From Cliona cf. orientalis (Eukaryota; Porifera; Demospongiae; Clionaida; Clionaidae), in contig OZ005689.1 of assembly GCA_963930775.1 (NCBI GenBank), positions 22,566,058-22,630,057 of the forward strand: a stretch of 64,000 nucleotides of DNA. The letters are read 5' to 3'. The position numbers and the translations under genes were made by a program. The number at the start of each line of letters is the position of its first letter. Within the stretch, counting starts at the first letter, position 1. Positions 1 through 64,000 of this stretch are shown here, in pieces. Under the pieces are notes generated by a model. The model worked only from the letters and a program-made list of their open reading frames with translations, was not told the DNA's origin and did no database searches.

Positions 1-157
1 ATGCACAAAACATCTTGGATGTATGCATTAGCCACTGTTCGACATCCGTTTGGACCAAATCGTCCTCGATGAGTTCCACCTTCTCTTAAGGATTGGAGAT
101 GTCCTTCTAAGGAACCTTATCCTTCATGTGGACAGCATGGGTCACAGGAGGAATTAG

Positions 158-372
158 CATGATGGAGAGGATTCCTATGGCATCAGGGAGCTGGAAGAGG
201 CCATCCGTACATGTGGTGACAGCTTTCAGATCCGGCAGAACAGAGAACCAACTAGTAAGCCCATCCCCGGTAGCTATGATTTCACTGCTTTGTCAGGTAA
301 GTTTATGCTCCAGGTGATGAGGAAGCTTCCTGCCAAATTTGACACCATCTTGCTTGACGGCCTAGGACCACA
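158..372 (+). pseudogene. Unrecognised coding-like fragment
   Basis: One frame stays open from 158 (just after a TAG at 155-157) to about 372 and has protein-like composition, including YGIRELEEAIRTCGDSFQIR. A good splice donor (TCAG/GTAAGT) at 296/297 lies in this frame, so it may be an exon. No start codon or family was recognised. A dispersed repeat begins 24 bp downstream. It could be a retroelement or host exon remnant, or chance. Confidence 0.22.
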
Positions 373-395
373 GGTAGCTCAGCTTTGGCTTACCA

Positions 396-600
396 TACTG
401 TAAAGTCTGGTTAATAAGCGCACATGCTTATTAAGTGCATGCTTCCTTCCTGTTATTAAGTATTGTCTAATAAGCGCATGCGTCCAAAAAAGACAGTAAT
501 ATTCACCGTTCGAGCAAGAGTTCTCCATGTTCTCTACATGGTTAGAACTTGTTTACCAACATAGTTTCAGATAGCCAGCTGCATGGGTACTTACCGACTG
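396..600 (+). repeat. Left part of a TACCGTA-type MITE
   Basis: The sequence TAAAGTCTGGTTAATAAGCG and about 180 bp after it match the left part of the element at 29312-29859 almost base for base, including the TAATAAGCGCATGCG words. Similarity fades near 580-600 and no matching right end was found, so this copy is truncated or rearranged. Confidence 0.6.
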
Positions 601-2589
601 CTTTGATGACCTTCTGGAGTTAGAGACAATCATTCTGATGGCTACGGTATGACTTGAGAACGATTCAGCGATCAGAATGAAATTTTCAAAAAGAACTGAA
701 ACTAAATCCATATTTTTCTTGTTCTCGCCACTGTCATATTCACTGCCATTAAATATAACCGATTAGTGATAGCGCTTGTGTTTTGGCAAAACTTCCAGAA
801 CCGTTCTAATTGCAGCTCTTAGGCGTCGCCCCAATTTAGGCCCCCTTAGACCTGTTCATGAATTTTTCAGTTCTAATTGGAGGCGCCTGCACGATCTGTA
901 ATTATTTTTTGAGGGCGCCTATATTATTAGAAAGTATACAGTACTGTTGTTTACAAATAATAGTGATAATATACAACGTGTATGTATGTACATTGAGTTT
1001 ATCATGTGTGATTTAACTCATTAGGACTCTATCACTCCATTCTGTTGTTTCCAGTGCCTCACCATCCACAACTGATGTATCCACGTTTCATGTGAAGGTA
1101 CAGCACTTTGAGTAAGAAGTAGAAGAATTCGACTCTTTGACTTTAATATTGTACAATTTCAAGCTCACCTGCCTGCGATACAAAATTTGTTCGGGTTGTT
1201 ACACATTCAATCCTTGTGAGAGCTTTTTATGATCATTGTTACAATCATATCTGGTAAAGGTTGTTGCTATTAATTTTGAGCTGTAATATAATTATGTAAT
1301 TCATTAAACATTTTGTAGGTATTGTATGGTGTATCACATTCCTTCTATACTTAAAACCTATGGCAACCTGAGGTAATTTTCTGGGTAAGGTGTATACGCA
1401 TATTATGTGCTTGTGAACATACAATATACATCAAGAGTATATAAGAGGAAGGACTGCTCGAAAGTTGTACAAAGGTCACCAGACATGCTTTCGTATAGTC
1501 ATTATGATAACACCTTGTCTATTTGTATATGCAGGTGTACTTGTACTACGAAAAGAGCTTTTACAGGCAGGTATACTGGAGTTAGATACTCTCTTCTCTC
1601 TCTCATACACTCTTGACACTCGTCTTAATCACTTCAGGAGTGGAGAAGAACAATGATACCTCGAAGAGGAATTACTTCTCCATCACCAAACGTGCTCCTG
1701 GAGAGATTATTAGGATTATTAGGTGACTACCAGGTCAACCAGCTCCAACGGGGAGTGTGGGGACACCCAACTTGTGTGCGGGAGAAGAGACCCTACTGCA
1801 AGAGAGATATGGATTACTGGGAGGGTGGGGTGGTGGGATCCCAGCAGTGAGGAAGCAACAACGAACTGAGCATGCATGTGGCTACTCCTGAAACCCGAGT
1901 ACTGTTGGTCGCTTGATCTTTACTACACATACACCAGCTCTTTTAAGAGCTACACCCCTTTACATGAAAACGGATTTTTCTAAAGACTACCCATTCACTA
2001 AAGATTCCACTTTGTGTGAGCAATATCTAATAGCCCATTATGTTTATGTCAGTATGTATTTCAGCTGAGATAGCCTCAATACTCCTGATACAGTGTTGTC
2101 ACCTTATAGAAGGGTGGTCAGATGTTAGCACAATAAATATGCATTTAAGGTACCATTAAATTGTGTGGGCGTGAGGTGGGGAATATGACACCTAAACCAC
2201 ATCAAAGTCATTAGTGAGGTACATGTTGTGTGACCACGCCCTTTTAATTGTCCAGGTCTCAGGGGTGTGGCTGCTAGAGCCGGAAGTGTTCATTTAATAT
2301 CCTCAATGGACCGGAAGCCGAGCCGGAAGGGAGGGGCCAGGCCACGCCCAAAACAGCCCCACCCTGTGCCTCAAGGACCACCATTCTCAATCAAGTGCCG
2401 ACTGGCCACCGGATGTCTGCCGGAAGCCCACAATCAATCCCAATTAAAACACACAGCTTCCTCAAGGCCAAAACACACACAAACACTTCAAGGCCGTTCT
2501 GCCACACCGCCCACACAAGGGCTCACCTCATTTCCTGTGTGGGCGGGGTAACAACACGTCATCACAACCACATTCGCTTCAAACCATCG
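601..2589. other. No gene recognised
   Basis: Only short unsupported ORFs occur here (for example 1407-1656). GGCGCC words recur at 820-930. From about 2160 the base composition changes and CCACGCCC/GTGGGCG words become frequent, a style shared by many repeats in this window. No exon, RNA gene or element end could be defended. Confidence 0.4.
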
Positions 2590-2868
2590 TCAGCTTCCGT
2601 CCAGCCGTACGGTCCCCTCGATCGCACCGGCGTACAGTGCCTCATTAACTGACATGGCCTCACCTTTGACCTCCTGCCACGCCCCCAAAGCCTCCTCGCG
2701 GGGTTCAAAGGTCACCACCGCTTCCGGGACACGCCCACCTATCGCCGAGGCCAAGTCCCAGGCGCCGATGTCCAAGCACTGGCCCGTGAAGCCACGCCCA
2801 ATCGGAAGTAATAAAACCTGCATTAACGCACACGCACACACTGCACACAGTGCCAGGAACACGCCCAC
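2590..2868 (-). CDS. Small hydrophobic-start ORF, unrecognised
   Basis: A 92-residue open frame starts with a strongly hydrophobic stretch (about residues 3-22) resembling a signal peptide or signal anchor, followed by a soluble part containing GGRVPEAVVTFEPREEALGA. A 3' splice site (TAATGCAG) lies inside the N-terminal part, so this could instead be a terminal exon. The region is GC-richer than its surroundings and rich in CGCCCAC words, which can keep frames open by chance. No homolog is recognised. Confidence 0.2.
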   Translation of the reverse strand: MGVFLALCAVCACALMQVLLLPIGRGFTGQCLDIGAWDLASAIGGRVPEAVVTFEPREEALGAWQEVKGEAMSVNEALYAGAIEGTVRLDGS

Positions 2869-2892
2869 ATGCTTAATTAGGCCTAATTAGCA

Positions 2893-3730
2893 TTTTTTTT
2901 TTTTTTTTTTTTCAAGGCGACCTGAACACTAAGCAGAAAAAAATGTCCAAAACCACCACATAGTTGAGCTGGATGCTTAGTAGAGCCATACAATGCAAGC
3001 AGGCAGTCTATACTTCAATTTTGACCAAAATAGGTAAAGGTCGTCACGTTTGTGTGCGCGGGTATTTCCCGTTTTTCTCGTAGCGCGTGGGCGGAAAACA
3101 TTGCAAACGCATGGCTTCCTATACAAACATATGGGAAAACTTTAAAGGGCCGTAACTTCGATTCAAAGGCGTGAATCAAAATTCTTTCAGGTCAAATCTC
3201 TAGTTTCGACCCATTCTGCGTGCCCATGTAAAAATTATGTCCCCAAGTACTCCCAAACCCCCCATGAATTAGATTATTTATTTAATTATTTAAATCTTTT
3301 TTTTTTTTCTACTTAGTGTTTAACAAGGCGACCAGAACACTAAGCAGAAAAAAAAATTGTTTGAAAACGGCCACATAGTTGAGCTGGATGCATAGTAGAG
3401 CCATACAATGCAAGCAGGCAGCCTATACATCAATTTTGATCAAAGTAGGTAATGGTCGTCACGTTAATGTGCGCGCGTGGCCCCGCCCCTCACGTAGCGC
3501 GTGGGCGGAAAACATTGCAAATGCATGGCTTCCTATACAAACATATGGGGTAACTTCAAAGGGCCGTAACTTAATTCTAAGGCGTAAATCAAAATTCCCC
3601 GGGATCAAATCTCTAGTTTCGACCCATTCTGCGTGCCCATGTAAAAATTGTCCCCCCAAGTGCTCCCAAACCCTCCATGAATTAGATTATTTATTTAAAT
3701 TTGCTTTTTTTTTCTACTTAGTGTATAATA
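2893..3730 (-). repeat. Dimeric SINE-like repeat with poly(A) tail
   Basis: On the plus strand a 20-bp T-run (2893-2912) is followed by CAAGGCGACCTG and then two head-to-tail monomers (2925-3322 and 3336-3728) of about 395 bp. Each runs from AACACTAAGCAGAAAAAAA to TCTACTTAGTGT. The second monomer is again preceded by CAAGGCGACC but has no T-run, so the pair shares one terminal tail. Read on the minus strand this is a dimer ending in poly(A), as expected of a retroposon, although the monomer ends are also inverted repeats of each other. A single monomer with its T-run is at 13676-14112. Confidence 0.6.
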
Positions 3731-4009
3731 AGTCGTTGCGGTTAATAGTTAAGAAAGAATGCTTTGATCTTGCTTTGATGTGGGCAATTACCGGTGTTTT
3801 CTTCAGGGGCCACTTCCGGTCGCTAATTACACGCGCATAATCATCCCTGGCCGATTCTGGACACGCCCACCTTCGACCAAAAGCACTCATATGGCCTCTT
3901 CGGCCACGCCCCCTCACGATTCGCTAATTGAATTAGCCAATCCTCACGCTCACGCCCACGCAATTTAATGGTACCTTAATATTTATAATTATGACTTAAA
4001 ATATTTAGT

Positions 4010-4432
4010 AGTATTTGAGAAAAGGGTTAACTTCACGCATTTTCCGAATTTTTGTTTCAAAACGTTTAATATCTCTGCAATCATAGCAGCTATGCACTTC
4101 AAACCTGGCATGAATATTCTTTCATCATCCTACTACACTCGCTGCAATTCGCCAGCCCCACACACCTCCTGTATGGGCGGGGCGAGTGCATGCGTCAATC
4201 TCGTTCAAAAAATGCCGTTTTATGGCCCTCTTTGGTGGCTAACCGCTTGGGACAGGAGGTTTGCTTGGACTTCTAACGGATCTGCGAAGTAGAAGGCCCA
4301 AACTGCTAACAAACCAAGTCTGAAGCCTAAGGCTCTTACTGGCTTGAAATGGTGGTAGGTTGAAAAGTGACAAAAAATCGTATTTTGCGCGAAGTTACCC
4401 CTTTTCTCGAATTCACTCACAAATGGCAACAT
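4010..4432 (+). repeat. GTG/CAC MITE family A, copy 1
   Basis: About 420 bp alignable along its length with copies at 5566-5960, 6458-6875, 8973-9392 and 44027-44443. The ends are TTTGAGAAAAGGG and CCCCTTTTCTCGAATTCACTCAC. The middle contains TGGGCGGGGCGAG and TGGCTTGAAATGGTGG. The left terminus has decayed (AGTATTTGAG where other copies have GTGAGCGAATTTGAG), so the target duplication is not readable. No protein is encoded. Confidence 0.75.
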
Positions 4433-4708
4433 ACATTAATATTATACACATAATGTGGTCCAAAATCAGTTAGCACTAGCATTGAATTTTCAGTCTTCGA
4501 TTTCTTTGCAAACCCCACAAGGTGGCTGCTTAATCAAAATTAAAGCTATCGGGATCTAGTCCTGTAGATATCTGCAAGAGGTAGTCCAGTTTCAGTTTCA
4601 AGTCGTATTTCGAAGACAAGTTTTGATTCGCTTAATAGCTGAAAATCCGCGTTCACAGTCAGCAGCTGTAATGGGAGTGGTTAGTGCCATAGCTGCTAGT
4701 TTACATAT

Positions 4709-5368
4709 GTGACCGGATTGGGGAAAAGCCTCTGTATGGGATCCGCGCGCGATTCGCGGAATGCGCATTTTTAGTAGCTCAGGTCGAAATTTGTCAAAGT
4801 CCAGATTTTATCATATACATGTCAAACAACCCTTCTTCTAACTGTTGCCGTCTTCTACGGAGGCTAGTCGTCCTATACGAAGGCAAAATAAGCCATTTTG
4901 ACCCACCTAGTCAGCACAGCCGCTGTACATGGAGCCCGTTGCTATGGGCAGTAATTAGAATTCTCTACCTAGATACAGCTAGATTCATCGATCTACTGTA
5001 CATTCGCTCACCTTTTTTGCTTCTTGGGCATCTAAGAACAATCGGCTGTCGTTCTCAACAACGAAATTCAACTCTTGCTCGATCTTTACGTTCATTTCGA
5101 ACGGCTCCACCCAGGTCCATTTAATTGATTTCCGGGTCACGCGTAGTATGCGTAAACGCCATACGCGTGCATAGCAACGTCTTTAGACCGTAATTTCTCG
5201 ATTATTGGGGGTGTGGCGTGATCGCAAAGCATTGTATCTCCACGACCAAGCACACGATTGGCCTAAAACTTGAACGCGGGTTAGCTCTATGGTAGAGCTT
5301 ATCAACCATGCATCAAACTCAATTTTCTAAAAAAATCCCATACGGAGGGTTTTCCCAAATCCGGTCAC
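4709..5368 (+). mobile_element. GTGACCGG element, copy 1
   Basis: A 660-bp element with inverted ends (GTGACCGGATTGGGGAAAAG and its partner TTTTCCCAAATCCGGTCAC), flanked by ATAT at 4705-4708 and 5369-5372. Removing the element and one ATAT rejoins the hAT frame across the site (LVPQI-CKLAAMALTT), so ATAT is a true 4-bp target duplication. Related copies are at 30390-31056, 35106-35783 and, as a remnant, 56979-57215. It encodes no transposase. A conserved candidate exon on the minus strand is described in the findings. Confidence 0.85.
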
Positions 5369-5565
5369 ATATTTGTGGAACCAGTGTAGTCAATGAAGTG
5401 TCTTTCAGAGTCATTTCCAATACCTCTCGGGTTGATAAGCTACTAAAACTATCAGCCAACGTCTGCTTCATGTAAATCCACTCTTGATGTAGTGCCAAGT
5501 AGGCCTCACTCCTCTCCATACTGAGAAAAAGATTCACTTGATATTGCTGGAATTTGACTTGGATC

Positions 5566-5960
5566 AAATATATATTCCCGAATTTTCATTTTAAAATGCT
5601 TATATCTCTGGAACCATAGCAGCTATGAACTTCAAACCTGGCATAAATATTCTTTAATCATCCTACATCCTACTACACTCGCTGCAAATTGCGGGCCCGC
5701 CCACATCCGGTGTGGGCGGGGCGAGTGTGCGCGTCGATCGCGTTCGAAAATCGCCGTTTTATGCCTCACTTTGGTGGCTCACCGCTCGGGACAGGAGGCT
5801 TGCTGTAGCTTCTAACGTTGGATCTGAAGTAGAAGGTCCAAACTGCTAATAAACCAAGCCAGAAGCCTAGGGCTCTTGAGGCCTTGAAATGGTGAGTTTG
5901 AAAAATGGTAAAAATCCCGTTTTAAGCGCGAAATGGTCCCTTTTCTCAGATCCTGTCACA
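5566..5960 (+). repeat. GTG/CAC MITE family A, copy 2
   Basis: It aligns with the other family A copies from CGAATTTTCATTTTAAAATGC to GGTCCCTTTTCTCAGATCCTGTCAC. The left terminal repeat is missing and the right end is diverged. It lies between hAT codons for PEYFKKIFGKHV and QVKFQQYQVNLFLSMERSEA. Its right end is close to the right end of the DUF7869 element at 15952-19633 (both have GCGNNN..GGTCCCTTTTC..GTCAC). Confidence 0.72.
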
Positions 5961-6457
5961 TGCTTCCCAAAGATTTTTTTGAAATATTCTGGATCCTTCT
6001 CTTTCACAGTGATCCTATATGATGACAACTCTGCTGTAAAGACTGTTTCAAGCTTTTTGAGATTCAGCCCATCTTGAGTTTTCAGAGTTTCTAAAACGCT
6101 AATGGTATTAGATATATGGGTATGCAATTGTGAGAAATCAATGCTCCTTTGTTGAATAGTTGATTTAATCGACTAAGGTGAAGTAGGATATCACTCAATA
6201 GATACACTGAAGCAACATAGTACAGTTTCATTACTGTAACAATCCCAAGAGCTAGTGCATCAGCCTTTTCTTCAGCCTGTTCTAAATGAGTAAAAAGTGA
6301 TGGCAAGACTACTACGAATAGTAGAAATAGCATGATCATGAGATAGCCATCGAGTGTCACTGGCTTTTTTAATTATTAGAACAGGATCATCCAGTTGCTT
6401 TAAGAGAAGCAGAACGGACAGCACTGTAATGGTAGTATTCGAAAATCTGAGATATAT

Positions 6458-6875
6458 GTGAGCGAATTTGAGAAAAGGGGTAACTTCACGCAAAACGCGA
6501 TTTTTTGTCACTTTTCAGCCTACCACCATTTCAAGCCAGTAAGAGCCCTAGACTTCAGACTTGGTTTGCAAGCAGTTTGGACCTTCTACTTCACAGATCC
6601 AACGTTAGAAGCTACAGCAAGCCTCCTGTCCTGAGCGGTGAGCCGCCAAAGAGGGCCATAAAACGGCGTTTTTCGAACGCGATCGACACGCACGCTCGCC
6701 CCGCCCATGCCGGAAGTGGGTGGGGCTCGCGATTTGCAGCGAGTGTAGTAGGATGATGGAAGAATATTCATGCCAGGTTTGAAGTTCATAGCTGCTATGG
6801 TTCCAAAGGTATAAGCATTTTAAAACCAAAATTCGGGAAATGCGCGAAGTTACCCCTTTTCTCAAATTCGCTCAC
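6458..6875 (-). repeat. GTG/CAC MITE family A, copy 3
   Basis: A 418-bp complete copy, reversed relative to copies 1, 2, 4 and 5. Ends: GTGAGCGAATTTGAGAAAAG and CTTTTCTCAAATTCGCTCAC. It is flanked by ATAT on both sides (6454-6457 and 6876-6879). It interrupts hAT gene 1 between PFIKEV and the piece starting RFSNTTITVLSVLLLLKQ. Confidence 0.82.
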
Positions 6876-7905
6876 ATATGATCCTTAAACTTCTTTAATG
6901 AAGGGAATACTGTCAGCTGCTTGAGACGCAGCTAAAGCAAGTCTATGTGCCACACAATGAACAGCAATCATGGCCGGATTATGACTTTTTAACTGTGTAG
7001 CAACTCCACCCCTGCAACCAACCATTACGGAAGCTCCATTACTCCCAAACCCAATTATTTTTGACATGGGAATCTCGTCCTCCAGAAAGCAGAGCATCTT
7101 TTATAGTGTCTGCTGTACCATCCATCCATCACTTCATGTATTTTGAAATACCTCACTTTTAGGTCACCCCGAATTACATAACGTAGATACACTATCAACT
7201 GTTTGGTAACGCTTATATCGGTAGTTTCATCGCACAATATGCTCGTGTATTCAGCTTGGCCGATTTCTGTCTGTATTTCCTGCTCAACACACACTGACAA
7301 TATTTTTACAAACTCAATTTTGATTCTTGAGACGTATATTTTGTATTGTCTCCTTGATTTATGTTCTTTAGGTAGGTACTACCCAAGGAAATTGCCAACT
7401 GTATTAGAGATTCAAGGTTTGTTGTGTGCGCTATTTCACGTTTGGCCAACCAGTACATACACTTCAATGCACCAACAAGAGCATTTTTCTGTGTAGTGCA
7501 TACCTGTTCAAAGGCTTGAGCTATCCCACCTTTCAGCTTTGCTCGAATAGCTTCTTGTTCAGCAGTAGCAGCAGTAGAGTGAGATTTGCTGCGTACATGT
7601 TCAAGAATCGAGTCTCTTCAAAATACTACACACTACACAGGGTTCAGTAATCCAGACATTATCACGACATCGTTCCCAGGCCCAAAGGAGGAGAGGGCCT
7701 GGTACACACTGTTCGCTCATGTGCTGCATCATCATGGTAACAGGTCGCGGGGTCATCGATAGTAGATAAACGGAAATAGTATACGAATCAGGAATACGGC
7801 ATGCACTTTGTACCCAGGCCAAATTACTAGCGGTCAAGGTGAAAGGTCGGTGACCATGAGGTCGCAAATCCCGCGCGCGTGCTTTTCCGTGTATTAGTGA
7901 GCAAG

Positions 7906-8115
7906 ATGAGCGATCTATGTTGTTGCAGGTTTTGTTTGGAAACCATACCCTCCAAGCATGCCACTAATCTATTATCCAAAACTCTGACTCCATAAATCTC
8001 TGCAAGTCTATATGACCTAGTACAGCTCCCTGTTTTGCCATCTGATGGATTGTCACCATACACTTGTCGACTTTGCCGCGACAGACTCCTAACAATAGAA
8101 AGAAAATTAGCCGAG
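7906..8115 (+). pseudogene. First exon of DUF6589 gene 1: ZAD-like zinc domain
   Basis: The frame from ATG 7906 begins MSDLCCCRFCLETIPSK (CxxC) and later has TCRLCRDRLLTIERKLAEV (CxxC), spaced like the N-terminal zinc-binding (ZAD-like) domain of several animal element proteins. It runs 70 codons to a consensus donor (GAG/GTAAGA at 8115/8116). An in-frame TAA at 7993-7995 sits between the two CxxC pairs, so this copy is dead. It lies about 240 bp inside the left end of the old element and upstream of the DUF6589 exons, so it is assigned to that gene by position and orientation. 8116-8972 holds no exon I can defend. Confidence 0.5.
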
Positions 8116-8972
8116 GTAAGAGGGACTACCAAAACCATATATCAGCGTGCACATGGACAGGCACAGACAGGCAGGGCCACCACATGTATTCTCAAAAGAC
8201 CCAAGGAAACCAGTGGGAATGTTAACAGTAACAGCAAAAAACCGACCACCGAGCAAACGATCCGCGCTCAGCCGCACACTCTTCTCACACGGTATGGCAA
8301 ATCTGAAAATATAATACACAATAAAACTAAAATAAAAATTATTACAGATTCAAAGGAAAATAGATCAAGGGAAGGTTACGGGATAGTGTTCCGCCCACGC
8401 ATGGTCAAAGTTCACATGAATAATAAATGAGATAGTTATATTCCAGTTTTTGTCCACGTTCTTTGCACAGTCAAGGCACAGGTAAGTAGTTCTCTTGATG
8501 CCCGCCCCATGGTCCACAAAAATGAAAAGTAAACCTGCCACTGTCTCTGCTAGCGCGGGTAAATTTTGCAGTTTTCTGCGTCAGTTTTTGCCAAGGTAAA
8601 CAGCCTCTATGTAATGACATGCAAACGAAACTCTACAGGGCCAAGTATAGCATTTGAACCCTGTCGAGCTATGCGAACAGAAAGCGAATATAAAAAGTTA
8701 CTGCTCAGCTGCCATGTGACTCGCTTAATGGTGGCCCTCCAGGACAAAACCTTGTCTGACGACTCACCATCTTAGAATTTTTGAAAAAGCGCCATACTTG
8801 GCCCTGCTCCGATCGATGGACTGTCGTGAACAACAGCGAAGTCGGTTCGTTCGAGCCTCTGGCCTTCAAGAGTTGACGCAGAAATTTGAACTCGTTTACA
8901 ACTGGATATGGTCGACGTGTAACGGTAAAAGCAATAGGGTATTAGGTTATAACAAGATTTCAGTAGTCATAT

Positions 8973-9392
8973 GTGGTAGGGTTCTGAGAAAAGGGGTTAT
9001 TTCGCGTGCAGGCCGAATTTTTGTTTTAAATCGTGCATATCTTCAAGGCTGTAGTAGCTACAATCTTCAAACCTGGTGCAATGATTCTCCCATCATTGTT
9101 CTACACTCACTGAAAATTTCATGCCCCACCCATTTCTGGTATGGGCGTGGCGATCGCCCGTATTGCATGCGGTCAAAAATCGGCCGTTTTATACCTCACT
9201 TTGGAGCTCCACCATTTCAGGTAAGAACATAGCTAGGCTTTCTAACGTTGGATTTCTTTAGTAGAAGGGCTGGGATGTTTATAAACCAAGAATAAAACCT
9301 ATGGCTCTTGGTACCTTTGAGTGGTGTTAACTTGAAAAATGTCAAAATTTAGCATTTTGCGCGAAACTACCCCTTTTCTCAATTTCTATCAC
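8973..9392 (+). repeat. GTG/CAC MITE family A, copy 4
   Basis: A 420-bp copy with ends GTGGTAGGGTTCTGAGAAAA and CCCTTTTCTCAATTTCTATCAC, flanked by ATAT on both sides (8969-8972 and 9393-9396). It is more diverged than copies 3 and 5. It lies between exons of DUF6589 gene 1. Confidence 0.8.
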
Positions 9393-9489
9393 ATATAAAA
9401 ATAATGCATTAAGTTTGTAGGTAACTAAATACACCAAATCGTTTACAACCGTATTCAACTAACCTTAGTGAGTCGTACTCTCGAATTGG

Positions 9490-11967
9490 GTGTGCACTGG
9501 CTCGTGGTCACCCAGAATTGTCAAAGCAGTCTTAGGTCATCCGGAATTGCAGCAGATCACCATCACCAAGGTGACAGAGCTGCTTAATACAGAATGCTCC
9601 AGTCTGTTCAAGAAGGATATTGCCACTCCATCCCCTTTCCGAAAGATGGCCTTTGATGAAATGACTCAGTTCAATTGGAGTCTTCTGATTGAGGATCTTC
9701 AGGCAAAAGAACCAATTCTCTTCAAAATGCTATACACTTGTCGGTCACAGCGATAAGAGAAATCACACAAAACGTGATGCTGCTCACCATCCAGCCATAT
9801 GCATGACTTTAGCCACCCTCCTGAAAGACAGAAATAGGGAAATGGGAGGATTACAGACAATAGTATCACTCCTATTGTTTAAACCGTGTGTGAACAAACA
9901 GGTACATGTATGCTCGATAGCCATTGCATGAACAGATGCATAACCTAGCGGAGAGTGTGTGAATGTATGTGCATATGATTGAGCATAGGGGATGGATGTG
10001 TGTATGTGTATGTACATGTAATGTACATGTACATGCATGAGTGTGCATGTGTATGTGACTATGACTGTAGAGATTGATAATTATTATAAGATCACACAAT
10101 GAGGTAGAAAACGAGAGATCAGAAAATCTCATCAAGCATTCATCATCCACGCACATCACTCTCAATGACGTACTTTGTAGTTCCTGCTTGTGTTTCATAG
10201 CTACATGTAATGCATACATCTACACTCATGCACGCACGCATGCACACACTATATATATTGAAAAATAAGCTCAACTAAACCATCTTGTTGTCCAGCAATT
10301 GAGTGAGCTACAAAAGATGCCTCTGATAGAGTGGCTCAAAGAGGGTGCTCCAGTCAAGTACATCAGTGATAATGTCAAACAAAAGAAAGTTTGAGATATT
10401 CGCAGTGACCACCAATCTAAAATGCACATGTATTCAATCTTGGTTTCTAAAGGGAGAGTTTCTCTGCCGGAGTGATATAGAAGCTATATCACCGTGCCAA
10501 CTTGACAAATTAAAGTCCATGTCACAAGCTACATTCCTACCAAGCAAGGAAGACGTACTAGTGCTTAGAGGTCACTTAAGATATTAGTTGCTCACATACT
10601 AAGCAAGTATATTACATGTCTAGCACCCCTATCAAAGCAAGTTCCACAACATGTAAGCCATGAGAATATGGAAAGCATGGCTCGTAAATCGGAAGTGCTT
10701 TTTTGTGGATGTCTTAATGAAAAACGAGGCAGTACATGCAGACATGGTTGACATAATGGAGTACATGCAAGATCGTCTTGGAGAAGAATTTTCAACATGT
10801 GAAGTGCTATCGGGAGGTGATCAGCATACCTGTGAACGGCAAGCAAATGCTCAGTGACACCGGATGGATGGTGATTCAACAAAAGACTGTCTACAGCTGC
10901 TTGAGCCAATGTGCGAGGATTGGCATGCACTGATGTGCTTCATGAAGGTAAAGTATTGTGTGCTGAAACATTATCTGCATAAGAAAGACAGGTGCATGTA
11001 CATATATAATAATTAAGTAAAAATAGCACATACACAAATATTATAAACAATGTCATGTATTACATCATTGGCAGGTTATTTGAAAGATGTTTGAATCGTC
11101 ATCGAAAGATCACGGTACTTTTTGGCATTTCTGTAGCTTGCTTTATTGGTTGCCTTCAGTCACGGACCCTAAGAAGGATATGAATGCCTGTACTGATGTG
11201 CTATTTACAGTGCGTAAGGCCCATTATGTAGCAGCTGCATGCATAGAGCTAGGGATTGAAAGCCCTAATAGCCCACAACCAGACACCACCCCAGACTTTA
11301 CGAGAATGCCAGCAAGAGAAAGATATTCATTCATAATGAAACTCCCCAAAGAGGTTCTGGAGAGGTGTAGAGTAGTTGAGGAGACATTAATTGGAACAGC
11401 AGTAAAAGATACTAAGGATGTTGTACAAAATTATGCACGTGTATTTTGCCACCACACAACACTGGCACTCGAATTTACAAACGCATGGTCACTGGGAGCT
11501 GGACCTAGAATCTGCCGATGTTGGAAATTTATGATGTTGCATTTTCAATCAACGGGTCACACCAAATATGCCTAGGAAGCACTGTGTCAACAATATCAAT
11601 TAGTAACCCTACCACCACATCTATCATACCAACTGATGTGGGGAAGATTCATCAATACACGTGGAGGGATTGGAAAGAATATTCATTGCGATTTACACAA
11701 TGAGCATCCAAACAAACTGTTTAAGGAAATATTCAATAATGTGGGTGCCAACACATCAGAAGCTGCAATCACAAGAGCAGCAAGGTCGGCAACAGCACTA
11801 CAATAGATATCGACCAACTTCGACAAGAAAACTGGAGTACCTGTTACTAGTAGTGCACATTCAATGCTCAACGACGTAAAGGATATCAACAGTGCGGTAT
11901 CAATAATTATTAAGAAAATATTTGATACACAAAAGGGAAGGATGCACTCATTCAAATTTTTTTTCAT
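9490..11967 (+). pseudogene. DUF6589 gene 1, main body, broken
   Basis: Successive plus-strand pieces match the DUF6589 family: LGHPELQQITITKVTELLNT (9530); PAICMTLATLLKDRNREMGG (9800); MPLIEWLKEGAPVKYISDNV (10320); LSKQVPQHVSHENMESMARK (10630); VLMKNEAVHADMVDIMEYMQ and LSGGDQHTCERQ (10720-10840); a DHGTFWHF..TDPKKDMNACTDVLF block at 11100-11210; AVKDTKDVVQNYARVFCHHT (11400); then NEHPNKLF (about 11715). The GDQ motif and NEHxN are the best conserved points. Frame changes occur near 9735, 10650 and 11570, and there is a TGA near 10393. The stop lies about 240 bp from the stop of the convergent RecQ gene. The molecular role of DUF6589 is not established to my knowledge; a transposase role is inferred from the element structure. 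Confidence 0.8.
9954..10067 (+). repeat. TGTATG/TACATG-rich microsatellite
   Basis: An imperfect run of TGTATG, TGTACATG and GTGTGC words inside an apparent intron of DUF6589 gene 1. The long minus-strand ORFs here (His/Thr-rich) are products of the repeat, not genes. Confidence 0.7.
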
Positions 11968-12204
11968 CTAATCTATTACATAATCTAGACAGGGAAAAAA
12001 ATTAAATTGGATTGCCACTAAGCAAAAACAGAATCAAACATAAGTACGCAGTTGGAGAGGGTGATCAATCTGATTCTGAAGCAAGCGTTTTGAAAGTGAT
12101 GAGGACAACAATAATGAACATATTGAGACAGAAATTTTATCATTCATTTAGGACCATATTAATTTTAGTGAATTGATTTTTATGAAACAACAGTCATTCT
12201 TGAC

Positions 12205-13510
12205 TCAATGCTTGATATGCAGCAGCACATACATCACAACAGAGTATGGGGTCTTGTTCAGCTGCACAAATGGAAGAACTTGCATCAAAGTAGCTGCACA
12301 AATGGAAGAACTTGCATCAAAGTACCTCAAAAGCTGATAGTGACGGCACTCGTGTATTTTCAAGGAAGTGTCTAACGGCAGCAATCTCTGCATTAGTTGG
12401 ATTACCAAGATTTTTCCTCAAGGGAGCATCTGCGGGTATCCAATATATAACAGACTTTGCCAGTTCACCTGATCGCCCAGCTCGGCCACATTCCTTCAAT
12501 ACTGCTAGGGGCACCATAGTGCCTAGCGCGACAATACAAAATACAACTTGTTCTACTCCATTTGCATCTACCATACTCTTCAGTATCACATCCTTGTTGT
12601 GTGACGGAGATTTGGCATGATACATTCCATGCAGTCTATTGTCACTGATGTGTTCAGCATTTTCTGGGTAATAGCTACCACTATCGCCTAACTCGTAGCA
12701 AAATGAGCATACAAATTTGCACAAGTATTCAAGGAACGAAGATAAAATTAATGAGAACCCTCTGTGCCTTATATTTATTTGCCCTTAAGTCATGTACAAC
12801 AGGAGCCATATCAACCTCTATGCTTGTGCGGGGTCTGGCCTCAAAATATAATATAATATTATTAGAACAGTTTGGTGATATATGTACTAACTTACTATCA
12901 CATATTTCAAGCTTCATAAGTACATCATGTCGAATTGCATGGGTGGCTGTTGCAGTGAAAATAACTATAGGTATACCAGAAGGAATCACAGCACGGAGTT
13001 TTCCTAGATTAGCATATACTGGATGTAAAGTTTTGCTCCTGCACGAGATAAATTAATGTAGGTGAACGTGGAAGTTACATGTACATGCATTTATATAGTG
13101 CATTAACAGATTCACATAATATACATGTACACACACACATGCACATACACATATTTACATAGTCACCAGATCCAAAGTCAGTCACTCGTACACACACACA
13201 CTGACAGGCACACGAGCTTTCATCAGACTTACCACTTGGATACACAGTGAGCTTCATCCACAGCTACGGCAACGATATGGTTGTGAAGTGGAGCTTCGGA
13301 CAATTTATCCTTCCATTTTCTTTCACCTATCACAGCCTCAGGAGCGGCGAACAGTAGGCTGCACATGCCCATACGTTGTTCAGAGACCAACAGCTTCTTA
13401 TATATTTAGCGCTGACAACTCATGATGGCTGCTGACACTCCTCGAGACATCAGGCTGGATACCTGGTCGATCATGAGTGATACCAAAGGCGAAACAACTA
13501 CCACCACTAA
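12205..13510 (-). pseudogene. RecQ-like helicase gene 1, middle and C-terminal part
   Basis: Read on the minus strand: VSPLVSLMIDQVSSLMSRG (about 13490, motif Ia region); FAAPEAVIGERKWKDKLSEA and VAVDEAHC, the DEAH-type motif II (13345-13245); PIVIFTATATHAIRHDVLMK, motif III (about 12970); RTSIEVDMAPVVHDLRANKY (12815); SKDMVD-like KDVILKSMVDANGV (12590); and ECGRAGRSGEL, motif VI (about 12490); then HECRHYQLLRYFDAS near the C-terminus (about 12350). Frames change several times and the segment between motifs V and VI is shortened. The N-terminal part is displaced to 20130-20366 by a hAT insertion. Partner gene: convergent DUF6589 gene 1. Confidence 0.85.
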
Positions 13511-13672
13511 GGGCGCCCGCAGGATTTTTTGAAGTAGTAAGCACTAGTGGGGGTGATATGCCAAAAAATTTTATTAATGTACAGTTGTATACTAATACAA
13601 TGTTATTACACAATGTCATAATAATCATAATAGAAATAAAAATTAATTATGTATCAGGAGTATGCAGAAAAG

Positions 13673-13675
<3 letters not shown>

Positions 13676-13708
<33 letters not shown>

Positions 13709-14112
13709 CAAGGCGACCTGAACACTAAGCAGAAAAAAAATTGTCCAAAAACCACCATAAAATCGAGCTGGGTGCATAGTGGAACCATACAATACAAGCA
13801 GGCAGGCTAAATTTCAATTTTGTTAAAAAGTTGGTAAAGGTCGTCACGTTTATGTGCGCGCGTGGCCCCGCCCCTCACGTAGCGCGTGGGCGGAAACATT
13901 GCAAACGCATGGCTTCCCTGTACAAACATATGGGGAAACTTCAAAGGGCCGTAACTTTGATTCTAAGACGTGAATCAAAATTCCCCAAGGTCAAATCTCT
14001 AGTTTTGACCCATTCTGCGTGCCCATGTAAAAATTATCTCCCCAAGTACTCCCCAACCCCCCAAACATTAATTAATTATATAAATTCTTTTTTTTTTTCT
14101 ACTTAGTGTTTA
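13676..14112 (-). repeat. SINE-like repeat, single copy
   Basis: A T-run of 33 bp (13676-13708), CAAGGCGACCTG, then one monomer from AACACTAAGCAGAAAAAAA to TTCTACTTAGTGTTTAA. It is about as long as each monomer of the dimer at 2893-3730 and closely similar in sequence. The long poly(A) tail on the minus strand suggests a fairly recent retroposition. Confidence 0.65.
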
Positions 14113-14114
14113 AT

Positions 14115-14730
14115 TTATACTGTTTCTGCAATTGCAGAGGATACATGAAATAGCATGGAGCTAGTACAAAGCATGTAACCCTAGTATTGGTACAATTAAC
14201 TAGTTAGAAACATACAGTAAACTATAATAACTAAAGACATAAAGCACTTCTGAAAGAGGATAGAGATGTGTTTGATGCAGTTTCAAATGATAATGAGTTC
14301 CAAGCAGTAATTGCACTTGGGAAGAATGAGTTATGGTATTGTGAGGAATGAGTTTGGAGAGGAATAAGTGCACGGGCATGAACAGACCTGCTAGGATAAC
14401 AGAGTTGCCTGGCTTGGATTGGGGCATCAGGGAAAAAAGTAAAGTGATTGACCATGTTGAATAAATTACACAGTTTAGTTTGCTGCCTCCTGGCTTGCAG
14501 GGATGGGAGGTGGGTCTTTACTAGCAAGTCACTGTAGTTTGTGTCCCAACTTTTTGTGCAAACTCTCAACGCAAATTTTTGCACATCCTCCAGGAGAGAT
14601 ATATCTTTTTTGAGAAATGGGTCCCAAGCAGCAGTTGCGTACTCTAAATGTGGTCTGATAAAAGAGGTATATAGCCTGAGGAGGGTATCTGGAGAAGAGT
14701 GTTTATAAAAGCGCCTATACAGGATACCAA
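14115..14730 (-). mobile_element. Non-LTR retrotransposon, 5'-truncated 3' end
   Basis: The minus-strand frame gives the C-terminal region that follows reverse transcriptase in CR1/L2/Jockey-like elements: LYTSFIRPHLEYATAAWDPF, LLEDVQKFALRVCTKSWDTN, SLQARRQQTKLCNLFNMVNH and AITAWNSLSFETA, stopping at 14231. About 115 bp of 3' UTR follow, ending GCAGAAACAGTATAAATTAA. The 5' side breaks into hAT coding sequence near 14730-14740, as usual for incomplete reverse transcription. The catalytic RT domain is absent. Confidence 0.85.
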
Positions 14731-15277
14731 TTAATTCTTCTGGTACCACTGGCCTCAAATTCACGAGCAACTTCAGGAATGTCGATTTCTGTGTCATGAT
14801 GAATGTGGAGTAAAGCTAGACCTGACAGGCGTGTTTCTGACATATTACTACGCAAATAAGTCTTTAGTCGTCGAAGACCACTAAATGACCTCTGCTGTTG
14901 CTGTCAACACTGGCATGGTTAACAGTACCTTCAAGATAGCATGTATATTGGGAAACATGAATGATGCAAATACTGCTTCCTGAAGATTTTCCGCTTTCAC
15001 AGCACCAGATCCAATAGCATGTTTCCAGCCTTCTAGCTCTACATCACACTGAGGAATGAGCGAGTCGTACTCCTTGATATCCTGCCATGATTCAGTGGTT
15101 AATTTGGATATGTGTGAAGGTAAAAGATGTTGAGGTTTCAAATATGGCATTGGTTTACACAATCTGTCTTGTAGTTCAGCAATAAGTTGATCTATAAAGG
15201 GATAAAACAAGTTTATACGCCAGTAGTCTTCAACTGATTGTGCAGGTGTGTTGGATCGATGAATCTGACGGCCTGTA

Positions 15278-15712
15278 CAGGCCCGGAGCAAGCAAATTTA
15301 AGGTGGTGCGGCCATGTGGGGGGGGGGGGGGGGGTGGTAGAACTGGAAGCTACTTAATGGTGGATGAACTTCCTTTCAGCTGCTAGCTATTTTAAGAAAA
15401 ACCTGCCACTCTTATCATACGGTCTGAATTTCTGACTGTTAACACGTGCAATGCTGCAAAAACTATCAAATTCCTGCTTGTTGAGGCATAGGCTAAATAA
15501 TTGTAGTGACCCTCTTTACCAAATGGGGGTGGAGCTAACAAAAGGTGTGCATCTAATGGAAACACCGACTATTCTGATCTGATACTAGAGCCACTGTAGC
15601 TGTAAAAACAGTTCAAGTTCTCAGTTGAAGTAAGTAGCTAGCTCCTTGCATGATAGGCACAAAAAGTGGTACGGCCATAGCCGTACCAGCCGTACCGGTT
15701 GCGCCGGGCCTG
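15278..15712 (+). mobile_element. hAT-type MITE with 5-bp duplication
   Basis: A 435-bp non-coding element with ends CAGGCCCGGAGCAA and TTGCGCCGGGCCTG, flanked by CTGTA at 15273-15277 and 15713-15717. Excision of the element with one CTGTA restores the hAT reading frame (PRTTGRQIHR), which fixes both boundaries. It contains a G-run of about 16 bp. The CAG ends and 5-bp duplication suggest a hAT5-type source (inference). Confidence 0.8.
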
Positions 15713-15951
15713 CTGTAGTACGGGGCTTGGTAACTGGAATATCTTGTTCTCTAGCTAAGTGTGTAGCTGAATCCCAGATGTTAGACCATGAAGTTGTGTC
15801 GTTTCGTTTGTCCTATATGGGGCTACATAACGTTTCAGCTCTAGCTGATGCAATCACAAGATCACAGTGTGGGTCTTGCATGTGATTACTGAGAGGAGTG
15901 AGATGGGGAAGTATGCTTTGGCATATGTAAATTGTAATAATACAATCGAAT

Positions 15952-18900
15952 GTGACCCGCTCCAGGAAAACGGACCGTTCGCGAGAATAAATCAAATCAC
16001 AGTACGAGCCCGAGAAGGGCCGAATCAAGTATTTTTTAAAATTGTTTTTTTTTACACCATATGAATCTATATTCTTTTCTCTTCATTTTGATATGCTTTA
16101 CTTGTATTCTAAGCAATTGTAAGCATGTAAAAAAATAAAAATAAGATGAACGGTTTACTTACTTGCATGAATATACGGGCAACTGTATTATAAGATCGGC
16201 GAGTGATAAGCCGATTCCCGCCAAAGTAGTTTTATCGATATTGATGCGGCTGCATACTATTAGCAGTAGTGCATGCAATGGAGGACAGAATCGCCAGGGC
16301 GCTTAGGTGAAGACGTGGACCTTCTCTCCGCCGACACGGACAGCCTACTCAACTTGCTAGACGATTACCTTGACGATGACGACTCTCCAGGTAAAACCCC
16401 ACCCAAGTACCCACTTAAAAATTCATTACACCACTACATACTACTACTACCTATTACACAACATCATACACTAATATCAGGATTTAACAATAATTATAAC
16501 AACACTACATTAGTGGCTAGTGATGAGGGCATGGATGATGTGGAGGAGGACCCCCTCAAGGAGATAGATGAGCTGGAAGAGAGTAATCCTCCGTCAGCCA
16601 AAGAGATCGTTTCCGTGAGTCTTGAGAGTGGTTCCCTCACGGACATTTGCGATGTATCAGTAACCATGCGATCCATCGATACTGATGAGGAGGAGCTGGT
16701 GAAGACGTTCGCAGATCATGGCTGCACGTGCGTGTTTGGTCCCCACAAGTCCCCCTGCTGCAAGCAGTTCTCGGAAGACCATTACCTTGCTGTCCGTGGA
16801 GCTCTCAGCGAGATGACTAAAGATGAGCTTGACTTGATGGTGATGGGGCAGATCATGGCTCACTGTTCCTCAACCCCCAGTCCCAGCACTAGTCCTGCAG
16901 AAAAGATAGAGGTGCACACACCCATGAAGTTCTTTCATGCAGCCCTCCGTGTGTGTCAGTCAACGTTTCTCTTTCTGCACACCATTGGAATCAAGCACTT
17001 TAAGCACATAAAGGCGAGCTACTTGTGCAACGGACCAGCAGCGAGAGTGCATGGCAACAAGGGGAGGAAACCCAAGAAGACACTCTCGCTGCAAGAGGTC
17101 AAGGATGTAGTTCAATACATCTTAAACTACACAGGTATCAAACTCTATAGCAATAATTAGGCAAGAGTTTACCTTACTCTCATACAGACGCAAACGCAAT
17201 GGTACTTCCTGGACGAGTTCCCGGGTATAAGAGTGCTGACGTCCAGCTTCTCCCCAGCAGCACAACCAAGCACAAGGTGTGGGAGTTCTAACAGGAGTCT
17301 GCGACAGACTTCCATGAGACCTGTGGGCTATTCCACCTTTACAGGGTTGTGGAGGCAACTCTTGCCATACATACATACATCGTTGTCATGAAGCCCATGA
17401 CCGACCTCTGCTGGCTCTGTCAACAAAATCGTGCTGCCCTTGTGAAGTGTTCCAACTGCTCTATAGAAGAGAAAATAATGGTGTGCATACTGAATGCTTG
17501 TATGAATGCTTGTATGTGTGGCGGGTGTGAATGTGTACGTATGGATGTATGAATGTACATGTACGTGTATTGTAGCAACTATTATGTACATGTACATGTC
17601 GTATGTGTGCAAATGCTCTTTTCACATGCTTTTGTGTATGCAAAAGGGATGTGTGACAGAAAGAGAGAAATATAATTTACATGAGATGGTGACGTCATTT
17701 CAGGCCATTCATCAAGCCGAGCAACACCTAGAAGAGGTCACCAAAGAACGCTCCTTGTACAAGACGGCCATTGACACTGCCAAACAGTCCATCTGGCAGT
17801 TCTCTTCTGACGGTGTCTTTAGTCCTCCCCAACCTGCGTGCAAGTCACAACCCAGCTCAAGGCTCATCACAGCTCACTACTCTTTCAACATGGCCCAGCA
17901 GGTATTCTACCTGAATGACCCCCAACAGCCAGGGCCCATGTACTTCCTTACCCCAAGAAAGTGTGCCATCTTTGGAGTATGCTGTGAGGCTATCCCGCAT
18001 CAAGTCAATTACCTTATTGACAAGTCAATTGATACTGGCAAGGGAGCAAACACCATCATCAGCATGCTCCATCACTTCTTCGAAGTACATGGGCTTGGAG
18101 AGCAGGACGTCCACCTCCACGCTGACAACTGTGGGGGTCAAAATAAGAACAACACCATGGTAGGATACCTGCTGTGGCGCGTGCTCACCGGACTCCACCA
18201 AAACATCACCCTCTCCTTCATGATCACTGGCCATACCAAGTTCTCGCCTGATTGGTGCTTTGGCCTAATGAAGAAGAGGTAATACAATCACATACTGTAC
18301 TACAAGTAAGTGATAGAGACGTACATACATGTATAATGTATATACCACATACAGATATCGACGTACGAAGATTGGGGGGCTAGCTGATCTGCCAATGTTG
18401 TCAACAGTTCGGCAACAGACAACGTTGCTCAGGCTGTTGGCACCATGGATGGGACAGTTATCGTCCCAATGTATGATTGGACCTCCTTCCTTGCTGAGCA
18501 GGTTGGCAAGTGTGTGGGGATCAAGTCACTTCACCATTTGAGATTTCCAGGGAATAACAAGGTCACGTCTTCATTAGACACAAGTCCGATTCCCTGGAAG
18601 TTGACATGAAGCTCCTAAAGGATGACTGGAGTCCAGACCCCACAGATTTACCGGAACGAGTCATGCCGTCAGGGCTTTCTCTCACCAGACAGTGGTATCT
18701 TTTTAATAAGATTCGTGACTTTTGTCCTGACGAGTGCAAAGACACCACCAGTCCTGAGCCAGAAGTCACTCCTGCCGCAGCCACTACCGTCCTTGCAAGT
18801 CCTGCCGCTACTCCAGATCCTACCACAGCCACTTCCACAACCACTTCAGTAGTTTCTGCCACTGCCTCTACCACTGGAGAGCTCAGTGAAACGAGAGCTA

Positions 18901-19633
18901 AGCGGCCATGGCTCTGCGGAATCTGTAGGGAGGAGGAAGGACACAATGCACGGAAGTGTCCAAAGAAAGTGTAGTCTCTCTCCCTCACCTGCACATACTT
19001 TCTGCTATTTTGGCTCTTTAACTGTACAACCCCCCCTTTTTTGTTACTGTATCTCTCATTCTGTACGTTTCATTGCCCCTCCCCGCCCTTCCCCCAATCC
19101 CTCAATTGAGCAGTCATAATCTTTGCCATCCAGGGGAAACAAAAAAAATGCCTTCAGTAGGCAACACCAGTTCATGAACAACAGCTACTGGGTTCACACT
19201 GCAGTAGAGTAGACTAAAGAGAGTACTTACCTTCTCCTTTTGCCTATGCGGCACAGAGAGCGTCTCCCTCACCTCCTAGGATCCTTTTCGACCTCCTTTG
19301 TTCTTTCTGCACGGCATGCACGTCCCCTCTATGGCTAGGGCTAGGGCTTGGCCCAGCAAATCAATTACTAATCTGACGTCACCGAACATCACATACATGC
19401 ACGTAACGTACACAGAATAAACAGGAAATAAACTAAAACGCCCGTTTCTAGAAAATTTTATCCTTGGCAACGGGCGACCCGGTCAATTTGAAACGGCCAT
19501 AACACGGCCTCTGAGTACTTTAGAACTCCAAACTTGCACCATTGTACTCTATGCTTGTAGCGCTAACGATCCATACCAAAAACGCGATATTGACAAAAAA
19601 TTGCGAACGGTCCCTTTTCCTGGAGCGGGTCAC
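15952..19633 (+). mobile_element. DUF7869-type DNA transposon, element 1
   Basis: A 3682-bp element inside hAT gene 2. Ends: GTGACCCGCTCCAGGAAAA and its inverted partner TTTTCCTGGAGCGGGTCAC, continuing into GGACCGTTCGC with one difference. It is flanked by GAAT at 15948-15951 and 19634-19637. Removing the element and one GAAT rejoins the hAT frame (FSFLKTMSSF to DCIITIYICQ), so both ends and the 4-bp duplication are firm. It contains one spliced gene (16273-18974) on the plus strand and nothing else recognisable. Confidence 0.88.
16273..18974 (+). pseudogene. DUF7869-type putative transposase gene 1
   Basis: Exons from ATG 16273: an acidic start (SLLNLLDDYLDDDDSPG, donor near 16391); 16512-17134 with a Cys-rich patch (CTCVFGPHKSPCCKQF) and FFHAALRVCQSTFLFLHTIG; 17188-17478 with LPGRVPGYKSADVQLLPSST and MKPMTDLCWLCQQNRAAL; 17703-18280 with a coiled segment, HYSFNMAQQ, VHLHADNCGGQNKNN and ITGHTKFSPDWCFGLMKKR; 18354 on, with VIVPMYDWTSFLAEQ; and a C-terminal CCHC-like zinc motif (LCGICREEEGHNARKCPKK). 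Lesions: TAA in place of a Tyr codon (about 17287), and frameshifts near 17310, 18390 and 18560. Where relatives have D in HYSFD it has N (17887-17889). The family name is from memory and should be confirmed. Confidence 0.85.
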
Positions 19634-20129
19634 GAATGATGACATTGTCTTTAGGAAGGAGAATGCAGAAGAGCTAGTGTTTTGGTCACTATCACTAGAT
19701 ATTTGACTCAATGCAGCCATTATTGATATGTAGTTCTCAATACACTGAGTCACACACTGCATGCTGAGACCACCTTGTTTCACTCATACGTTGCGAGTGT
19801 GGGCCCATTGCCTGATGCAGAGTTGTCTAAATATACTTGAAGACATTTAGGAGATGACGTGAGAAAATAGAGAACCTGCTCTGTACAACACATCAGCAGC
19901 TTCATCAGTTAAAACTGTAAATACGCCAGCATTTTCAACTGAAGCTATAATTTTGTTTCGAATCTGGTTTCCATAAAGGTTGATGAGTGTAATAGTGCAT
20001 GGTTTATATCGATGGTAGTTCTCTGATCAAGCAAGCAGCTGAGGTAAACTATTACTGTATTAGTAGTAATGTAGTAGCAACATAAAATGGTATGCACGTG
20101 CGTACACTGCGTATACGCTGAGGGCGCCC

Positions 20130-20366
20130 TTGACCACGCTACGATTACCACCAGTATTAATTTGCCCAAGTTTCATGTCAAACACAAAAGGCAGACACTC
20201 GAAGCAGAGACTTTCAAAATCCCGTAGGTAGCCAAATAAAGACATCGTTCCCATCATATACTTCCTTTATGACCTCCCGCTGCTCTGCCTTGAGCTTTAG
20301 TCCTTCCTTTTCTATGCATTTCAAGGCATAGGACAAATATACTTCGAAATTACATTGGCTTGCCAT
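20130..20366 (-). pseudogene. RecQ-like helicase gene 1, N-terminal part
   Basis: From ATG 20366 on the minus strand: MASQCNFEVYLSYALKCIEK, KAEQREVIKEVYDGNDVF, then the Walker A region WLPTGF*KSLCFECLPFVFD. A Gly codon of the Walker loop has become TGA (20214-20216), which would abolish ATP binding. The frame ends at the GGGCGCCC octamer (20122-20129) and resumes at 13511. It lies about 190 bp inside the right end of the old element, matching the RecQ position in the intact element. Confidence 0.82.
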
Positions 20367-21011
20367 TACCTCGCCATTGCCGGATACTATACTGTACTAT
20401 TGACCTTTGGCCCTTACGTATTATTACATAATACATTGGATCCACGGACGTGTACAAAGATATCTGATATCCCACATTTTTCTGGGGCCCCCGGCGCATG
20501 CGTGAACAGTGTGCACCAGGCCCTCTCCTTCTTTGGGCCTGGGAACGAGGCTAGAGGTAAGTCAGCTGCTGATTGTAACTATTTTTACATGTTGTATGAC
20601 ATCAATGAAGTCACCAACTGCATGAAAGGAGGGCGGTGCGCCCTGCAGAATAAGCCTGGCGACAACACTGCATGATACCCTTTTGGTGTCATTTTTTTCT
20701 TTTGTTTGGGGGGGGGGGGGTGCTATATAGCCATCAATCCCTGCGTCTTGAACGTATGCATTGGCTGAAGGAATGCATGCTCAAGCACTCAAATTTAATA
20801 CATAACGATATTTAACCAAACCTCCAGTACATCATTTTTGTGCAGGGAAGAGAAGTTGATGATTGCTATTTACCAGCGTCCTTGATTACTTAGATGCTGT
20901 GCAGATTACAAAATCATGTTTTAATAGTTATTCAATACCACCAACAGATTGAAGTTCAGTGGTCTCACCCACCCCAGCGGGGAGCTCTCTGGAGCCACCA
21001 AAGAAAGAAGA

Positions 21012-21146
21012 TAGTTAGACACTGTTTAGGTTTATACGTGACAGAAGACAGAAGGGCTCTGTATAGAATCCCGAGCGAAGCAAGGGTTGTACTGAGCCGT
21101 GAGGTCTTCTAAATCATGTAGAAACCGATTAAACAGTGTCTAACTA
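21012..21146. repeat. Small MITE
   Basis: A 135-bp unit bounded by inverted repeats TAGTTAGACACTGTTTA and TAAACAGTGTCTAACTA. No second copy was found in the window, so mobility is inferred from structure only. Confidence 0.5.
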
Positions 21147-22083
21147 CTGTAGATCCTAGCAATAATGCCCAAAAGCTTCGTATATAAACCTGCCTAGCAG
21201 CAAACTAGCTGTAGGCTAACAAATTTACCTGGTTTTTTTATGGAACTTACAAGGTTTTTATGGGGCATACAAGGTATTTTATGAAGGATAGATACTAGTT
21301 TAACCAATCTGATCACTGTATTTATTACAAGTAGGATACAAATCACAGTTGTACATGTACATATCAATGTATCATGTATGCATGACATGTATCTGCAGCT
21401 GCATCTGTGTTTATTGGTAGTTGCCTAGCAACCAAAAGTTCTTATAGGCAATTGGCCAGCTATGGGAAGGAGTTGGGTCATCATACCATAGGTCATAAGT
21501 CGCTAATATTTCGTTTCCAAAATATTTCGTGCAACAAATTTTTGCACATTTAATTATAGTGTATTGTCATGTATGATTATGTATGTATATAATACTGGTC
21601 CCCTTTATCTGCTCTCACTCCAGCACTGAAATCACTTTAGAGGGGCAATACACACCATACGCTTTTAGTAATAATTATGCCACCATGTGCTTTTTTAATG
21701 ATATGCAGTGCTGCTCACGTGCATTCTGTTTGCATGGGGTGGTTTGGTGCTGATTATTATGAGCCCACATGTATGCTGATAGGTAGTGACCTTGCTGTTG
21801 TATATCTGCACTAAATTAAGTGGGGTTGGTGGAGAGGAAAGGGGGAAAGCTTGTATGTAATAAAAAAACCCACAGGGTAGGGGCTTTGAGTAAGGCCCCC
21901 ACCCCTGTGGAAAGGGGGCCCTTCTCATGAGTTATTGCATCCCTCCAAAACTTTCAGCATAACGATAATCTGCTTCTACATCTTATTTATAAGCTGAGGA
22001 AAAGTACACTCAAATTGTACGTTTGGTGGTATTCTGTTAGTCAGTGAATCGTTAAAACTAGGTGGCTGAACCTTTTAGTCCGT

Positions 22084-22112
22084 GGTATGGTATGGTATGG
22101 TATGGTATGGTA
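22084..22112 (+). repeat. (TATGG)n microsatellite
   Basis: Five to six perfect copies of TATGG. Confidence 0.9.
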
Positions 22113-22420
22113 GAACATACATAATAGTTAGCGGATCGACCTTGAATATTGTCTATTTGTTGTCGACCAGCATGTAAACCGGAGTTTATGGAGAGTGAGC
22201 AGGAACTCCTCCTCCTATTCTCCGCCCAAGGCTCTGTTTCCCGCACCCGGTAAAGTAGATAGCTCCTATTACAGTGAAATTCTAGTAAGACACCTGCAGC
22301 GCTGCACATTTGTAAGATACCAGTTCACCAAGGTACGTTTTATTACGTTTTTGTGTATTATTGCCTTCAAGTAGCCATGATTATCATTCAGGTCGCCCTG
22401 CCTATGCCGAGGGTACAGCC

Positions 22421-23060
22421 ATGCCTAACAAAATGATCAAGGGATTCAAGTGTGCTTCTATCCAGCTGTTCGATCGATCGCGTGGTCGTATTGGTAAGAG
22501 AAAGCTGTGGACAAATGAAAATATGGAAGCAGCGATCTTAAGCGTGGCAAAGAGAGATATGTCAGCAAACAAGGCTGCTGATTTACGTGATATCCCTCGA
22601 TCAACGTTAAAATATTATTGTCTTAGTGGAAGAGTTGTGCATGGTACAATCCGGGACCAAAGCCTTACACCATCATCGATTGGTCTTGGAAGAACCCGTC
22701 ATGATGTGAAATCCATCGTTGGATCATTCGTCAAGAGGAAGGGCATGCTCAAAGGCAAAACTGTCAGTAATGGTTGATGGGAAGTTTCTGAAGCAAAACC
22801 CCACACTAAGCATTCGTTGGGGCGTTTCAACATCTGGTGTACGACTGGATGCTATGAGAAACTTGAAGGCTTATTTTGATCTGTTGCAAGAGGTGTACGA
22901 TTAATTTTATTTCAACAGCCACCCGGAAGCCATATATAATATGGACAAAACTGGAGTTCCGTTACAGCCTCGACCTCCCAAAATTCTTGCTAAGCGTGGT
23001 CAGAAGGTAAGGTGTCGGACCTCAGGACAAAGGCATATTATAAAAGACGGAATAATGGAA
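22421..23060 (+). pseudogene. pogo/Tigger-like transposase gene 1, N-terminal half
   Basis: From ATG 22421: KRKLWTNENMEAAILSVAKR, ANKAADLRDIPRSTLKYY and LSGRVVHGT form the psq/CENP-B-type helix-turn-helix used for end binding. A frameshift near 22760 leads to KFLKQNPTLSIRWGVSTSGV and LKAYFDLLQEVYD. A further piece (about 22941) gives YNMDKTGVPLQPRPPKILAK, which contains the first Asp of the DDE_1 triad (usual form NMDETGVPL; here E is K), and GQKVRCRTSGQ. The rest of the catalytic domain is missing; a foldback MITE begins at 23102. Confidence 0.85.
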
Positions 23061-23101
23061 CGGAACGAAACGAACGAAACAAACATGGACATGTACACGC
23101 A

Positions 23102-23485
23102 TAGCCTCGTGCCCATCCCTATTCCCACCTTTTTTCAATGTTGCACGCAGAAAAGGGGGAAGGTCTGGTCGATTTGGTGATGTCAGGATGATGTCACATG
23201 GACGTGGTTTGAACTGACCTGGTCGTGGTCTGGACTTCCTGGTTACCTCGCGCTTGCTGCCCACGCATGCACGCGTGCGTGCGCTAGCGCTTCAGCGCGA
23301 GCGCGTGCATAAGTATAAGCATGCGTGGGCAGCAAGCGCGAGGTAACCAGGAAGTCCAGACCACGACCAGGTCAGTTCAAATCACGTCCATGTGACATCA
23401 TCCTGACATCACCAAATCGACCAGACCTTCCCCCTTTTCTGCGTGCAACATTGAAAAGGTGGGAATAGGGATGGGCACGAGGCTA
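23102..23485. mobile_element. Foldback MITE of the DUF6589/RecQ family
   Basis: A 384-bp near-perfect hairpin: two arms of about 170 bp (TAGCCTCGTGCCCATCCC outward tips) around a GC-rich centre with GCGCGC words. It is flanked by TACACGCA at 23094-23101 and 23486-23493. Its arms share TCAATGTT.CACGCAGAAAA and the GGGGGA.GG.CTGGT block with the 86-bp ends of the element that begins 695 bp downstream, so it is a non-autonomous relative. Confidence 0.85.
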
Positions 23486-23658
23486 TACACGCACACACGG
23501 AAGCATGACATAGTGCTACATAATGATGGTGTTCTTGCAGTAAATAATAAAGGCAATCATTACCAAAATTGCATTACATTCGCAGTTAAAAATGAAGACG
23601 ATCATTACCAAAATTGTCACAAAAACAAACAAAACGACCATTAATTTTTAGTTTAAGT

Positions 23659-24068
23659 TCAGGTAACAATGCCAAAAGCTTGAATAAGGAAGAGCCCGTG
23701 TTCTGGTAGCAGTTTGTCTCTCACAGCATCTGGTATTTCAACCATACTAGGGATAAAATTCAGGCATTGAAGTCGAGGACAAGTGGTGTTAGCATGGTAA
23801 TGTACATTGGCTAGACTTGAGTAATGCTGTCTGCTGATGACAACCTTGTAGTACAGGTGGTGTTCTTTTTGAACAAGGCATAGATCAATTGGAGGAGCAG
23901 ATTTTCCATCACGTCCTCTGTCGTAGCCACCTCTACAGCCATGCAAACATAGCTACTCCTTGGTAGAGACATGGCTGCTCCGTCAAGCAGATGCTGTGTG
24001 CAGTGAGGGCTTGGTGGGGGCTGTTGGTGATTGTCCACATTTGCATTAATGAAGGGGTCTACATACAT
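23659..24068 (-). CDS. Coding-like fragment, unrecognised
   Basis: Two overlapping minus-strand frames look like one protein with a frameshift near 23880: HCTQHLLDGAAMSLPRSSYV and EVATTEDVMENLLLQLIYAL, then KVVISRQHYSSLANVHYHAN, CPRLQCLNFIPSMVEIPDAV, ending at 23659. Composition and the lack of repeats favour real coding ancestry, perhaps the C-terminus of another element gene. No family was recognised. Its upstream side meets the target site of the 24180-32862 element. Confidence 0.35.
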
Positions 24069-24179
24069 ACATCTGTATGTTAGGCTTAGAAATATTGGCT
24101 GAACCTTTACGATTCAACGCAGTACCAGGTTTTTTCCCAACATTGTTTGAAAGCCCATGAGTCAGGACAGCTGTATACC

Positions 24180-24265
24180 TAGCCTCGTCCCCAGGCCACT
24201 CCCACGTTTTCAATGTTACACGCAGAAAAGGGGGAGGGCCTGGTACGCGATCTCACGTGAGTGAC
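24180..24265 (+). repeat. Left terminal inverted repeat
   Basis: Begins TAGCCTCGTCCCCAGGCC. It pairs with 32777-32862 over 86 bp, the single mismatch being G/A in TACGC[G/A]ATC. After this point (ATCGCGCG versus GTCACAAC) similarity ends. Confidence 0.95.
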
Positions 24266-24798
24266 ATCGCGCGTAGAGAGAACTTAATTGTGTGTGGGCA
24301 CAACGTTTGATGCTAAACCGCCAACCCATGCATTACTATCATCATGCACACACAACCATACAGGACCATACCTGGCCAAGATTTGAAGTTGAAAGAGCTC
24401 CAGCTAGCGTCACTGAACTCAGACTGCCATTTCAGTCATTGTACTCTGGGCAGCTACACATCATCATCCAGCTATAGCTATAACAATCTATGAGCTATGT
24501 AGGTACACGTAGCTAGAATTTATTGAAGCTATTCTGGTATCTATCATGCATAATTTGACTGAATAGATCTATCAATATTATAATAAAAAGTAACTACTTA
24601 TTTACCTGCAGTTAGCTGACTCACCGTACCGAGGCTCGAGGCTCTGCTTGGCAGGCCCATGCATGCTATCACTCGCCCTAACGCTATATATAGCGTAGCT
24701 AACCGATTTTCAAGTTAACATCATGACCACTGTTGCTGCCAAGTCATCATTGTAATCTAAAAATAGCAATCACTATTCCATCATGACATTGGAAGAAT

Positions 24799-27700
24799 AT
24801 GGAATCTGACGAAACTAGGTGGTTGAAAAAGAGGTATCGACCTACTCCAACGGACGGGGAAGTACAAAATGTAAAGAAAATCAAGTTCGAACATATTTGG
24901 AAAGATATGATGGCTCAATTTCCATCAAAAAATCTCAGCAACTACCAAGTATCACAGGCTATTACCGCAGCATTTCCAAATACGTCTAGTCGCTTGAGAA
25001 CACACAGTAGGACAAAACATATTTTTGGGTTAGAAGAGATCACAGACACATCATGTTCTTCCTCTGATGATTTGGAAGCTGAGAATCGACGACTGAGGCT
25101 CCAAATTGATGATCAACAGGTCAGGCTCCAAGTGATGCAGAATCGAATAGACGAGTTAGAGAGGCAAGTTGCCCAACTGCAGGACCATGTTGCCTCTTCT
25201 GCACATTCACCTTGCTTGGAACCACAAATAAGGAGTTTATTATTATCTCAGAATGCAGCATATCATGGGCCAGACACCATCACTCATTTCAACGATTTTT
25301 CCATGGATCACGTGATTGCAGAGGTTAAGAATCAAGCTCCAGACGTGTGGCAGCTGCTGAATAATCTTGGCAACACTGGAAGGTTATCAGAAGATAACAA
25401 ACAGCATCAGCTTGCTCACTTGCGAATCATTTCTTGCTTGAGTACCCTTCTGAAGACCAGATCCCAGAAAATGCTAGGAATTCAACTACTTATCAGCCTT
25501 ATGCTGATTGCAAGAGCCACTAGTCGGAGGGTAGGTGCACTGGAATCTGCATGATATAAGATAGCAAACATGTATATTATTACAAGCATATTGTATGATT
25601 TGTACTAAAATTATATTACGACAGGCACTAACAGTACTTGGTCATGCTGGGATATGCCTTTCCTATACCACATCCTGGAAATATCTACTTCAATTGACAG
25701 CTGAAGCTCGGTATGATCATCTTGTACGTAGTGGTTTCTGGGTATGGATATTCGACAACGTCAATCTCCAACAAAAATCTGACACGAACGTGAAGGTAAA
25801 CATGTGCATGCAAACATGTACATGCATGTACATGTATGAAATTGTACATATACATGACATTGTGTTGATGATTATTCTGCATGTTTAACACCGACTCTAC
25901 TAGATTACAAGTATAAAAAACAATTAAATAAAATTGAAGGATGAAGTAGGGATGGCAGTGCCAAAAAGTACACAAACAAGGTTTGTAGGGATAACGTATC
26001 ACATTCACTATACATCCCTACGCTTGCTTTTCTCGATAATTAACGTCATACACTCCCGATTCAGTATGTAAAGTGTTACTATATTTTGATATTAATCCGT
26101 GTATTGATTTTCCATTCCTGCATGCATATGCCCCATATATAATACGTGTGTGCACGGCTACTCAAAAAGCAAGCGTAGGGATGTATAGTGAATGTGATAC
26201 GTTATCCCTACAAACCTTGTTTGTGTACTTTTTGGCACTGCCATCCCTACTTCATCCTTCAATTTTATTTAATTGTTTTTTATACTTGTTGCTGTTCTTT
26301 TTTTAGTGCCCCCAGGGTATTTCATGCATGATAGTCATTAATTTTCATCAATGCCACCTAGATTACTAATCCCGTGGAGACAGAGGCTGGGCTTGAGACT
26401 CACCATGGTGACCAGATATTATGGTTTGCCTATTCATCATTATAAAATGCATGGAACCAGCTTCTGGACCTAGCTATATCCAACTGTGCTTTAACAATAA
26501 TGTATTATTACAATATTATAGGGAATTAAGCAGGTACATCACTGATTCAGCATATCTGTGCGATCCTAGCCTGTGAGTCAGGTAGCTACAAACACACCGT
26601 GAGTTCAAACTTGAATACTCCTGTAAGTTCAAATCCCAGGCCGTCTTTTGATAGCTAGCTAGGACGTCTTCTTTTACAGTACACACTATTGAACACGCAT
26701 CAGTGGGGTTCTCGAGACAACTCGGGTAACCAGTGACCTGCGATTGAAGCCATGCCCCTCGTTACCTCGATCCTGAAGCTGGCTAGATCGGCAAACTTGA
26801 AGGCTGTTTAGAACCAAGTAGCGACGAAAACCTTCCGTTTCGGGAGCGTATTTTATAGGCCAGTAAGTGTACTGTTGGTAATAGCCACCATAATCGACAG
26901 TTCACTGAGCTGATCAGCTGAGCGCTTGAGCAGGTCCTGGATCAATCGTGGATGCGCGGGCGCATGCGCGCCACTGACATCGGTCACATGACTTCACCAT
27001 GGCAACACCTTATGAGCATGCGCATTATATGACAAAATGGCTAATCGGACACACCCACTCGCAAAATGCCCTGTACACACCCACAATTAAATCGCTGTCC
27101 TGATAACACAAAACGAGCGTGCCACAGACGTGCGCGCTCCAAAATGGAGTGGATTTATACTCGAACTAAGGTGAGCGGTCATGGTAGTCTTGAGGTAGCC
27201 CAAGAAAACAGAAAGAAAGAAAGAAAGAAAGAAGAAAGAATGAGAAAAGGCTATTTTTTTTAACATCTGGTTCTGACATATACAATTGAGTTGATGAATG
27301 GTCTTGGTCTTGTTAGATCGATAATTTGCTGTAGATTCTGATTTTGACACTTAGAAATCTCACAGAGTTACCTGTTTTGAGATATTTGGATGTTTGTAAT
27401 GTATTATATATATGGAGTATCCGTGCCATCCCTACTTATAGAGTCTACCGACTCTATGATAAGTACACGCAAGATGTATACATGTATTATCGATACTTGC
27501 ATAAAATGCACACTAACCTACACATACACATACTAACTACATTGCATTATGCATTGTAGACCGTCACTCAACGATGATGAATACCACTTCAAGACTAGCT
27601 GTCTGTATGCACCATCTCCCAGAAAATGTTGATTGGAATGATACAACACCACAGTGTAGTTTAGATTCACTCACCATCAATGATTTCATGCTATCCGAGT

Positions 27701-28863
27701 CTGAAGCTGAAGCGTTCAAACAGAGAGCCATCCTATACACAGCTCAGTATCTGGTTAAGGAGTTCAAGAGCCTTGGTAACCTGCAAAAGTTCCTCCCACT
27801 ACAGTCCCAAATCCATCCTGTTGTGAAGACAGAATTTGTTCCCATGAAAGTGCTCTTCAAGGATGAGAAGTACACCTCGGAGACCATTGATATCCTTTGC
27901 TCTTTGATCAAGGATGCAGATCTGAAAACAATCAGGTTTGAATTTTGCACAGGGAAAAAAGCAATTCAATTAGTTGGCATAATGCAGATAGTAGTGGGAG
28001 ATCAGCTGACTCTAAAGAATATTCGAGCTAGTAAGCTGTGGAGACAAGCAGAAGTTGAGAGCCACAATAGACTATCATGGGTCAATGAAGTACCAGGTAT
28101 TATAAATAGTACACAAACGTATTAAGGTGCCAACTCACAAAATTATGCGGGTGATTTTCACTTCTTATGGGAGTGTCTCCGTGTTGTCTTCACCATGTTC
28201 TGGGGGGCTCCAAATCAAACAGGATCATTGTGCCATCTCCGGGAGCTAGCGCGGCGTACTCTAGTTGACAAGGGTGTGAAGGTGTTCAATGTCGGCAATG
28301 AGTTCCTACTGCACGCTTTCAAGGCTCATTTCACGGCCAGCATTCTCACACTATTGGGCATTAGCAGCACAGAGGATGATGTTCAACACGGACCTACAAA
28401 GGAGTGGCTACTCGCCAAATCAGAAGAAATACTAAACAAGTGCATTGCACATGAAGTGGGTACTGATCCAGTTTACAATCTACATCGTCTGTTCATGCAC
28501 CATGCATATCTATATGTTGATCTGAGGGAAGCAATCAGATGGGAGAATGGGCCAGTAATTGTTCAACACTGGAAATCATGCATACCACTATTTTTGGCCA
28601 CTGGATGCAAAAACTATGCATGCGAAGCTGTCTATCACATCTCCAACTTGACAGCAAGCTTCCCAAAACATGTCGTATGTTGCCATTCATAACCGCACTG
28701 TCAACACCAGTGGGAAGCCAGGTAAAGGAAACCAATGGACCAACTCATTGAACAGAACAATCTGTAGGGTATTTAAAAAGGCACTGCGTTCAGGAGGTGG
28801 GTAACTCACCCCAAAACACATCGAAGACGTATCGATGGCTGTGTTTTTCTTCCTAGAGGCTTA
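24799..28863 (+). pseudogene. DUF6589 gene 2, nearly complete
   Basis: Exon 1 from ATG 24799 (MESDETRWLKKRYRPTPTDG) has a basic, DNA-binding-like start, a coiled coil (residues about 85-130: LEAENRRLRLQIDDQQVRLQ) and the family block VWQLLNNLGNTG..LLISLMLIARATSRR (donor at 25531). Exon 2 (25625-25795): LTVLGHAGICLSYTTSWKYL, FWVWIFDNVNLQQ. After an intron holding a hairpin MITE, exon 3 (from 27560): MHHLPENVDWNDTTPQCSLD and on to the GDQ block VVGDQLTLKNIR (about 28000), then DFHFLWECLRVVFTMFWGAP (28150) and LRELARRTLVDKGV. A one-base frameshift near 28672 separates SFPKH from SYVAIHNRTVNTSGKPGKG, followed by a stop (28802). Acidic residues in IFDN and VGDQ are candidate metal ligands (inference). 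Confidence 0.85.
25907..26289. mobile_element. Perfect hairpin MITE in a DUF6589 intron
   Basis: The arms 25907-26031 and 26165-26289 are identical inverted copies over 125 bp with a 133-bp loop. It lies in the intron between exons 2 and 3 of DUF6589 gene 2. The lack of any mismatch implies recent insertion or arm conversion. No clear target duplication was seen next to the ACAAGT tips. Confidence 0.85.
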
Positions 28864-29311
28864 AAAGAAAGCAGATCAAGCGTTTAGTGTTGCACCCCAG
28901 ACTACTGCACATACCACCGTCGACTCACGAAAGGATGTCGCATTGATGTCAAAACGTCTCATTGAGTCAGCCATAACAACACTGGATAATGAGCGGCAAA
29001 CACCTCCATTTGTAGATCCGGCAACAACATGTTGGAAGAAATTGACAACCACAACTATTGTACCTATAACATTCGCTCACTTAATATTAATGTCAATGAT
29101 GTCATAAAAATTAATGCTATATTCATCGGATAATACGAGATCTTTTTGTACTTGGCAATTCTGAAAGTACATCTATAATTATTCTAAAAAATGAGGGTCT
29201 AAGTTCAGGCCGCAATGCAAATAACTGAAGGTCATCTTCAAGTTTGACAAACTTGGCTTGAGAGCAGATATGATCGATCAGACTGTCACTACAGACAATA
29301 TCTGGACCAAA

Positions 29312-29859
29312 TACCGTAAAGTCTGGTTAATAAGCGCACATGCTTATTAAGCGCATATTTTTTAATAAGCGCATGCTTCCTTCTTGTTATTAAGTATTGT
29401 CTAATAAGCGCATGCGTCCAAAAAAGATGACAGTAATATTCACCGTTCGAGCAAGAGTTCTCCGTGTTCTACATGGTTAGGGTTAGATCTTGTTTACTAA
29501 CCTAGTTTCGGATAGCCAGCTGCACGAGATCGGTTTTACTCAACACTGAGAGGTTCCACTGAGATGGGTTCGGACTCTTGACCTTGACTTAGAAGCGAGT
29601 CTCGCCAAAGAAATCTGCTATTTTTCCGGTTTTCTTCCAGCGATGGCTTCCGATCATACTCCTATGAACTATTCCAGAGCTTACTCCAAGAATCGCTGTA
29701 TTCATCACTTGCTAGCTTTGTGATTGAGCGCTCGAACGTGCTGGCAGAGGGCGGGGCCAAAACATCACTCTCTATTAAGCGCACATCGTCTAATAGGCGC
29801 ATGTTTCCTTACCACCGAGAGTGATAAGCGCATGCGCTTATTAACCAGACGTTACGGTA
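29312..29859. mobile_element. TACCGTA MITE (pogo-like ends)
   Basis: About 548 bp including flanking TA on both sides. Ends: CCGTAAAGTCTGGTTAATAA and TTATTAACCAGACGTTACGG. It is built of repeated TTAATAAGCGCATGC words. TA flanks and end style suggest mobilisation by a pogo/mariner-type transposase (inference). A truncated relative is at 396-600. It lies between the convergent DUF6589 and RecQ genes. Confidence 0.78.
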
Positions 29860-29899
29860 TTTGGAAAGCTGTATGGCATTTCAACTATTTTTCCCTCTC

Positions 29900-32276
29900 T
29901 AATTGAAGAGACTGCTTCGGCTTTTTCATCGTGTCTTCTGTTATATTTTTATGTTCAACCGTCCTTTTTCGCCCAAGTTTGGTCACGGGAGGAAATGATT
30001 CAAACTGCAGTCTTGAGGATAGACCACGCAACACCACATGAGTCACAACAGCACGTGTTTCCTTGTTCTCTGTCCTTACTGCCAAGAGCTTCAAGCATTT
30101 TTTGCCTTCTACAGTTTTGTGTATCAACACAAATCTGCTGAACAGCTGGATCAATTTTACACCCTTTACGAGTGCTATAAAAGATTTGTGCTCTAGCTTG
30201 ACCCCCTCCTCTTCCAGCACGACCACAGAGCTAATCAAGATAACACATTTGTACTTCTACATAGATGGTTACCATGTACGAAACTACCTGATGTAACTGG
30301 TTGATACTACTAGGAGCGTAGGAGCGCCATACATAATCACAAGCTCTATGTCCGGAATATCCATACCCTAACACAGTCAGTCATAATATGTGACCGGATT
30401 TGAGAAAACCCTCCGTATGGGATCCGCGCGCGATTCGCGCAATGTGCGTTTTTAGTAGCTCAGGTCTGAATTTGTCAAAGACCAGATGTTGTCATATACA
30501 TGTCGAACAACCCTTCTTCTAACTGTTGCCGTCTTCTACGGAGGCTAGTCGTGCTATACGAAGGCGAAATAAGCCTTCATTTTGACCCACCTAGTCGGCA
30601 CAGCCACCGTACACGGAGCCCGTTGCTATGGGCGATAATTAGAATTCTCTATCTAGATACAGCTAGATTCATCGATCTACTGTACGTTCGCTTACCTCTT
30701 TAGCTTCTTGGGCATCTAAGAACAATCGCCTGTCCTTGTCAACAACGAAATTCAACTCTTGCTCGATCTTTACGTTCATTTCGAACCGCTCCGCCCAGGT
30801 CCATTTAATTGATTTCCGGGTCACGCGTAGTATGCGGAAACGCCATACGCGTGCATAGCAACGCCTTTAGACCGTAATTTCTCGATTATTGGGGGTGTGG
30901 CGCGATCACAAACAAAGCGCTGTATCTCCACAACGAAGCGCGCGATCGGCCTAAGACTTGAACGCGGGTTAGCTTTATGGTAGAGCTTATCAACCATGCA
31001 TCAAACTCAATTTTCTGAAAAAATCCCATACGGAGGGTTTTCCCAAATCCGGTCACATATTATTATGCACATGCGAATACAGCTTCTGTAACATACCATG
31101 CCAAAGGCAATGGTGGACACAAGGCAGCGTATTATACTACTCTTAAAATATGTAACACATAGAGCCTTAGTGGAAGCAGCCATGGAGGCATGGAACATTC
31201 CAACAAACTTCTTCTTTGAGGCATGCTCAGATAACATCCTATAAACACGACAAACAGTATTCTTTGTTGGCGCAAACACAACTGTTTTTGGTATGTCACC
31301 AGGGGATCTCTAACTGGATAAGCAGGAGACTAGACCACTGAGATCTTTCTGCATTATTATAACAATACTGGAAATTATTGGTCTATGTGACTTACTATAC
31401 TTACATCAAGGGATTTTATTCCACTAGTGGAGAAAAAGATATTGGGACGGTTGAGACTTTGCGAGATGACGACAGGCTCACTCATGCTCAGTGAACCAAT
31501 AACGGAAGACTGAGTGTCACTGCTAGCAGTGACTGTTAAGGCCCTGATGGGTGCATTGCACAGAGCACGCAGACCTCCAATGGAACTAAATGCTGTCCGA
31601 AAATTAGCACCCCTACAAATGCAATCTAATATTAATTTTCAATTCAATACACAATTCCACAATTACCACTCGGGTATACAGTGGGCTTCATCAACTGCCA
31701 CGATCACAAGATGCGTTATCATGTGTGAAAAAGCAAAAATATTGCGCCATCGATGCGATGTTGCTAATTCAGGGGACATGAACACTGTAACAGTATTATG
31801 CACAATGTGTTAACGATCATTGGATGCATGATGTTTCTTACCAAATCGATATTTACCTCTTGTTATATCACATATAATATTATTGGTACTACCTTGGACA
31901 ACACGAATGGCTGAAATTCCAACATTTTGGATTATGCTCACCTGCTCCGAAGACAAATTTAGTGCTATATTATTCACTATGTTACCTGTTGGTCCATCAG
32001 AGTGTTGAGCGGACTGATCTCAACACCTATTGCATGCTCACTAATAGCTAATGGGGGGAGAAACATACACATTGATTTTCCAGAACCGGTAGCCATGCGG
32101 ACGAAAACATCCTTTCCATGCATGATTGGTAGCATTGCTTCCAGCTGTCCATCTCGGAAATCATCAAATTTAAAGTAAGAACGCAAGGCTCCATGCAGAC
32201 GCATCCTGGCTGTGCAGGTGTCATTAAATTTATGACAACAGCAATACTGCTTGTTTGTATCACTCATCCTGTCCAT
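29900..32276 (-). pseudogene. RecQ-like helicase gene 2, nearly complete
   Basis: From ATG 32276: SYFKFDDFRDGQLEAMLPIM (motif 0 Q region), VFVRMATGSGKSMCMFLPPL (Walker A), GVEISPLNTLMDQQ; later exons SEQVSIIQNVGISAIRVVQG (31915), LVIVAVDEAHCIPEW (motif II, about 31690), AFSSIGGLRALCNAPIRALT and SEPVVISQSLNRPNIFFSTS (31600-31430), VVFAPTKNTVCRVYRMLSEH and LVSTIAFGM (31280-31107), GMDIPDIELVIMYGAP (about 30350, motif V), and INQLHQLCGRAGRGGGQARA (motif VI, about 30225). An 8-bp tandem duplication TAGGAGCG (30311-30326) shifts the frame between motifs V and VI. The GTGACCGG element 30390-31056 sits inside the intron between the FGM and GMD exons, so it need not break the protein. Confidence 0.88.
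30390..31056 (+). mobile_element. GTGACCGG element, copy 2
   Basis: A 667-bp copy, same orientation as copy 1 and very similar, flanked by ATAT at 30386-30389 and 31057-31060. Ends: GTGACCGGATTTGAGAAAAC and GTTTTCCCAAATCCGGTCAC. Inserted in a RecQ intron. Confidence 0.88.
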
Positions 32277-32776
32277 AGGGTTTCACCAACAGAGAACCGT
32301 CAAAAAAGCGCGCCAATAGAGTTCAAAAAAACGTGTTTAATATTATGTGACATTTCCAGAACAGCTATAATAGCTATAGTTGAAGGTACATACAAGATCT
32401 ATCAGTGTATTCCGAATACAGGTACTGTCAGATAGCTTACCTTACCAAATCACACTCCCTCTTCTTGGGTTCAGACCTGTGAACGATGATCCTAGTAGTA
32501 GTAATACGAACTGCTGTCTCGGCTGCTGTAGAACGCGTTCAATGATTGTCATGGTCCTAAATCCGATCCAAGAGGTCCCATACATGTAGTTCCATAGTAA
32601 AATCGATCAGCTAGTCTCTCCTTTTTGGCCATAGAGCACACAGTATGAGGATCAAGGACCGTGGCAAACTCGCGGCAAAAATGACGCTAGTTAGCGCGAG
32701 CGCCCACTAAATCGTAGGCGGGACGTGACATACGTCACTTTGCGGTGCGCTTGCGCCCACGTTCATTTGTTGTGAC

Positions 32777-32862
32777 GTCACTCACGTGAGATTGCGTACC
32801 AGGCCCTCCCCCTTTTCTGCGTGTAACATTGAAAACGTGGGAGTGGCCTGGGGACGAGGCTA
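32777..32862 (-). repeat. Right terminal inverted repeat
   Basis: Reverse complement of 24180-24265 with one mismatch, ending GGCCTGGGGACGAGGCTA and followed directly by the 9-bp CTGTATACC copy at 32863-32871. Confidence 0.95.
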
Positions 32863-32904
32863 CTGTATACCAAGTGAGCTGTTTTAATCTTCTCTAGCCT
32901 TGAA

Positions 32905-35058
32905 TAGTCTCGTCCAAATATCTCATTTTTTCAACTACTGGCAACACATTGGAACACATCTGACTCTTCCAGCCCAAACATGTTTCATCACACATCACAA
33001 CTCCTCTCTTACTTTTGGAAGCTGTGAGGTTTGCCTCCACCTCACTAGCAACACAGAATGAATCATGCATTCCTGGAGCACTGCAGATATTCCCAGGAAT
33101 ATTTAACAGCCTTTCTGCTTTTTCCCACTTGTGTTAACATATCAGCTGATAAATTACTTATTTTAGACTGCTGAACTTGTATAGAAAGATGTCTTGTCGG
33201 TAGGCGTTTCTCTGATGATGCTGGGTTGCTATCAGTCGTTTCACTAACTGTTTCACTAACGCTCTGACCTATAGCGGTTTGCTGATTGTGTTAAGGAATG
33301 CGTGGTTGTTGAGAACTTTATTCACATGCTTTTGACGTTGCTGTTGTGACATCGTAAACCACCTGCTGCTTTCCACTTCCAAATGCTTATACTGTGACTT
33401 GAATCAGCTTTTTCAGTTTCTTGCAGTTGGTCATTGATAAGCTCAAACATATTTGTCAACTGCACCCATGTAGAGCTTCGATGATCTGCACGAGAATTTG
33501 CAACTTTATTCATACTTTCATTCCTGTTTGTGGTGTATATGGTTGGAGGGCACCCCAAACCAGCAGCCTGGTGTACTGATGAGGTCATTGAGCTTTTCAT
33601 AACAGTTGCTGCATTTCTTTAAAACGAATTATGAGGACTGTTAAATTGTCCAAATTTTCTCAAATTCAGAAAAGCTCATTGCATCGACTAGACCTTTAGT
33701 GTACACACTCTCTTGCTGTAAACCAAATATCACGAAGGATGATATTCTGTCCAGTGTGAGGGAATAGCATGTCAGACAATTTTCGCCTGATATTGTCTCT
33801 CATATGTACAAAGCAATGGAGGTGGATAAGGTTATCAGGAAACTTCGCCTCTAAAGACTTCACTATTGCTTGCTCCCTGTCAGTCCCCACAGTAACGATA
33901 TCACGTATCTTTGGCTCCAGCTTCAGTAGTGTGGAAAAGAAATGATAGTAGGTTTCATACTTTTTCTCAGTATGGACAAACATAGGACCAAAGAACGTAG
34001 GTGAAGAGTGTGAGATTTTGTTTTTAACATGTAGGTATGTATAGGTTGTAAACTTTTCGAGGTTGAATGTGGGTCGATACCAAGTACACATGCTTCTCCA
34101 GGAATAGTGCAGAATCTTCGTATGTTAGCAAGCTGTGCATCTGTTGCCAAGACACAGCTAGGTCTTGAGTAGATACTCACATGACGAATGAATTTTCATC
34201 CGCCAGGTACGAAATCCTCTTTGCACATCTTTATTAGTTCAAACAAAGGGCCTGCTCTTACTGCTGGATGAAGAGTGTTGACGGGCATTGTAGACTTGCC
34301 GCCAATCTTGCTCAGTGCTCCAGTACTACCTCCTGCTTCCATGTACACATTAGAAATGATAGTTTTTGGCTTTCCACGCTTCTCTTTCATTTTCTTTAAG
34401 GTACTAGGCTGGGTACGACGGTAGGCTGTTGCTGTTTTTTTTTTAATTTCCATGAGGAGGAAGAACAGTAAGAACCTCGACACCATTCTCAAACAGGTAC
34501 TGGACAACGGCCAACTGCACTTTATGGCCCGTGGAATCAATAACAGCAAATATGGCGCTGAAATTTAGGAGTAGCTTTGTGGTAATGATAAATTCTAACA
34601 AGAGTATACTCATCATCAGAATTATATACAACAGTTGCAGAGATTATCTTATCTCCCTGTTACTGGAATCAAACTTGACCTTGTACTTTCCTCGAGCACT
34701 GTTATCGTCAGCCCGTAAATCATCGATGGACTAGACATATGAGAGATCTACGACAAACCCACTGCTATATATGACAAATGTCAACTTACATGTACAGATT
34801 TTATCAGGTGGTACAGAACCAATGGTCAATGTAAACAATTGTGTCACTCCCAGTCCAGTTGCAGTTCGGGACAGTATGGGTAAACGTTTTGTATCTGGGT
34901 CATGATAATCATCGTCTCTAACATCATCTGGAATATTCTCTTTTACTATGTTGATCGGTGCAACTTGGGATTTGACTGGAGAAAATGTTGTGATTGGAGA
35001 ATCTTCGTCACTTGATGTACTACACAAGTCAATGACTTCGGATTGAATTGCATCCAAG
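32905..35058 (-). pseudogene. MULE-like transposase with SWIM finger, degenerate
   Basis: Minus-strand order: an acidic exon EALDAIQSEVIDLCSTSSDE (from 35058 after TTTTAG, donor near 34787); KPKTIISNVYMEAGGSTGAL (about 34350); YSRPSCVLATDAQLANIRRF and EACVLGIDPTFNLE across a frameshift (34170-34060), holding the first catalytic Asp of this transposase type; FFGPMFVHTEKKYETYYHFF and VTVGTDREQAIVKSLEAKFP with HCFVHMRDNI (33990-33790); GCPPTIYTTNRNESMNKVAN (about 33540); then EKAERLLNIPGNICSAPGMH and a SWIM-like end VVMCDETCLGWKSQMCSNVL (33100-32960), where the usual His is Asn. There is an in-frame TGA near 34195. The gene ends just outside the target duplication of the neighbouring 8.7-kb element. 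Confidence 0.75.
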
Positions 35059-35105
35059 GCCTCCTAAAACATTAAACAAAAGTTCAGTATTAATAACTAA
35101 TGATT

Positions 35106-35783
35106 GTGACTGGATTTGGGAAAACCCTCCGTATGCTGTTTTTATAGAAAATTGAGTTTGATGCATGGTTGATAAGCTCTAGCATAGAGCTAACTCGCGT
35201 TCAAGTTTTAGGCCGATCGCGTGCTTTGTTGTTCAGATACAGCGCTTTCTTTGCGATCACGCCACACACCCAATAATCGAGAAATTACGGTCTAAAGGCG
35301 TTGCTATGCACGCGTATGGCGTTTCCGCATACTACGCGTGACCCGGAAATCAATGAAATGGACCTGGGTGGAGCTGTTCGAAATAAACGTAAAGATCAAG
35401 CAAGAGTTGAATTTCGTTGTTGACAACGACAGCCGATTGTTCTTAGATGCCCAAGAAGCTAAAAAGGTGAGCGAACGTACAGTAGTTCAATGAATCTAGC
35501 TGTAGCTAGGTAGAGAATTCTAATTAGCACCCATAGCAACGGGCTCCGTGTACGGCGGCTGTGCCGACTAGATGGGTCCGGGTTTGGGTTTGGGTTTGGG
35601 TTCGGCTTCGGCTTATTTCGCCTTCGTATAGGACGATTAGCCTCCGTAGAAGACGGCAACAGTTAGAAGGGTTGTTCGACATGTATATGACAAAATCTGG
35701 ACTTTGACAAATTTCGACCTGAGCTACTAAAAACGCGAATCGTGCACGGATCCCATATGGAGGGTTTTCCCAAATCCAGTCAC
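35106..35783 (-). mobile_element. GTGACCGG element, copy 3
   Basis: A 678-bp copy reversed relative to copies 1 and 2. Ends: GTGACTGGATTTGGGAAAAC and GTTTTCCCAAATCCAGTCAC. Flanks GATT and AATT differ by one base, consistent with a decayed 4-bp duplication. It contains a short GGGTTT-type run (35578-35607) not in the other copies. Confidence 0.82.
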
Positions 35784-36112
35784 AATTATTTCCCAACATG
35801 CTGTGTTCTCCCCAGGCCCTTTCAGCATAGTTGTCCCCATGCCTTTAATATCAAATAATTTCTTTGATGTGGTCTGCCCAAACCAGGCCCATACGATGTG
35901 CATCAAACCTTTCGTGCATCCCCACTATTAATATGCTACAGCAACAGAAGAAAGTGGCTGCAACAGATGCAAGGTAATTGGTTAATGTACCTGGATGTCA
36001 CCATACAAACTGAACCCTGTACTATGTGACATGTACTTTAACTAGCACTTTGACAGCCACAACTGCTATGTAACAGATTTCTGTACAGACAATGTAGATT
36101 ATGCATCATTAG
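35784..36112. other. No feature seen
   Basis: A 329-bp stretch between the GTGACCGG element copy and the hAT element. Nothing coding or repeated was recognised. Confidence 0.4.
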
Positions 36113-36643
36113 CAGGGCTGCCAAAGTTTCTGAGCCAAAAATCCTATAAAACCTTTAAACATCCTGAAAAAGCCTGAGAAATCCTGAGGTGCTATTATTA
36201 ATTTTTTTGGTGAAAAATTTATCAATTGGTTATGCTCAAAATACAGCAAGCAATATGTGGCAGTCCCGTGTAGAAAACGAACATTATTCCGTTTGTCAAA
36301 ATCGAGGTTTTGGTAGATATCGATGCTCAGAGGCTTCCTCCGTTCGTTTCCCAAGTTTGACAGCGATCCGACGCTCATGTCCATAGCTACGCGCTTGCAA
36401 ACGTGACGACCTCCAGGCATAAAATTCAAAACGCGCGTAGCCCCACCCACATCGCGATTGAAAATTTTGTGTAGACTTTATGAACAGCAAGCCAAGAAAA
36501 GCTGCCCACAGGATACGTAGACAAGAAGGACAAGCAGAAGAACGATTGAAGGTAGGTTATTTAGTAATAATGATCACTTTTGTGCTTGTATTGGATAAGA
36601 TTTGAGTAGTTGGCTATCGCTTCAAGTGTTGGCCATAGATCCG

Positions 36644-37008
36644 CAGTGGCGTAGGCAGGGGGGGGTGCTCAGGGGGCTCGAGCACCCCCCTCTGCTCTTG
36701 GCCTAGTCATGCCTAGTTCACATAGTTCATAGAACAGTCTCATCCAGCACCCCCTTGGCTACTCCAAACTATCATCAACTACAAAAATAACAGCTTAGAA
36801 GACAGTTAGAAACTTATCTTATCCCAATATCTGGCCGAAAACCTTGAGCTAGCTCGCTAGCTATATTCAGAACGCGTTCTCTTTGACAATTTGAACTTCG
36901 ACCTTGACGATTAATAAGTGGGCGTGGCTTAAAATTTTGCGCGCGCACGCGCGCGCTTCGCACGCATACTCCAGCACCCCCTTACCTAAAATCCTGGCTA
37001 CGCCCCTG
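36644..37008. repeat. hAT-type MITE (CAGTGGCGTAG ends)
   Basis: A 365-bp non-coding element with ends CAGTGGCGTAGGCAGGGG and CCTGGCTACGCCCCTG, next to GATCCG on both sides (36638-36643 and 37009-37014). The internal AGCACCCCC/GGGGGTGCT words also pair. The 6-bp duplication matches hAT element 3. Confidence 0.7.
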
Positions 37009-37376
37009 GATCCGGGAGTAAAAACGAGGGCCTAGGTATTTTATTTATTCATAATCATCCGAACTTGCATGATATATTCTGTGACCTGTGTTCTATCGAT
37101 AATTCAACGGAATATAATAGATGGCACCCCCACAGAAGTGATTTTTGTGGGCATTAAATAGAATGCAGCACTGGTGTTACACAAGTATGGTACTTTACAG
37201 GTTACTGTGAAGTACTGACGTTATGAACGAATGTTGGAGTTACAATGACACAGATAAGTTCAGATAAGTTCATCAGAGGGAGAGAGTGAGAGTGAGAGAG
37301 AGTGAGTGTGTATGTATATAAGAGAGTGACAGAGAGAGAGGATGAAAATGGTAAACTAAATAGATAAAACTAATAA

Positions 37377-39800
37377 TTAACGTCTTGGGCATCCTGCTCT
37401 TGTTTTGTGCCCTTCAGCCCATCTACTCTTAACTTTATGTCCTGATCCATCACATCCAGGTGTGGAACACTTAGTCTGCTTGCGCTTACTCTGTCTTGTG
37501 GCTGAAGCTGATGTGGTGGATGAAGCTGGAAACGATCGTCCAGTGGATTGGGAAGATGCCAAAGGAGGTAGGTAGTCGGGACGACGATCGGGAGGGATGA
37601 ATTTGTCATACATTGTGACCATATTTGCCATTTTCTCTGTAGAAATGGCACGGCAGCGATTGTTGACGTACTTGATGTTGGGAACTCCTGGAGCTGTGGG
37701 ATCTGTTACGTGTAGAGGGGACTCCTTCCAGGCTCCACTGTAGCAGTTCTCTCGTACCTTCATCACAACTCTCCCATCATGTGTCTTCACCACCAGAAAG
37801 TCATGATATTTCCGTACTCCAGGTAAGTCTGAATATTTGACTCCTAGGGTATCACGCCAGGTGTACACTTGCTCACCATCCACAATGAAAGTTGTGGCAC
37901 ATTGGTCACAAATACTCTTGAGCTCGTGTATAGTAAAAGTATCTTCTCTGTTGTATGTGCTTCCTACTGTAGAGAAAAGACGATCAGGTGCAAATTTGGT
38001 GTGACCAGCCACCATGAAATTAACGTGTATGTGGTCGATTTCACTGCTACTCACCATCTCCATGGCCCACGAGAACAAGAACTTATTCTTGTTCGTACTG
38101 GTGGCGTTATCAAGGAAGATTGCTAGTCGTCGGATCCATGGATGCTGTTGGTGAAGCCTTTGCCAAAAGAGCATCAAAAGTGAGAGTGTGGTCGGTGTTC
38201 TTGGGACCTATGCGTTCGTCGAAGATGTACATTGCCGAGTCATCTGTGGAGTGATCAACTATTCCAAACAGGTCATGAGAAACCTTTTAAAGATAGTAAG
38301 TTGATCCAGGCTGCTCTGTCTTCCCCCAGGATGGAATCAGTTTGGATTGTTGAAAGTCGGCACTAATGGTGGCAGTAAAGCAATGCTTGATACTCGCAAG
38401 CTCCTCCTCACTTCTTGACAGTACTCACTGATCGGTGAGTTGTACTATCTTCTTCCACTGTTGTTTGCATTTATCTGTTGCAGCTTTGTAGTATTCACGT
38501 GATTTTGTGGCTGTTGATTTATGCTCTGTTAATTCTTTCTCCAGCTCTTGCTTTTGTGTCTTCTCGTACCCTAAGCTCAATTTCAGATGCACTCCCGGAC
38601 TGCTGCAAACGATTGAGAACTGCTTGATTGCGTGACAACTCTTTCTTCAGGTGTTTGCACGTATCACAGTAGTCGGTCATATTGGGATGTAGCGCTACCT
38701 TTGGCCTATGCTTCTCTAGCCATTCTGTTGCAGCTGTGTTACCACAGGTTGGTTTCCCTCTCTCTGTCTGAGCTTTATTAAATTGTGATACCACTGACGA
38801 CTGCACCTTCTCATTGAAATTTTTTCCCCCTTGTCTAGGTGCTGCAATGCGTGTAAACTTGGGGACGAAGAAGTACTGTGCACTGTAGCTACCTGCTTGA
38901 CGACCGTTTGGTTGAGTGTTGGCATCCACAAATTCAAGAAAATCTGTCATAGCTTCCTTCTTAGCGTGATTGGAGGGTCTACCGGCCAGTCCATGACGTT
39001 CATGTGGATACTGCAGCTCTACAACCTCGTCATCTTCCACTGTCTTCCACCAAGCTTCGAATGTTAACATGTCATCTTCAACATCATGCAGTACGAAATT
39101 CTCAAGCCTCTTCACCACATCCTGCTTGGTCATTTCAACAATAGGCTGGTCCTTCTGCTTCTGCTTAATAAGACGCTGGCGTTGCAAACGTGTCGTGTGT
39201 ACATCCAAGCAAGTCACAAGGCAGTCTCGGCAAAAAAGAAGATTGCCGTGTGCATCTATTACGTTCTGGCGTAGCCACTGGTTATGAGCTTTTTAGAGAG
39301 AGAGAGAGTGAGTGAGTGTGTGTGTGTAGGTGTAGATGTAGGTGTAGGTGTAGTTGTAGGTATAGGTGTGTGTAGGTGTGTGTGTGTGTGTGTAAATTAG
39401 TATTTTAAATTAGCTATTTTCATGATTTTGCTGTTGTATTAAAAATTGTGATAATAAGAGTATTAAAGACTGCAGTGAACTTACCAGTAATATTCCTATG
39501 ACTCCTCTTCTGCTTTTTTGGTAAAGGGTAGCTAGCATGTCTTTGCTGGTGTACCTTAGCTGGGTGGAGCCCCACAGAATCAAAGGTAGCCTTTAAACCA
39601 CAAAGAATTTGGGGGCAGCCCCTCTTGCACATTGAAGATGGTGGGGTGGAGCCACTGCTAATGGGAGCGGATTCAACGAGACTACTCTCCAGTGATCGAT
39701 GGAGCCTGTGAGCGCTTCGCCCTCTCCCGGCTAGGAAGTTAGCCTGCCGTTGACGCTTACGTTGAGCGTAGATGGACTCGGTTGAGCTGGAGGTCGCCAT
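37377..39800 (-). pseudogene. DUF7869-type putative transposase gene 2
   Basis: From ATG 39800: MATSSSTESIYAQRKRQRQA, a Cys pair (CKRGCPQILCGLK), then LLFCRDCLVTCLDVHTTRLQ (39230), LQYPHERHGLAGRPSNHAKK, TEWLEKHRPKVALHPNMTDY followed by CDTCKHLKKEL (zinc-binding look), a coiled segment, TATISADFQQSKLIPSWG (first candidate Asp at 38356-38358), IFLDNATSTNKNKFLFSW (second, 38109-38111), VAGHTKFAPDRLFSTVG (third, 37983-37985), and a Cys/His-rich C-terminus (KCSTPGCDGSGHK..HKTRAGCPRR). Lesions: TGA near 38430, TAA near 38288 and a frameshift near 38170. An AC/GT minisatellite (39292-39396) lies in an intron. Confidence 0.82.
39292..39396 (+). repeat. AG/GTGTAGGT simple repeat
   Basis: A run of AGAG, then GTGTGTGTAGGTGTAGATGTAGG-like units of about 6 bp ending in (TG)n. 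It is intronic in DUF7869-type gene 2. A related GAGA-rich run is at 37269-37340. Confidence 0.85.
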
Positions 39801-40090
39801 AATGAAAAAGGACTCTTAAGAAAGCCAAGAAAAGCAGCTGGAAAGCAAGACTTGTTTCGCGCCCGATCGTGAACAGCAAACAGCTGTCGCTTCTGTCAGT
39901 GTTATATGGTACCACTGCAAGTAAGTATGTCTTCTACATGCACTAGATTAAGTTAAGTGTTACACTTGCTCAAACTTTCAGTTATCTTAAAACGCATTTA
40001 TCTCGGAATTTGATTTCCGGAATAATGTTCGTTTTCTACGCGGGACTGCCACATATAAGAATCATGATATAAATAATGCACAAAAAATAA

Positions 40091-41910
40091 TTATGAGTCT
40101 TTTACAGTTGCCATTGCATTCTTGCACTTTTCTAACAACTCATTTCCTGGAGTAAAGTTATAACAAGGTTCCTGGGAATTCATTTGCAATCGTAACAGTG
40201 CAGTTAAGGTTTTAGTTCCTAGTGAATTTCTAAGTTTTGTCTTGTTTAAGCCCATTTGGCTGAACATTCGCTCAACGTCAGCATTGCTATGCGGAATCAC
40301 CAAGACTGCTTTCGCTAATGTGCACAAACGTGGATAGCGAACTTCACCAGCTATATCTGTAAGTTTACCAATCTGATACCAGTACAATGCTATATCAGTA
40401 ATACTAGTGATAGATGAAGGAAGCTGGTAAGTACAATAGTCTATAAACTCCTCTCTGAGAGCAGATTTTTGTTCCACTGGAATAACCTGGGGTAAGTCAG
40501 CAGCAATGCCAAGTACCTGATTCTCTAATTCCAAATCTTGCTTTAAAGGCAACATCCAAGAAACACTACCCAGCAATTTGTTATTGAAAGGCAATTTATT
40601 GATGGCATATTCAGCAGCTGCAATCCAAAACATTTTCCGAAACAGTTTTACATCATTTGTAGACAGATCGTCACACTCCTCCACATAGGTATTAGCTTGA
40701 TCACCAATAAAAACCTCAGATAGCTGTTTGTGTTTGCTCGAGTCCTTCACATTGATTTTGCTAATATCAGCATTGCTACCCTGAATAGCACGTGGATGCA
40801 TGAACCGAAGTAGAAGCTTCTTCACAAAAGCTGTAATTTCTTGATGTAGAAAGTGTACAGTTGGAGACTGCTGCTGCATGATCTTATTGAAGATATTGAT
40901 TATGGGTAAAGAATCACTAAGAAACACTAGGTATGCCTTTGTTATACGAGTCTCTAGTGCTTCTGTTATCCGAGTAACAGTAGCTGATTCCTCATCTGTG
41001 ATCTGAAAATATGATAATAGTGCTTCATACTGCTCTAGTAAGCGATTCACACATGCCTCCAAGCTTAGCCAGCTCGTTTGAGAAGCTTTAAGCAGCTTGT
41101 GAGGCTTACACTCGGTAAAGACCTGATTATTTTCAAATGACCTTTGTCTTTTAGGGCTTTTGTGAAAGTAGTACCATATTTGAATGGTAATGTCATCCAA
41201 GTAATCTGGAAGCTTACAGCAGGCATGATTGGCTATAAGAGCAGCAACATGACAGTTGCAATGGAAAAAAAAACTAAAGATGGCTGCTTGGTCCTAAGAC
41301 GAGTCATAACAGAATTTCGTGACCCAAGGATCACATTACATCCATCAGATCCCATTCCCACCAAATTGGCATAACAAATTGGACCCGAGTCATCAAAATT
41401 TCGATCAATTGCTGCAAAAATTCCCTCAGCATCTGCACTAATGACGGATTCTAGCTTGTAAAATACGCAACATACTTTGCCATCCACATCGTCAAAGTAG
41501 CGCAGCATTATACCCATTTGTTGATAAACAGTGATGTCGGTGCTTTCGTCAATCTGAATGCTAAAAAATTTTGAGTCGCTGATTCTCTCCAATATATTCT
41601 TGATCATATCCTGAGCTATCACCTTTACTGTTGCAGTAGCTTTAGTTCGGCCACACTTAAACACTCTTGCAATCTCTGAACCTGGAAACATGCTAGAAAA
41701 AAGCTTAGAACAATGATCAGCAACTGCCAAATCAAGGTGATGTTCTCCTATGAAGTAGCTGAATTTCACCTCTGCTTTTACTACAGCCTGGTCCCTTCTA
41801 GGGCCTGGACCTGAACTAACATAATTTCTCAGGCTTGTTGATGTACGAACAGCCGTACTAGCAGACGTGTGAAGAGTGGTCGCTTCATGCCTCCTCAAAT
41901 CTTTCTGCCC
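40091..41910 (-). pseudogene. hAT transposase gene 3, almost intact
   Basis: Two long minus-strand frames. First (from about 41910): end of a zinc finger (GGQKDLRRHEATTLHTSAS), SYFIGEHHLDLAVADHCSKL, RTKATATVKVIAQDMIKNIL, SDSKFFSIQIDESTDITVYQ (first catalytic Asp) and LVGMGSDGCNVILGSRNSVM (second Asp region). Second (41200-40091): LKASQTSWLSLEACVNRLLE, and the dimerisation end VLVIPHSNADVERMFSQMGL, KTKLRNSLGTKTLTALLRLQ. Between them a one-base shift at an A9 run (about 41265-41273) separates KQPSLVFF from HCNCHVAALIANHACCKLPD. Otherwise about 600 codons are open. The stop is at 40091. The extreme N-terminus is cut by a small inverted repeat (41932-42016). Confidence 0.88.
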
Positions 41911-41931
41911 CCCATATGCAAGCTAAAGGGT

Positions 41932-42016
41932 TAACTAATCGGATATCCATGGGTTAATTTTTGTTTGCCACGTGGACAATCTGAGTCATGGATATCCGAT
42001 TAGTTAACCCTTTAGC
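41932..42016. repeat. 85-bp palindromic insertion
   Basis: Perfect 30-bp arms GCTAAAGGGTTAACTAATCG... and their inverse around a 25-bp loop. It lies just upstream of the first readable codons of hAT gene 3, where the zinc finger should begin. Confidence 0.75.
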
Positions 42017-42728
42017 AGCTAAAATATGGCTCAGTCGATCTATACTGATAGAGCTTAGTAGCAGAAGCTGGAAATCCGAATATTTTGGCCAGATCTGTTA
42101 AATCCGTCCGAGTACCTCACAAACACCTATGAAAATCCGAATATTCGGATAAAATCCGAATTTATGGCAGCCCTGCATTAGGCAGAGGGTAGGGTTTACA
42201 AAATTAGCTAAGAAGGCTCTAAATTCATTATAATGCCAACCTGCATGCACACATGCAAAGCTTGAGGAGACACATGAAATGGTAGGGAGGAAATATCAAC
42301 ATCCTGCCCAAACGAGCAGCTACTGTGCAGTTATGAGTATTGGCAAGAGTTAATTTATCTCAGATCACTTTTGAAAAATATTGGCAGACTAAATTCATAT
42401 GGAAAACCTTCCCTTCATCCTCAAACACATGGACCTGATCATTTGTGGGTGGGTGGTGGGAGGGATAACCAACCAACCTATTGATGCTTATTTACATGTA
42501 CAGAACAGCGAAGTACACAAAGTTCCACTGCACGTTTTGTGCGTAGAAGTACATGAAGGGACGAGGAGAGAGGGCTGGGTAAGGGGTCCTCATGTGTCTG
42601 GTGATATCAGATCCATATCATTACAAGCCTAGGGGGACTATATAAATAACTCAAGATGGTACACGTTTATTAACAACTCAGTCACAGAACTGCTATTTAA
42701 TATCAATACATTGTTATAGATTGCTTAC

Positions 42729-42902
42729 CTTCTTGTATGATCCTTCCAATTCACTCCCCGAAGACACGATTCCCGTCTTAATGATATGCTTAGGCCCGGA
42801 TGCCGCGCGGTTGTTAGTCAAATCTGATCGAAATAGCCGTTTTCGGACCCTTTTCTGCTTCATCTGGCTTAGGAGGCTCTCCAGATCAGAATCAGAGCTC
42901 AA
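42729..42902 (-). CDS. Candidate first exon, unrecognised
   Basis: From ATG 42902: MSSDSDLESLLSQMKQKRVR, then KTGIVSSGSELEGSYKK, 58 codons ending exactly at a strong donor (AAG/GTAAGC). Acidic then basic composition resembles N-termini of element proteins. The downstream exon is not evident; one possibility is the MULE-like gene whose first visible exon starts at 35058, with hAT element 3 inserted in the intron between them (inference). Confidence 0.4.
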
Positions 42903-43137
42903 CTAGCTTAGATAACGATATCTTGGGGCTCTCGCACTGACAAAGAAAAACACAAGGTGACTGAGCACTTTTCACTGCGCATGCCCGTTATGTACAATGT
43001 ACGTAGCCACACCCATTTGCCAAGGACAAAAGGTGCAAATCACAGTGATTGGATGCGGTAGTACCACTCATCTATACAGAAAAGAAACTGAATCATCTGT
43101 GGATGCGAGATGAAATCACTACGGTATCAGCAACAAA

Positions 43138-43540
43138 GGGTGGGTGGATCAGAACCTCTTCTACTTGTGGTTGAAGGACCATTTCCTCAATAATGTTGCA
43201 TCTCATCAGCCCTTATTGCTATATACTGCTTGATGGGCATAGCTAACCACAATCTATCGAGTTTGCGAAAGAACATTTCCTGTGCATACCACATATGAAT
43301 GTCAGCCTCTTGATATTGGTGTTTTTGAACCGCTGAAGAGGCACTGGCAACAAGAGTGTCATAAAGTTTACCAGAATCTTGGCCTAGTCATAACGAAATT
43401 TAATTTCAATTGTGTATTTCGGGAAGCATGGCTAAAGCAGTGTCTGAATCATATGTATGTGGAGGATGTCGACAATCAGGAGTGTTTCCCTTCAACCGAG
43501 ATGCTGTAGCAGTGCCCACGATCTTTGGTGACAACAATGA
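43138..43540 (+). pseudogene. pogo/Tigger-like transposase gene 2, C-terminal part
   Basis: Plus-strand pieces GWVDQNLFYLWLKDHF, LLLYLLDGHS (the second catalytic Asp region, usual form LLLLDGHSSH), IEFAKEHFLCIPH then YECQPLDIGVFEPLKRHWQQ, and FREAWLKQCLNHMY with GVFPFNRDAVAVP. This is the end of a DDE_1 domain. A stop and frameshift follow LDGHS. It does not overlap the region kept at 22421-23060, so the two cannot be compared directly. Confidence 0.82.
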
Positions 43541-44026
43541 TGGTAATTTATCTCCCCCCTTCTCCTATCCTCTCTCTCACACGCACATGTGCATACATGA
43601 TATATAATGAAACAGGCGATTAATTATGATATTTAATATACCTACTAATTTATGCGTCCTTAATGTCATATTTATTGTACAGTTCCGGCACCAGGACTGG
43701 AAACTTTGCGCTTTGAGTACTGGTGTATAAATTTGGCGAAAAACAGCATCCAGCAGTGGTGAGCTGGATTGGCTGAGTGGGCTAGGGCTGAGGCTGGCGG
43801 TATGGTGGTCATGATCTATGCATTTTTGTTTTCTTTCTCTCACTATCAAAAAATTTATAAGTTTTTTGGCGGGCTAGTTGCCTTACCACTATAATACTAT
43901 ACTAACCCTTGTCACCAATCGTACATGAAACCCAAACCCCTCATAACCAGCCGATTATCGGACCCAAACCCCCGCTACTAGCCTTATTAGCTGTCTTGCG
44001 CTCTAAGTATTATAATATAGCTATAT

Positions 44027-44443
44027 GTGAGCAAATTTGACAAAAGGGGTGACTTCTTCGCGCATTTTCCAAATTTTTGTTTTAAAACGCTTGGACCTCT
44101 GGAACCATAGTAGCTATGAATTTCAAACCTGGCAAAAATATTCTTTCATCATCCTGCTACACTCGCTGCAATTTGTGAACCCCGCCCACTGTATGGGCGG
44201 GGCGAGCACGCGCATCGATCTCGTTCGAAAAACGCCATTTTATGCCCCTCTTTGGTGGCTTACCGCTCAGGACAGGAGGCTTGCTCAGGGTTCTAACATT
44301 GGATTTGTGAAGTAGAAGGCCCAAACTGCTAGCAAACCAAGTCTGAAGCCTAGGGCTCTTATTGGCTTGAAATGGTGGTAGGTTGAAAAGTGCCAAAATA
44401 TTGCGTTTTACGCGAAGTTACCCCTTTTCTCAAATTCGCTCAC
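44027..44443 (+). repeat. GTG/CAC MITE family A, copy 5
   Basis: A 417-bp complete copy with ends GTGAGCAAATTTGACAAAAG and CCCTTTTCTCAAATTCGCTCAC-type right end, flanked by ATAT (44023-44026 and 44444-44447). Confidence 0.85.
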
Positions 44444-44538
44444 ATATAATACATTGCCGGTATTCCAAGCACTAAACATCGAGGAACCGGTGCCAGGACT
44501 CTAGACACAGCATTTTTTTTTGTAAATTAGTGAATGGA

Positions 44539-45110
44539 ACTGTAAGTGCAGGAGGAAGTGTTGATCATGGTGCGGGAAGTGGAGATCTTAGTGATGAAGG
44601 TAAATTACGCACATTGGACATGCACGCACACACATATATGTACCCGCACATATACACACATAATACTATGCACACATGATACATGTACAGTGCTTCATGG
44701 CAAGAGAGCAAATTTTTTGAACTTCTATTTTTTGAGGTTAAATGAGCTTCACTGTGCTTAACATCTACTCTACTACACATATCATAAAAATCACTTTTAT
44801 CGTCTTTTTGCACAACTCGTTATCCCCATATATAGCAAATAAAGAAGCTGCACAAGTTTAGGCATTTTTTGAGCCATTTTTCACAAATCTTGGACAAAAG
44901 TGGCAATATCTCAAGGGTACTTTGGAGTTAAATCTTCAAATTTGGGAATCTGAAACTAATACAAGTACATTAAGCTCAAAATAAAAAAAAAATTACTCTT
45001 TTGCCTTGAAGCACTACCTTGCATTAATCGTAAATTATTAGGAAGTGAGATCGTAGGTGCAGGAGGAAGTGATGATCATGGTGAGGGAAGTGGAGATTTC
45101 GGTGATGAGG
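44539..45110 (+). repeat. Duplicated Gly/Ser/Asp-rich exon-like unit
   Basis: A 55-60-bp unit encoding GAGGSVDHGAGSGDLSDE occurs at about 44543-44600 and, as GAGGSDDHGEGSGDFGDE, at about 45054-45111. The first ends at a GTAAAT donor. The 450 bp between are AT-rich and non-coding. This looks like an exon duplication in an unidentified gene or element downstream of the pogo remnant. Confidence 0.45.
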
Positions 45111-45208
45111 TACCCGAAGCACACACACACAGAGTCTAATATTGGACAGTAGGATAAGTGGTGGGAAAAGGTTGAAGGGTGTTAACCACTGATGACAAAT
45201 ATAATATA

Positions 45209-45860
45209 TGCATCTGCAAAATAAGCTACCCCGGTCGGGTGAATACTACTACTCCAAAGCCATCGATTGTTACAAGGCGCGTTACGACCGCCCACAGCTC
45301 ATTCACCAGACTCACGTGCGCATGATATTGGATGCAGCTGCACCTAAAGACGGCACAGGAAAAGAGCTTCGTAAGCTCCATGACACGGTGCAAGGGCACT
45401 CAAGGCCATGGAATATGAACAATCAGGCCCATTTATCACTTCCATCCTTGACCTGAAGCTCAACGTTGATACAATGTATGTTTAAATGGTAGAAACATAG
45501 TCAAAGTTCAACTACTGTGCCACACTATCACGAGCTTCTTGAGTTTATCAATTTTCGTACCCAAGCTTTGGAAACGTCTGTGCCAGAAAGCAGAAAATTT
45601 ATTCAGAGTGAAATCAAGCGGCCACACCATGTGTCCAGTAAGCCGGTTGCGTCATTTGCAACAAGTACAAGTGCTTCCTTAGACGGCTGTGTTGTATGCA
45701 AGACAGTCAAGCATCCCCTCTTATGCTTGTCCCAAATTCATAGTACAAACGCATGATAAAATGATCACTACGTTGAAAGCCTGTCTGTGCACGAGTTGTT
45801 TGAAACCAGGCCATGCACTTCGTTAAGCAGTGCAAGTGTCAGAAGCCGCACCGTACTTAC
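45209..45860 (+). pseudogene. BEL/Pao LTR retrotransposon gag fragment
   Basis: Frames give KAIDCYKARYDRPQLIHQTH, DAAAPKDGTGKELRKLHDTV, FITSILDLKLNVDTM, HYHELLEFINFRTQALETSV and then Cys/His knuckles (CVVCKTVKHPLL, CTSCLKPGHALR), the order seen in BEL/Pao gag (DUF1759 type). Frame changes near 45410, 45480 and 45720, and a TAA after GHALR, show an old, dead copy. No LTR, protease, RT or integrase was found nearby. Described only as a remnant. Confidence 0.8.
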
Positions 45861-46205
45861 ACCGGGTGCCATTTGACGTGAATTGGAATCATTCATCTGA
45901 TATTCAACTCGCTGACCGTACGTTTGGGCACCAAGGTTGAATTGATGTCCTCGGCGTGGATAAAATCTAGGCTTCATAGAACACGCTATAATGTGCCTTT
46001 AGCTAGCTACAGTACTAAAGCCTCTGTCTGTAGCTTACCTACTCGTCGCAAGACCTGGAACACGCTATCTAGTGAGAAATGCGTGTGATCAACGAGGAAA
46101 GTGGGCGTGGTTTGAAAATTCACGTGCATAGTGTTACACTAAAACCCCCCTCTGATAAATCTTGGATCCGCCCCTGATAATGTTTTGGGACCGCCAAGAT
46201 AACCA

Positions 46206-46499
46206 CTAAGTCCACACAGATAATGAACAGTTGGTTTGTTTTTGCGTACTTTTTGGTATCCCATCTTTGCGAATTTTCTCCAATTGAATAGTAGACGTAG
46301 GAGGACCCCACTGAGTTGATTGTTGTGGCTTACACTCCGACATTTCCTCCTCAGCAACTTGCGGGGCCATAAGCAATTCAGCATCGTCAATACTGGCACT
46401 GTCGCAGTCCCAAGGGTTTGGTTCAAACGGTTCACCAAGACCCAGCAAAAATTCACGCTTAGACTTCTTTCCAGGTGGAGGAGTCCCAAACTGAGCCAA
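46206..46499 (-). pseudogene. Possible Crypton-like recombinase N-terminal fragment
   Basis: The minus-strand frame contains FGTPPPGKKSKREFLLGLGE, DAELLMAPQVAEEEMSECKP and EKIRKDGIPKSTQKQTNCSL. The last part resembles the helix preceding the SAM-like domain in DUF3504/Crypton-type tyrosine recombinases (pattern IPKxTxxxTxxxVxxW). The catalytic region is absent. Just downstream (46139-46190) is a different repeat edge with GGATCCGCCCCTG. Uncertain family. Confidence 0.4.
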
Positions 46500-46549
46500 A
46501 AATTTAGTCGATGGTGACGTAACAAGCTATCGTACCTCCTCGCCATTTT

Positions 46550-47487
46550 GCTAGCTGAATACTGTCTGCACGCACTGAGAGCTTTTATATGTAACCTGGG
46601 TGATGACGCAATGCTCTATACTTCCTGCTATGCAACATGAATCTGATGGTCAGTTTTGAATGCAGCAATATAAGTTTCTAGGCAACGAACCACAATGCAC
46701 AAGAGCGCAAGCCAGGCGTTTGTGGTTGGTGGATAGGGTGCCACAGCAGAATGCACCGCATGCTCCATAGTCTAAGCCGGTTATCACCCACACCTTGGCT
46801 CACCCTTGGTTCAACAAACTCTACATAGAATTTAAATTATGGGATGTAACCATGATTACTTCCATTTTTATGGCTTCATAAGATAACGTGGCTCTCCAAA
46901 ATATGTTAGGCACATTAAATGAGTATTATTTTCGGTTAAGGGTGTGCGCTCTACCCAGTTCTGCACATCCATATGAAGTTAATTGGACATGAGTGTAGAG
47001 GCTGTGCAGTGCATTGCTAACCAGATATTGTCCTAAAATCCCTTTCGGAGGGCCAAATATGTTAGGCACATTTTTTCCTATTTAGGTATAGTTAAAAAAT
47101 TCCACTTGGTTGGCGGATAGCACTTGTAATAAAGTTACTAAATCCCAAATTTGAAGTCTTGACTCCTTACCACTTCCAAGATATAGCCACTTTTATCCAA
47201 AAACAGTGAAAAATCTATGAAAACTGGCCTGCACATGTGGCTTCTGTATTAGCTATATATGGGAAATTTGCAAGTTTGTAAAACACAATAAAAATGATTG
47301 TTGTGGCCATTTTGATATCAAGTAGGTCTGTCTGTGTAGTTTTTAACCCTAAAATATGGTTTTAAAAAGTTTTGCTCTCTTGCTTGGTTGCACTGTAGCT
47401 TCAAGCGCGAAGCTTACAAAGTTCATAGAAATGGCTATACTATACTATACTATACTATAAACTACCGTAAATTAGCTACAAACTTAC
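46550..47487. other. No gene recognised
   Basis: AT-rich DNA with two copies of AAATATGTTAGGCACATT (about 46902 and 47055) and a (TATAC)n run at 47436-47458. Nothing coding. Confidence 0.45.
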
Positions 47488-47610
47488 CTGTTTTTTCGGT
47501 TCTATTATCATGATCAGACGCGACCAAGAGCCGCTCCTGACATCATCATCAGGCGATCGTTCCTCGTCGTCAGCGTCTTCTTTGTACCCGTCATTTGCAA
47601 GCGGTAGCCT
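47488..47610 (-). CDS. Candidate acidic exon, unrecognised
   Basis: A minus-strand open frame with DGYKEDADDEERSPDDDVRS and SWSRLIMIIEPKKQ ends at a strong donor (CAG/GTAAGTTT at 47488/47487). Acidic starts of this kind occur in piggyBac-type and other element proteins, but nothing downstream supports an assignment. Confidence 0.28.
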
Positions 47611-48186
47611 CTAAACTAACTCCCAGCTACCTACACAACGTTCTGGCATGTTTTGATAAATTAATTCCGGCCCCGCCCAGTACGCGCGGGTCGGCCCTAA
47701 AGGGTTAATAAAATTCAAGGAGAGAATGGTTGCACAGCTTTGTGTGCAGTACCTTGGTGATACGGCTGGTGCTGATCATAGATGGTCCAATTTTGCTAAG
47801 AATTGCTATCACACCAACGGCGTGGGGGACTGACTTCCATGTATATGTGATTTCAGTAGTTTTGAATATTCCCATTTTCATGTGTTCCCATGGTGAGAGA
47901 TGTACAGCTCATCAATTGCACTGCTCGGAAGAGCAGCTTACTAAATGAGCCATATGAAAGATGGATTAGAGATCCTATATGCATGTTTTTTCGTATTGAC
48001 CATTAATTTTTGTGGGGCTAATGTACACCACGGAATCACATAAACAACAAATTCCAGTCCCCTACAGTAGGTGGTATCGTGAAAATTAATGCCTTCATTA
48101 ATTAACTATGAATAATTATTCACATTTATGTGTATTGGTAGTCAATATAGTGAAATGTTAACTATTTCTGTGGTGTGAACCTTACT

Positions 48187-48324
48187 ATATTTTGTGTGAA
48201 TCTCTTGACTAATCCTGCATTGAATTTAGTCTTTTTCTGCAGGATAAAGGAATCATATTTTGTGTGAATCTCTTGACTAATCCTGCATTGAATTTAGTCT
48301 TTTTCTGCAGGATAAAGGAATCAT
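48187..48324 (+). repeat. 68-bp tandem duplication
   Basis: Two identical 68-bp units (48187-48254 and 48255-48322) each carry TTTTTCTGCAG/GATAAAGG, so the duplication doubles a polypyrimidine tract, a 3' splice site and the start of the following open frame. Confidence 0.9.
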
Positions 48325-49005
48325 CTTGCCAGATAGTCTGCTCCTTAAAGTATTGCATGCACACACTAGAGCTGAGGTAATTACGGATTTCTGTGTTTCG
48401 AGGCGGTTTGATAGTTTTACCGAACTTGAATGGTATATTGGCATTTAATGGACACGGGAGATTTTAATATGGTAGGACGTGAGAATGGGCAGGTATTGAA
48501 AATCACATGCCCCAGTGCTAGTCACTATGGAGCTGCAACCTGGAAGCAGGGATATAAGCTCCAATCCTTATGGGAGCACTATGGCGATGACTATGGAGTG
48601 TTTGGATTTGAATATGATGATACCGATCTAACTTCCATGTTCCTTCCTAGCTTCCCACCCCTGAATAATGCTCCATCAAATTGGATTACTGTTGATTTAG
48701 ATCAACCATACTCTAGGGATTGGCCAATTAGTCCATATTGTTGTGAAACTGTTTCAAAATGTTTAGCGCGCATGAAAGGTTGTTGGGACCCAGAATTCGA
48801 ACCTAGCGTAGAAGAGATCGTGGACTATCCGATGATATCCTTATGGCGTTTCTCTCAGTTCGCTTTCTCTAGTGAGCTCGCTTTCAGGGCAGGGGATTTC
48901 CCTATTCAGTCGAGCACATGGCAGGTGAAGGTCAACCGGCTCAAGCCGCGCGCCCCGGTATTGTACGCGTATATGGAGCATGCGCAGTTTGTTGATGTGT
49001 CCTAG
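48311..49005 (+). CDS. Uncharacterised coding region
   Basis: After the second TTTCTGCAG (48310) an open frame gives DKGIILPDSLLLKVLHAHTR and VITDFCVSRRFDSFTELEWY. From 48430 a 191-residue frame starts MVYWHLMDTGDFNMVGRENG and includes HYGAATWKQGYKLQSLWEHY and DYPMISLWRFSQFAFSSELA, ending at 49005. Composition is ordinary for a globular protein and no repeat explains it. The two frames overlap in different phase, so either a short intron or a frameshift separates them. No family recognised. It could be a host gene or an element gene. Confidence 0.45.
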
Positions 49006-49311
49006 TTCGAATTTATGGCGGCGTATTCATGAAGGACTCTGGACATTATCTTCTGGACATTATCTTCCCAGTATATAGCAATTTACTTTTCTGTGGTTAT
49101 GAGATAATTGTGGTGTAATCTATGATGAAATTATGATGAAATTATGATGCAACCTATGAGGTAAATATGAAAAAATCCAGGGCCTTGCTGGAGCCTTTCT
49201 GGGACTTGAAAATCAGTAAATATGTAGAGTATCTTACGCGCAGGTATGTTTTATAGCCAATATTGGCACATTTCGGATAACCAAAAACATGCCATGAATA
49301 GGCACAAGTGC

Positions 49312-49585
49312 CACTATTGTGCCACTTTTGGTAGAATTGGTAATCAGTTACCCTATAGAGAAGAGTGTGACTATTGTGCCACTTTTGGTAGAATAGGTAA
49401 TCAGTTACCCTATAGGGAAGAGTGTGACTATTGTGCCACTTTTGGTAGAATAGGTAATCAGTTATCCTATAGGGTGGTGTGTGACTATTGTGCCATTTTT
49501 GGTAGAGTGTGACTATTGTACCACTTTTGGTAGAATAGGTAATCAGTTACCCTATAGGGTAGTGTGTGACTATTGTGCCATTATT
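49312..49585 (+). repeat. 57-bp minisatellite
   Basis: Starting points at 49321, 49378 and 49435 give a 57-bp period, with further partial units to about 49585. Because 57 is a multiple of three, one frame is open through the array and reads CDYCATFGRIGNQLPYREE repeatedly. It lies about 300 bp after the uncharacterised ORF. Confidence 0.88.
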
Positions 49586-49610
49586 GGCTCAATAATTGGT
49601 AGTTAGAGAC

Positions 49611-49800
49611 ATGATCTTCCAAGTTTGGCACATTCTCATTTCAGCCAAAAATGGCAGATTATTATGATATAACTTTTGCCGGTTATGATCTTCCAAGTTT
49701 GGCACATTCTCATTTCAGCCAAAAATGGCAGATTATTATGATATCAAAACTTTTGCCAGTTATGATCTTCCACATTCTCATTTCAGCCAAAAATGGTAGG
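49611..49800 (+). repeat. 73-77-bp tandem repeat
   Basis: Three units starting ATGATCTTCCA at about 49612, 49685 and 49762, containing CATTCTCATTTCAGCCAAAA. The third is partly deleted. Words for ATTTTGG and GGCACA are shared with the preceding minisatellite. Confidence 0.8.
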
Positions 49801-50339
49801 GATGTTAACAAAGCTACCAATATTTGCATAATTTGATTTCAGCCATCTATGGGCTATTTGTCATAAAATTATAACCACATTTCTACTCACCATACTTATT
49901 TCTACCAATTTTGGGAGAATGCCAAAATTCACATGGAATATTTCAGATTCTACCAAATTTGGCTGATTATGCATGGCATACAGTTCAGTGTAGTACAATT
50001 AAATTTTGGTTTCAGGGGTTGTTGCATACAAATCGGTCAATTACTATTAAATAATTTGTACATTACAATGATCACATGATTAAACTGCTATATAAAATGA
50101 GAAAACTATAAACTAAGGGACTTAGGTATTATTTAGAGTTAGTTTAGTGCAAGATTTGATATATCTAGGGCTCTAATTTTATCCTTATTAACAATAAATA
50201 AAAATAATGACAATGTAAATACAAAATTGTTTTGCTTCATGTATGCCAATTGCCCCTTTATTCGCTGCAATCCTGAATTGGCCTGTTCATTGATTTGCGA
50301 GTTGATAACAATGAGCACTTACTCTGCCCATAAGGGTGA

Positions 50340-50640
50340 TAGCGGGGCCGACGTCGGCCTCGACCCCGCCTACGCCAACGCCCACGCCACACATATTGTG
50401 GTGGGGCACCTGAAGATTGAGTGGGTGGGGGGCACCCGCAGCTGGAGGGAGTGGGGGCGGAGGAGGAGGTGGTGGCGGAGCATCCGGAGCTGGAGGGGGC
50501 GGGGGAGGTGGTGGCAGGGCACCTGGAGCCAGAGGGGGTGGGAGGCATCATCACCACCCGGAGCCTGAGGGGGTGGGGGTGCACCTTCACCCACAGGGGG
50601 AGGTGAGGGCAGTACATCTTCAGGTGCAGGGGCATCTATT
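50340..50640 (-). repeat. GC-rich, proline-coding low-complexity tract
   Basis: Plus strand is GGGGGAGG/GGTGG-rich. All three minus-strand frames stay open, one reading poly-proline (APDAPPPPPPPP). This may be an exon of a proline-rich protein or an expanded simple sequence; openness in several frames is a composition effect. Confidence 0.4.
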
Positions 50641-51186
50641 CCCAATTTGAGACCAAAGTATTAAACAATAATAATATATCATACCTACTATTGGAGACTC
50701 AATTTACCTTCTTTATTGCCGCCTCGTTTCAAGCGCCTGGATACTGCATGCAAATAATATAAATAGTATTAGATCCTACTTGTAACAAACACAGTGAACT
50801 GACTGGTTGAAATCCAATTCTAACCTTCATAAAGAAACCTTGGGCTTTACTGCTAGATCTAAAGTAGTTAAGACACTTCTACGTGCTTAAAAAGACCTCA
50901 AGGCTCAATAGAATCCTTGAATTCCTTTGGGCTTTCTAATTCACATACTGATGAAACCTCCTAAATAAGAATGTGTCCAGCTAGCCTAACAGCAAGTGGC
51001 ATAAGTATTCAACGATCTATATGTGGGCGCTCAGAGTAGAATTGGAACATACATTGCATTAATATGGGTCAAAATGACCTTTTTGCACCAATACATAGTA
51101 CTATGGTAAGTAAATATTTTGTCAAAATTTCAGAGAAAGATCATTATAAATCCATCATACTAGACGTTTTCAAATCAAAATGATAG

Positions 51187-53358
51187 CTAGGGTGGATGAA
51201 TGAAGTCAGGCCACTTCACTTGTGGTATGAAGTTAGCATACATCTGCTGAAGATGTCCCATCTTGTTTTCAGATAGGGATCTGAGATTCCCTCTAGCACT
51301 ATAAGAGTCTGTAACCTTGGGTATACATGAATCAGTGGCATTGAAATCCTTTCTGACCTTTGTTGGTGTGTCATGTAATGCTCCACTATAGCATTTTTCT
51401 CACACCTTCAACACGATCTTGTTAGGGGGCACTGCAATCGTAACAAAATCATGCAGCTCTCTAATCCCTAGTAAGCTGGTATATTTCTCCCCAACCTTTT
51501 CTCTCCACATTGTTACAATTCCTCCATGATCAATCACCACATGACTGCATTGGTGAGCAACAAGCTGTAGATCGTCTTCGTTGAACACATCGGTTTTATA
51601 GTATGACTTTGCTATCTGAGAAAAAAGATCTGGGGTAAATTTAGTATGTCCTGGGATCATAAATGAAACTCGAAGATAATGTAGAACACGACGTTGCACT
51701 AGCTCCATACACGATGACATCAAGTATTGGTTCTTATTCGTAGAACCAGCGTTGTCTAGGAATACATGCACACGTGTCACCCAGGAAGGAACTTGACCAG
51801 TAGATTTGAGGTAATAAAGGATATAGGATATTGTATGGTCTGCTATTTTCGAGCCAACTCGTTCGTCAAATACATATACCGTGGACGAGTTCTTTCTGTG
51901 ATCAATAATTCCAAATAATTATATCATGAGAGAGCTTTTGGAAATAATATGTGCAGCCAGGTTGGGGACTATCCCCCCAGTAAGGAATTAATTTCTGCAT
52001 TTGATAATCGGCACTAATGACAAGCGTGAAGCAGTGTTTCAACTGGTCTAGCTTTTCTTCTTTAGCAGAGCTCTTCTCAGATTTCTCTTCCAAATCTATA
52101 ATCCCTTTCCATTGCTCACAACACCAATTCTTCATCTCCTTATAGTACTGTAATGATTGGCACACTACTTCCTTGTACTCCTGTAGTTTGGTTTCCAGCG
52201 ATTCCTTTTCACTTTCTAACTGCTGTATTTCAGCAGCATCCACATCTCCACTTTGAAGCTTTCTATTGATCGTTGTCTGTTTTTCTTGCATACTTGCCTT
52301 TGTTTTCGCACAGAAGTCACAATAGTCAGCATTATGTGGGCAAATGGCGTGTTTAGGTTGCTCACTCTTCAGCCAAGTACAAGCTGAATAATTTGAGATA
52401 GTGGAACTACCGTCTTCAAGTTTAATTCGATTAAATTCTCGAACTAGATAATTTGCTAATCTACTGTCGTAGTTATGCACGTCTTTCTTTGGAGCAGTTA
52501 TGGTGGTAAACTTTGGCAGCAAGTAGTGCGTCGGATTGTGGGAATCTAGCCTTCGGCTATTAGGCTGAGAATTATTGTCCACAAACTCAAGAAAACTCTC
52601 CTTGGCATCAGTCTTAGCACTATTTGATGTTCTTCCTGCTAAGCCATATGCCTCTCGAAAGGATAACGGACCATGACTTCATGATCACTTGGAAGGCTTT
52701 TCCACCACAGAGCAAAACAAAGCTCTACTCAACGGGCATCAAAACAAATGAAGTAAGCCTTTCTTCTTCCACCTCTTCTTTTGACATCTTTGTTTCTTGT
52801 TGAAAACACTTACGCTTGACCTTTCGTTGCCGGGAGAGATGCTACTTACTAAGAGTTGCAAACACGGGTGGCAAAAGAGGTAGTTCCCCATTGGATCGAA
52901 AATGTTTCCACGAATCCATGCATTCTCAGCTACAAGATTTCTGTAATGAGCCCTGTCCTTAATATTGGGATTTGGATACCTTTCTTCCTTTTCTTAAGTT
53001 CTGACCCCGAGTGTGATAATCTGTTGAATCCTTCGACAATCCGGGTGAGTCCAGGCATACACTGGGCACACAACCCTTCCAAATCTGTAGTCGATTCAAC
53101 AGTATCAAGCGACTTTCGTAATCTCTTTCATAACTGATATGCCTTTCGAGATCGACCATCGAAGTAAGTGTCATAGTTGTGCTTGCGCATACGCTTCTCT
53201 TTAGAGCCATATACTGTTGACTCATCATCAGAGGAGGTAAATTCTGTACTCTCACCTTCTGATGGGCTTTCAGTGTCTGGCTCAGAATCATCGTCCATCA
53301 TATCATCATCAGACACGTTGGATTCTTCACTGTCTGCCATTGCACTAGCTTCGGCCAT
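51187..53358 (-). pseudogene. DUF7869-type putative transposase gene 3
   Basis: From ATG 53358: a very acidic start (MADSEESNVSDDDMMDDDSE), Cys pair LEGLCAQCMPGLTRIVEGFN (about 53060), a 22-bp intron-like gap, ENAWIRGNIFDPMGNYLFCH (52900), REAYGLAGRTSNSAKTDAKE (about 52630), YLLPKFTTITAPKKDVHNYD, ICPHNADYCDFCAKTKASMQ, a coiled coil (52290-52150), LVISADYQMQKLIPYWG (Asp at 52007-52009), VHVFLDNAGSTNKNQYLMSS (Asp at 51754-51756), IPGHTKFTPDLFSQIAKS (Asp at 51628-51630) and PDFIHPP before the stop at 51187. Frameshifts near 52960, 52780, 52650 and 51910. Closer to gene 2 than to gene 1. It lacks the C-terminal zinc motif. No terminal repeats were found by eye. Confidence 0.82.
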
Positions 53359-53399
53359 TTTCTGCTCGCATAAATATCCACATAGTTTATAGGTACCTT

Positions 53400-54832
53400 A
53401 AAATTTCATAACAATAGCTGCAATAGCAGGCTTTGTAGGGGGTATAATTATTTTAAAAACAGGCAGCTCAATGGCAGATCAGAAATTGAGCAACACCAGA
53501 CTTAATGCTGCCATTGTTCTTTGTACAGTATTGCACATTGCACCACATATTATTTTAGCTTGCCTGCATGCCCCCTGCAGTGGTGCTTTAATTGCTGGTG
53601 TTGACCTGATTGAAACACAAAGCAATACACAAATCAGAAAAAAATAAATATTGCTTTTCACTGTTTAACTGTGTGTGTGTGTGTGTAGTTGATAATTATT
53701 GTCTCTTGGACTATATCGTTATATCCTAAAAGGATATCATGATGACCATTACCACATGGTAAAACTTCATTTGTATCTGCAATAAAAAAGATAGCTGGGC
53801 TTACATGGTGAAATGGAAATTTCCACACAATACGGTATTAAAGGATAGCTGGAACTCGACAAAACGTGTATCAAGCTACCTAAGTGCCAGAGATGGAGTC
53901 TGAGACCTACTCTCAACTTTGAAAGTAACGAATCTCAATCACAGAGATGAACTTGACAGCGCAGTATAGCTTCCTAAGTTTGGGTCGTGGACGGCGTGCT
54001 ATATATTATAGCATAGGCTAGCTATATTTATATATAAGCCAAGAAATTCAACCAGCTATATTTGCCAGGGAAGTAGCATGCAGCTTATAAAGTATTTACT
54101 GGATGTATGCATTAGATACTCTCTACATACTGACCCATTTTCAAGTCTCAGAAAGGTTCCATCAAGGCTAATATTTAATTCCACTCACCATAGAATATAT
54201 TTACAGCATACAGCTCCTAGCAAGAGTCTGAGACATATGTATTTAGGCTTTACTGTAGCTACTGGTTGCTGAAAGTGACAGATTTTAATGGTAGGTGTCT
54301 ATTATATGTGAGATTGTTCAATATTGCGCATGCTTGAACGGGATCAAAGTAAGTGTCCGTTGTATGGAATAGTGGGGTGTCCGCTGTTGAGGGAATTTAA
54401 AGTTTATGCAATCCAGACATTCAGAATTGTTCATTATATCACAGGTGTCCGTTAAGCTGGGTTCCACTGTAACCACAGAAAATTAAATTGCTACTGGGGA
54501 CATAATTACATTACATTCATTTTATAATAATCCATAGGATGTAAATGAAACACTTGACCATATCCTCAGTAGCTGCATATAGTTGTAATAGAACATAATA
54601 TGGTAAAGTGTAGTCAATATATAGCGAGTACACAGTCTATATCGATCAATGATGGCACCTTAATCACAGAGATGGAGTCTGAGATGGACTCTCAACCTTG
54701 ATAGTGACAAGTTTTGATATGCATGTGGAGTATAGCGTACCACGACCAATCTAAAGTTTGGAAGCTATACTGCTATCTAGTTCGTCTCTATGATAGAAGC
54801 ATCACTATCGAGGCCAAGAGTCAGTCAGTTTT
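53400..54832. other. No gene recognised
   Basis: Contains a short (GT)n near 53672 and repeated words GAGATGGAGTCTGAGA near 53890 and 54669 (also at 58687), which mark an undefined dispersed repeat. A Tigger-type end lies at 54300-54473. Confidence 0.4.
54300..54473. repeat. Tigger/pogo-type remnant end
   Basis: GTGTCCGTTAAGCTGGGTTCCACTGTA (54445-54471) is the typical inverted terminal sequence of Tigger elements (CAGTGGAACC inward) with a flanking TA. Related GTGTCCG words precede it. The other end was not found. Confidence 0.5.
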
Positions 54833-55153
54833 TAGTGTCGTTCCCAGACCCCACCACGCACGCGAGGAAAGGGTCTGGTACACATCGAGTGCTTTCTGGG
54901 CGCACAGGATGCAGCTCGTCATGTGACTGTCATGACAACGCATCATTTTGGCATAGCAACGCATCAACCGCTCTCACGAGCAGCAATAGCGAGCTATGGT
55001 GCAGTATCACATGATAATCACATGTAAGCCACATGGCGCGACTCTGATTGGTGCGACAGAATTCAGACATGCCAAGTCAGCAAGACCCAAAAAGCGCTCG
55101 ATGTGTACCAGACCCTTTCCTCCTTTTGGGGGTGGGGTCTGGGCACGAGACTA
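54833..55153. mobile_element. MITE of the DUF6589/RecQ family
   Basis: A 321-bp non-coding element with ends TAGTGTCGTTCCCAGACCCC and, inverted, TAGTCTCGTGCCCAGACCCC, flanked by GTCAGTTTT (54824-54832) and GTCAGTCTT (55154-55162). The GGGTCTGGTAC block inside each end matches GGGCCTGGTAC in the ends of the 8.7-kb element. Confidence 0.82.
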
Positions 55154-56978
55154 GTCAGTCTTACAGTCCATCTCTGCGCATCAATAATATATCCATAGTA
55201 TTGATAACCCTTTACCACATGCACCATTACAACCAGGAGCTTATGAGCCGCCCTTTGTCATAAACTCCTGTTACAACCGATATGGATAATAATTATGGTA
55301 AAGTGTTCATTTTATTATCAATTTGTCAGTGCAGTAGCACTCAGGAGTGAGTATTGGGTACACTCTAGTGTACATATCAGTGTGTTTTTTTAACCACAAT
55401 GTGGTAACAACACTGAGATAAAAATGCCTGCAAAATTTATAAGAAAAGCATTGCCTTTCAGTGGTGAAAATTTTTTGGCCTGCATTATTCATTACTTAGG
55501 TCAGTGTTCTCCTTATAGGCCCTAGCTTTCATCATAGCAGCCCCCTATGCCTTTGCTGTCCATATTTTTTTGATGTGGTAACTAAATGATGGACGTGATC
55601 ACAAACTTAGCCCAAATCATGCCCACAGGCTTATATATGCCTTACTTTTCCTGCTATAGTATTAGAGGATATGGCAATCTTTACCACATTGGTGAACAAA
55701 TATTTCTGCAATACAAGCTGGGCTTGATGAGATTTTATCCAGCGAAAAATTTCACGTATACCTGTCTAAAAATCTTATTAATGGCATGCTGATGACCTTT
55801 TTTTCTCATAGGTTTTACTTTGGTAGCAGTAGTGTATTTGGCTACCTCTATGCACTTATAACTATTACAATGACGTGTGGTAACCAGTACGCCTGAGCCT
55901 AATATGCCAGCATAATTTTTGGAATAATGGGTCACAAAAGGATAATAATATATAATGGCATAATTTGATAATAATAGGGAGAATTGAGCATATTGAAGAA
56001 AATCTACCCAAGAATCTCATGCAATGTTGTTACGATTTATTAAGCAAGATAATGAGATAATGGTGCAATTTTGGATCCAGTAACAATAAACAATCACTGA
56101 AATTGACCATTACAAATACTTGGTACGAAACATCAAATGTGACGTCTATGATCATTAAAATTGAGAATTTTTGAGAATAGGTAGCTTAGGAAGAGCAATA
56201 TGTGGGAATTGCAGAATAATAGGCAAAAAATTTTGCACATTAGGCTCAGGCCTAGTAATAAGTGCTGTAGATATTATCAGTATGCACATGTACTGCTTGC
56301 CGTCATTACATATAGTAGGCTCTACTATACATGACCTGTGATTTAGGTTTACTACGGTACTGTTTGGGTGTATCTGTCTTTTTAAGCACATCCTTTTATA
56401 ATTAAGTTTGGCATATGTGGAGTAAAGGGACCACTCGGGAATTTTTTATAATTTTAGCATGGATTCGTAGCTACATGCTGTAGGTATATCACTACTACAG
56501 TGTTCATAATATAGGTCACAAAATAACACATGTAATGATGTATCAAAATTTACTATGCAATATTAACGATAATGCGGTACACTGTCGTTTGTCCGAAAAT
56601 TATTTAACGTGAAAATTTATCGCATATTTTAGACATGAAATATTCGTGATTTACGGTATAAAAGTGGGTGAGGGATTGGAAACACCCATAGACTTGCAAT
56701 AGTCAAGTTGTGTTTTTATGTGTGCATGTTACTATTGGAATCTGACGTGTATTTTCGTACGTTTAATTTTCACACAAGCCAGGCTATCCGAAAATAATTA
56801 TTTTAACAACGAAATATTTGTGATTTACGGTATACTATCTGGGGTCATACAATCATACTTAGAGCCGAGTTGTGACATTCTTTATAAGCACTGGGAGGGG
56901 GGGTATATATAGTCCCTGCTATTCTTGCCAACCGAGTCAGACTGATTGATATCCCATAGTCTATGCCTCTTTCTGTTG
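55154..56978. other. No gene recognised
   Basis: AT-rich DNA. GATTTACGGTATA preceded by GAAATATT-GT words at about 56640-56660 and 56806-56832 marks two relatives of a small TACGGTA-ended repeat. No exon was recognised. Confidence 0.4.
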
Positions 56979-57215
56979 GTTTTGGGAAAACCCTCCGTGT
57001 GTGATTATTTCTGAAAATCAAGTTTTAGACCGATTGCGCACTTTGCTGTGGAGCTATAGTGCTTTGTTGCAATAGTACCACACCCCCGATTGAGAAATTA
57101 GTCCTAAGGTGTTGCCATGCATGCATGTGTATGGCATTTCCCTATACTACACTTGAACTGGAAATCAATTAAATGGACCTGGGTGGAGAAGTTTTAAAAA
57201 TTGCAAGAGGTGCAG
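56979..57215 (+). repeat. GTGACCGG element, decayed remnant
   Basis: GGGAAAACCCTCCGTGTG followed by about 210 bp aligning, with many substitutions, to the first half of copy 3 (for example AAATCAATTAAATGGACCTG). The terminal GTGAC and the second half are lost. Confidence 0.7.
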
Positions 57216-59766
57216 CACCATACCCTATAATTTAAAGTAATAGTACAAGATGCTTCAAGATCACAGGTACAATATAGCTGGTAGCCTGATGCCCAGACCA
57301 TCCCTTTTTAATGTTCACTTGACTTAATATAAGCCTCAATCATGCAGTGCATAATAATATTATATTATACTCCAGTGGAGCATGTGAAGCTGTGAATTAG
57401 GCAAAGCATGCAACAAATTGACCCTACAGTAGTCTACCTGCTACATCCTACCCACTCTAGGATCTAAACAATATAGCTACACTTTACTCCATTTGTAATC
57501 AATTTAGAACCTCACCGTGCGCTAGGATCGAAAATTTACAATTATAATATAATCTAGGGTGAATTCAAACCCCACCCCCCCCCCATGATAATTATTATTT
57601 CAGTTTAGAATGATAGCAGAATAAAATAAATAAAAAAAGAACAGCAATATATAGACAGCAGAATAAAATAGATTAGCAAGAGGGCATGTTTTTTTGTTTT
57701 ATATTAAATTCCAGGATTCGAACTTCAAGGGCCGCCCGCCACAACCCTCCCGCACCTTACAGCAAATGCTGGAAGTGTACTGCATAAAGAAAAGCATGTC
57801 TGGAAGTACATCACTGTAGGCTACAACGTAATAAATATTATAGTACCATAAAATTTAATATTATGTGACCCTCTACATGAACTAGAGAATCCAGAGTTAT
57901 GGGCCAAAATCATCATCTAGCAATTTAACGTCTTTTTTAAACTTTAGTATGGATGTTTTTGCTCATGTACCTCAACTCAAATCTGCAGGAGCAACAGTTC
58001 AAAGATAGTAGTAACGTAACGGCAGCTGTGCATGAGTCAAACAGTGGAATCCTGCCCACTTTGGCCTAGTCGATCCTTTAACTTGCAGCATCAGCAAAAA
58101 TTGGCAGTCAACATCAATAGATGAGCTTTTCTAGGCTTCCTAGGGTAGGCGAATTAATCCCAAATTTACTCTCAAACTATTTTGACATGATCCGAATTGG
58201 CCAGGCCTTTGGATATAGCTGTTACATTACTAGGGGTTGATACTGCGGTAATTACAGGGGTGTTAAATAAAGTGTTAGGAAAAACAGCCTGCTGTGCATG
58301 GCAACACGTGCAATTTTAAGCAACGCCCATTACGAATGGTCAGTGCATGAAACAGCCATGCTGTTGAACTCGTTTCTTGACTCTTGCTGGCTGTTATGGT
58401 GCACCTGCCACCAAAGTGGTTGTTTCAGCTGTCTGTGAGGTGTGGTTTACTGCTAGTGATGGCTGAAAGTGGTCAGGTAGCTACCCCTTTACCGTACCAG
58501 TGGTTACGGACATGTTTAAGGTCAGGAAAGAATTTTTGCTTCTCGAGGGTTTTTTTTAGCTAAAAATGCAGGCAGGTGGCTTTTTATTTGAAAAACCTGA
58601 CCACATCCCTAGTAGCTGCATAGTTCTAATGGCGCATGTGGTAAAAGGTCGTCAATATACACATCAATGCTGGTATCTCAATTGCAGAGATGGAGTCTAA
58701 GATTGACTCTACGCTGATAGGGACAAGTTTCGATGCTTCAATCACAGGAAATGAACTCAATAACACAGCATAGCTTCCGAACTTCAGATCGGTTGTGGCA
58801 TGATGTGTGCTATATATAGTGCAAGGCTAGCTTTATTATTCTGAAAAGGCTCTGAATTTTAGCGTTATGACGACAATGTTACATCATAATTACCTAATAA
58901 CCACAAAAAAATCGATTGCTACGTAGCTACTGGGAATGCAATTTGGGGGGGGGGACACAGCCCACCCTTAACCACATCTATTAATGCTACCTCATGCTCA
59001 AAGTACGCTTTGAAAGTGACTAAAATTTGTCAAGTCTATTATTATAATAGTGTGTTGTAGCACAGCCATCAGAGAAGCAATTTTGAGAAGTCAGATGCCT
59101 AGCCTAACAGTATAGATGCTGATGCTCAAGCAAAGCCAACCAAAGAGATCAAGCAGTAAGCACGACATTTAAGCTGATAATTAAATTACCACATTATGCA
59201 CTCAAAAAAAGGCCCAGTAGCCAAAAATTGATGTGTGCTGGCCTGAGAAACTTTTTTTTTTCATGGCCTAATTATTATATATTCCAACTCTTTTCCATGT
59301 GCAAAGGTAAGCAAGTTGCACATAACTAACATAGCCTCTTGCTGTTGCAGTGAATACAATTGAACTATAATTACTCTTTATACCTTATAGCCGGAATTTT
59401 AGTGTGCAAAATGTCTCACTATGCACCTGCTTGTTAGGAAAATTTTTTTCTCCCAAGTGAATGCAAATATTGAATATTTTTGTATACCTCTGTACACGTA
59501 AACACAAGGCCTAGGTTTGGCAAAACTTTTGTCCAGCTAAGATTTTCCGGCTATACAGTATACACATTTACACGCTAAAAAAATGAAAAAGAAATAGAAA
59601 TGGGAACAATTTTTTTCTGCTTTACAGTATGACTTGGGCTCCTTCTCGTTACACACTAAAAAGAAAATAATATAAAATACAGAAACTCTAAGGGGGACAA
59701 TCCATGCACACTGATACCAAGCATAGTTTACACTACTAGTGTACTGCTACTATTAATTATATATAC
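57216..59766. other. Long gene-free stretch
   Basis: No long ORF on either strand. Simple runs only (C-run near 57577, G-run near 58946). A GAGATGGAGTCTAAGA word at 58687 matches repeats near 53890 and 54669. It lies downstream of the two-exon gene on the minus strand and may include its 3' flank. Confidence 0.45.
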
Positions 59767-60617
59767 TTACATCCCTGGGACCACCTCTCCGGCGAGAACA
59801 ATCCTTAGATCCGGGCTATGCTCTATGGAAGCACCGTTTCGCCCCAGAACGGCATCTACTCGCGACAGCAAGATCTTTTCGGCTATAGGAGAGCGTGCAA
59901 AGATTTTAAAAAATTGATGGTCTTCAGTTATCAACATGACCACTCTCCTAGGGCCAGGGGCGGCACGGATTCGACTCCGAGCAATAGTCGCTTCCATATA
60001 GACTCTTATGTCTTCCTTGAGCCCCTCTACTGTGGCCGTTGTGCCCAAACTGTTGAGCGCTAGCTCAACGGCCTCTTTCTCCTTGGGTTCCGAGGTGAAG
60101 TCTCCCTGAACTATTGCCGTCTGTAGTTCTGATTGTAGAGACGTTACCAACATGTCGATGTTAGTGGCCGTGACCCTGAAGGCACCCTTCAATTCAGTTA
60201 TGCCCACCTCCTTGAAGTCTGCCCAGTTTCCTTGCTTGAACTATAATAAAATTAATACAAGCAGAGACTACTTCAATACAATGGGAAGCACTTGCGTAGT
60301 CTATAAAGTAGACTTACTTGTGGAGCGCGCATCAGCTCATTTCCCACTGTTGGGATGATAAATAGGGCATTTGTATTTCCCGCCTGCTGCAGCCCCCTAG
60401 CCCACTTGTAAGCGCTGATAGCATGAGGAAGATGTTGTGTATGGGGGACAATGTCCCCGATCTTCCGCTGCTCTCCCCCTCCCTCCACACAAAATAGAGC
60501 TGCTTGTAGTTCTACTTTGTACGGCACAAGCGCGCATGGACATCTCTCCCACAGCTCGCCGTCCAAGACGAAATTCGCCACACTTGAATCAAGTACATAC
60601 TTATTGACCACCGCCAT
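59767..60617 (-). CDS. Two-exon gene, unrecognised, probably host
   Basis: Exon 1 (60617-60318, 100 codons) begins MAVVNKYVLDSSVANFVLDG and ends at CAA/GTAAGT. A 77-bp intron ends TTATAG. Exon 2 (60240-59767) begins FKQGNWADFKEVGITELKGA and ends LRIVLAGEVVPGM-stop. The joined frame is 257 codons with no lesion, which sets it apart from every other gene here. It contains a stretch rich in Ala/Arg (ATIARSRIRAAPGPRRVVML), no signal peptide, and no membrane segment. A TATA box lies 60 bp upstream. The family is not recognised. The TAA overlaps a possible donor (AT/GTAAGT), so a longer spliced form is possible, but no further exon was seen to the left. Confidence 0.68.
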
Positions 60618-60676
60618 CCTCTCCCGGTTGAGTCTCCGAAGTCGATCGAAAACGCTTACTAGTGGGGGAACCGCTT

Positions 60677-60685
60677 CTTTTTATA
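60677..60685 (-). promoter_or_regulatory. TATA box of the two-exon gene
   Basis: TATAAAAAG on the minus strand, about 60 bp before ATG 60617. A start site near 60650 would give a leader of about 30 bases. This is the only well-placed core promoter signal I can tie to an intact frame in the window. Confidence 0.5.
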
Positions 60686-62066
60686 CCCGTTGGACCATGG
60701 AACCGGAACGGAATGAGTATATCAATGCACATGAGCGCTCTATCTACATGTACATGCGGTATTGCGTGCACAATGCGACATACTCAAATAGACACGAACA
60801 CAATATGAAATTTTTGTGAAATGCATTGCAGTCTTTTCATAACCTTGCATCCTATATATGATTCGTTAACATTATTCATGGGCAGGTTTCATCCAGTTTG
60901 GGGGGAGGGGGACACAGAGGGGAACCTTTCCCCTAATAATCTGACTTTAATTAAATTAAGCATCATAATACCACACAGTAATAAAATCAAAACCAAACAC
61001 CTGAAAAATTCTGAAGACTAACGAATTCTCAGAAAAATATGTCCCAAGGAACTTGGCATGCTACATACACCCACTCGTTCATCGCGCTTCTACGCCAAAT
61101 TTTTGTTACTAGATGAAACCCTGATGGGGTAATGTTTCATGAAAATTATGTCATGAACATGCCATTTTGCTATAAAGGTAACCCAATGAGAAATGTTTGA
61201 GCCATAAACATGCCATGAAATGGCAACCTGTGAAAATACTGGTCACAGTTTTCATTGCAAAATTCATGGATTTGTCAATCATTGAGTTAGCCTAGAAAAT
61301 AAGTTAATAAAATTAATGGCCAATCAAACTTAAAATCGGAAGTCATGGAATTTTCATGCATGGTACTGTCATAGCTAGCTAGCCTATGAATCAAACATAA
61401 AATGGGGAATCATGGCATTTTCATAACATAATAATAGTACTGTCGTAGCCGATGAAATAGCCATTCAAACTAATAATGAAAAATCATAGCATTTTCATGG
61501 CTTGCTTACGAAGAATTTTGATCATAGAACTTTCAAGTCCTGTGAAATTACCCTAGCATTCATATTTCTAATTCACGGCATCATCACAGCCTATGAAAAT
61601 CCCTTGAATATCCATGATTGATACTATAGTTTCATGGCATTAATCTGGTATTTCATAGCAATAATATCCGGGAAAAATCATTGCATTTTAATAGCATTAA
61701 TTAATTTATGTCTACTAGTGAAAGGAGGGGGGAGGGAGAAGAGAAGAAGAGAGGGAATTTAGGAAATAAATAGCGTTAAAAGGTTTAATAATGACTTTGC
61801 GTGCCTTGGTATCAGCTGTTTGTTATTTAATCCACAGGAGTCCACAATTGCTCAGATCTGGGTGAACTGTGGGTGAAAATAGTTTCCCCAGGCTTAAAAC
61901 ATGTTTTGCGAGTACAAAATTTTGCAATTTGTACGTGGAAATGGTACAGGGGTGATATAATATTATTCTAGTGCATGTAGCTAATGTTAGTGGGTACATT
62001 TTTTTTGCATTTTTGGGTCAATCCACAAAAATATCAAACATTAGTACTCGCAAAAATTAGTTACCT
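60686..62066. other. Gene-free; degenerate repeats
   Basis: From about 61317 to 61505 a unit of roughly 75 bp recurs about three times in degenerate form (TCAAACNTAAAAT..AATCATGGCATTTTCAT..TACTGTC.TAG). Variants of the TCATGGCATTTTCAT word continue to about 61690. Nothing coding. Confidence 0.45.
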
Positions 62067-62504
62067 TACCGTATTGACTCTAATTTAATGGACATCTCTA
62101 ATTATCCGGACACCATTTCGAAATATTTTTTTACCTCTAATTACACTGGACAGTCAATGAAGTTGAATTTTGTTATTCTAATTATCTGGACATCGTCGTT
62201 CTAATGCAGACAGCTCGCGTGCACGTGGTACTGCTCGAGCAAATTTTGCAATGGACAGCTGCTTCTATCGTGGTACTAAAGGAGGCGAGTTGTTCTCTTC
62301 CCCACCATAAACTGGGAGCTCCAGATACCGTCTCATTTTCTCAATCTCTGCAGCTGCTCAGTCACGTCCATTCGCATGCGTGAAAGCATGTTCTAATTCA
62401 TCGGACACTTCGAATGCCAACTATTTTCGTGTACTCTAATTACAGCAGACATTGGCCAAAATAATTCTTTTTCTGGTGTCTGTTACATTAGAGGTAATAC
62501 GGTA
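62067..62504. repeat. TACCGTATT MITE
   Basis: Ends TACCGTATTGACTCTAAT and, inverted, TACCGTATTACCTCTAATGT, with TA at each tip. Internal CTCTAATTA and GGACA words recur, as in Tigger/pogo MITEs. It resembles but is distinct from the 29312-29859 element. Confidence 0.7.
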
Positions 62505-62790
62505 TTTATGTAATGTAGTTATACATGTAGAGTATCGTGTGCGGTGAAAAATCCTGCATTTGTGACAGTGATGGTATGTAAGTTTTCTTTCTAATGTATC
62601 CATCCTTCTTCCAGGGTGGGGTCTAGGCAGAGACCAACTTCTGACCTACAGGTATGACATTGTGTACATCACTGTTATACATATGTACAACCACAAAGGG
62701 CAATAAAATGTACTACAGTGTAGATCGGCAGTGGGCAAGTTTGTACTGGGCTAGGCTGGTCACTTGCCCAGCCAGAAGGGTAAATAGGCA

Positions 62791-63068
62791 TTGGTATATG
62801 TTACTATGGTAACAGTGTGTAATGTTAGTAAGACCAGCACATTCATAGTTAAGTTCTATTCACAAACTACATGTAGCTACCCTAGCCCACAATAATTTAA
62901 TCAATGTACAGTGCCTATTGGTATACCTACCTTAGATGATTTCTACCAAGCTCTAACTACGAAATCATCTACAATATACTTAATTCTTGAACATGACTTA
63001 ACTATGGATGCTCTATTGGAGAATGGTCTTAGTGATCTTAGATGTTGTTACCATAGTAACATATACCA
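62791..63068. repeat. MITE with 24-bp perfect ends
   Basis: TTGGTATATGTTACTATGGT plus AACA at 62791-62814 is matched perfectly, inverted, at 63045-63068. The core of the end, GTTACYATRGTAAC, is itself near-palindromic and recurs alone at 63728-63747. The ORF 62911-63390 starts inside this element and runs out of its right end, so it is not accepted as a gene. Confidence 0.7.
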
Positions 63069-63390
63069 AGGGGGCAGCTCTGTTTTGTTAGTTTGTAAAC
63101 ATGACTTCACCATAGATAATAGAGGAGGGAGGAGGGATTGGAAATGCTCGTATGTGTATACGGCGGATGCTCCTGACAGTCACGTGACTCTATCAAAAGT
63201 TCACAAATTGCACAATTTCGCTACACCGCAAAGGCTGCACTTAGAGAGAGTCTTTGTGCATTGTAGCCGAGTCGCCCGAGGTCCTGAAGTCAAAAGAAGA
63301 AAGAATCAGGCACCTTTTCTGAGTAGGTGGGCTGCCATTTGGCCTTCTGGTATTTTCCTGGGACCTGCGAGCGGTGTAAGCCTTTGTTAA

Positions 63391-64000
63391 ACGCCTCGAT
63401 AGATCCAGCATCAGCCAAAGAGTGCTAATGACGACCTGAAGTACAATGCTTCATTATAAAACAAGCGCAACAAGGACCAAACAAGCTCAGGTAAGTTCAA
63501 TCTGAGTATGACTTGGGCTGTTAATAAAGCTCGCAGACCCCAGTGCTATCCCCAGAAAGCTCGCGGATGCTTCTAAAGCACATGGTAGGCAGCCACAGAC
63601 ACTGCCCAATCACTCTCACTTCCAGTTCTATCGCTGACAGCGGAAGAAACTTTGTATACGAGGTAAAACATAAAAAAGACCATTCAAACTCGCTTTCAAT
63701 TCTTGGTTTAGCCATAATACTAGATACTGTTACCATAGTAACATATATCAATTGTGTATAGTAACAGAATCACCTTTCTAGTTAACTCTCCAACAAAGGT
63801 TATCAGATCTAACTAGGCATATTGATGTTGGTGCATGGGTATGACGACACATAAAAATTTTCACTGGATAAAATTCCACCAAACCCAGCTACCCTTTTAT
63901 TGCAGAAAAAGTGGAAAAATTTTTTATCAATGCAGTAAGGTCGCCATATTCTCTATATAATATTGAAGAAATGTTTCTCCTAACGAAAATTTCTACCTAT
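63391..64000. other. No gene recognised
   Basis: Contains one isolated CTGTTACCATAGTAACATAT word (63728-63747), possibly one end of a second copy of the 62791-63068 MITE, and nothing coding that I can support. Confidence 0.4.

Follow-up and report, generated by a model that had tools for sequence, protein, structure and literature searches.

A DNA transposon with a predicted DUF6589 transposase and a RecQ-like helicase, most likely of the AcademH type, in the genome of a clionaid sponge

Introduction

AcademH is the Academ lineage of DNA transposons that encode a helicase and duplicate 9 or 10 bp of the target, according to the available text of PMC10045372, and it was described by Kojima (2020, Mob DNA 11:15), by the title of that paper in animals and fungi. 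In AcademX, the sister lineage within the same superfamily, the duplications are of 3 or 4 bp and a nuclease stands where AcademH has the helicase (same text, PMC10045372). A RecQ helicase is also encoded by KolobokH, and in one Kolobok (Kolobok-1_CCri) it lies on the complementary strand, as given in the available part of PMC9587614.

The family DUF6589 (PF20231) is listed by Pfam as a family of unknown function. In the open literature searched, DUF6589 had no mention, PF20231 occurred only in an unrelated context, and Academ in combination with sponge led only to mollusc piRNA work; a link of DUF6589 to transposition may stand in papers beyond that literature.

Kolobok target duplications are TTAA, those of hAT and P elements 8 bp and those of Transib 5 bp, and hAT, P and Transib are not known to have a RecQ partner. 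MuDR/MULE elements make 9-bp duplications too and encode a MULE-type transposase domain, and Helitrons have neither target duplications nor inverted ends. The enzymes of hAT, P and RAG1/Transib contain a helical insertion ahead of the last acid. RecQ helicases are normally host repair genes.

Here the window, a stretch of 64,000 nucleotides of Cliona cf. orientalis (GenBank assembly GCA_963930775.1, contig OZ005689.1), was analysed. An earlier note on it had proposed a complete DNA transposon with a DUF6589 gene and a RecQ helicase gene.

Methods

The genome searched comprised 216.8 Mb in 149 contigs. The best candidates of each search were scored (40 of 846 for the end, 102 of 338 for PF20231, 136 of 280 for the second helicase query and 150 of 172 for one further search), and the counts obtained are therefore lower bounds. 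The homolog search with the joined transposase was done by scoring the 8,000 candidates sharing most words and gave 2 matches; it was repeated with an alignment as the query (26 matches) and with an exon of locus L065 as the query (431 matches, the best 120 of which were listed). For the alignment used to assess the conservation of acidic residues, the 120 listed matches of the L065 exon were included and 4 partial proteins were omitted.

Results

The terminal arms of the element (Table 1) are 89 nt long and paired at 87 of the 89 positions (98% complementary, two mismatches). The 86-bp inverted ends with one mismatch that had been noted earlier are the same arm, stopped just short of the second mismatch, and the perfect 9-bp duplication placed outside both ends was found as well.

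Table 1. Positions in the window of the element, its ends, its genes and the stretches inserted into it
Feature	Position	Strand	Remarks
Left target-site duplication	24171-24179		9 bp, CTGTATACC
DNA transposon	24180-32862		8,683 bp; inverted ends and 9-bp target duplication
Left terminal inverted repeat	24180-24268	+	Begins TAGCCTCG; subterminal inverted motif CCAGGCC ... GGCCTGG inside
Transposase exon 1	24799-25530	+	N-terminal region and coiled coil; GT donor at end, inferred
Transposase exon 2	25625-25795	+	First candidate catalytic Asp codon 25754-25756; frame shifted relative to L031
Stretch absent from L031	25914-27458		Within a transposase intron; a perfect 125-bp fold-back lies largely inside it
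Transposase exon 3	27560-27935	+	Pfam DUF6589 begins; boundaries by eye (splice sites, sister copy); frame shifted relative to L031
Transposase exon 4	27988-28096	+	Second candidate catalytic Asp codon 28000-28002 (VVGDQ); boundaries by eye
Transposase exon 5	28127-28692	+	Helical part of DUF6589; frame breaks near end
Transposase C-terminal part, remains	28693-29107	+	
Nested insertion	29307-29864		41-bp inverted ends, 90% complementary; 29314-29857 absent from L031
RecQ-like helicase gene	29888-32282	-	Several exons
Nested insertion	30383-31063		41-bp inverted ends, 98% complementary; 30390-31056 absent from L031; between two helicase exons
Helicase motif I	32093-32073	-	
Helicase motif DEAHC	31692-31678	-	
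Helicase motif FGM	31111-31097	-	
Helicase motif GRAGRG	30224-30207	-	
Helicase zinc-binding CRR	30113-30093	-	
Right terminal inverted repeat	32774-32862	-	Counterpart of left arm
Right target-site duplication	32863-32871		9 bp, CTGTATACC, identical to left one

By Pfam matches, two convergent genes lie inside, as described in the earlier note, with DUF6589 on the plus strand facing the RecQ-like helicase on the minus strand. PF20231 was matched in two plus-strand ORFs, at 27517-28125 (E 2.5e-14) and 28126-28692 (E 1.3e-18), and a coiled-coil exon lies upstream of them, within 24787-25554 (plus strand). An RFX-like N-terminal DNA-binding domain, considered by eye for the first 45 residues of P0005, was rejected, as no such match was given by Pfam in 7 proteins. 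In the helicase gene, the DEAD domain exceeded the cut-off (31977-32282, minus strand, E 5e-10), and Helicase_C (31007-31309, minus strand, 19.3 bits) and the RecQ zinc-binding domain (30003-30230, minus strand, 18.5 bits) were below their respective cut-offs of 23.5 and 25 bits. The joined helicase exon pieces of the sister copy L031 scored 225.3 bits against recQ_fam (cut-off 219.8), with WRN as their best relative in the PDB. The helicase shows RecQ features in the motifs ATGSGKS, DEAHC, FGM and GRAGRG and in the CRR stretch of the zinc-binding domain.

The left end of the element recurs at a minimum of 41 places in the genome (40 of the 846 candidates scored), which makes it more than a chance finding. 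Elements with paired window-type ends comprise five long copies (8,683, 6,568, 6,081, 4,344 and 5,968 bp) and 28 short ones, of which 24 measure 411-433 bp. Both genes are present and convergent in all five long copies, the 4,344-bp copy having DUF6589 in part only. Over 5,890 aligned columns, L031, on contig C2, matches the window copy with 96.8% identity. Two equal-scoring DUF6589 loci on contigs C5 and C15 led, independently of the window ends, to a second family. These two copies agree at 99.97% of 6,317 columns, carry perfect inverted ends of 104 bp, and differ in their flanks, each showing an exact 9-bp duplication (ATCATAGTG and GCGTGCGGC).

A search with the ends and a tally of the duplications had been suggested in the earlier note as a check. 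Among the 41 end pairs tallied (35 pairs, 33 of them with window-type ends, and six from contig C1; four end matches with no partner in the flank excluded; L019 and L037 not independent, as they share flanks), an exact 9-bp duplication was found in 31, a 9-bp duplication with one mismatch in four, an exact 8-bp duplication in two and none in three, and one pair has a 10-bp duplication with one mismatch, as judged by eye. The joined flanks of the window insertion, used as the query for an empty site in the genome, gave only the two flanks themselves.

The element is complete in structure, as had been claimed, but not in its coding parts, since the reading frame of the transposase is shifted at several points against that of L031, which is open there, and three probable later insertions are present. 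In the window copy, the frame break near the end of exon 5 puts the D..EH.N motif, which carries the third candidate acid, out of frame. Because of the shifts, the window copy probably makes no functional transposase. The three stretches, about 2.8 kb in total, have no counterpart in L031 and are therefore probably later insertions into the window copy; L031 in turn carries an additional stretch in its helicase gene. The intron insertion contains a perfect 125-bp inverted repeat (25907-26031 and 26165-26289, with a 133-bp loop), which may be a young fold-back element. The window copy has decayed, and its movement was not very recent. The earlier argument from almost identical ends to recent movement is weak, since the sister copy is 3.2% diverged and ends are alike even where the insides of elements hardly align; the identity of the ends is thus a poor clock here.

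The PF20231 search of the genome gave at least 122 matches, merged into at least 102 loci, and 14 control genomes searched in the same way yielded no member of the family. With the helicase exon of the window as the sole query, a helicase match was located within 8 kb of 51 of the 102 DUF6589 loci, 50 of them convergent. After the second helicase query was added, a match was located within 5 kb at 98 of the 102 (within 3 kb at 97), and all 98 were convergent. By comparison, in 1,000 random placements, for which the sizes of contigs C9, C10, C13, C16 and C18 had to be guessed, linked loci averaged 1.6 and never exceeded 7, and therefore DUF6589 and RecQ are no chance pair. The earlier note had held that the two genes belong together and that finding them mostly apart would mean a chance capture; for DUF6589 the genes are not mostly apart. 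A capture of this kind, with RecQ or DUF6589 as a passenger on an element moved by another transposase, would agree with the usual role of RecQ as a host repair gene and with the reverse view of the linkage, in which DUF6589 is within 5 kb of 98 of the 179 merged helicase loci and is not matched near the other 81. It is nevertheless highly improbable, given the convergent linkage, the retention of the gene pair in families whose DNA is barely alignable, the transposase fold predicted for DUF6589 itself (see below), and the result that none of the eight ORFs of the element matched another transposase in Pfam over the cut-off. RecQ is most likely an element-encoded and nearly constant partner of the transposase.

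One of the four DUF6589 loci outside the 98 is in this window (PF20231 at 11084-11575, plus strand, E 6.9e-10). At 9472-13052 a decayed DUF6589 gene (plus strand) faces a decayed RecQ-like helicase gene (minus strand, 12317-13052), representing a further family of the same kind. An ORF at 14231-14815 (minus strand) looks by eye like the C-terminal portion of a reverse transcriptase protein of the LINE type.

An RNase H fold in DUF6589, another check suggested earlier, was seen as a predicted core in the AlphaFold models of two DUF6589 proteins, and among the best re-aligned PDB rows of these models the top 13 and the top 31, respectively, are all DDE recombinases. In sequence, DUF6589 had no relative in the PDB at E<=1, and no viral structure matched at E<=0.001. 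The probable last catalytic Glu is in a near-invariant D..EH.N motif of the protein alignment, its role being predicted; E480, in the helix after the fifth strand, was rejected as the third acid, being conserved in only 21 of 82. The Pfam match to DUF6589 begins downstream of the first candidate Asp, and DUF6589 may have been overlooked as a transposase for this reason. On the strength of the predicted fold, the D-D-E candidates, and the ends and 9-bp duplications around it in more than one family, DUF6589 is most likely a DDE transposase, as had been proposed.

The ends of the second family begin TAGTCTCG, and those of the window element TAGCCTCG. The end pattern TAGYCTCGNNNNCCAGRCC has 505 matches in the genome, outside which the window's own end falls because its spacer is one base shorter, and the reversed pattern used as the control has 0. 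At the tips of TAGYCTCGNNNNCCAGRCC the Y and R positions covary (459 T..A by subtraction, 39 C..G and 7 mixed), a tally that is not a count of events, as the copies share descent. On contig C1, to which the chance model was confined and for which the listing of TAGYCTCGNNNNCCAGRCC is apparently complete, six end pairs are 2 to 12 kb apart; five hold DUF6589 (random mean 0.03) and the sixth a helicase match.

Thirteen of 24 ends, about eight types as grouped by eye, have CCAGRCC near position 12 and an exact inverted GGYCTGG starting at position 36 to 74, with the variable base changing in step on the two sides. In six of the 24, which are short palindromic elements, the partner of the motif is the opposite end, and the five with no exact inverted copy are four single ends and a 384-bp element of the window. 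The latter, at 23102-23485, is a palindromic non-autonomous element with related ends and an exact 8-bp duplication, TACACGCA. On single-strand folding, the window end and the second-family end each exceeded 200 of 200 shuffles (z -3.9 and -3.3, respectively). The subterminal inverted motif may serve as a fold of the end or as two sites for protein. This capacity to fold, together with the nearly constant helicase, would also suit a copying pathway run by the same transposase, in which one strand is peeled off by helicase-driven strand displacement and copied in; however, the element has an inverted end at each side and its duplications are regularly of 9 bp, as suits cut-and-paste, the predicted fold is closest to cut-and-paste enzymes, and we regard copying as rather unlikely.

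Window-type ends are common to two subfamilies, one with the window copy and L031 and the other with L032, L033 and L034, each 96-97% identical in DNA internally. In a comparison of the two, the ends are 92.6-95.5% identical over 171-176 bp, but no more than 325 bp of the inside can be aligned, piecewise and at 68-74%, and identity is about 32-60% for most of the protein exons and 24% for one. The ends look far younger than the genes, which exchange or conversion of ends would explain, with strong constraint as the alternative.

Discussion

As a DNA transposon with a helicase and 9-bp duplications, the element resembles AcademH as far as the available description goes. Exact 9-bp duplications were obtained for most end pairs (31/41), within the 9 or 10 bp of AcademH; a helicase lies beside the transposase (recQ_fam, 225.3 bits; 98/102 loci); and a DDD/E transposase is indicated by the predicted fold and the conserved acids. 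Two uncommon features, the helicase and the 9 or 10-bp duplications, thus coincide with AcademH, and the undescribed superfamily proposed in the earlier note is probably not one. That a DUF6589 transposase with RecQ is nonetheless new and similar to AcademH only in duplication length and helicase would fit the absence of DUF6589 from the open literature searched and the lack of a Pfam function for it; against this coincidence we consider it quite improbable. AcademX, with its 3 or 4 bp and nuclease, differs from the 9 bp and RecQ found here, and no nuclease match over the cut-off was obtained in the eight ORFs.

KolobokH would also account for a RecQ helicase beside a DDE transposase, and in Kolobok-1_CCri, from the text available, the helicase is even on the complementary strand. 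The duplications here are 9 bp of unrelated sequence and not TTAA, which leaves this assignment a nearly negligible probability. MuDR/MULE was rejected because in Pfam searches up to E 5 the 7 relatives matched DUF6589 but not a MULE domain, hAT and P because only 2 of 41 end pairs have an exact 8-bp duplication, and Helitron because both inverted ends and duplications are present. The predicted RNase H core of DUF6589 is shared with hAT (Hermes), the P element and RAG1/Transib, as is the helical insertion predicted ahead of the last acid; these systems differ in their 8-, 8- and 5-bp duplications and in having no known RecQ partner, and DUF6589 stands apart from them in PDB sequence searches.

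The element is therefore very probably a class II DNA transposon, most likely of the AcademH type, with a DUF6589 DDE transposase, a RecQ partner and 9-bp staggered joining; its mechanism is more secure than the AcademH label. In the scheme that we infer, which is of the cut-and-paste kind, the transposase would resemble hAT, P and RAG1 in having an RNase H catalytic core with an all-helical insertion ahead of the final acidic residue, and would bind the inverted ends of roughly 85-105 bp and excise the element. The element would then be joined to the target DNA at positions 9 bp apart, and repair fill-in would give the 9-bp duplications. The RecQ-like helicase, transcribed toward the transposase gene, would travel along as the nearly constant partner, and since it is kept with the transposase it is presumably useful to it. 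Its job would be, in the first place, the opening of strands at the ends or at the joined intermediate and, in the second, the repair of the excision gap.

A more speculative extension, which we hold to be doubtful though worth stating, is that RecQ opens or refolds the covarying CCAGRCC ... GGYCTGG structure of the ends, with the result that the transposase makes its cuts at a spacing of 9 bp, and that the ends are also an exchangeable module, by the swapping or conversion of which one transposase lineage could take over the non-autonomous copies of another. The analysis newly adds an end signature, the covarying subterminal inverted motif and the near-identical ends on divergent elements.

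With this analysis, a eukaryotic family for which Pfam still gives no function has a likely one, that of a predicted DDE transposase. With at least 102 DUF6589 loci in the source genome, annotated DUF6589 genes probably belong to transposons in many cases. Nearly identical copies, defined ends and an almost fixed helicase make this a system in which to ask why Academ and Kolobok acquired helicases, and whether target duplication length is set by the helicase.
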